Source: an uncultured Selenomonadales bacterium (GTDB lineage: Bacteria; Bacillota; Negativicutes; Selenomonadales; Selenomonadaceae). Taken from it: DNA of 48,595 nucleotides. Location of the stretch: NCBI GenBank assembly GCA_946536825.1, contig CAMNEX010000003.1:1-48595 (forward strand), in the 5' to 3' direction. Below, piece after piece: positions 1 to 48,595 of the stretch (position 1 is its first letter; each line of letters starts with the position of its first letter). The notes under the pieces are model-generated. The model worked only from the letters and a program-made list of their open reading frames with translations, did not search any database and was not told the DNA's origin. The translations under genes and the position numbers were made by a program.

Positions 1-9286: not shown

Positions 9287-9315
9287 TTGACATATTCCTC
9301 TACAATCTATAAAAT
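9287..9315 (+). promoter_or_regulatory. Putative rny promoter
   Basis: TTGACA - 17 nt - TAAAAT. Confidence 0.6.
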
Positions 9316-9345
9316 ATCGTGGTATTCAAGGAAAAAATTTAGGGG

Positions 9346-10890
9346 GTGAGTGTTATCGCTATTACTATCGCAGCAGTCATCATTGCAATAATCCTCGGCG
9401 CATTGGGCGGCTACACGGCGCGAAAAAGAACTGCCGAAGCAAAAATCGGTTCGGCGGAAGATGAAGCGCGGCGCATTGTCGACGAGGCGCGAGAAAAATC
9501 TAACGCAGAAAAAAAAGAAGCCATTCTTGAAGCTAAGGAAGAAATTCATAGAATGCGGCAGGATCTCGATCGCGATACCAAAGAAAGACGCAACGAGCTT
9601 TCGCGGCAGGAGCGGCGCGTGGTTCAGAAGGAAGAAAATCTCGACAAAAAGCTGGATTCACTGGAAAAAAAGGAAGTTCTTCTGAGTAAAAAAGAGGCAA
9701 GACTCAATGAATCTCAAGCACAGCTTGACGCAATGCAGGAAAAGGAGGATGCAGAACTTGAACGAATTGCCGCGCTGAGCAAGGAAGAGGCACGCGGCAT
9801 TATCATGAGCGAGGTTGAAGAAGGTTTAAAACACGACAAGGCAGTCAGAATCAAAGAATACGAAGCGCAAATCAAGGACGAGGCAGAAAAAAAAGCGCGT
9901 GACATTTTGAGCACGGCAATTCAACGTTGCGCGGCAGATCACGTGACTGAAACAACGGTATCTGTTGTATCACTTCCGAGCGACGACATGAAAGGGCGGA
10001 TTATCGGACGCGAAGGCAGAAATATCAGAACACTTGAAACTTTGACGGGCATTGATTTAATTATCGACGACACGCCCGAAGCGGTTATCTTGTCGGGCTT
10101 TGACCCTGTCAAAAGGGAAATTGCCCGCGTCGCTCTCGAAAAATTAATTTCGGACGGAAGAATTCACCCTGCGCGGATTGAAGAAATGGTCGAAAAGGCG
10201 CAACGCGACGTCGATAACCGCATGAAGGAGGCGGGCGAACAGGCAACTTTCAAAGTCGGAGTGCATGGAATTCATCCCGAACTTGTCAAACTTTTGGGGC
10301 GGCTGAAGTATCGCACAAGCTATGGACAAAATGTTTTAAGTCACTCAATCGAAGTGGCATTGCTCGCGGGAATTATGGCGAGTGAACTCGGAGTTGATGT
10401 GAATTTGGCAAAACGAGCGGGGCTCCTCCACGACATAGGAAAAGCGGTAGATCACGAAGTCGAAGGACCGCACGTGACAATCGGCGCGGATTTGGCAAAG
10501 CGTTATCGTGAAAATAAAAACGTCATAAACGCGATAGCCTCTCACCACGGCGACATTGAGGCGACTTCGGTTGAAGCGGTTTTGGTTGCGGCGGCGGACG
10601 CAGTTTCGGCGGCAAGACCCGGCGCAAGGCGCGAAAGTTTGGAAATGTATCTCAAGCGGCTCAAAATGCTTGAGGAAATTGCCGAGTCATTTGAAGGCGT
10701 CGAGAGATGTTTTGCAATTCAGGCAGGGCGAGAAATTCGCGTCATGGTTAAGCCCGATAAAATCGACGACGCGGCGGCAATTACCCTTGCGCATGACATA
10801 GTTAAAAAGATTGAAAAGGATTTGGATTATCCCGGACAAATTCGGGCGACAATTATTCGAGAAGTTCGAGTCGTCGATTACGCAAAATAA
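9346..10890 (+). CDS. rny: Ribonuclease Y
   Basis: N-terminal TM, long coiled coil, KH ([15 protein letters not shown]) and HD ([10 protein letters not shown]) motifs; GTG start after AGGGGG. Confidence 0.95.
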
Positions 10891-10892
10891 GG

Positions 10893-10961
10893 GACAAAGG
10901 AGAAGGGACAAGGGAAAAGTTCAAAATCCCTTACCCCTTGCCCCATGTCCCTTTTCCCTTA
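10893..10961. repeat. Imperfect G-tract/C-tract inverted repeat in rny downstream spacer
   Basis: AAGGGACAAAGGAGAAGGGACAAGGGA ... TCCCTTACCCCTTGCCCCATGTCCCTTTTCCCTT. Confidence 0.75.
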
Positions 10962-10978
10962 CAAAGGAGGTTAGAGCG

Positions 10979-11506
10979 GTGTTTGATTTTTTAAAAAAGG
11001 CGAAGAAACCCGATCCCGATGCCGGGCGGCTTTTGGCGTCGATTTTGGTAGTTTTTCCTGCAATTCAATCAGTGACTTACGAATCAAAAGACGAGACGCT
11101 TCAATTCTCCTTTGCATTGAATGGGAAATTTTCACACGACGATTTTCAGAAGTTCTTAAACTACGTGGCGGAATCGATAGAAACTTTCCACCATTTGGAA
11201 GGGCTCGGCGGCGCGACGATTGAACTAAATGTTGAGGGGATTTACGGCACTTGCTTTTTAAATGTTCGGCGCGACGTGGCAACTTTGACTTGTCGGGAGC
11301 TGTCGCTTTTGACGGAGTTAGCAGCAAATTATTTCGGCGACAATCTGATTGAGGAATATGACGACGATCACATTCCCGACGAAGAATATTTAATGGAGCA
11401 GGAAGATTATCTTGAGCAATGTTTAAACAATATGCGGCAACTGCGGGTCGAAGGGCGGCTTGTCGGCGTTCGCGAACATGAGCGCGTTGTAGTTTATGCG
11501 CGCTAG
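10979..11506 (+). CDS. Conserved-context protein of unknown function between rny and ymdB (176 aa incl. stop)
   Basis: AAAGGAGG RBS and GTG start; acidic C-terminus; the ORF-track start at 10811 overlaps rny and is unlikely. Confidence 0.75.
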   Translation: MFDFLKKAKKPDPDAGRLLASILVVFPAIQSVTYESKDETLQFSFALNGKFSHDDFQKFLNYVAESIETFHHLEGLGGATIELNVEGIYGTCFLNVRRDVATLTCRELSLLTELAANYFGDNLIEEYDDDHIPDEEYLMEQEDYLEQCLNNMRQLRVEGRLVGVREHERVVVYAR

Positions 11507-11525
11507 GAAAGAGAGGAAAAATTTT

Positions 11526-12314
11526 TTGAAAATACTAATGGTCGGTGATGTTGTCGGCAGAACCGGCAGATATTTTTTTATGGAACAGACGCCCGAACTA
11601 AAACAGGCGAAAAAAATTGATATGGTCATCGTCAACGGCGAAAATGCCGCTCACGGCAAAGGCTTAACGCCGCAAATTTTCAACGAACTGATTAAGGGCG
11701 GCGCGGACGTCGTGACGAGCGGGAATCACATTTGGGATAATCCCAATGTCCTGCAGATTATCGACACGGAACCTTTTCTGCTTCGTCCCGCGAATTATCC
11801 CGAAGATACGCCCGGCAATAGTTTTTGCATTTACCCTATCGGCAAAAAAAATATCGGCGTGATAAATATGTCGGGCAGGATTTTTATGCAACCGCCAATG
11901 GACGATCCTTTTCGGCTCGGAGAAAAAATTGTAAAGTTCCTCAAAAAAACTTGCGACGTAATTTTGGTTGACTTCCACGCCGAGGCAACCAGCGAGAAAC
12001 TCGCCTTTGCACATCTTTTTGACGGAAAAATTACAGCGGTTGTCGGCACGCATACGCATGTTCAAACGGCGGACGAAAAAATTTTGCCGAAAGGCACGGC
12101 TTATATCAGCGATTTGGGCATGGTCGGCGCGGAGAATTCGATTTTGGGTATGGCGATTGAGCCTGTAATAAAAAAATTTTTAAGCGGACGACCGAGCAAA
12201 TTTGAAGTTGCCGAGGGCGCGAGCGTTTATTGCGCCGCCTTGCTTACAATAAACGACGCGACGAACAAAGCAACCAAAATAGAACGAATTTTTATCAAAG
12301 AACGCAAGCGGTGA
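11526..12314 (+). CDS. ymdB: YmdB-family metallophosphoesterase (TIGR00282-like)
   Basis: LKILMVGDVVGRTGR, VNGENAAHGKGLT, SGNHIWDN, DFHAEATSEK, GTHTHVQTAD. Confidence 0.92.
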   Translation: MKILMVGDVVGRTGRYFFMEQTPELKQAKKIDMVIVNGENAAHGKGLTPQIFNELIKGGADVVTSGNHIWDNPNVLQIIDTEPFLLRPANYPEDTPGNSFCIYPIGKKNIGVINMSGRIFMQPPMDDPFRLGEKIVKFLKKTCDVILVDFHAEATSEKLAFAHLFDGKITAVVGTHTHVQTADEKILPKGTAYISDLGMVGAENSILGMAIEPVIKKFLSGRPSKFEVAEGASVYCAALLTINDATNKATKIERIFIKERKR

Positions 12315-12509
12315 TAAAAATTTTTTAGAGAATAATAAATAACCGCTATTAACAAGTGAAATAAAATATATGCCAAAATCGGCGGGTTTAGTGAAGGATT
12401 TAAATTAAGTTTGAAGAATTAACAAGGAAAATAATTTAGACGCAGAAGGAGCCGCAGCAGGTAGAAAACCACTACAACACCAAAATGCAACAAGGGAGGA
12501 GGACCAGTT

Positions 12510-12770
12510 ATGGAAATTCTAAAGGTATCAGCCAAATCTAACCCCAATTCCGTCGCCGGCGCACTCGCGGGAGTTATCCGCGAAACCGGAAGTGCCGAGA
12601 TGCAGGCGATAGGTGCCGGAGCGCTGAACCAAGCGGTTAAAGCGGTTGCCATTGCACGCGGCTTCGTGGCACCGCACGGCGTAGACCTCATCTGCATTCC
12701 TGCTTTTACGGACATTGAAATTGACGGGAGTGAACGCACTGCTATCAAACTCATAGTCGAACCGCGTTGA
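12510..12770 (+). CDS. spoVS: Stage V sporulation protein S
   Basis: MEILKVSAKSNPNSVAGALAGVIRETG...QAIGAGALNQAVKAVAIARG; GGGAGGAGG RBS. Confidence 0.96.
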   Translation: MEILKVSAKSNPNSVAGALAGVIRETGSAEMQAIGAGALNQAVKAVAIARGFVAPHGVDLICIPAFTDIEIDGSERTAIKLIVEPR

Positions 12771-12875
12771 TTCCACGGCAACTCACCCCGTCTCGGCACT
12801 CATTTGAAGTTGTATCAAAAATTTTTCAGAAGCCGTAAAGGCGGACATTTGTAACAGTCACGGAGGGAAAGTTTA

Positions 12876-13700
12876 ATGGCGGGCGATTTGCATACCCATA
12901 CGAATTTTTCGGACGGTTCCTACTCTCCCGAAGAACTCGTGACGGCAGCAAAAAAAATCGGTCTCCACTATCTGGGCATAACCGATCATGACACTGTTGA
13001 CGGTGTTCGTCATCTTTACGAAAACGGGCTCTACCCCGGTAGGGGCGTAAATATAATTCCCGGGGTCGAGCTTAGCGCAAATCACCCCGAAAGGGATATT
13101 CACATTGTCGGTTACAACATTGATATTTATAATGAAGCCCTCTTGGAAATGATTGACAAAATTATTGAGGCGCGCTGGGAAAGATTCAGCGAAATTATCA
13201 GCATTCTGCAGATTAAAAAATACAACATTCGCGAGGCGGACGTTTTAAAAATCGCGGGCACCAGTCGCTCAATCGGTCGGGCGCATATTGCGCGGACGTT
13301 GGTAAAAGCGGGCGCGTTTAAAAGTGTCCGGGACGCTTTCGACAAAATGCTCGGCAAAGGAAAACCTGCCTATGTGCCGCGTTACTTGCCGGAGGTCGAC
13401 GAAATAATTGAGGTTATTCATCAAGCGGGCGGAAAAGCCGTTTTGGCTCACCCAAAACTTGTCGGCGACGATGAGTTGGTTGAGGAGCTTTGCAAAAAAG
13501 TGGACGGTTTGGAAGTTTATTATCCCTTCCACAAGCCGGCAGAAGTTCAGCATTATTTTTTCCTTGCACAGAAATACAACCTTCTGATAACCGGCGGTAG
13601 CGATTTTCACGGGACTTCTTCCAGATTCGTCAAAGAACTCGGAGAATTTACGATAAGCGATAAGCTTGCCGAAAAATTTTTCGTCGAGCCGCAAAACTAA
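12876..13700 (+). CDS. PHP domain phosphoesterase (RNase AM/YciV-like)
   Basis: DLHTHTNFSDGSYSPEEL, ITDHDTVDG, PGVELSAN, GSDFHG. Confidence 0.9.
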   Translation: MAGDLHTHTNFSDGSYSPEELVTAAKKIGLHYLGITDHDTVDGVRHLYENGLYPGRGVNIIPGVELSANHPERDIHIVGYNIDIYNEALLEMIDKIIEARWERFSEIISILQIKKYNIREADVLKIAGTSRSIGRAHIARTLVKAGAFKSVRDAFDKMLGKGKPAYVPRYLPEVDEIIEVIHQAGGKAVLAHPKLVGDDELVEELCKKVDGLEVYYPFHKPAEVQHYFFLAQKYNLLITGGSDFHGTSSRFVKELGEFTISDKLAEKFFVEPQN

Positions 13701-13729
13701 TTTAAGCGTATGAAATTGAGCAAAAAAAT

Positions 13730-13761
13730 AATCCGTCTCAACCGAGGCGGGTTATTTTTTT
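13730..13761 (+). terminator. Rho-independent terminator
   Basis: CCGTCTC AACC GAGGCGG then T-tract. Confidence 0.7.
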
Positions 13762-13784
13762 ATTGCGTTTTGTCATAAGTTTTC

Positions 13785-16700
13785 TTAATTGATTTTTACA
13801 AGCCGCTCGCCGTTTAGCAGGTAAAGATATTTTTCCGCGACGTTTATTTTCAGCAAAGCCTCAACCGCCGCCGCGTAAAGTTCAATCTGAATTTTGTAGC
13901 GTTCGCCGATATTTTCTGAATCGCGGTCGGTTTTGTAGTCAAGCAAAATCCATTTGCCTGCCGCGTCTTTGAACAGTAAATCGATTATCCCTTGTATAAA
14001 AATTTTCTCCTTGACGTGAAAAAATTTTTCGGCGTCAATCAGTCGGCTGAACGGCAACTCGCGATAAAATTCCTGCGACGATATAAGCCGCTGTCCGAGT
14101 TCACCGGCAAAAAATTTCGCAATCCGCTCCGCCCGAATAACTTTGACATTCTCTTTTGGAATAATTTCGCGGCGGGCGAGTTCCTCAATCTGCGCGGCAA
14201 TTCCTTTCTTTGACAAATCGCCGCGTAAATTCAAATTCTGCATGACTTTATGCATGAGCGAACCGAATTCCGCGCCCGAAAGTTTTTTCACCTGCATGAA
14301 GTTCGGACGACGATAAATAAATTTCTCGGCGGATTTTTTCTGTGCGAAGTCCTCGAATAGCGGCGGCTCCTCTTCTTCTGCGCGGCGTTTCAGCTCCGTG
14401 ACTGAAAGTTTTGCGGGGATTTTTTCAAGCGGCGTCGGCGAAAGTTTTTCGGGCGTCGACAAAATTTTTTTCGCTGTCGTGTCGAGTCCGCGCTCCTTTA
14501 CCGCCAAAATTTTTTCCAACGGCACGCGCTCCGATTTTATCGCCGGATAAATCGCGTCTTTTATCGGCAACAGCCAATCCATAAATTTTCCCGCCGATAA
14601 AATTTCGTAATCGTCCAAAATGTCGACCGGCGTCAATTTCTCCAACGCGGTTTTACTTGTTGTTCCGACTAAAAATAATTTTTCCTGCGCCCGCGTCAAA
14701 GCCACGTACAAAATCCGAAGTTCTTCGGCGAGAGATTCTTCCTCAATTTTTTTCGACACGGCTTGAGTTGCCAGCGTTTTGACTTTCAGTTGAAAGCCTT
14801 TCGGCGTCCGATGCGCTCCAATTCCCAGCTCCCTGTGCATGAAAAGTTTTTTCCGCTTGTAATCTTCGTTGTTGAATTGCTTGCCGATACCCGCCACAAA
14901 AACCACGGGATATTCAAGCCCTTTGCTTTTGTGAATCGTGACGACGCGCACGACGTCTTCATTTTCGCCGAGCGTCGTCGCAGTCGATAAATCTTTTTGC
15001 AAACCTTGAAGCTTTTTTATAAACTCCAAAAATCTCGACAAGCCGCGGGCGTTTGTCGCCTCGAAGGCGGCGGCGCGGTCGATTAAAATTCGCAAATTCG
15101 CCTGCCTTGCGTCGCCGCGATTTTCTTTGCCGACAAAGTCATAATAGCCCGTCTCGCGATAAAGTTTGCTCAAAAGTTCGGGCACGCTTAGTTGTCGCGC
15201 CGCGTCCCGCCAATAATTTATCTTCGCCAAAAAATTTTTGCATTTTTCCGAGCCGAGACTGACTGCCGTATAAAAATCCGCGTCGGGCTTGGCAATTTTA
15301 ATTTCGGCAAGCTCCTCCGCCGTGAAATTTCCAATCGGGCTGAGCATGACCGCCGCAAGCGGAATATCCTGCCGCGCATTATCCAACAAACTCAAAAGAC
15401 TGACGACAATTTGAACTTCCGTCGCCCGAAAATAATTTTCTTCGTCGGGCACATAGGCGGGCACCCCGAACTTTTTCAGCGTGTCGAGAATTTCAAACGC
15501 CTGAGTTTTAGGCGAGCGGTGAAGAATAACAATATCCCGAAATTCAACGGGGCGATAAATTTCGCCGTCGCGCACGAGTTTTTCGGATTTTATAAGCTCG
15601 TGAATTTTGCCCGCGATAAAGCGCATTTCAAGTTCAATCGCCTTGCTGTCGTCGTTGGAATCTTTCTCCCGTTCAATGTAAAAAAATTCGGGGCGTTCGT
15701 CGAAATAATTTTCTCCGACTTCGTAACTCGCGCCGAATTGAAGTTGCGCCGCCTCGTTGTAATCTATCTCCGTCGCACGCTTGTTCATTAGCCGCTTAAA
15801 AATTTCGTTGACCGCGCAGATAATTTTCTCCCGACTCCGGAAATTTTTCGACAGATTTATACAGCGATAATTTTCCATTTTGTTCTTGAAATTGGCGGAA
15901 TCGACAAGGCGGAAACGATAAATCGACTGCTTGACATCTCCGACGAAAAACAGATTGTCGCCGCGAGAAATTTTTTGGACAATCGCCTCCTGCACGCCGT
16001 TTGTATCCTGGTATTCATCAACCATAATGAATTTAAATTTTTGGCGGTAAGCGTCGGCGACTTCGGGCGCGGCATCGAAAATTTTCAGCGCGAAATGTTC
16101 CATGTCGGCAAAATCGATAATGCCGCGTTCGCGCTTGGCGGCGGCGAAGGCTTGCGAAAAATCTTTCGTCACGCGGATTAATTCTTTTATCGGCTTGAAA
16201 AGTTCGCGAACATCGGAAATCATTTTATCCGCGGGCGCAAGAAAATAATTTTTGCGCAGGTCGAGAAGTTTTTCCTTGTAGCCGTCGCGCAGATTTTGAA
16301 TATTATCTTTAACAATTTTTTTATCACCAACGAATTTTCCGCCGCCGAAATTGCAAAATTTAATCGCCCAAATCTTGTCGTAAGTTTTATCCCAATCGTC
16401 ACGGGAATTTTTTAAATCGTTGAGCTGATTAAAATCGTCGCCGATAACATTGACTTTGATATTATTTTTTTCGGCGAGTTGAATTGCCTCCGCGCAGTCG
16501 CCAAAAATTTTATCCAGCGTTTCGGAGATATACGGCTTGAGAATTTCTTTAAACCAGGAAATATCTTCCAGCCGCGCAGTTTCGGGCAAATCGTAAGGCG
16601 CGGCGAGCGAATCGAGCCAATCTTCAGGATAAGGCATGCTCAGCGAAAAATTATGCAGGTCGATAATCATTTCGTGAATTTTATCGTCGCCGTGAACATT

Positions 16701-17189
16701 GCCGCCAAATTCGTCCGTGAAATTTTTAAAAGCCTCGCCGCCGTTCTTGTAGTTTTCCTCAAAAAGTTCCTCGATAACTTCCTTTTTCAAAATGTCAAGT
16801 TCGTTATCGTCGGCAGTGCGAAATTTCGGATCAAGATAAATTCGCGAAAAATTTCTGCGCAAAATCGATTGACAAAAAGAATCGAACGTTGAAATCTGCG
16901 CGGTGCTCAAAAGAATTATTTGGCGTTCGAGGCGCGTCTGATTGTCGGCGTCAAGTTCGGTTTCAAGGCGTTTCATTAAGGCGGCTTGAATTCGCGAACG
17001 CATTTCCTGCGCGGCGGCGTTCGTGAAAGTCACGATTAACATTTCGTCGACTTCGCAAAAATTTTCCTCAATCAATCTTATGACGCGCTCGACTAGGACG
17101 CGAGTTTTGCCCGCGCCCGCCGCTGCCGCCGTCAAAATATTTTCGCCGCGAGCCTCAACAGCCGCGAGTTGTTCCTTTGTCAGTTCCAT
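13785..17189 (-). CDS. addA: ATP-dependent helicase/nuclease subunit A
   Basis: MELTKEQLAAVEARGENILTAAAAGAGKTRVLVERV (Walker A), VDEYQDTN, VTIHKSKGLEYPVVF, nuclease motif LLDYKTDRD. Confidence 0.93.
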   Translation of the reverse strand: MELTKEQLAAVEARGENILTAAAAGAGKTRVLVERVIRLIEENFCEVDEMLIVTFTNAAAQEMRSRIQAALMKRLETELDADNQTRLERQIILLSTAQISTFDSFCQSILRRNFSRIYLDPKFRTADDNELDILKKEVIEELFEENYKNGGEAFKNFTDEFGGNVHGDDKIHEMIIDLHNFSLSMPYPEDWLDSLAAPYDLPETARLEDISWFKEILKPYISETLDKIFGDCAEAIQLAEKNNIKVNVIGDDFNQLNDLKNSRDDWDKTYDKIWAIKFCNFGGGKFVGDKKIVKDNIQNLRDGYKEKLLDLRKNYFLAPADKMISDVRELFKPIKELIRVTKDFSQAFAAAKRERGIIDFADMEHFALKIFDAAPEVADAYRQKFKFIMVDEYQDTNGVQEAIVQKISRGDNLFFVGDVKQSIYRFRLVDSANFKNKMENYRCINLSKNFRSREKIICAVNEIFKRLMNKRATEIDYNEAAQLQFGASYEVGENYFDERPEFFYIEREKDSNDDSKAIELEMRFIAGKIHELIKSEKLVRDGEIYRPVEFRDIVILHRSPKTQAFEILDTLKKFGVPAYVPDEENYFRATEVQIVVSLLSLLDNARQDIPLAAVMLSPIGNFTAEELAEIKIAKPDADFYTAVSLGSEKCKNFLAKINYWRDAARQLSVPELLSKLYRETGYYDFVGKENRGDARQANLRILIDRAAAFEATNARGLSRFLEFIKKLQGLQKDLSTATTLGENEDVVRVVTIHKSKGLEYPVVFVAGIGKQFNNEDYKRKKLFMHRELGIGAHRTPKGFQLKVKTLATQAVSKKIEEESLAEELRILYVALTRAQEKLFLVGTTSKTALEKLTPVDILDDYEILSAGKFMDWLLPIKDAIYPAIKSERVPLEKILAVKERGLDTTAKKILSTPEKLSPTPLEKIPAKLSVTELKRRAEEEEPPLFEDFAQKKSAEKFIYRRPNFMQVKKLSGAEFGSLMHKVMQNLNLRGDLSKKGIAAQIEELARREIIPKENVKVIRAERIAKFFAGELGQRLISSQEFYRELPFSRLIDAEKFFHVKEKIFIQGIIDLLFKDAAGKWILLDYKTDRDSENIGERYKIQIELYAAAVEALLKINVAEKYLYLLNGERLVKIN

Positions 17190-17223
17190 AATTAAAACCT
17201 CAACATTGCCAGCGCAAAAATTC

Positions 17224-17784
17224 TCAATCGAATTTAAGTTCTCCTCGCTCCAAACGTTCGCGAAGTGTCGGAGCTTTGGCGTCTTTATCTGCCAAAATCG
17301 TCGGCGCGAAAGGCCAATCAATTTTAATTTCCGGGTCGTCCCAACGAATATTCCCGTCACAATTCGGCGCGTAAAAATTATCCGCTTTGTATTGAATCTC
17401 AACGTCGTCGGTTAAAGTCAAAAAGCCATGAGCAAAGCCGCGGGGAATCAGCAGTTGTTTTTTGTTTTCGGCAGTGAGTTCGACGGCAACCCATTTTGCA
17501 AAAGTTTCGGAACCTTCGCGAATATCAATCGCCACGTCCAAAAGTTTGCCGCGAGTGCAACGGACGAGTTTTGTTTGGGCAAAAGGAGCCGTCTGATAGT
17601 GCAAGCCGCGAAGAGTTCCCTTCTGCGCGGAGTAAGATTGATTATCCTGCAGAAAATTAAAATTGAGTCCCGCCGCCTCCATTTTGCGCGCCGACCACGT
17701 TTCCATAAACCAGCCGCGAGCGTCGCCGAAAACTTTTGGTTCCAAAATCAAAACGCCTTCCAAATCAGTTTTAGTCACTTGCAT
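17224..17784 (-). CDS. rfbC: dTDP-4-dehydrorhamnose 3,5-epimerase
   Basis: FGDARGWFMETW, QDNQSYSAQKGTLRGLHYQ, IPRGFAHGFLTL, WDDPEIKIDWP. Confidence 0.95.
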   Translation of the reverse strand: MQVTKTDLEGVLILEPKVFGDARGWFMETWSARKMEAAGLNFNFLQDNQSYSAQKGTLRGLHYQTAPFAQTKLVRCTRGKLLDVAIDIREGSETFAKWVAVELTAENKKQLLIPRGFAHGFLTLTDDVEIQYKADNFYAPNCDGNIRWDDPEIKIDWPFAPTILADKDAKAPTLRERLERGELKFD

Positions 17785-17889
17785 AAAAAATTCCTCCCAA
17801 ATTTAATTTTTAGGCAGTTTATCCGTTTTGCTGTTGACCGTCAAGCAAAGACAAGATATTATGCTTTAAATCATTTTGGAGGCGGTAAT

Positions 17890-19704
17890 GTGAAATTTTT
17901 TATAACAGGCAACGATTCAATCAAAGCGGGGCTTGATTTAACATTTATTGTGCCCGCCGATTCGGTTGTAAGTGTTTTCGCCGACAAGGAACAAACCTTG
18001 CGGCAGAGTTATTCAATCGCGAAAAATATTTTTCAACTCGTCGGCAAGGGCGAAATAAATTTCGTTCTTATCGGGCTGATGCCCGACAGTTTATTTCGCG
18101 ACGAGGACGGCAATCTGACGGCGGACGCTTTCAAAGAAAATTTGCAGGTATTGAACGATTATATAAAACTTTGTATCGAAAACGGCGCACAACCTGTCGG
18201 CTTAATTTTACCGGTTGCTCCGTCCATTCGCGAACATTACAGGGAAAATTTTTTGAATCCGCTTTTGAATATTCTCGGCAAGTTTGAAAGCACTTACAAT
18301 TTCAAGCTCTTAAATCTTTTTGCTATCGAGATGCATGAAATAGGCTTTTCCGACAAGACGCACTTAAAAGAAGACGGCGCGAGATTAGTCAGCATTCTTT
18401 TGACGCTGAATTTATTTGCAAAGAAAATTTTATCCATAACAGATTTTTGCAACATGAATTACAATTATTTTAATGGGCTCGCTTACATAACGGAAAAAAA
18501 TTTTTTTCATGCTCTCATGGAGCAAATTTTTTCTTACAGCGTTAAAAAGATTCGCAACAAGAAAAAAATTAAACTCGCATTCGTCACGGATCACGCGGCG
18601 ACGTGGTGCGGCGATAAACTTTACAATCTTTTCGCGAAAAACGACCGCTTCGAGACAACGGTATTTTTATGTTGCGGATATGAATCCACCTTGGAAGATA
18701 GCCGCCATGACTTGGAACAATTTAAAAACGCCGGGATAAATGCTGTCGGCGTTTTCGATTTGCAGGAAGAAACTCCGCCTCAAGACGTTATATTTTTCTT
18801 GAGACCGTACACTGTTAATTTATCAAAAAGTTTTCAATTCGATGTGCTGACGCCTCAAACACTTGTGCTTCACATTCCTTACGGCATTAAGATGATAACT
18901 GCAGATAACTACCTCAATCTCCCGATTATGCGCATTGCTTGGAAAAATTTTTTCGAGTCAATAAACTCGCTTAAATTTCACGACGAAAAGTGCAATGTTG
19001 GCGTTCCACGCGGCTTAGTCAGTGGTCAGCCGAAAATGGATTTCTTTTTTGAAGACACAAGCAAAGTTTCCTTCCCTTGGAAAATGACGCGCCCCGACGC
19101 AAAAAAAATTATCTGGGCTCCGCACCACGCATTTAACAAAAAAGTTCCCCGCGACGGTTATTCAACGTTTCCTTATAATTACAGATTTATGTACGAATTT
19201 GCCAAGGCGCACCCCGAAACTTCCTGGGTTGTCAAACCGCATCCCAGATTGATGCTTGAGGCTGTCGAATCCGGACTTTTTCCTTCGGTTGAGGCTTACG
19301 AAAATTATCTGCAACAATGGAACGATTTGCCCAATGCGCAGGTTTACAGCGGAGCTTATTATCAAGAAATCTTTGCAACTTCCGACGGCATGATTCACGA
19401 TTCCCTTTCCTTTATCGCCGAATATCAATACACGCATAAGCCCATGATTTATTTGATAGATGAAAAAGTTAGAACGGATTTAGTTGAACTCGGACAAAAA
19501 ATTTTGAAAGTCTCTTATGTCATTGACGGGAAAAATCTCGAACAAATAGCCTTTGCTCTTCAAAAACTTTTTATCGAGGGCAATGATCCGCTAAAAGACG
19601 CCCGACAAAAAGCTTTCGACGAAGAGTTAAATTATTATCAACTAAACGGCATGGACGCGAGCGACTTCATTTTCAAAAATATTTCTCAAGAATTGGGGCT
19701 TTGA
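17890..19704 (+). CDS. SGNH-like N-terminal domain fused to CDP-glycerol glycerophosphotransferase-like domain
   Basis: GTG start after GGAGG; SDKTHLKEDGARL (SGNH block V-like); C-terminal IIWAPHH, VVKPHPR, ATSDGMIHDSLSFIAEY, KPMIYL. Confidence 0.75.
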   Translation: MKFFITGNDSIKAGLDLTFIVPADSVVSVFADKEQTLRQSYSIAKNIFQLVGKGEINFVLIGLMPDSLFRDEDGNLTADAFKENLQVLNDYIKLCIENGAQPVGLILPVAPSIREHYRENFLNPLLNILGKFESTYNFKLLNLFAIEMHEIGFSDKTHLKEDGARLVSILLTLNLFAKKILSITDFCNMNYNYFNGLAYITEKNFFHALMEQIFSYSVKKIRNKKKIKLAFVTDHAATWCGDKLYNLFAKNDRFETTVFLCCGYESTLEDSRHDLEQFKNAGINAVGVFDLQEETPPQDVIFFLRPYTVNLSKSFQFDVLTPQTLVLHIPYGIKMITADNYLNLPIMRIAWKNFFESINSLKFHDEKCNVGVPRGLVSGQPKMDFFFEDTSKVSFPWKMTRPDAKKIIWAPHHAFNKKVPRDGYSTFPYNYRFMYEFAKAHPETSWVVKPHPRLMLEAVESGLFPSVEAYENYLQQWNDLPNAQVYSGAYYQEIFATSDGMIHDSLSFIAEYQYTHKPMIYLIDEKVRTDLVELGQKILKVSYVIDGKNLEQIAFALQKLFIEGNDPLKDARQKAFDEELNYYQLNGMDASDFIFKNISQELGL

Positions 19705-19721
19705 CGACGGAGGAATCAGTC

Positions 19722-20459
19722 ATGGAAAATCATTGGCAAGAACTTTGGAATAACAGGAAAATTAATTTTGAAGAACTGACCGAACAGGACGAGCAGCGAC
19801 TGATTTTGGAATTGAAACGGATTGTCGGCTGGGATTTTCAAGGAAAAAGTTTTTCGGTGGCGACAGAGGAGTTTAAAAAGGAATACAAATATCTTCGGGA
19901 AAATTTGCAACTGAATGAAAGTTCAATGGGGAGTATTTTTGAAGTCGGTTGCGGAAGCGGCGCGAATCTTTATTTTTTCAAAAAAGATGGCTTCCGTGTC
20001 GGCGGTTTGGATTACGCGGAAAATTTGCTCGCCGTTGCCAAAAAAGTTGTCGGCGAAGAAAGTTTTATCGAATGCATTGTGGGCGAGGCGTCACAACTTC
20101 CCACGGAAATAAAATATGATTCAGTTTTTGCTGCTGGGGTTTTTTCGTATTTTACCGATTTGGATTACGTGGAAAAAGTTTTGGATAAAATGATTGCCAA
20201 GGCAAAACGGAGCGTCGGAATTTTGCGTATGCTCAACGCGGACACTAAGGAAGATTATTTGAAATATCGCAGGGAACACACGAAAAATTACGACGAACTT
20301 TATAAAAATTTGCCGAAGCTCTTTATCTCGAAGAAATTTTTTGAAGAATACGCCGCAAAAAATGATTTGGAAGTAAAATTCTCGCGGCACCACATGGAAG
20401 GCTTTTGGAATGAGCCGTTTAATTTTGATTGTTTTCTTTATAAAAAAAATCGCAGGTGA
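19722..20459 (+). CDS. Class I SAM-dependent methyltransferase
   Basis: IFEVGCGSGANLYFFKKDGFRVGGLDYAENLL; CGGAGGA RBS before ATG 19722. Confidence 0.85.
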   Translation: MENHWQELWNNRKINFEELTEQDEQRLILELKRIVGWDFQGKSFSVATEEFKKEYKYLRENLQLNESSMGSIFEVGCGSGANLYFFKKDGFRVGGLDYAENLLAVAKKVVGEESFIECIVGEASQLPTEIKYDSVFAAGVFSYFTDLDYVEKVLDKMIAKAKRSVGILRMLNADTKEDYLKYRREHTKNYDELYKNLPKLFISKKFFEEYAAKNDLEVKFSRHHMEGFWNEPFNFDCFLYKKNRR

Positions 20460-20463
20460 TTCA

Positions 20464-21060
20464 ATGAAAAAATTTGTTTTCGATTTGGACGGCACGATAA
20501 CAAAAATCGAGACACTGCCTTTGCTTGCCGGCGAACTCGGTTTAAAGGAAGAAATGAAACTTTTGACGGACTTAACCTTGAGCGGGAAAATTCCCTTCGC
20601 GAATTCTTTTAAGCTCCGCTATCTGGTCTTGAGAAATATTCCGCTGAAAAAAATTCAAGATGTCATGGCGTCCGTTGAACTTGACGAGGAAATTGCCGCG
20701 TTCATAAAGGAACATAAAAAAAATTGTGCCGTCGTGACAGGCAACCTTGATTGCTGGATTGAGCCGCTAACAGCGAAACTCGGTTGCGAAAGTTTTTCCT
20801 CGACAAGCGAACTTGACGAAAATAATGTTCCTGTCTTAAAAAAAATTCTGGACAAGGGCGAAGCTGTTCGCGAGTTGAAAAAGACTTGCGACAAAGTCAT
20901 TGCTGTCGGCGAGAGTTTTAACGATGTGCCGATGTTTGAAGAATCGGACGTTGCGATAGCTTACGGCGGCGTTCACAAGCCCGTGAGCACGGCGATTTCC
21001 ATTTCAAATTATGTCGTTTTTGACGGAGGTGCTTTATGTCGGTTGTTAAAAATGTTGTGA
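20464..21060 (+). CDS. HAD-superfamily (SerB-like) phosphatase
   Basis: MKKFVFDLDGTITKIETLPLL, VVTGN, VGESFNDVPMFEESDVAIAYG. Confidence 0.85.
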   Translation: MKKFVFDLDGTITKIETLPLLAGELGLKEEMKLLTDLTLSGKIPFANSFKLRYLVLRNIPLKKIQDVMASVELDEEIAAFIKEHKKNCAVVTGNLDCWIEPLTAKLGCESFSSTSELDENNVPVLKKILDKGEAVRELKKTCDKVIAVGESFNDVPMFEESDVAIAYGGVHKPVSTAISISNYVVFDGGALCRLLKML

Positions 21061-21707
21061 TTGCCGCCGCCGGTACGGGAACACGTTTGGGCATGGGCAA
21101 GCCGAAATGTTTGATAAAAGTAAACGGCAAAAGCATTCTGGAATATCAGCTTGAATTGCTAAAGGACGTTGAGAATGTTTTTTTGATTGTCGGCTTTTGC
21201 GAAGAAGAAGTTATGGATTTTGCCGGCGAACTCCGCAAGGATATTATTTTTGTGCGGAACGCCAATTTCAGTCGCACCAAAACTTTGGGAAGTTTTTATT
21301 TGGCGGCGAAAATTATTGACGGCTCGGCAATTTTTATGGATGGCGATATGATAATCAAGCCGCAAGCCTTTGACGAATTTTTAACGACTGCCGCGCAAAG
21401 CAACGCGGGCGAATTTCTTATTGCGGTTTCGGAAAGAATTTCGGACGATCCTGTTTATTGCAAAGTTGTTCCCGCGGGCGACAAATTGACAATTCACGGC
21501 TTTTCCTACGAGGAGAAAACCGCTTACGAGTGGGCTAACGTGGTTTTTATGCCCGCCGATAAAATGAGCGGCGGCAACACCCATACTTTTGAGCATCTGA
21601 AAAAATTTCTTCCTGCCGAGGCAAAAATTATTGACCGCCTCGAAATAGATACGCCGGAAGATTTAGCTTATGCGGAGAAATTTCTTCAGTCGGAAAATTG
21701 GTTTTGA
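21036..21707 (+). CDS. Sugar-phosphate/choline-phosphate nucleotidyltransferase-like (LicC-like NTP transferase)
   Basis: VVIAAAGTGTRLGMGKPKCLIKVNGKSILEYQLELL, FMDGDMII; overlaps upstream HAD by 25 nt. Confidence 0.85.
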   Translation: MSVVKNVVIAAAGTGTRLGMGKPKCLIKVNGKSILEYQLELLKDVENVFLIVGFCEEEVMDFAGELRKDIIFVRNANFSRTKTLGSFYLAAKIIDGSAIFMDGDMIIKPQAFDEFLTTAAQSNAGEFLIAVSERISDDPVYCKVVPAGDKLTIHGFSYEEKTAYEWANVVFMPADKMSGGNTHTFEHLKKFLPAEAKIIDRLEIDTPEDLAYAEKFLQSENWF

Positions 21708-21741
21708 ATAAAAATTTTTAGTTATAGAGGAGAAAATTTTA

Positions 21742-22158
21742 ATGGAAAAAACTTTGGTGTTAATCAAGCCGGACGCCTTCGGCAAAAATCACGCGGGCGA
21801 TATTCTCAAGCTTTACGAAGACGCGGGCTTTAAAATTATCGCGGCTAAGGTTATGAAGATGACGGCGGAGCTTGCCGCAAAACATTACGTCGAACATATC
21901 GGACGACCGTATTATCCCGCGCTGGTTGAGTTCATGACAAGTGCTCCGATTATGGCTTTGGTGCTCGGCGGCGACAACGTTATAAAAAAAGTTCGCGAGA
22001 TTAACGGCGCGACTAATCCTGCCGAGGCGGCGGAAGGAACAATTCGCAAACTCTACGCCGAGGATAAAACTAAAAATGCCGTTCACGCCTCCGACAGCGA
22101 AAAAAGCGCGGCGCGGGAAATTCCGATTTTCTTCAGCGCGTGTGAAATTTTCGATTAA
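21742..22158 (+). CDS. ndk: Nucleoside-diphosphate kinase
   Basis: KTLVLIKPDAFGKN, REINGATNPAEAAEGTIRKLYA, NAVHASDS. Confidence 0.95.
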   Translation: MEKTLVLIKPDAFGKNHAGDILKLYEDAGFKIIAAKVMKMTAELAAKHYVEHIGRPYYPALVEFMTSAPIMALVLGGDNVIKKVREINGATNPAEAAEGTIRKLYAEDKTKNAVHASDSEKSAAREIPIFFSACEIFD

Positions 22159-22178
22159 AAATCTTTTCGCAACAAAAA

Positions 22179-22212
22179 AAATCCTCAACTTAACGTCGGG
22201 GATTTTTTTTAA
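22179..22212 (+). terminator. Rho-independent terminator
   Basis: AATCCTC...GGGGATT then T8. Confidence 0.55.
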
Positions 22213-22270
22213 TGCAAAATTTCTCGTCGGCTGGTATAATCTCGGAAAAAATTTTTAAGAGGTTTTGCAA

Positions 22271-23332
22271 ATGCTGAATTACAGAAATGAGCTTGATAAA
22301 ATGCCGTCATATGACGGGGTGGAAAAAAATTATCGGATAAAAGTCAACGCGAATGAATCTACGCTGAACTTGCCGCCGCTGGTCGAAGAGCGCGTAATAA
22401 ATCGGCTGGCGTTGCTGGCGTTCAATCGGTATCCGAACGAAGAATATTATTCGCTTGTCGAGCAGATCGCCAAAAGTTTTTCGGTCGACAATTCGCAAGT
22501 TTTATTGGGCGGCGGGTCGAGCGAGATTATAGAAAAAGTTTTTCATGCGTTCGGCGGCGCGGGCAGGAAAATTGTTTATCCGCAACCGAGTTTTTCAATG
22601 TACAAAATTTACGCCAAGGCGGCTGAGGCGCAGGGCGTTCCCTTCGATTTGGACGAGAAATTTAATCTCAATGTCGACGCGTTCATAAAAAAAATTCGCG
22701 AAGTCGACGCGAGCCTTGCGGTTGTTTGCAATCCGAATAATCCCACCGGAAACGCTTTGACGCCCGCGCAGGTCGAGAAAATTGCCGCGGCGATTGACTG
22801 CGCTTTTCTGCTTGACGAAGCTTACGTTGAATTTTACGGGCAGTCGGCTGTCAATCTCGTCAAGAAATATCCCAATCTGATTGTCGCCCGAACTTTTTCC
22901 AAAGCTTACGGCATGGCAGGAGCCCGCGTCGGCTACATGATTGCTCAAGCCGAAGTCACGCGCATGATTAACAAAACTTTTATGCCCTATCACATGAACG
23001 TTTTGACTTTGGCGGCGGCGGACATTGTCTATCAAATGCGCGACGAATTTATTCCGCGCATGCAGATGATAATCGACGAACGCGAGCGCATGTTCGAGCG
23101 GCTGGAAAAATTATCGGGCGTCGAAGTTTTTCCGTCGGAGGCGAATTTTATTTTAATTCGGCTCGCCCGCGCAGAGGAACTTAAAAATTATCTGGAGTCG
23201 CTGGACATCGGCATAAGATATTTTTCGCCGAATTCTTTCGGGCTGAAAAATTGCTTGCGAATATCAATCGGCATGCGCCTTGAGAATGACGAAGTTTTCT
23301 CCGCGATAAAAAATTTTTTGGAGGTCAGATAA
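22271..23332 (+). CDS. hisC: Histidinol-phosphate aminotransferase
   Basis: VNANEST, NPNNPTGNALT, LDEAYVEF, TFSKAYGMAGARVGY. Confidence 0.92.
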   Translation: MLNYRNELDKMPSYDGVEKNYRIKVNANESTLNLPPLVEERVINRLALLAFNRYPNEEYYSLVEQIAKSFSVDNSQVLLGGGSSEIIEKVFHAFGGAGRKIVYPQPSFSMYKIYAKAAEAQGVPFDLDEKFNLNVDAFIKKIREVDASLAVVCNPNNPTGNALTPAQVEKIAAAIDCAFLLDEAYVEFYGQSAVNLVKKYPNLIVARTFSKAYGMAGARVGYMIAQAEVTRMINKTFMPYHMNVLTLAAADIVYQMRDEFIPRMQMIIDERERMFERLEKLSGVEVFPSEANFILIRLARAEELKNYLESLDIGIRYFSPNSFGLKNCLRISIGMRLENDEVFSAIKNFLEVR

Positions 23333-23916
23333 TGAGAATCGGGAAAATAAATCGGGCGACAAATGAAACTAAAATTGACGTTGAAATAAATCTCGACGGC
23401 AACGGCAAGGCGGAAATTTCTTCGGGCATAGGATTTTTTAATCACATGCTGAATCTTTTCGCGGCGCACGGGCAATTTGATTTAAAAGTTATCTGCGCGG
23501 GCGATTTGGAAGTGGACGGACATCACAGCGTTGAGGACATTGGAATTTCTTTAGGCGCGGCGTTGAAGTCGGCTTTGGGCGATAAGCGCGGCATAACTCG
23601 CTACGGAACTTTTTTTCTGCCAATGGACGAAACTCTCGCCTTGGTGAGTTTGGACATAAGCGGGCGACCGTTTTTGGTTTGTGAAATTGGAGAGCTCGCG
23701 CCTGCGATTGGCGATTTTGACACGGAGCTTGTCGAAGAATTTTTGCGGGCGTTCGCCTTTAACGCGGGAATAACACTTCACGCTAAAATTTTTTACGGCA
23801 AAAATTCTCATCACAAAGTTGAGGCGATTTTCAAAGCCTTGGGACACGCGCTGAAAACTGCCGTAACTGTCGACAAAAAAATTAAAGGCGTCCCGTCAAC
23901 AAAGGGCGTCTTATAA
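23332..23916 (+). CDS. hisB: Imidazoleglycerol-phosphate dehydratase
   Basis: SSGIGFFNHMLNLFAAHGQFDL, DGHHSVEDIGISLG, LHAKIFYGKNSHHKVEAIFKALG. Confidence 0.96.
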   Translation: MRIGKINRATNETKIDVEINLDGNGKAEISSGIGFFNHMLNLFAAHGQFDLKVICAGDLEVDGHHSVEDIGISLGAALKSALGDKRGITRYGTFFLPMDETLALVSLDISGRPFLVCEIGELAPAIGDFDTELVEEFLRAFAFNAGITLHAKIFYGKNSHHKVEAIFKALGHALKTAVTVDKKIKGVPSTKGVL

Positions 23917-24885
23917 TTCTTTTCGCAACAGATATAAAAAGAACGGTGCGCCGAGCATCGCCATTAAAATTCCGACGGGCAATTCTGTCGGGGCAAAAAT
24001 CGTTCGTGCGAAGGTGTCGCTTATTGTGACGACCGCCGCGCCTAAAAATGCCGCGCCCGGCAATAAAATTCTGTAATCCGAGCCGAGAATTAATCGCGCC
24101 GTGTGCGGGACAATCAATCCGACGAAGCCCAGCAAGCCGACTACACAGACTGCCGACGCTGCCAATAACGCCGCGACCGCCGTTAAAATCGTCCGCACGA
24201 GGTTGACGCGCAAGCCTAAGCCCTTCGCTACTTCGTCGCCAAGTTGCAAAACGTTTAAATGACGCGCCGCCAAAAATGTTAGAATCGTTCCCGCGATTGA
24301 ATACGGCAATAAAATTTCGACGTGTTGCCAACTCCGCGCAGATAAGCCGCCGACCATCCACAGCAACGCGCCGTGAACTTTGTCGGAATAAAAAATCAGC
24401 AACGCCGAAATGCCCGCGCCTAAAAATGCGCTGACTGCCACGCCCGCCAAAATTACTCGAATCGGGCGAATGCCGTCCTTCCACGCCAAAAGATAAATCA
24501 GCGTCGCGGCAAGCATTGCTCCGACGAAGGCAGCCGGCGTCACCAAAATTGCGTCGTTCGCAACCATCATGACGAAAATTCCAAATAAACCTGCTCCCGA
24601 CGATATCCCGATTATGTGAGGGTCGGCGAGCGGGTTTTTCATTACCGCCTGCAAAATCGCGCCCGATAACGACAAGTTCACTCCGACCAGCATTGCGACG
24701 ATTGTCCGCGGCAAGCGAATATTTTCTAAAATTTGTCGCTTGGTTTCGTCAAGTGCAATTTCTCCGCCGCCGAATAAATCTGCAAAAACCTGCGCGGAAG
24801 AAATTTCAACCGAACCGTTAATCAAGCTAAGAAAAAAACCCGCAACTGCCGCCGCTCCGATTAGAAAAAATTTTATCGTTTTCAT
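23911..24885 (-). CDS. FecCD/BtuC-family iron-siderophore/B12 ABC transporter permease
   Basis: RLPRTIVAMLVGVNLSLSGAILQAVMKNPLADPHIIGISSGAGLF, GLLGFVGLIVPHTARL. Confidence 0.93.
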   Translation of the reverse strand: MKTIKFFLIGAAAVAGFFLSLINGSVEISSAQVFADLFGGGEIALDETKRQILENIRLPRTIVAMLVGVNLSLSGAILQAVMKNPLADPHIIGISSGAGLFGIFVMMVANDAILVTPAAFVGAMLAATLIYLLAWKDGIRPIRVILAGVAVSAFLGAGISALLIFYSDKVHGALLWMVGGLSARSWQHVEILLPYSIAGTILTFLAARHLNVLQLGDEVAKGLGLRVNLVRTILTAVAALLAASAVCVVGLLGFVGLIVPHTARLILGSDYRILLPGAAFLGAAVVTISDTFARTIFAPTELPVGILMAMLGAPFFLYLLRKEL

Positions 24886-24931
24886 TGCAAAAAAAAATCG
24901 GCGGAAAAACCGCCTGAAAAATTTTAAACGT

Positions 24932-25372
24932 TTAATCTTTAAGTTCACAAGAAATTTTCACGATAACGCCGTTTACAACTTTAAACTCAATTTTTTTTGT
25001 GCGGTCGTTGCTGTAGTATATGTATTCCGTGTCGTCGTAATCGCGGCCGACTTTATCCGCCTTCCCGAAAGTCGAATTCAAAACGTCCGCCGCCAATCCG
25101 ACTCTGACTCCGCCCGCCGCGGTGATTGTTTCGCTACGCGTTGAAATTTTTTCGACGACACCGCGTTCAATCTCGGCTTTGAAAGTTTTATAAACCCAAT
25201 CATCGCCGTCTTTGTAATTCGGTTGTCCGCAGATTGAGATTAATTCGTCGGCACTGATACCCGGTGAAAGTTGACCGAGCGCGATTTTACTATCGTCAAC
25301 CGTCGCGAAACAAATTGATGAACTCAAAATCGCCGCGCCGCAGAGAATCGCCGCTAAACTTTTGAATTTCAT
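24932..25372 (-). CDS. Secreted protein of unknown function with two similar halves (SmpA/OmlA-like guess)
   Basis: Signal peptide MKFKSLAAILCGAAILSSSICFA; two related segments GISADELIS..VVEKIS and VGLAADVLNS..VIVKIS. Confidence 0.65.
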   Translation of the reverse strand: MKFKSLAAILCGAAILSSSICFATVDDSKIALGQLSPGISADELISICGQPNYKDGDDWVYKTFKAEIERGVVEKISTRSETITAAGGVRVGLAADVLNSTFGKADKVGRDYDDTEYIYYSNDRTKKIEFKVVNGVIVKISCELKD

Positions 25373-25390
25373 AAAAAAACCTCCAAAACT

Positions 25391-27076
25391 CTACTGCTTG
25401 AAACGTTTGACAAAAACGTCCTCGGTTTCGGGATAACCGAAATAAAAACCTTGAATAATATCCGCGTTGCAAACGTCGCGCAGATAAATGTAAGTCGCCT
25501 CGTCCTCAACGCCCTCGATACAAACTTCCATGCCGACCGAATGGCAAAGCATTATGACATGCTTGATAAGTTGGCGGTCGTAGTTGCTGTTCAAAACGTC
25601 GTCCACGAAAATTTTATCGATTTTAATCTGGTTGCAACGGAAATTTTTCAGGAAGGCGAGATTTGAATAGCCCATGCCGAAATCGTCCATAGAAATTTTA
25701 ATGCCCAGGTCGTGGAAAGCTTGGAACTGTTTGTTGACGAAATCCCAATCGTAAATGTTGTGGCTCTCTGTCAATTCAAAAACCAAAGTACTGGGGTCGA
25801 TTTGGTGGCGTTCAATGCAATCTTTTACAAAGTCGTAGAAAGTGTGTTCTTCGAGCTGATAAAGCGAAATATTTACGCTGACTTCAAATTTCGGCATATA
25901 TTCTTGCCAACGCTTAGCGGTTGTAACGGCGTTTTCGATAACCCAATGCCCGACGGGAATAATCATGCGGGATTTTTCAAGCATGGGGATAAATTGCATA
26001 GGCGCGACAACGGTGCCGTCTCTGTCGTACCAACGAATAAGAGCCTCCGCGCCGAGAAGTTTGCCGGTCTTCGCGTCGACTTGCGGTTGATAGCAAAGGA
26101 AGAAATCTTCACAGCCGCGAGCGATTGAATTCTGCATAAGGTTTTGCATACCGATATCATAACGCCAACGTTCATAAAACGCGCTGTCGAAGAAGGCAAT
26201 TTGGTCGCGCCCTTTTTCCCTGGCGAATTCAAGCGCAACTTCGGCATAACGCATTAAAGTTGTCACGTCGTCCGCGTCATTGGGATAGAACGCCGCGCCG
26301 CCGGACGCCGTACAATAAATCGTGTCTTCAATGTTGCGAATTTCGCGCATGCAAAGCTGAATGCTTGAGAAAATAATTTCTATCTCTTCGGGATAAACTT
26401 CCGAGACAAAGAACGCGAACATGTCGTTATCGAGCTTGTAAAGGCGAATATCCGGCGGCAAAATATTCATTATGTCCTGCGCGAGGTGTTTTAAAGTCGT
26501 GTCGCCGAATTGATGTCCGTAAGTTTCATTAATGATTTGGAAATTGTCAAGCCCGATAAAAATAACCGCGCCGTGAATATTGGGAGAGCTGTTTAATTCT
26601 TTCATTAAAGCCGCTTCAAAGGCGTTGCGATTGAGGAGCCCCGTTACGTGATCGGCTTTAAGCTTTAAATCCATGCGAGCAATAACGCCCGCAACAAGTT
26701 CGGGCTGACCAAATTCGTCCGTGCCCGTTGTCATGCGAAGATTTACCCAGCCGTATTCACCGTTGCGGTTAAGCATACGAAATTCGCAAAAAACCTCGTC
26801 GCCGGGATTTGCAGAATCAATTTCGCTCATTGCCGATTCAAAAAGTTCGCGGTCGTCATGCCAAATAAAAGGCGTAAGGAGCGTGGCAAAATCTTCGACG
26901 ATTTCTTCAGGAAAATTGAAATCGCGCAAGAAATTTTTTGACAGCAGAACTTGCCCCGAATTTAAATCACTGACGAAAAAATATTCGTCGGCAGAATTTT
27001 GCAGGGCGTCAAAATAGGTTTTAATTCGGCTCAAGGGAGAGTCGTCGCCGAGTTGGAGAAATAAATTTGTACCCAT
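25391..27076 (-). CDS. PAS-GGDEF(degenerate)-EAL signalling protein
   Basis: DHVTGLLNRNAFEAAL; GGDEF position reads LDNDMF; EALIRW, VNIS, FELTES, DDFGMGYSNL, CIEGVE, IIQGFYFGYP. Confidence 0.9.
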   Translation of the reverse strand: MGTNLFLQLGDDSPLSRIKTYFDALQNSADEYFFVSDLNSGQVLLSKNFLRDFNFPEEIVEDFATLLTPFIWHDDRELFESAMSEIDSANPGDEVFCEFRMLNRNGEYGWVNLRMTTGTDEFGQPELVAGVIARMDLKLKADHVTGLLNRNAFEAALMKELNSSPNIHGAVIFIGLDNFQIINETYGHQFGDTTLKHLAQDIMNILPPDIRLYKLDNDMFAFFVSEVYPEEIEIIFSSIQLCMREIRNIEDTIYCTASGGAAFYPNDADDVTTLMRYAEVALEFAREKGRDQIAFFDSAFYERWRYDIGMQNLMQNSIARGCEDFFLCYQPQVDAKTGKLLGAEALIRWYDRDGTVVAPMQFIPMLEKSRMIIPVGHWVIENAVTTAKRWQEYMPKFEVSVNISLYQLEEHTFYDFVKDCIERHQIDPSTLVFELTESHNIYDWDFVNKQFQAFHDLGIKISMDDFGMGYSNLAFLKNFRCNQIKIDKIFVDDVLNSNYDRQLIKHVIMLCHSVGMEVCIEGVEDEATYIYLRDVCNADIIQGFYFGYPETEDVFVKRFKQ

Positions 27077-27180
27077 AATCATTCTTCCTTTTAAATTTAT
27101 CGCTCTACATTTTACGTTTACTTTCGACGCCGCATTAAAACTTCCTGCAAAATTTTAAGCGGTTCAAAGCGATTTAAAAA

Positions 27181-29247
27181 TTACTGCACGATTTTGCCGA
27201 AGTCGGCGATTTTTGCAAGCAGGTTGTCTATCGACTTCAACAGCGCGAGCCGATTTTTTCTGAGCGATAAATTTTCGTCCATGACCATTACCGAATCAAA
27301 AAATGAATCAATCGGCGTGGAAAGTTTTTTCAGCGCGTCGAGTGCGCCCAGGAAGTCTTTTTTGTCGACAAGTTCGCCCGCCACAACTTTTATTGCCGCG
27401 AAGGCTTGATACAAAACTTTTTCTGCGTCAAGGTTGAAAAGTTCCGCGTTCAGGTCGGTTGAATCGGCTTTTTTGGCGAGGTTGCCGACGCGCACGAACG
27501 ATTGAATATATTTTGTTGAATCGGGCGTTTTTAAAAATTGTTCGACTGCCGCCGCCTTCAACGTCACGGCAAAAATATTGTCAACATCGTCAATCACCGC
27601 GTCAATCACGTCATAGCGCGTCGAAGGGCTCAAAACATTTTTGACGCGCAAGCGCATAAAGTCCGAGACTTCCTGTTGAATTTTTTCGCGCTTAGTCGCG
27701 TCCGAAATTTTTAGCAAATCCATTGCCAAGGCGACAACTTCGCCAATCGACAACGACCAACGAGCAGCAGTTAAAAGATTTGCGATTCCCAACGCTTGAC
27801 GGCGCAGGGCAAAGGGATCTTGCGAGCCTGTAGGAACTAATCCGCGGCTGAATGTCGCGACAATGTTATCAATTTTATCAGCGAGACTTAAAATTTTTCC
27901 CGCCTCGGTTTTTGGTTGAGCGTCGCCGGCAAAGCGCGGCATGTAATGTTCGTCAATCGCCGCACAGACTTCGGGATTTTCGCCGTCAAGTTTTGCGTAT
28001 TCGCGACCCATGACGCCTTGCAATTCCGTAAACTCCGTAACCATGCCCGTTACCAAATCCGCTTTGGAAAGTTCCGCCGCCCGAACGGAATTTTTAGCGT
28101 CGACGCCGAGCATTGCGGAAATTTTTTCGACGAGCTTAACCAAGCGTTCGGTTTTTTCGTAAACGGAGCCGAGCCCCTCTTGAAAGACGACAGTTTTTAA
28201 TTTTTCGCGGTGCGCCTCAAGCGATTTTTTTCTGTCCTCATTGAAGAAAAATTGCGCGTCCTCCAAACGAGCTTTTAAAACGCGTTCATTGCCGTGTTGC
28301 ACAATGTCAAGATAATCCTTGCCGCCGTTGCGAATTGTGATAAAAAGCGGCATTAATGCGCCGTCGGAATTTTTCACGGGAAAATAACGCTGATGATCGC
28401 GCATGGGAGTTATAACCGCCTCGGCGGGCAGTTGCAAATATTTCGTCTCGAACTCGCCGGCAAGCGCGGTGGGATATTCGACAAGATAAACAACCTCTTC
28501 CAAAAGGTCGTCGGTAATTTCGGCGACACCGTTTTTATTTGCGGCGACTTCGTTAATCTGCGCGACAATCATATTGCGGCGTTCGTTTTGGTCGACGATA
28601 ACAAAATTTTCCGCGCAGTCCTTGACGTAATCCGCCGCCGTTTTAATTTCAAATTCTGCGTGCCCTAAACCATTCCTAATTGCTAAAACCCTGTGTCCGC
28701 GAGAAATTCTGCCGCTTTGGACGTTGGCAACTTCAAACGGAATAATTTCTTCGCCGAAAAGCGCGACAAGCCAACGCAACGGACGAATAAATTTAAAATC
28801 CAAATCGCCCCAGCGCATGTTGTTTGGGAAATTTAAATCGCAGATGATTTTTGGCAGGAGCGTCTTAAAAATTTCGGCGGAAGATTTTCCCTGCTCGCGA
28901 ATCACCGCATAAATATAGCCGTCGCGAGTGATTAAATCTTCGGGCTGAACTTTTTGCCCGCGAGCAAAGCCAATAGCCGCCTTTGACGGTTTGCCTTCTT
29001 TATCGAACGCAATTTTAACCGAAGGACCGCGCTTTTCTTCCTCGATGTCGGCTTGATTGTTTGCAACGTCCTTGACAAGCAAAGCCAATCTGCGCGGCGT
29101 GCCGAGAGTTTTGACTTCGCCGAATTCAATCCGCGATTCTTTTAGTGATTTTTTCGCGAGCTCTTTAAGCTGATTTAAAATGCCGGGCATGGCGTGCGCG
29201 GGAATTTCTTCCGTGCCGATTTCGAGCAGTAAAATTTTTTTGTCCAT
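27181..29247 (-). CDS. glyS: Glycine--tRNA ligase beta subunit
   Basis: LLLEIGTEEIPAHAM, TPRRLALLV, RWLVALFGEEIIPFEV. Confidence 0.96.
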   Translation of the reverse strand: MDKKILLLEIGTEEIPAHAMPGILNQLKELAKKSLKESRIEFGEVKTLGTPRRLALLVKDVANNQADIEEEKRGPSVKIAFDKEGKPSKAAIGFARGQKVQPEDLITRDGYIYAVIREQGKSSAEIFKTLLPKIICDLNFPNNMRWGDLDFKFIRPLRWLVALFGEEIIPFEVANVQSGRISRGHRVLAIRNGLGHAEFEIKTAADYVKDCAENFVIVDQNERRNMIVAQINEVAANKNGVAEITDDLLEEVVYLVEYPTALAGEFETKYLQLPAEAVITPMRDHQRYFPVKNSDGALMPLFITIRNGGKDYLDIVQHGNERVLKARLEDAQFFFNEDRKKSLEAHREKLKTVVFQEGLGSVYEKTERLVKLVEKISAMLGVDAKNSVRAAELSKADLVTGMVTEFTELQGVMGREYAKLDGENPEVCAAIDEHYMPRFAGDAQPKTEAGKILSLADKIDNIVATFSRGLVPTGSQDPFALRRQALGIANLLTAARWSLSIGEVVALAMDLLKISDATKREKIQQEVSDFMRLRVKNVLSPSTRYDVIDAVIDDVDNIFAVTLKAAAVEQFLKTPDSTKYIQSFVRVGNLAKKADSTDLNAELFNLDAEKVLYQAFAAIKVVAGELVDKKDFLGALDALKKLSTPIDSFFDSVMVMDENLSLRKNRLALLKSIDNLLAKIADFGKIVQ

Positions 29248-30134
29248 TACGCATTCGCCTCCGCAGATTTTTTCAGCAAGGGATAACCGAGTTCTTCGCG
29301 CTGCTTAAGATAAACTTCCGCGCACATGCGAGCCAATTTTCTAACGCGCCCGATAAAAGCCGTCCGCTCACTTACGCTGATTGCGCCCCTTGCGTCCAAA
29401 AGATTGAACGTGTGCGAACATTTCAAAACATAGTCGTAGGCGGGGTGAACGTAGCCGAGCTTGATAATCCTGACCGCCTCCGCCTCGTATTTATCGAACA
29501 GATCGAACAACAAATTTTCGTCGCTTAAATCAAAGGCGTAACTCGATTGCTCAAATTCGTTTTGATGAAAAATATCGCCGTAAGTCACGCCGGGAGCCCA
29601 TTCAACGTCGTAAACATTTTCAACGCCCTGAATATACATTGCAAGCCGCTCAAGCCCGTAAGTTATCTCAACCGCGACGGGCTTAACGTCCTGGCTACCG
29701 ACCTGCTGAAAATACGTGAACTGCGTAATTTCCATGCCGTCAAGCCAAACTTCCCAGCCGAGCCCCCATGCGCCCAAAGTCGGTGACTCCCAGTTGTCCT
29801 CAACAAAGCGTATGTCATGCTTTTGCGCTTCAATGCCGATTGCCGCGAGACTTTCCAGATAAAGTTCCTGAATATTGTCGGGCGAAGGTTTCATAATAAG
29901 TTGTAGCTGATGATGTTGGTAAAGTCGGTTGGGATTGTCGCCGTAACGACCGTCCGCGGGTCGGCGCGAAGGCTCCGTATATGCTACGTTCCACGGCTCC
30001 GGACCGAGCACGCGCAAAAATGTAAACGGGCTCATTGTTCCCGCGCCTTTTTCCACGTCGTAGGGCTCCGCCAATATGCAACCCTTATCCGCCCAAAATT
30101 TCTGCAGGGCAAAAACTAATTCCTGATACTTCAA
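29247..30134 (-). CDS. glyQ: Glycine--tRNA ligase alpha subunit
   Basis: [61 protein letters not shown] start after AAGGAGG. Confidence 0.96.
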
Positions 30135-30238
30135 ATGTGTTACCTCCTTAGTAAATTTCAATCCTGTTATAACAAAAGGAAATTGCAATGTCAAACTCAA
30201 AACAAGCTTTAAAGGTTCTGCGTTTCATTTGTTATTTA

Positions 30239-30266
30239 TTGAAAAATCTTGCAGTTGTGTTATAAT
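30239..30266 (+). promoter_or_regulatory. Putative promoter upstream of GspE-like gene
   Basis: TTGAAA - 16 nt - TATAAT with extended TG. Confidence 0.55.
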
Positions 30267-30299
30267 GCGCGTGGAAATTACGATGTTTGTAAAAAATCC

Positions 30300-30315
30300 C
30301 CTCTGCGGAGGGGTA
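30300..30315 (+). repeat. 5'UTR hairpin CCCCTC-TGCG-GAGGGG
   Basis: Perfect 6-bp stem with tetraloop between promoter and RBS. Confidence 0.6.
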
Positions 30316-30347
30316 AATTTTTAAAGGAAAGAATTGAAGTTAAATTT

Positions 30348-31535
30348 ATGAATGACTTCGACGAACAGTTGCGCAAATTAATTCACATGGAACGGCATAA
30401 TTTCGCGGGGAGTTCTTCGCGGGCAATCGTCGAGCTTGTGAATTTAATTTTTAACTTCGCAATAAAAATGCGGGCGTCCGACCTGCATATTGAGCCGTTT
30501 GAAAAATCACTGCGCGTGCGCTACCGAATCGACGGGCATTTACAGGAACTTCATCAACCGTTGCCGTTGCACTTGGCGGACGCGCTGACTTCGCGAATAA
30601 AAATTTTGGCGCGAATGGATACAACCGCCGCCTTCCTGCCGCTGGACGGCGCAATTCAATTCGGCAAAGTTGAAATGCGCGTGGCGTCAATGCCGTCCTT
30701 CGGTGCGGAAAGTTTGACGATAAGACTTTTGGATTCTTCGCTGGAATTGCACAACCTAAAAGATTTGGGCTTCACCGAAACGAACGAGAAAATTTTTCGG
30801 GAAATGGCAAATGCGGCGGCGGGCATGATAATTTTAACGGGACCAATGAATTCGGGAAAATCTACGACGCTTTACGCCACGTTGCGCGAATTAAATCAGC
30901 CGTCGCGTTCGATAATGACGTTGGAAGATCCGATAGAACAACATGTCGAAGGGATAAGCCAAGTGCAAGTCAACGAGAAAACGGGCTTGACATTTGCGGC
31001 GGGGTTGCGGGCAATGTTGCGCATGGACTGCAACGTTTTAATGGTTGGGGAGGCTCGCGACGCCGAAACGTCAAAAATTGCGGTACGCGCCGCGCTCACG
31101 GGTCATTTAATTTTCACGACGCTCCACGCAAATGATTCTTGCAGTGCGGTTTTTCGTATGTTGGAAATGGGCGTTGAACCTTATCTTTTGGCGGCGACTT
31201 TAAGTGGCGTCGTTGCTCAGCGGCTTGTCCGGCGACTTTGTCCTCATTGCAAAAAAATTTCTCCTGACGGAACTTTTAAAGCTGTCGGCTGTGAAAATTG
31301 TCGCGGGACAGGCTACAGCGGGCGAATTGCTCTTCATGAAATTTTGCGTGTCGACAAAAATTTGCGCAGTTTGATTTTGAATAGCCGCGACCTTGACGAG
31401 ATAAAAAATTTCGCGCTCGACAACGGCTTGCGAACTTTAGCCGACGACGCTTTGGAAAAAGTCCGCGCAGGGTTAACCACCCTTGACGAAGTGTGCCGAG
31501 TTTTAGGCACGGATTTTATAAAGGAAAATTCTTAA
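30348..31535 (+). CDS. GspE/PilB-family secretion/pilus assembly ATPase lacking the usual N-terminal domain
   Basis: RASDLHIEPFEKSLRVRYRIDG, Walker A GPMNSGKST, VGEARDAETSKIAVRAALTGHLIFTTLHAND, CPHC/CENC zinc motif. Confidence 0.92.
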   Translation: MNDFDEQLRKLIHMERHNFAGSSSRAIVELVNLIFNFAIKMRASDLHIEPFEKSLRVRYRIDGHLQELHQPLPLHLADALTSRIKILARMDTTAAFLPLDGAIQFGKVEMRVASMPSFGAESLTIRLLDSSLELHNLKDLGFTETNEKIFREMANAAAGMIILTGPMNSGKSTTLYATLRELNQPSRSIMTLEDPIEQHVEGISQVQVNEKTGLTFAAGLRAMLRMDCNVLMVGEARDAETSKIAVRAALTGHLIFTTLHANDSCSAVFRMLEMGVEPYLLAATLSGVVAQRLVRRLCPHCKKISPDGTFKAVGCENCRGTGYSGRIALHEILRVDKNLRSLILNSRDLDEIKNFALDNGLRTLADDALEKVRAGLTTLDEVCRVLGTDFIKENS

Positions 31536-31583
31536 TCGCGTTGAAAATATTTTCATAAAAATTTTAAAGGAGTTTGATTTTTA

Positions 31584-33155
31584 ATGTTCAAAATTCTCGC
31601 CGCCGACGGCATTGCCAACGAAGGTATCGAATTGCTTAGAAAAAATTTCAGCGTCGAAATTCGCGACAAAATTTCTCACGAAGAACTCTTGGAGATTATT
31701 CCGCAATTCGACGCGCTGATTGTCCGCTCCGCCTCCAAAGTTACGGCAGACGTTTTGGAGCGCGGCAGAAATTTAAAAATAATCGGGCGTGCGGGCGTCG
31801 GCGTTGACAATATCGACGTGCAGGCGGCGACGGAGCGCGGAATTATCGTTATTAATTCGCCCGACGGAAATACTATCGCCGCAACCGAACATACTTTTGC
31901 AATGATGCTCGCCGTCAGCCGCAACATTCCGCAGGCAAGCGGTTCAATGCACGTCGGGAAATGGGACAGGAAAAAATTTATCGGCGTGGAGTTGAGAAAT
32001 AAAACTTTGGGCGTTATCGGGCTCGGCAGAATCGGCGCGGGCGTCGCTAAACGCGCTCAATCCTTCGACATGAACGTTATCGCTTACGATCCTTTCGTCA
32101 GCGAAGAACGCGCAAAAAATTTGGGCGTGCGCTTGGTTGAGCTCGACGAACTTTTTAAAATCGCCGATTTTATAACCGTGCACATGCCCTTGACGAATAA
32201 GACAAAGGATATGATTTCGCTCGCGCAGATTAAAACAATGAAACCGACGGTTCGTTTGATTAATTGTGCTCGCGGCGGCATTATCAACGAAAACGATTTG
32301 GCGACTGCGCTCAAGGAAAATTTAATCGCGGGCGCGGCTATCGACGTTTTTGAAAATGAACCGCTCGCTGAAGATTCTCCGCTTAGAAATTTGCCCAATA
32401 TAATTTTAACGCCGCATTTGGGAGCCTCGACCGTCGAAGCGCAAATTGGCGTTTCGGTTGACGTTGCCAAGGGAATTATCGACGCGCTGAACAATCGCCC
32501 CGTCGCGACCGCAGTCAATCTTCCGCATATTCCGAGTCATATTTTGGAGAAACTCGCGCCTTTCCTTGACCTTGCCGAACGCCTCGGCAGGACGATTACC
32601 GGCATGAGCAAAGAGCCGATTTCAAGTGTGCAAGTCAAAGTCAACGGCAAAATTTCCGAGACGAATTCAAGCTTGATTTCAACCGCCGTCCTGAAAGGTA
32701 TGCTGACTGCCGCGCTTGATACCAACGTCAATCTCGTCAACGCAAACATTTTGGCAGCGGAGCGAGGAATTCATCTTTCCGAAATTAAATCGAACATTGC
32801 CCGCGACTTTGCTAATCTCGTGACGGTCTCCGCCAATGGAAATATCGTCACGGGAACTCTTTTCGGCAATGAAGGGCGAATCGTTTCGATAAATAATTTC
32901 CGCGTCGACGTTGATCCACACGCCCGAATTTTGATTTGCCCGCATATAAATCGCCCCGGCGTTATCGGACTTGTCGGAACGCTCCTTGCCGAGCACGGAA
33001 TTAATATTTCCGGAATGCAGGTCGGCAAAACCGCCATTGAAGGTACAAGCCTCATGGTTTTGACGATTGACAATCCGCTTACACAAGATGTTCTCGCCGA
33101 AATGAAAGCTCTTGACCCAATTTTCGACGTGACGCCCGTTTCCTACGATTTTTAA
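31584..33155 (+). CDS. serA: D-3-phosphoglycerate dehydrogenase
   Basis: GRAGVGVDNIDVQAATERGIIVINSPDGNTIAATEHTFAMML, GLGRIGAGVAKRA, C-terminal ACT domain. Confidence 0.95.
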   Translation: MFKILAADGIANEGIELLRKNFSVEIRDKISHEELLEIIPQFDALIVRSASKVTADVLERGRNLKIIGRAGVGVDNIDVQAATERGIIVINSPDGNTIAATEHTFAMMLAVSRNIPQASGSMHVGKWDRKKFIGVELRNKTLGVIGLGRIGAGVAKRAQSFDMNVIAYDPFVSEERAKNLGVRLVELDELFKIADFITVHMPLTNKTKDMISLAQIKTMKPTVRLINCARGGIINENDLATALKENLIAGAAIDVFENEPLAEDSPLRNLPNIILTPHLGASTVEAQIGVSVDVAKGIIDALNNRPVATAVNLPHIPSHILEKLAPFLDLAERLGRTITGMSKEPISSVQVKVNGKISETNSSLISTAVLKGMLTAALDTNVNLVNANILAAERGIHLSEIKSNIARDFANLVTVSANGNIVTGTLFGNEGRIVSINNFRVDVDPHARILICPHINRPGVIGLVGTLLAEHGINISGMQVGKTAIEGTSLMVLTIDNPLTQDVLAEMKALDPIFDVTPVSYDF

Positions 33156-33173
33156 AAATTTTAGGTGTTAAAA

Positions 33174-33719
33174 GTGTCTACTAAAAAATTTTTTATCGCC
33201 TTTGGAATTATTTTGTTAATTTCGCTGGCGATTTTATTTTTTATCGGACTTGACGAAGACGAAACTCCGCCGCTTGAATCGCCTGCGTCGTCCGTGAAAA
33301 AAATCAGCGTGTACCTTTCGGGACAGGTAAAAAATATTTCTGTTGTCGAACTAGAAGACGACGGAACTTTAAAATTAGTCGACGCGGTAAACGCGGCGGG
33401 AGGCTTAACGGAATTTGCCGACGCAGACGCCGTTAATCTCGCCGCGCCGTTAACCGACGGTCAGCATATTCATATCCCGACCAAAGAAATTTTCCTCCTG
33501 CCGCAAGATATTTCTGCCGCCTCAAGCGACCTTGTCAACATAAACACCGCCGACGCCGAGAAACTCGCAACGCTCAAAGGTATCGGACCCGCGCTCGCGC
33601 AGAGGATTATTGATTATCGCGAACAGAATGGCGCCTTCAAAACTATTGACGAAATTAAGAACGTGCGCGGCATCGGCGATAAGAAATTCGCCGCTTTCAA
33701 AGATAAAATAACAATTTAA
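33174..33719 (+). CDS. comEA: ComEA-family helix-hairpin-helix DNA-binding competence protein
   Basis: N-terminal TM, SLBB-like region, DLVNINTADAEKLATLKGIGPALAQRIIDYREQNGAFKTIDEIKNVRGIGDKKF; GTG start. Confidence 0.9.
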   Translation: MSTKKFFIAFGIILLISLAILFFIGLDEDETPPLESPASSVKKISVYLSGQVKNISVVELEDDGTLKLVDAVNAAGGLTEFADADAVNLAAPLTDGQHIHIPTKEIFLLPQDISAASSDLVNINTADAEKLATLKGIGPALAQRIIDYREQNGAFKTIDEIKNVRGIGDKKFAAFKDKITI

Positions 33720-33766
33720 TAAATCTGCGCGGTATGATAAAATTTTTTTAAAGGAGGCGAACTAAA

Positions 33767-34120
33767 ATGGCTGATTTAGAAAATAAAGTTGAAAAGCTAA
33801 ATGACCGAGTCACAAATCTTGAACAACGAGTAACTGAAACAACTACAAATGTCAATAATTTGGTTCGTGAATTTAAAGATTTCAAAACGGAAATGCGCCA
33901 GCAAAACGAAATGCGAGCAAATGAACTCCGCGACTTGCAAAAACGTCAAGACGAAGCAAATGCTAAACACGATATCGAGATGCGCGAAATGAATCAAAAA
34001 ATGGACGCCAAGTTTAATAAACTCAGCGACCAAATTCACACTATGACAATAACGGCTGTCGTAGGTTTTGGCGCGATTGCCGTTGCGATTGGCGGTTTGA
34101 TTATCGCGGCTTTAAAGTAA
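33767..34120 (+). CDS. Coiled-coil protein with C-terminal TM helix
   Basis: AAAGGAGG RBS; LENKVEKLNDRVTNLEQRV... then TMTITAVVGFGAIAVAIGGLIIAAL. Confidence 0.8.
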   Translation: MADLENKVEKLNDRVTNLEQRVTETTTNVNNLVREFKDFKTEMRQQNEMRANELRDLQKRQDEANAKHDIEMREMNQKMDAKFNKLSDQIHTMTITAVVGFGAIAVAIGGLIIAALK

Positions 34121-34145
34121 GGTATTTAAGAAAATCTTCGTGGTT

Positions 34146-36041
34146 TTAACTTTTGGGCTGAATCGTTCCGTTTTGATATGCGAGCAAAAGTTTATGCAAG
34201 CCGACAATTTCGTCGCGAATGCCTTGCCCGTGGTCGGTGTCGCCGATTGTCATGCGCCGCGATAAAATTTCTACCGTCTCCGCCGTCGACTCAATGTCTT
34301 TGTTTTCGGCAAGGGCGGTTTTCACGTCCGCAATTTTTTGGTGACGCAAAAGCCTCAAGCCGCGAGAATTCGAGACGAGCGTATAACCCGATATGCCGGT
34401 TTTCTCGTGATAAGGCGTGCTGAAGCCGCCGTCGATAACCAAAGCTTTGCCGCCCGCCTTAACCGGAGTTTCGCCCTTGCGCACGCGAACGGGAACATGT
34501 CCGTTGATTATGTGCCCGCGCTCCGCGTCAAGACCAAACTCAATCAAAATTTTGTCGCAGATTTTCGGGTCGTCAATTAAATCGTAATAAAAATCCGCAG
34601 GCTCCTTGCAAATTTCTTTGTCGTCGATAAAGGCGCGTTCAAATGTCCGAAACTCCCTGCCCGCTATCGGCGAAATCAAGCCGCACCACAAGAAATACAT
34701 AAAATCCAAATCCTTAAGCTTTTTGTCGAAATAAGCACGCCGCGCACGCCTGTCCACGTAGTCAAAATAATTTTTACCGCTGTAAGTCTCGCCCTCGAAA
34801 TAAATTTTCTTAAACGAACCGTCCTCATTTAGCGGAACATTTGCATGGAAAAGCAAATTGCCGTTGTGACAAGTGTAGACGCCGCCTTTTTTGTAAAGAA
34901 AATCTACATGCGCTTGAAGATTGACACTCTCCAAAAAATTCGACTTCAAGCCCGAAATAATTTCCTGCTCGTCGTCCGTCAACGCGCAAGGATTATTTTT
35001 ATCAATCGTCGGGAATTTTTCGTTGAGTTTGTAAATTTTCTCGGCGATTTTTATAGTGCCGTCGTCAAAATTAACTTTGTCGAGCAGAAGCCGATTATCC
35101 ATTTTAAAATCGGGGTTGCGGCGAATCATTTGCCCTTCCAACTTAAACATGATAATCAAAGTTGCCAACTCGGCGGCGCGTATCGGATTTTCTTCCGGAT
35201 AAAGATTCGAGGCAAAAATTGTCAGCGGGCGAAGAGTTATCCCATAACCGCGCTCCAAAACTTCGGTGTTGTTGTAGTGCAATGAATTCCGAACAACCGC
35301 CGCAATACAAACCTCACTGCCAAGAGCCGCGCCCATCCAAACAACGTCATGATTGCCCCATTGAATGTCGACGTTTGCAGAATAATCCATAAGCAAATTT
35401 AAAATCGCGTCGGGGCGGTCGCCTCTGTCGAAAAAATCCCCGACCAAATGCAATCGGTGAATCGCGAGCCGTTTTATCAGCGCGGCGAAAGCGTAAATAA
35501 AATCTTCGCCGCTGTTTATCTCAACAATGGAATTCAAAAGTTTTTCGTGATAAATTTTTTGCGCCTCGTCGTCTTCGGGGCGCGTGTTGAGCATTTCCAA
35601 AATAACTGTCTCATAGCGATTGGGAATCAACTCGCGCATTTTGAACGACGGATATTTATAGCTCATAACCTTAGACAACTTCAAAAGCCGCGCAAGATTT
35701 ATTCTGTACCAAGCGGGCGTCGCCCGTCCCTGCGATTTTACCTGCGCGATTTTTTCTTTAGGATAATAAATCAGCGTGCAGAATTCCGCAATTTCGTATT
35801 CGCCCATGTAGTCGCCGAAAATGTAATCGACCTTCTCGCGAATGACGCCCGAACAATTATTGATTATGTGCAGAAATAAATCGTATTCGCCGTGCAAATC
35901 GCTCATGAAATGTTCCGTGTCCTTGGGCAAATACAGCCGCGACTGCAGATAAATCAACTTTTCGTAAATGGATTCCTTCGTCGGATATTTCTCCGATAAA
36001 ATTCGCATTAAACTCGCCGCAAAATCGTAATCGTTCGTCAT
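34146..36041 (-). CDS. fbp: Fructose-1,6-bisphosphatase class III
   Basis: FMSDLHGEYDLFLHIINN, HLVGDFFDRGDRPDAILNLLMDY, QWGNHDVVWMGAALGS. Confidence 0.94.
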   Translation of the reverse strand: MTNDYDFAASLMRILSEKYPTKESIYEKLIYLQSRLYLPKDTEHFMSDLHGEYDLFLHIINNCSGVIREKVDYIFGDYMGEYEIAEFCTLIYYPKEKIAQVKSQGRATPAWYRINLARLLKLSKVMSYKYPSFKMRELIPNRYETVILEMLNTRPEDDEAQKIYHEKLLNSIVEINSGEDFIYAFAALIKRLAIHRLHLVGDFFDRGDRPDAILNLLMDYSANVDIQWGNHDVVWMGAALGSEVCIAAVVRNSLHYNNTEVLERGYGITLRPLTIFASNLYPEENPIRAAELATLIIMFKLEGQMIRRNPDFKMDNRLLLDKVNFDDGTIKIAEKIYKLNEKFPTIDKNNPCALTDDEQEIISGLKSNFLESVNLQAHVDFLYKKGGVYTCHNGNLLFHANVPLNEDGSFKKIYFEGETYSGKNYFDYVDRRARRAYFDKKLKDLDFMYFLWCGLISPIAGREFRTFERAFIDDKEICKEPADFYYDLIDDPKICDKILIEFGLDAERGHIINGHVPVRVRKGETPVKAGGKALVIDGGFSTPYHEKTGISGYTLVSNSRGLRLLRHQKIADVKTALAENKDIESTAETVEILSRRMTIGDTDHGQGIRDEIVGLHKLLLAYQNGTIQPKS

Positions 36042-36053
36042 AATTTCAACTCC

Positions 36054-37514
36054 TCACCAATTTTTTGACTTGTGCCAAAATGCCGGGCTCAACATTGCCA
36101 ACACCGTGAAAATTTCCAGGCGGCTCAAAAACATAAAGCCGCAAGCACAAAATTTGCTTAAATCCGGCAGGAGGGAATAAGTACTGGTCGCGCCCTCAAT
36201 GCCGAAGCCCGGTCCTACGCTCGCGATTGTCGAGACGCTCACGCTTATCGCATTTACAAAATCTATCCCGTCAAACATCATGATCGCCGCAAATAGAACG
36301 TCCAACACCACGACTGCAAAGAAAAATTTCGCCGCGCCGTAAACAACATCTTCGTCAAGCGATCGCCCGCTCAAAGTCACTTGGCTGATTAAATTCGGGT
36401 GAATTTTTTGCCGAATGATAAGCACGACGAATTTAAATAGCAAAATTATCCGCGAAACTTTTAAGCCGCCCGCCGTCGAGCCCGCGCAACCGCCCAAAAA
36501 CATTGTCATCATTAAAAAAACTTTGCTCAGCGGCGGATAAGTGTCAAAATCGTGCGCAACAAATCCCGTCGTCGAACTAAGCGAAGCCACATGAAAAATC
36601 GCCGCCCGCGCCGCCGTCTCAACGTCAACGCCCATTTCCAAAATTAAATCTGTCGCCACGACAATCGCCGCAATAAAAATTATCGTCAGATAAGTTCGGA
36701 ACTCCGTATTTCTGAAAATCACGCCGACGCCTTTGCGACACGCCACAACGTACATCGCAAAACTGCCGCTCGACACAATCATAAAAAACGCCATGCAATA
36801 TTCCAAATAAATATTTCCGTATTCGCTGACAGTCCCGTTAAAAACCCCGTAACCGCCCGTCGCTATCGTCGTCATTGCGTGATTTATCGCCGTGAAAGAA
36901 TCCAAGCCGCATAAAAAATATCCGCCCGCACAAAAAGTCGTCAGCAAAACATAAACCGAAAATAATGCCTTTGCATTGTCCCTAATCCGCGGCATTTGTC
37001 TATCTTTAGTCGGTCCGGTCGTCTCGGCTTTTAATATGAACATTCCTCCGCGCCCGAATTGCGGCATAATCGCCATAAAAATTACGACAATCCCCAAGCC
37101 GCCGAACCAATTCGACATGCTCCGCCAAAGCAAAATACTGCGCGGCAAAATTTCCACGTCCTCAATAACTGTCGCGCCCGTCCCCGAAAAGCCCGAAAAC
37201 GATTCTACAAAACTGTCCAATAAATTCAAATAACCGCCCGCGAAATACGGCACGAGCCCCAAAATCGAAATTAACAGCCAACCCAAGCCCGTTATCGCTA
37301 TTCCTTCGCGAATGCCTAAGTTGTCTTTGCCCTTGAGACCGCCGAAACGTTCCAATTCAAACGTCGTAGCAAGGCATAAAAAAATCGACAGCAAAAAAGC
37401 CGCCGCTCCGTCAAATTCCCTTGCCGTCGCCGCTAAAATAAACGGCGGTATCATTGCCGCGCCGCAAAATAATGTCAAATAGCCGAGCAAGCCTAATACT
37501 ATCCTTCTGTTCAT
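36054..37514 (-). CDS. trkH: TrkH-family potassium uptake protein
   Basis: Multi-TM; FVESFSGFSGTGATVIEDVE, SNWFGGLGIVVIFMAIMP, FLGGCAGSTAGGLKVSRI, STIASVGPGFG. Confidence 0.9.
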   Translation of the reverse strand: MNRRIVLGLLGYLTLFCGAAMIPPFILAATAREFDGAAAFLLSIFLCLATTFELERFGGLKGKDNLGIREGIAITGLGWLLISILGLVPYFAGGYLNLLDSFVESFSGFSGTGATVIEDVEILPRSILLWRSMSNWFGGLGIVVIFMAIMPQFGRGGMFILKAETTGPTKDRQMPRIRDNAKALFSVYVLLTTFCAGGYFLCGLDSFTAINHAMTTIATGGYGVFNGTVSEYGNIYLEYCMAFFMIVSSGSFAMYVVACRKGVGVIFRNTEFRTYLTIIFIAAIVVATDLILEMGVDVETAARAAIFHVASLSSTTGFVAHDFDTYPPLSKVFLMMTMFLGGCAGSTAGGLKVSRIILLFKFVVLIIRQKIHPNLISQVTLSGRSLDEDVVYGAAKFFFAVVVLDVLFAAIMMFDGIDFVNAISVSVSTIASVGPGFGIEGATSTYSLLPDLSKFCACGFMFLSRLEIFTVLAMLSPAFWHKSKNW

Positions 37515-37606
37515 TGCTCAAAGCCTTTCAAAAAAAATTCTTGCTGAAAGATTATAACACAAAAAATAATTTTGAAGTTACAAAAACTTTTTTTGATAAA
37601 GTGTGT

Positions 37607-37612
37607 TATAAT
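37607..37612 (+). promoter_or_regulatory. alaS extended -10 element
   Basis: GTGTTATAAT, mirrored on the minus strand at 37551-37560. Confidence 0.5.
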
Positions 37613-37638
37613 GCTTGCTGAATAAGGAGGTAGATATT

Positions 37639-40260
37639 TTGAATTATATGACAGGCAAAGAAGTGGCGGAATCGTTCTTGAAATTTTTCGAGGGGAAAGG
37701 GCATTTGATAATGCCGAGCTTTTCGCTGATACCCGAAAACGATCCGACGCTATTGATGATAGGCGCGGGCATGGCACCGCTGAAGGCGTTTTTCACGGGA
37801 AAATTAAAACCGCCGTGTCCGCGAGTGACGACGAATCAGCGTTGTGTGCGGACGGGCGATATAGAAAACGTCGGACGGACGGCGCGTCATCATACGGCGT
37901 TCATGATGTTGGGGAATTTTTCGTTCGGCGATTATTTTAAGGCGGACGCAATTCCCTGGGCATGGGAATATTTAACGGAGGTTTGTGGCTTGCCTCGCGA
38001 AAAACTTTGGGTATCGATATATCCGAACGACGACGAGGCTAAAAAAATCTGGTTGGAGCAACCCGGCTTGAATCCCGAACACATAGTTAAATTGGAGGAT
38101 AATTTCTGGGAGATAGGTCCCGGTCCTTGTGGTCCCGACTCGGAAATTTATATAGATTTGGGCGAGGAGCGCGGTTGCGGCAAGGAAACCTGTGCGCCCG
38201 GCTGTGACTGCGACAGATTTTTAGAGATATGGAATTTGGTTTTCACGCAGTTTGACAAGACTGAGGACGGCGAATATAAACCGCTTGAGCATAAAAATAT
38301 CGACACGGGTTGCGGGCTTGAGCGGCTGGCAAGCGTTTTGCAACGTAAAAATTCCAACTTCGAGACGGATTTACTTTTCCCGATAATTGAATACGTCGAG
38401 AAAATTTGCGGGATAAAATATGGCGCGGACGCGAAAAAAGATATTTCAATGAAAGTAATCGCCGACCATGCGCGGTCAATGGCGTTCATGATAATGGATA
38501 AAATTCTGCCGTCAAACGAGGGGCGCGGCTACGTCCTGCGCAGAATTTTGCGGCGTGCAATTCGTCACGGGCGCATGTTGGGGATTAAGGACGCGTTCTT
38601 GGAGGGGGCAATAGGAGTTGTCGCGAAGATTTACGGCGATATGCCCGACTTCGAGGAGCTCAGCAAAAATGTCGCTTACATTAAAAAAGTTGTGCGCCTT
38701 GAGGAGGACAGATTTGCCGCGACGCTCGCGCAGGGTATGGAAGTTTTGAATCGCGAAATCGACAACGCAAAAGCCGCAAATAAATCCGAACTCGACGGCG
38801 AAATTTGTTTCAAGCTTTATGACACGTTCGGTTTTCCGTTTGAACTCACGGAAGAAATTTTGCAGGAAAATAATCTTTCGCCCGATAAAAAAGGTTTTGA
38901 TTCGGCAATGGAGGCGCAAAGACAACGCGCCCGCGCCGCTCGCGCCGCCAATGAACGCTTTGACGTTCCCGATTTATTGAACGTCGACACCGAACACTTG
39001 AGGCACGACGAAAATTGCACCGCGTCGAAAATTTTCGCGCTGTGGAAGAACGGTAAGCTTGTCGAAGAACTTCGCGACGGCGAAAACGCGGGTATAATTC
39101 TTGAGAATACTCCGTTTTATGCGGAAGGCGGCGGTCAAGTCGGCGACGAGGGCTATTTAATTGGCGAACTCGGCAAGATTAAAGTTTCCAACGCGAAGAA
39201 ACTTCCCGACGGCACGATTTATCATGAATCCTACGTTGAGGAGGGGCAGATAAAAGTCGGCGACGAGGTAGAAATAAAAATCGACCGCGACAAAAAACTT
39301 TCTTCTGCGCGGAACCATACGGCGACGCATTTATTGCAGGCGGCGTTGAGAAAAGTCGTAGGCAGTCAAGTCAATCAAGCGGGCTCGCTTGTCACGCCGG
39401 AAAGATTGCGTTTCGACTTCTCGAATTTTGAACCGGTGACGCCTCAACAACTCGCCGACGTGGAAGAATTGGTCAATGAAGAAATTTTAAAGGCGGTCGA
39501 CGTCGATATTAAACAAATGCCGATTGACGAGGCAAAGAAACTCGGCGCAATGGCTTTGTTCGGAGAAAAGTACGGCGATATCGTCCGCGTTGTCAGCGTT
39601 GAGGGTTTCAGTTGCGAACTTTGCGGCGGCTCGCATGTCAAAAACGTCGGGCAGATCGGCAGATTTAAAATCGTCAGCGAGGGCGGCATAGCGGCGGGCG
39701 TCCGCAGGATTGAGGCTGTCACGGGGCGCGCCGCGATTAAGGACGCGAATAAGCAAAACGAACTTTTGAATCAAGTTTCCGCGCTTTTGAAAGTCCGCGC
39801 AGAAGATTTGCCCGCGCAGGTCGAAAAACTTCTCTCGGAAGATAAAAATATGCGCAAGGAGCTCGACGAGGCGCACAAGCTCAAGGAACGGGCGGAGGCG
39901 CAAAAACTTTTGGTCGGCGTTGAGGAAATCGGCGCGTTGAAATATTTAAAAGGCATCGTGCAAGCCAAAAATCCCGACGAACTGCGCGGCATGGCAGATT
40001 TTCTAATCGACAAGCTCGACGGCGGAACACTCGTTTTGGCGGCGATAAATGACGGAAAAGTTTCGCTTGTCGTCAAGGCGGATAAAAAAGCTGTGGCGGC
40101 GGGCGTTCATGCCGGCAAAATCGTCAAGGAAATTTCCAAATTCGTAGGCGGTGGCGGAGGCGGACGTCCCGACATGGCGCAGGCGGGTGGCAAAAATCCC
40201 GACGGCGTGACGAAAATGTTTGACGCCGCCAGAAAAATTCTTGAAGGTCTCGCAAAATAA
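37639..40260 (+). CDS. alaS: Alanine--tRNA ligase
   Basis: MTGKEVAESFLKFFEGKGHLIMPSFSLIPENDPTLLMIGAGMAPLKAFF; C-terminal DHHA1 GGGGGGRPDMAQAGGK; TTG start after AAGGAGG (ATG 37648 alternative). Confidence 0.96.
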   Translation: MNYMTGKEVAESFLKFFEGKGHLIMPSFSLIPENDPTLLMIGAGMAPLKAFFTGKLKPPCPRVTTNQRCVRTGDIENVGRTARHHTAFMMLGNFSFGDYFKADAIPWAWEYLTEVCGLPREKLWVSIYPNDDEAKKIWLEQPGLNPEHIVKLEDNFWEIGPGPCGPDSEIYIDLGEERGCGKETCAPGCDCDRFLEIWNLVFTQFDKTEDGEYKPLEHKNIDTGCGLERLASVLQRKNSNFETDLLFPIIEYVEKICGIKYGADAKKDISMKVIADHARSMAFMIMDKILPSNEGRGYVLRRILRRAIRHGRMLGIKDAFLEGAIGVVAKIYGDMPDFEELSKNVAYIKKVVRLEEDRFAATLAQGMEVLNREIDNAKAANKSELDGEICFKLYDTFGFPFELTEEILQENNLSPDKKGFDSAMEAQRQRARAARAANERFDVPDLLNVDTEHLRHDENCTASKIFALWKNGKLVEELRDGENAGIILENTPFYAEGGGQVGDEGYLIGELGKIKVSNAKKLPDGTIYHESYVEEGQIKVGDEVEIKIDRDKKLSSARNHTATHLLQAALRKVVGSQVNQAGSLVTPERLRFDFSNFEPVTPQQLADVEELVNEEILKAVDVDIKQMPIDEAKKLGAMALFGEKYGDIVRVVSVEGFSCELCGGSHVKNVGQIGRFKIVSEGGIAAGVRRIEAVTGRAAIKDANKQNELLNQVSALLKVRAEDLPAQVEKLLSEDKNMRKELDEAHKLKERAEAQKLLVGVEEIGALKYLKGIVQAKNPDELRGMADFLIDKLDGGTLVLAAINDGKVSLVVKADKKAVAAGVHAGKIVKEISKFVGGGGGGRPDMAQAGGKNPDGVTKMFDAARKILEGLAK

Positions 40261-40283
40261 TTTTGATAAAATTTTCCATAAAA

Positions 40284-40313
40284 AAATCCTCGGCTTCGTA
40301 TCGGGGATTTTTT
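40284..40313. terminator. Bidirectional terminator between convergent alaS and CDF gene
   Basis: AAAAAATCCTCGG...TCGGGGATTTTTT. Confidence 0.7.
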
Positions 40314-41442
40314 AGCAATATTGATGATCGAGATGAATAATTGCGCGGTCGTCGGAGTGCAACGCGATTAGTCTGCGCTGAAATTCTTTGCGAAGCTCAC
40401 GGTCGGTCATTAAAAAATTCCAAGGAACTGCCACGTCAAAAATTAATTTCTTGCCCGATTTATACGGCACGATTCGGAAATCATGGAGCGACAGCCGTGA
40501 ATCAATATCGTACAAAATTTTCTCGGCAAGCTTTTTATGTTCGTCAAAAGCTTTATCGCCGATAATAACCGGGTCGACGTGCAAAGTCGCGGAAATTTGG
40601 AATTGCGATTGAAGCTTGCGCTCCAGGCGGTCAATAATTTCATGCGCCTCCAAAAGTTCCAACGTCGCGGACATTTCGACATGCATTGAAACAAAAATTC
40701 TGTTCGCGCCGTAGCTGTGAATAATCAGGTCGTGGACGCCCAAAACTTCGGGTGCGTCCGTGACTATTTTTTTTATGCCGTCAATCAATTCTTGAGCGGG
40801 CTTGTCGCCTATCAAAGGATTTAAAATTTCCTTCAGCGAAGAAAAGCCGCCGCGCAGAATAAAAATCGAAATAAAAACGCCCGCGCAACCGTCAATGTTT
40901 ATCCCGAACTCAAGATAAATGCCGACAGAAATAATCACGACGCCCGTTGCAAGGCAGTCGGTAAAGCTGTCGAGAGCCGCCGCCGCGATTGCCGCCGAAT
41001 TTATTTTCCGCGCCGCGTATCGATAAAAAATTCCCAGAAAAAATTTCACCGCAACCGATAAGCCCAAAACCAACAAAGTACTCGCGTCAATGTTCAAAAA
41101 ATCGGGCGCGATAATTTTTTTCGCGGAGGAATATAAAAGATTTAAGCCGACAAGAATCATTGCCGCCGCTATGAAAAGCCCCGCGAGATATTCCGCCCGC
41201 CCATGCCCGAAAGGGTGTTCTTCGTCGGCAGGTTTCGCGGCTATCTTGAAGCCGGCAAGCATTACTATCGAAGTTCCCATGTCGGAAAGGTTGTTGAAGG
41301 CGTCGGCAATAATCGAAATCGCGCCGCTGAAAATTCCAATCGCAAGTTTTGCCAAGCTCAGCAAAAGATTAATAAAAATGCCCGCGAGGCTCACGAACTG
41401 TCCAAAACCTTCGCGGGTTGAAAGATTAAAAAATTTCTTCAT
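40312..41442 (-). CDS. Cation diffusion facilitator family transporter
   Basis: SIIADAFNNLSDMGTSIVMLAG, EEHPFGHGRAEYLAGL, ALDSFTDCLATGVVII. Confidence 0.93.
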   Translation of the reverse strand: MKKFFNLSTREGFGQFVSLAGIFINLLLSLAKLAIGIFSGAISIIADAFNNLSDMGTSIVMLAGFKIAAKPADEEHPFGHGRAEYLAGLFIAAAMILVGLNLLYSSAKKIIAPDFLNIDASTLLVLGLSVAVKFFLGIFYRYAARKINSAAIAAAALDSFTDCLATGVVIISVGIYLEFGINIDGCAGVFISIFILRGGFSSLKEILNPLIGDKPAQELIDGIKKIVTDAPEVLGVHDLIIHSYGANRIFVSMHVEMSATLELLEAHEIIDRLERKLQSQFQISATLHVDPVIIGDKAFDEHKKLAEKILYDIDSRLSLHDFRIVPYKSGKKLIFDVAVPWNFLMTDRELRKEFQRRLIALHSDDRAIIHLDHQYC

Positions 41443-42650
41443 TACAATGCTCTTATAAAGTTGTATTCGGGGAAAGTGCTTCCGCCCTGTTCTTGCGTCA
41501 TGAAAATGCGCCCGTTCACGAAGTCTTTAAACTCTTTGAAACCGTAGCCGCGCAGTAAATCGGCGAGCCGTTCATAATTCGGGTAGAAAAGGAAAAAGAC
41601 TTTTCGCCCGTACAAATCGCGCATTTTCTTTAAAAGAGTGTCAAGCGAATTTTCGCCGCTAATTTCGATAATCGGCTCGCTGTAACCGATATTGAAAATG
41701 GATCTGACTGCCCAAATGTCTTCGCGATAAAGGAAAAAGGCGCGGTGGTGGTCGTTGCAAAGTTTCATCATCCACTGCGCAAGCGTTATGTGCTGTTCAT
41801 GTTCCTTGCGCAGTTGCTCGCCGAATTTTGCGATAATGTCAAAATTAAACCACGGAGTCAGCGCGAAATTTTCCATGAAAAGCCGGTTGTATTCGTCGTT
41901 CAAATCAAAGCCGAGGCAACGATTGAGGCAGTGATAAATTTTTTTGGCGGCGGGTAAATTCCAAGCGCGATTCTCCGCGACGAACGAATTAAATTTCGGC
42001 ATGAGCTTAAAATATTTTTCGGAAAAGAACGCGTTCAAAATATCTTGGTCGACGTATTCGCACTCCGGATTTTCGGCAAGCCACTCAACGCCCTCTTTAA
42101 AAAATTTTTCGTCGATTTTATTCAAGTCGAAAATCAGGACGCCCGCATTAAAATAATTGTCCGCCTTGACAATGCCTTTGTTCAGCAGGAATTTATTTTT
42201 ATCCATGCGATTCAAGGACGCTTCAATTTCGGGCACCGCCGCCAAAGGATAATCTTTTAAATCCTGCTCCCACAAAGTCGCAATGTCGAGATTGGCAATA
42301 ATATCGGCGTCGAGATAGATGACTTTTTCCGCGTCGATGATTTTCTTGATAAGCAGGCGATAAAAAGTCCCGATGCTGTAGCGCGTTTTGATTTTGTCGG
42401 GAAGTTTTTCGCTCAAGAAAGTCAATTCGTCGGGGCAAAGTTCCGCGACGTTATGAAATTCCGCGCTTTGATTGAACTTTTCCGCGAGTTCGGAAATTTT
42501 TTTGCGGTTTTCGTCAGTCAAGCTGTTGTCGTGCAGAATATGCGCCGTAACTCCCAAATGAGTATTTTTAAAAACGGAAGCCAGAGCCGTGCCGACGAAT
42601 TTTGAATATTTTCCGTCGAAGTCGTGAAGACCGAAACAAATATGAATCAT
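41442..42650 (-). CDS. Glycosyltransferase family 8 (LPS-type)
   Basis: VTAHILHDNSLTDENR, IGTFYRLLI, VIYLDADIIANLDIATLW, YFNAGVLIFDL, DQDILNAFF. Confidence 0.9.
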   Translation of the reverse strand: MIHICFGLHDFDGKYSKFVGTALASVFKNTHLGVTAHILHDNSLTDENRKKISELAEKFNQSAEFHNVAELCPDELTFLSEKLPDKIKTRYSIGTFYRLLIKKIIDAEKVIYLDADIIANLDIATLWEQDLKDYPLAAVPEIEASLNRMDKNKFLLNKGIVKADNYFNAGVLIFDLNKIDEKFFKEGVEWLAENPECEYVDQDILNAFFSEKYFKLMPKFNSFVAENRAWNLPAAKKIYHCLNRCLGFDLNDEYNRLFMENFALTPWFNFDIIAKFGEQLRKEHEQHITLAQWMMKLCNDHHRAFFLYREDIWAVRSIFNIGYSEPIIEISGENSLDTLLKKMRDLYGRKVFFLFYPNYERLADLLRGYGFKEFKDFVNGRIFMTQEQGGSTFPEYNFIRAL

Positions 42651-43711
42651 TTTTTTACCTCCAGAATTTTTTTTAGCGCGTCGAGCAACAAAAGATTTTC
42701 TTTTCGCGAGCGAATTGCCGAGCGAAGATACGCGGCGTCAAGTCCCGCGAAATTGGCGCAACTCCTCAGCAAAATCTTTTCGCGGCGCAAATCGGTTAAA
42801 ACTTTTTCGGCGCGTTCGACCGAGTTAAATTTCATTAAAACAAAATTCACTGTCGGCGGGAAAATTTTTATTCCGCGCAGATTTTGTAGCTGTTCGATAA
42901 AAAATTTTTGCTCCGTCGCGAGCCAAGCGCGAGTTTTTATTAAAAATTCTTCGTCGGACAACGCCGCGACGCCCGCTTTTTGTGCCAAGAAATTTACATT
43001 CCAAACGTCCTTTGAAAAATTTAAACGCGACGCTAAATTTTCTTCGACAACCGCGAAGCCCAATCGCAAGCCCGGTATCGCGAAAATTTTTGTCAGCGAT
43101 TGCGCAACGGAAATTTTTTCCGAGACAAATTTTTTCAGCGATTCCGCCTCAAGAAAATCAATAAACGATTCATCGACAAGGACGTTTGCAAATTCCGCGA
43201 GCCGCAAAATTTTTTCCGCCGAAATGAAATTGCCCGTCGGATTGTTCGGACGCCCGATTATCACGCAGTCGGACGGAGATTTTATTTCGGCAAGCAATTT
43301 GTCGACGTTGACAGAAAAATTTTCTTCCGCGCAGGTGTAAAAAAATTTCACTTCGCATTGAGCCGCTCGCGCTGCTCGTTCGTATTCGGAAAAACTCGGC
43401 ACGGGAATTATAACACGTTCGGGGCGCGTTGTATTCAGGTACAAATAAAAAAATTCAGCCGCGCCGTTAAGCAAGACCAAATTTTTTTCTTGAACTTTAT
43501 ATTTGTTGGAAATGGCGCATTTGAGTTCGGCGGCTTGCGGGTCGGGATAATTCACCACGCCGCGCAGATTATCCGACAACGTTTGCAAAATTTTTTTCGA
43601 CAAGCCGAGCGGATTAATATTCGCGCTGAAATCAAGCCACGCGCCCGCCCTGCCTGCCGCGTCGTAAATTTGTCCGCCGTGTTCGTAGCGTTCCAAAAAA
43701 ATTTCCCCCAT
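42647..43711 (-). CDS. Threonine-phosphate decarboxylase-like (CobD-like) PLP aminotransferase
   Basis: HGGQIYDAAGRAGAWLDFSANINPLG, RPNNPTGNFIS, VLVDESFIDF, SLTKIFAIPGLRLGF. Confidence 0.85.
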   Translation of the reverse strand: MGEIFLERYEHGGQIYDAAGRAGAWLDFSANINPLGLSKKILQTLSDNLRGVVNYPDPQAAELKCAISNKYKVQEKNLVLLNGAAEFFYLYLNTTRPERVIIPVPSFSEYERAARAAQCEVKFFYTCAEENFSVNVDKLLAEIKSPSDCVIIGRPNNPTGNFISAEKILRLAEFANVLVDESFIDFLEAESLKKFVSEKISVAQSLTKIFAIPGLRLGFAVVEENLASRLNFSKDVWNVNFLAQKAGVAALSDEEFLIKTRAWLATEQKFFIEQLQNLRGIKIFPPTVNFVLMKFNSVERAEKVLTDLRREKILLRSCANFAGLDAAYLRSAIRSRKENLLLLDALKKILEVKK

Positions 43712-43971
43712 AAAAAAATTTTTCGGCTTAGCCGAGTCTTCTTGTTGGTGTCGGCGGGTCGGGATAATTCACCACGCCGCGCAGATTATCCGACAACGTT
43801 TGCAAAATTTTTTTCGACAAGCCGAGCGGATTAATATTCGCGCTGAAATCAAGCCACGCGCCCGCCCTGCCTGCCGCGTCGTAAATTTGTCCGCCGTGTT
43901 CGTAGCGTTCCAAAAAAATTTCCCCCATAAAAAAAAAATTTTTCGGATTAACCGAGTTCTTTTTGTTGGTG
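43539..43971. repeat. ~217-bp-period tandem duplication (copy A 43539-43750, copy B 43756-43971)
   Basis: About 180 bp identical, then divergent AT-rich/terminator tail, ending in shared TTGTTGGTG at the tRNA-Ala 3' end. Confidence 0.9.
43728..43928 (-). pseudogene. Truncated duplicate of the cobD-like 5' end (66-codon remnant)
   Basis: MGEIFLERYEHGGQIYDAAGRAGAWLDFSANINPLGLSKKILQTLSDNLRGVVNYPDP identical to the cobD-like N-terminus, then PTPTRRLG-stop. Confidence 0.85.
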
Positions 43972-44042
43972 GAGACGAGGGGGATCGAACCCCTGACCTC
44001 TTGACTGCCAGTCAAACGCTCTCCCAGCTGAGCTACGCCCCC
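43967..44042 (-). tRNA. tRNA-Ala (anticodon GGC)
   Basis: GGGGGCGTAGCTCAGCTGGGAGAGC, TTTGA-CTGGCAG-TCAAG, GGGGTTCGATCCCC, encoded CCA. Confidence 0.94.
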
Positions 44043-44053
44043 ACAGCGCAGAT

Positions 44054-44082
44054 ATATTAAATCATTTTTCGTTCCTTGTCAA
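44054..44082 (-). promoter_or_regulatory. tRNA-Ala promoter
   Basis: TTGACA - 17 nt - TAATAT on minus strand. Confidence 0.75.
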
Positions 44083-44116
44083 GAAAAAAATTAAACCCCT
44101 CCAGAAATCGGAGAGG
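44083..44116 (-). terminator. Terminator downstream of DUF362 gene
   Basis: CCTCTCC...GGAGGGG then T-tract on minus strand. Confidence 0.65.
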
Positions 44117-44139
44117 CGCAAAAATTTTATCGTTAAAAT

Positions 44140-45078
44140 TTATTCAACTTCAATTAATTCGTATTGCGGATTGCCCATGCCTTTTTCCGCCATTGCCGAG
44201 AGTTGGCGCAGTCCGTGACGAGTTTCAATGCGTTCTTTCAGGTCGTGGCTGTCGTGAGCGGCGTAAACCATATCTGCGCAAGCTTGGTCGACGGCGAGAA
44301 TATCGGTTGAAACGGCAATGCCGATGTCTTTCATAGTCGGTTCGGCGGCTTCGACGCCCGCGCAGTCGCAATCGACGCTCAAGCGGCGCATGACGTTGAT
44401 AAAGACAATGTGCTTGCCGAAATAATCGCAAGTCGCCTTCGCGCTGTCAGCCATGAGCTCCATAAAATATTCTTTGGTAGGCCAGGTCTCGAAATCTGCA
44501 GGAACGTTATCGGGGTCGACGCCGTGAACTTGCGCCTTGCCCAAATGCCCCGACGCATTGCCGATACCGATATTTTTCATTGAACCACCGAAACCGCCCA
44601 TGTAATGTCCTTTAAAATGCGTCAAGACAATCAGCGAGTCATAATTCGTCAAATGCGCGCCCATTGCGACTTCCTTGAGATGAAAGCCGTTATGAACAGG
44701 CAGGCTAACAGTCGCGTCGTTTTCGTCCATAATGTCGACGGGACAGAAAGTCCAGCCGTTTACCTTAAGCGTTTCGCGGTGATCTTCGGTCGTGTAGCGG
44801 TCGCCCTCATAAAGCGTATTGCATTCGACAATAGCGGAGTTGGGGATTTGCGCCTGAAACGCTTGCACCATGTCACGCGGAAGAATATTCGGTCCGTGTT
44901 TTTCGCCTGTGTGGAGTTTAATTGCGACTTTGCCATAAATATTTTCGTTAATCATTTTATAAAGTTTGATAAGATGTTCGGCGTCGATTTTCTTTGTGAA
45001 ATAAACTTTCGCCGCCGAGCCTTGATAATTTTCGCCGGTTACGTTCTTGCTACCGACGACGGGAGCTTGAATTGCCAT
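44140..45078 (-). CDS. DUF362 domain-containing protein
   Basis: VAIKLHTGEKHGPNILPRDMV, LIVLTHFKGHYMGGFGGSMKNIGIGNASGHLGKAQVHG. Confidence 0.88.
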   Translation of the reverse strand: MAIQAPVVGSKNVTGENYQGSAAKVYFTKKIDAEHLIKLYKMINENIYGKVAIKLHTGEKHGPNILPRDMVQAFQAQIPNSAIVECNTLYEGDRYTTEDHRETLKVNGWTFCPVDIMDENDATVSLPVHNGFHLKEVAMGAHLTNYDSLIVLTHFKGHYMGGFGGSMKNIGIGNASGHLGKAQVHGVDPDNVPADFETWPTKEYFMELMADSAKATCDYFGKHIVFINVMRRLSVDCDCAGVEAAEPTMKDIGIAVSTDILAVDQACADMVYAAHDSHDLKERIETRHGLRQLSAMAEKGMGNPQYELIEVE

Positions 45079-45161
45079 AAAAATTTTCCTCCTTTTTATC
45101 CCTGTGCAGGGGATTTTTTTTATAATATTCCTTAGAGTCGGCTTAAGTCAAGAAATTTTCT

Positions 45162-45198
45162 GCAAAAAAATTCCCTCGCCCGAAAATTTGAGCGAGGG
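45162..45198 (-). terminator. Rho-independent terminator downstream of rplL
   Basis: CCCTCGC...GCGAGGG followed by T-tract on minus strand. Confidence 0.75.
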
Positions 45199-45223
45199 TT
45201 TATAGGAATTTACATACGCTTGC

Positions 45224-45598
45224 TTATTTAATTTCGACAGTTGCGCCGACTTCTTCGAGTTTGGCTTTGAGAGCCTCGGCGTCAGCTTTCGAGATTTTTT
45301 CCTTAACGGGAGCGGGTGCGCCATCAACGAGAGCTTTAGCTTCTTTAAGTCCCAAACCGGTTGCTTCGCGGACAGCTTTGATGACTTTAATTTTTTCCTG
45401 ACCGATGTTAGCGAGGATAACGTCGAATTCGGTTTTTTCTTCTTCAGGCTCGGCAGCCGCCGCCGCGGGACCTGCCGCCGCAACAGCTACAGGAGCCGCC
45501 GCAGATACGCCGAATCTTTCTTCCATAGCTTTGACGAGTTCGGAGAGTTCAAGAACCGTCATGCTTTCAATCGCTTGCATAATTTCTTCTTTAGTCAT
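45224..45598 (-). CDS. rplL: 50S ribosomal protein L7/L12
   Basis: [31 protein letters not shown]...[42 protein letters not shown]. Confidence 0.97.
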
Positions 45599-45632
45599 TT
45601 TATTTTTACCTCCAAAAAATTTCTAATTGAAT

Positions 45633-46190
45633 TTACGCTACTTCTTTTTCTTTCTTCTCGCGAATAGCGTCGACAACACCGACGAAATTGCGAATAACAG
45701 CCGACAGGACGCCGACGCAATTTGCAATCGGAGCGTTCATGCTGCCCAAGAGTTTTGCAACGAGTTCTTCGCGGCTCGGCAAATTCGCCAGAGCCTTAAC
45801 GCCCTTATCATCGATAACTTTACCTTCGACCATGCCGACTTTGATTGTCAAAATTCCGGGGTCTTCGAGTTTATTTTTCTTCATGAAGTCGCAAAGAACT
45901 TTCGCCGGAGCAACGGGATCCTCCGTGGAGAAAGCCATTGCCGTTGTCCCCTCAAGGTGAGAGTCAAGCCCTTCAATGCCCGCCTGTTTTGCCGCAATGC
46001 GGAGCATGGTATTTTTGACGACCTTATATTGAACGCCCGCCGCCCGAAGTTCGCGGCGCAGTTGCGTATCAGTCGCGACGTTGAGTCCACGATAGCTTGT
46101 CAAAACGACGCCTTTGGAAGAAGTCAGCCAACCTTTAATTTCGGCGACGACTGCCTCTTTTTTGGGCGTCACCTTGCTTGTAACTGCCAT
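45633..46190 (-). CDS. rplJ: 50S ribosomal protein L10
   Basis: VTPKKEAVVAEIKGWLTSSKGVVLTSYRGLNVATDTQLRRELRAAGVQYKVVKNTM. Confidence 0.96.
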   Translation of the reverse strand: MAVTSKVTPKKEAVVAEIKGWLTSSKGVVLTSYRGLNVATDTQLRRELRAAGVQYKVVKNTMLRIAAKQAGIEGLDSHLEGTTAMAFSTEDPVAPAKVLCDFMKKNKLEDPGILTIKVGMVEGKVIDDKGVKALANLPSREELVAKLLGSMNAPIANCVGVLSAVIRNFVGVVDAIREKKEKEVA

Positions 46191-46204
46191 TAAATTTTCA
46201 CCTC

Positions 46205-46330
46205 CCGCAGTTTAATAAAAAATCCTTCGACCACAGCAATCGAAGGAACTTTTAATAACAAAGTTACTTTCGACCTGAGCAAGTGCTTTAATCGGCGTGC
46301 CGAACTTGCCTTCTGCGGTCTTATTTTTAA
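46205..46330 (-). ncRNA. L10 leader (ribosomal protein autoregulatory leader)
   Basis: Position between rplA and rplJ; terminator hairpin CCTTCGA...TCGAAGG followed by TTTTTTATT on minus strand. Confidence 0.7.
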
Positions 46331-46340
46331 ATATTGGCGA

Positions 46341-47021
46341 TTAAATTTGAATCGGGACGCCGGGACCCATTGCCGCCGCCAGCGTGATTGAGCGGATATA
46401 TTGACCCTTAGCCGCCGCCGGTTTAACGCGAATCAAGGTATCGATAAGCGTCTGATAATTTTCCTTAAGCTTGTCGTCCTCGAAAGTTTTTTTGCCAATC
46501 GGGCAGTGGATATTGCCCTGCTTGTCGGTGCGGTATTCAACTTTACCGGCTTTTTGTTCGGCGATAGCTTTGGCGATATCGGGCGTGACGGTGCCGAGTT
46601 TCGGGTTGGGCATTAGCCCGCGAGGACCCAAAAGTTTACCGAGGCGACCGATAATTCTCATCATGTCGGGCGTCGCAACGGCAACGTCGAAATCGAACCA
46701 GCCGCCTTGAATTTTCGCAACGAGATCGTCCGAGCCGACGAAATCTGCGCCCGCCGCTTGAGCTTCTTGAACTTTTTCGCCCGTGACAAATGCCAAAACT
46801 CTTTTGGTTTTGCCAATGCCGTGCGGCAGGACAATCGCGCCGCGAACTTGTTGATCGGCATATTTCGGGTCGACGCCAAGGCGAACGTGAAGTTCAATTG
46901 TCTCGTCAAATTTTGCCGTTGCAGTTTTTTTCACGAGAGCAACAGCCTCTTCAGCGGAATAAAATTTTCCGTCTTCGATAAGGGCTTGCGCCTCGCGGAA
47001 TCTTTTGCTTTTCTTTGCCAT
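46341..47021 (-). CDS. rplA: 50S ribosomal protein L1
   Basis: [71 protein letters not shown]. Confidence 0.97.
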
Positions 47022-47072
47022 TAAAAATTTCCTCCTAGCGGTACAAACGATAAAATCTCCCGCATTGCCTGA

Positions 47073-47498
47073 TTAAGCGACAATTTCAATTCCCATGCTA
47101 CGCGCCGTTCCCTCAATCATGCGCGTTGCCGCCTCGATTGACGCCGCGTTGAGATCTTTCATTTTCAACTCGGCAATTTCTTGCGCTTTGGCGCGGGGAA
47201 GTTTTGCGACTTTGTTTTTATTCGGCTCGCCCGAAGCTTTTTCGATACCCGCCGCCTTTTTGAGCAGAACTGCCGCCGGCGGAGTTTTGGTGATAAACGT
47301 AAAGGATCTGTCTTCGTAAACCGAAATCTCTACAGGAATAATCAAACCTGCCTGCTGTGCCGTGCGGTCGTTGAATTCTTTGACGAACGCCATAATATTG
47401 ACGCCCGCCTGACCGAGCGCGGGACCTACAGGCGGCGCGGGCGTAGCTTTACCCGCAGGAACCTGCAACTTAACAACTTTGGTAACTTTTTTTGCCAT
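47073..47498 (-). CDS. rplK: 50S ribosomal protein L11
   Basis: [35 protein letters not shown]. Confidence 0.97.
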
Positions 47499-47522
47499 AT
47501 TCTCATCTCCTTTCGGCAGGGA

Positions 47523-48071
47523 TTAAATTTTTTCAACCTGGCTGACATCCAAATCAACCGGCATATCTTCAACCAAAACTTTTAGACGCTGTTTTGCCGC
47601 GTCGATAGCCTTGACAACTGCGAGCCGATTTTCAAAAATGCCGTCGATAATTCGCACGTTGTCATTGATTTTAAATTCGAGAGTATTATCGGTGGCGCGA
47701 CCGTCAACAAGTTCAGTCAAAATTCTTTGCGCCTCTTCCTCGCTTAGGGGAATAGGATCTTTTTCGGAGCCGACAAAGCCGGTGACGCCTTGCGTATTTC
47801 GGACGACGTACCACGAATTATTGTTGACGATCATATCAACCAAAACGTAGCCGGGAAAAACTTTTTTCTGAACGACGCGGCGTCTGCCGTCCTTGAATTC
47901 GGATTCAGCGCGCATGGGGACGATAACATTAAAAATCACGTCTTCGAGACCCTGCGCGGCGATTTTGCTTTCAAGAGTGGCTTTAACCTTTTTTTCAAAA
48001 CCGGAAAAGGTATGGACAACGTACCAAGCCCGCTCGGAAATTCGTTCCGATTCCGGAATCTTTTTTTCCAT
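47523..48071 (-). CDS. nusG: Transcription termination/antitermination protein NusG
   Basis: AWYVVHTFSGFEKKVKATLESKIAAQGL, FPGYVLVDMI, FVGSEKDPIPLSEEE; start at ATG 48071 with RBS. Confidence 0.96.
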   Translation of the reverse strand: MEKKIPESERISERAWYVVHTFSGFEKKVKATLESKIAAQGLEDVIFNVIVPMRAESEFKDGRRRVVQKKVFPGYVLVDMIVNNNSWYVVRNTQGVTGFVGSEKDPIPLSEEEAQRILTELVDGRATDNTLEFKINDNVRIIDGIFENRLAVVKAIDAAKQRLKVLVEDMPVDLDVSQVEKI

Positions 48072-48085
48072 GTCAAAATCTCCTT

Positions 48086-48289
48086 TCAGCCTAGGATTAG
48101 ACGAAACAGCTTTGCAAAAGCCGTGTCGCAAACCCAAATCAACGCGCAGACAATAATAACCGCCAAGCCGACGACGCCTGTATAAGAAAAAAGTTCGTTT
48201 TTGGTCGGCCAAGAAACTTTATTGAGTTCGGCGCGGACTTCTTTGAGAAATTGAATGACGCCTTTTTTTTCGTCCTTTTTTTCCGACAA
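48086..48289 (-). CDS. secE: Preprotein translocase subunit SecE
   Basis: IQFLKEVRAELNKVSWPTKNELFSYTGVVGLAVIIVCALIWVCD. Confidence 0.95.
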   Translation of the reverse strand: MSEKKDEKKGVIQFLKEVRAELNKVSWPTKNELFSYTGVVGLAVIIVCALIWVCDTAFAKLFRLILG

Positions 48290-48310
48290 TTATCTCACAC
48301 TCCCGCGAAA

Positions 48311-48460
48311 TTATTTCGTCTCTTTATGAGGGGTGTGCTTCTTGCAGAATTTGCAATACTTTTTCATTTCGATGCGGTCGGGAGTATTTTTTTTGTTTTT
48401 ATTTGTCCTGTAGTTGCGGTTTTTGCATTCGGTGCAGGACAATGTTATATTCGTCCTCAT
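48311..48460 (-). CDS. rpmG: 50S ribosomal protein L33 (not in the supplied ORF track)
   Basis: Manual translation [59 protein letters not shown]. Confidence 0.95.
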
Positions 48461-48522
48461 ACTCAAGCCTCCTGTTTTTTTAATTGAATAAGCCCCTTAT
48501 GCAGGGGCGTTAATCTCAAGAT

Positions 48523-48595
48523 TGGTAGCGGCGACTGGACTTGAACCAGTGACACTCCGGGTATGAACCGAATGCTCTAGCCAACTGAGCTACGC
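48523..48595 (-). tRNA. tRNA with CAT anticodon (probably elongator Met), 5' end cut by window edge
   Basis: TAGCTCAGTTGGCTAGAGC, TTCGG-TTCATAC-CCGGA, CTGGTTCAAGTCCAG, encoded CCA. Confidence 0.9.

Follow-up and report, generated by a model that had tools for sequence, protein, structure and literature searches.

A candidate phospho-decoration cassette with an SGNH-TagF-like transferase and a LicC/PntC-type nucleotidyltransferase in rumen Selenomonadaceae

Described phosphodiester systems and the present locus

Surface phosphodiester groups such as phosphocholine, ethanolamine, glycerol and aminoethylphosphonate influence the recognition of bacteria by phages and hosts. For the MeOPN group of Campylobacter, a glutamine kinase, a phosphoglutamine cytidylyltransferase and an amidohydrolase are encoded beside methyltransferases. 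LicC and PntC, which serve phosphocholine and 2-aminoethylphosphonate tailoring, carry the cytidylyltransferase motif GXG(T/S)R-x4-8-PK with the catalytic Lys, and have Asp105 and Asp192 (LicC) or Glu104 and Glu196 (PntC) near the amine (PMC6697681). CpgD, a phosphoglycerate cytidylyltransferase, makes an unusual CDP donor for phosphodiester decoration (PMC12275187). In Campylobacter, Helicobacter and Neisseria, phase-variable loci contain intra-ORF poly-G tracts in glycan-modifying genes, with on-frame and off-frame alleles (PMC6321876; PMC2823697).

The cassette described here occupies positions 17890-21707 of contig CAMNEX010000003.1 from an uncultured rumen Selenomonadaceae bacterium, whose assembly comprises 1.76 Mb and is about 72% complete; the window is the whole stretch analysed, 48,595 nucleotides long. 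Its nucleotidyltransferase (NT) resembles LicC and PntC in fold family, in the GXG(T/S)R-x4-8-PK motif with the catalytic Lys and the DxD, and in its apparent coupling to surface decoration. Unlike the LicC and PntC systems, the cassette contains neither LicA, LicB and LicD nor PepM, and its transferase is TagF-like rather than LicD. The NT is of the COG1213 type like CpgD, but CpgD belongs to a lipid headgroup pathway of Caulobacter and has no known methyltransferase, HAD or racemase partners. Each part of the cassette is of a known kind; the literature searched holds no description of this set of genes together, of an SGNH-TagF fusion serving as the common transferase, or of poly-G switching in this group.

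The original prediction had recognised no named pathway in this set of genes, which the comparison with the lic, Pnt and MeOPN pathways bears out. The complete lic (phosphocholine) pathway was rejected because the licA kinase, the licB transporter and the licD transferase are missing from the cassette. Likewise, a PepM-based phosphonate route was rejected, as PEP mutase (PF13714) has no match in the five carrier genomes (G000, G006, G007, G018 and G024); it scores above cut-off in 9 of the 66 same-genus genomes used for comparison. Pfam assignments of the cassette genes include no MeOPN-type kinase or hydrolase.

Cassette layout and gene products

The cassette was predicted as four tightly spaced genes on one strand, and the reading frames (Table 1), the gaps of 17 nt between the transferase (SGNH-GT) and the methyltransferase (MT) and of 4 nt between MT and HAD, and the 25-nt overlap of HAD and NT are all as described. 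Pfam and NCBIfam models place gene 2 among the SAM methyltransferases, gene 3 in the SerB-type HAD-IB group and gene 4 among the MobA/LicC-like NTP transferases. The predicted families hold for all four genes, with the reservation that the match of gene 1 itself to PF04464 is sub-threshold (E 0.029) and its SGNH triad is not conserved. The promoter-like site 27 nt upstream of gene 1 is the best on the + strand of the region, where 17 such sites occur against 7.9 expected, so that the match is weak on its own. Its position just 5' of gene 1 suggests that the cassette may form a single transcription unit.

Table 1. Coordinates of the cassette and adjoining features in the window
Feature	Position	Strand	Remarks
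Promoter-like TTGACC-17-TATTAT, sigma-70-like	17834..17862	+	10/12 consensus matches
Gene 1, SGNH-fold + TagF-like GT-B transferase, cap-less subtype	17890..19704	+	GTG start, 604 aa
Gene 1 domains			SGNH-like, residues ~1-180; GT-B, ~225-600
Gene 2, class I SAM methyltransferase (MT), intact	19722..20459	+	ATG start; GTG at 19719
GGGGAG immediately 5' of SAM motif I, at the site of the G7-G12 tracts of homologues	19928..19933	+	
Gene 3, HAD-IB, phosphoserine-phosphatase-like	20464..21060	+	198 aa; E16, F45, R52 invariant
GGAGGT, RBS-like, for gene 4, within the end of gene 3	21025..21030	+	in 5/5 species
Gene 4, LicC/PntC-type NTP transferase (NT)	21036..21707	+	223 aa; GTGTR-x5-PK, K24, D102, D104, E186, E203/D205
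ndk, downstream edge of insertion site	21742..22158	+	flank, outside cassette

PF04464 is matched by 20 of the 21 members of the gene 1 family (best 3.6e-11). In a Foldseek search with the AlphaFold model of gene 1 (pLDDT 89.7), UDP-GlcNAc 2-epimerase and similar GT-B folds head the list, TagF (3l7j) is matched at E 2e-8 together with other GT-B enzymes, and the N-terminal part aligns with TesA-type SGNH folds over ~200 columns. Searches of gene 1 against solved structures with phmmer and profiles gave no real match. Among 53 family members, KPHP (449-452) and D504...E511 are nearly invariant and the SGNH triad (S10, D155, H158) is complete in one. An active acyl-hydrolase was rejected for this reason, and the N-terminal domain, its catalytic triad not being conserved, is probably not a hydrolase.

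Gene 1 thus shares the GT-B fold, KPHP and the D...E motif region with TagF-type CDP-glycerol glycerophosphotransferases (PF04464), but differs from TagF in carrying a fused SGNH-fold domain whose triad is not conserved and in the occurrence of its family as multi-copy tandem arrays with interchangeable donor modules. Up to four or five copies stand in tandem (loci L095, L097, L180 and L181). The full-length form is found in 35 of the 66 genomes at E<=1e-15 (43 at E<=1e-5) and is essentially limited to this genus plus a few relatives. Of the SGNH/CDP-glycerol-transferase fusion predicted here, the TagF-like fold is retained, whereas the protein is not cassette-specific: its family has multiple copies in the genus, which are paired with activation modules of several kinds.

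The best solved relatives of the NT are LicC and PntC, which rank first among its full-length profile matches, the NT alone giving E-values no better than 1e-8 to 1e-9; sugar-1-phosphate nucleotidyltransferase models match weakly. Its AlphaFold model is poor (pLDDT 62). The motif residues G13-T-G15-T-R17-x5-P23-K24, D102-x-D104 and E203-x-D205 are kept in five species. Asp102 stands at the position of LicC Asp105 and PntC Glu104, where the NT of the CobD-fused type described below has Glu; the LicC-like residue suggests an amine pocket and does not distinguish between substrates.

The HAD keeps its family motifs, and its E16 and R52, which do not vary among 21 sequences, are the equivalents of MjPSP Glu20 and Arg56, which bind the amine and carboxylate of serine (residue roles, PMC6321591). 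It scores 69 bits against the curated SerB model (cut-off 144), a cut-off that no protein reaches in any of the 66 genomes. The MT finds only generic class I matches among solved structures. In G060, G001, G052, G046 and G018, MT homologues lie 5' of the NT-CobD fusion or components of it, and in G050 inside a PepM/AEP-type cluster; hence the MT probably acts on an amine of the aminoethyl phosphate or phosphonate type.

Relatives, activation modules and poly-G tracts

A search of ~85,000 species genomes located NT orthologues of 70-75% identity in four Selenomonadaceae MAGs from ruminant stomachs (G018, G006, G024 and G007), always directly after the HAD. The 25-nt HAD/NT overlap with its embedded GGAGGT is identical in these four and the window genome (5/66 of the genus), a constancy that is more than chance. 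In the window, G018, G024 and G007 the HAD is preceded by the MT, which has no match in G006 and so is not obligatory. An Asp/Glu racemase gene lies between the transferase and MT/HAD in all four other carriers, with a remnant in a fifth genome (G052); it is absent from the window cassette, and none was found elsewhere in the partial window genome. The block stands at ndk in the window and G018 and downstream of trmD in G006, G024 and G007. Its presence at these two unrelated chromosomal sites indicates that the block has moved as a unit. The neighbourhood comparison proposed with the original prediction therefore did not refute the cassette, as the genes travel together; the four genes seen here become five in relatives through the additional racemase.

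Other copies of the transferase adjoin different activation genes. A CTP-activation-type gene follows within the next five same-strand genes for 30 of 57 SGNH-GT genes, compared with 46 of 434 unlabelled ORFs of the same loci, a comparison that is partly circular because the marker set was taken from these loci. Examples include a TagD-like gene with an Asn-synthase-like gene, a TagD-Gfo/Idh fusion, an IspD/TarI-like module with or without LicD (present also on contig C30 of the window genome), and an NT-CobD-like fusion with octopine-dehydrogenase-like and OCD genes. Outside the cassette, the window genome has a LicD gene that adjoins a further SGNH-GT (L101). In G042, an SGNH-GT fragment adjoins a PepM-type cluster, and the transferase family possibly pairs with a PepM/AEP module too. 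The CobD domain fused to the sister NT is threonine-phosphate-decarboxylase-like, an architecture that appears to be shared with FrbH, the NT and PLP decarboxylase fusion of FR-900098 biosynthesis. Unlike FrbH, NT-CobD occurs in surface-decoration loci, and the window NT has no PLP domain. A MobA-like NT acting on an amino-phosphonate has been reported (PMC6697681).

The feature of greatest interest, the poly-G tracts of the relatives, lay outside the view of the original prediction. In six MT homologues SAM motif I (FEVGCG) is immediately preceded by a run of G7-G12, out of frame in G024 (12), G007 (8) and G050 (9) and in frame in G039 (9), G046 (7) and G019 (8), the frames being compared between species with one assembly for each. 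A tract at locus L086 likewise falls within an MT. Other tracts are found in the racemase (G024 and G006), the octopine-DH-like gene, NT-CobD units, the PepM-NT fusion and SGNH-GT. The window MT has GGGGAG at this site and an intact reading frame; this is shorter than a slippable tract (at least 7-8), would not be expected to slip, and the window copy looks to have lost its own switch.

Over 849 kb of genus loci, 18 runs of at least 9 were counted against 0.06 expected by short-run extension, and 13 of the 18 fall in module genes, which make up 29% of the sequence. The number of G10 windows per genome ranges from 0 to 282, and poly-G runs located at the ends of contigs could be artefacts of sequencing. 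In a sample of one tract ORF per genome, unselected for function, glycosyltransferases, LicD, methyltransferases and the racemase of the G024 cassette were found, as well as RTX-like proteins and an HpaII-type restriction-modification gene. Glycosyltransferases, LicD, methyltransferases, RTX-like proteins and restriction-modification genes are the usual contingency-gene classes. The decoration system thus looks phase-variable in the relatives. The tracts resemble those of the Campylobacter, Helicobacter and Neisseria loci, but belong to a ruminant-gut genus of Selenomonadaceae (Negativicutes); no relevant report of phase variation in Selenomonadaceae or Negativicutes was found in the literature searched.

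Candidate pathway and alternatives

The explanation favoured here, to which we give about an even chance, is that the cassette forms one exchangeable module in a system that decorates the cell surface in this rumen Selenomonadaceae genus. With CTP, the NT would activate a small phosphorylated compound, either an amino-alcohol or a derivative of an amino acid. Before or after this step the MT would methylate the compound, N-methylation being the likeliest. Gene 1 would use its TagF-like domain to transfer the phospho-compound from its CDP carrier to an acceptor, presumably a cell-surface glycan, and its probably inactive SGNH-fold domain would perhaps position this acceptor. The substrate of the HAD would be phosphoserine or an intermediate of this pathway that resembles it. 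In the relatives, poly-G slippage would toggle the methylation and racemase steps. An activate-and-transfer route had been predicted earlier, and the CTP-type activation enzyme beside a polyol-phosphate-type transferase, an MT and a HAD agrees with it; its dephosphorylated product is not established, since the residues that bind serine are conserved in the HAD and this gene is found apart from the rest of the cassette as well.

Some observations run against the favoured explanation. The racemase favours an acidic amino acid over ethanolamine and choline, and the cassette has no kinase for making a phosphorylated amine. Moreover, the MT is missing from G006 and the HAD often has no decoration neighbours.

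Phosphoserine itself could be the activated compound, with the racemase of the relatives and the HAD handling O-phosphoserine, the NT forming CDP-serine, the MT methylating the amine and gene 1 transferring phosphoserine. The phosphoserine-binding residues of the HAD, the acidic amino acid family racemase in all four other carriers, the CobD fusion of the sister NT and a SerA-type gene in the window (31584-33155) are in line with this, but a phosphatase acting on the substrate would drain the pool, Asp102 is compatible with amine pockets generally, and we know of no CDP-serine enzyme; we consider it unlikely. Equally unlikely in our estimate is a pathway of transferase, MT and NT only, in which the HAD is simply the ordinary phosphoserine phosphatase of the genome. 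Here the kept phosphoserine residues speak for a housekeeping role, as do the lack of a second SerB-like protein in the ~72% complete window genome, the placement of the HAD, in other species, beside murB or Uma2-like genes, and its presence in ~24 of the 66 genomes, often without an adjoining decoration gene. However, ~40 of the 66 have no full-length SerB-like HAD, so the genus is independent of it. The HAD/NT overlap is moreover fixed in five species and at two loci, and the HAD directly adjoins SGNH-GT in several species without the NT.

An ordinary sugar-nucleotide branch, in which the NT forms an NDP-sugar, the MT methylates the sugar and the product is transferred to LPS or capsule, is very improbable. 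The weak NT matches to sugar-1-phosphate nucleotidyltransferases and the epimerase-type GT-B folds at the top of the Foldseek list would fit it, but LicC and PntC rank first for the NT, gene 1 is matched to TagF and its family to PF04464, and the adjoining module genes are of polyol-phosphate and aminoalcohol-phosphate types and not those of sugar pathways.

Returning to the surface-decoration explanation, a wider form of it is put forward more tentatively, at somewhat less than even confidence. This is a modular, phase-variable phospho-decoration, in which the SGNH-TagF transferase, a lineage-specific fusion that often stands in tandem arrays, would be loaded by interchangeable CDP/CMP modules and poly-G tracts would switch the tailoring steps and not only the transferase. 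The modules would be of glycerol, ribitol, ethanolamine/opine and aminoethylphosphonate types, together with the racemase-MT-HAD-NT set and its undescribed CDP donor. Contingency loci are best known from pathogens. If true, the swapping of donor modules behind one transferase family, combined with poly-G switching, would extend contingency-locus biology to rumen commensals, and the cytidylyltransferases of the modules would form a natural collection in which to look for new CDP-activated compounds.

Cytidylyltransferase fusions and joined ndk frames

In two loci of the genus, L085 and L116, a PntC-like cytidylyltransferase is fused to a CobD-like PLP domain. The amine site of the fused cytidylyltransferase is Glu in both, and the fusion is followed 3' by an octopine-DH-like gene, with OCD additionally present in L116. 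These loci are predicted to encode a CDP-ethanolamine/opine-type donor pathway. At L085 and at L088, ndk continues an upstream gene as a single uninterrupted ORF (in genomes G014 and G063); these may be fusions or lost stop codons.

Coordinates of the features
Feature	Locus	Position
Cytidylyltransferase-CobD-like fusion	L085	7254-9080
Cytidylyltransferase-CobD-like fusion	L116	7450-9279
HAD + ndk ORF	L088 (G014)	1185-2219
Octopine-DH-like + ndk ORF	L085 (G063)	5749-7254
Missing methyltransferase and shortened racemase	L093 (G006)	8612-9933
SerA (D-3-phosphoglycerate dehydrogenase)	window	31584-33155
ADP-ribosylglycohydrolase family member	window	6823-7764
Poly-G	L096	6491, 6832
Poly-G	L118	10467, 12939
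Poly-G	L138-L165	

SGNH-GT paralogues and a window gene

Tandem arrays of 4-5 SGNH-GT paralogues, ~45% identical to the window protein, occur at L095, L097, L180 and L181. The window genome carries a second SGNH-GT, of the capped subtype (L101, contig C30); genes for LicD and for an IspD-like cytidylyltransferase come next. SerA, ~10 kb 3' of the cassette, catalyses the first step toward phosphoserine.

Poly-G tracts

Poly-G runs of 9-16 are present in many genomes of the genus; those tabulated above are examples. The G006 cassette copy lacks the methyltransferase, and its truncated racemase adjoins a G11 tract; a deletion tied to such tracts is possible. Genus-wide, most of the runs fall within genes for glycosyltransferases, LicD, methyltransferases, RTX-like proteins and restriction-modification functions; together they form a putative phasome.
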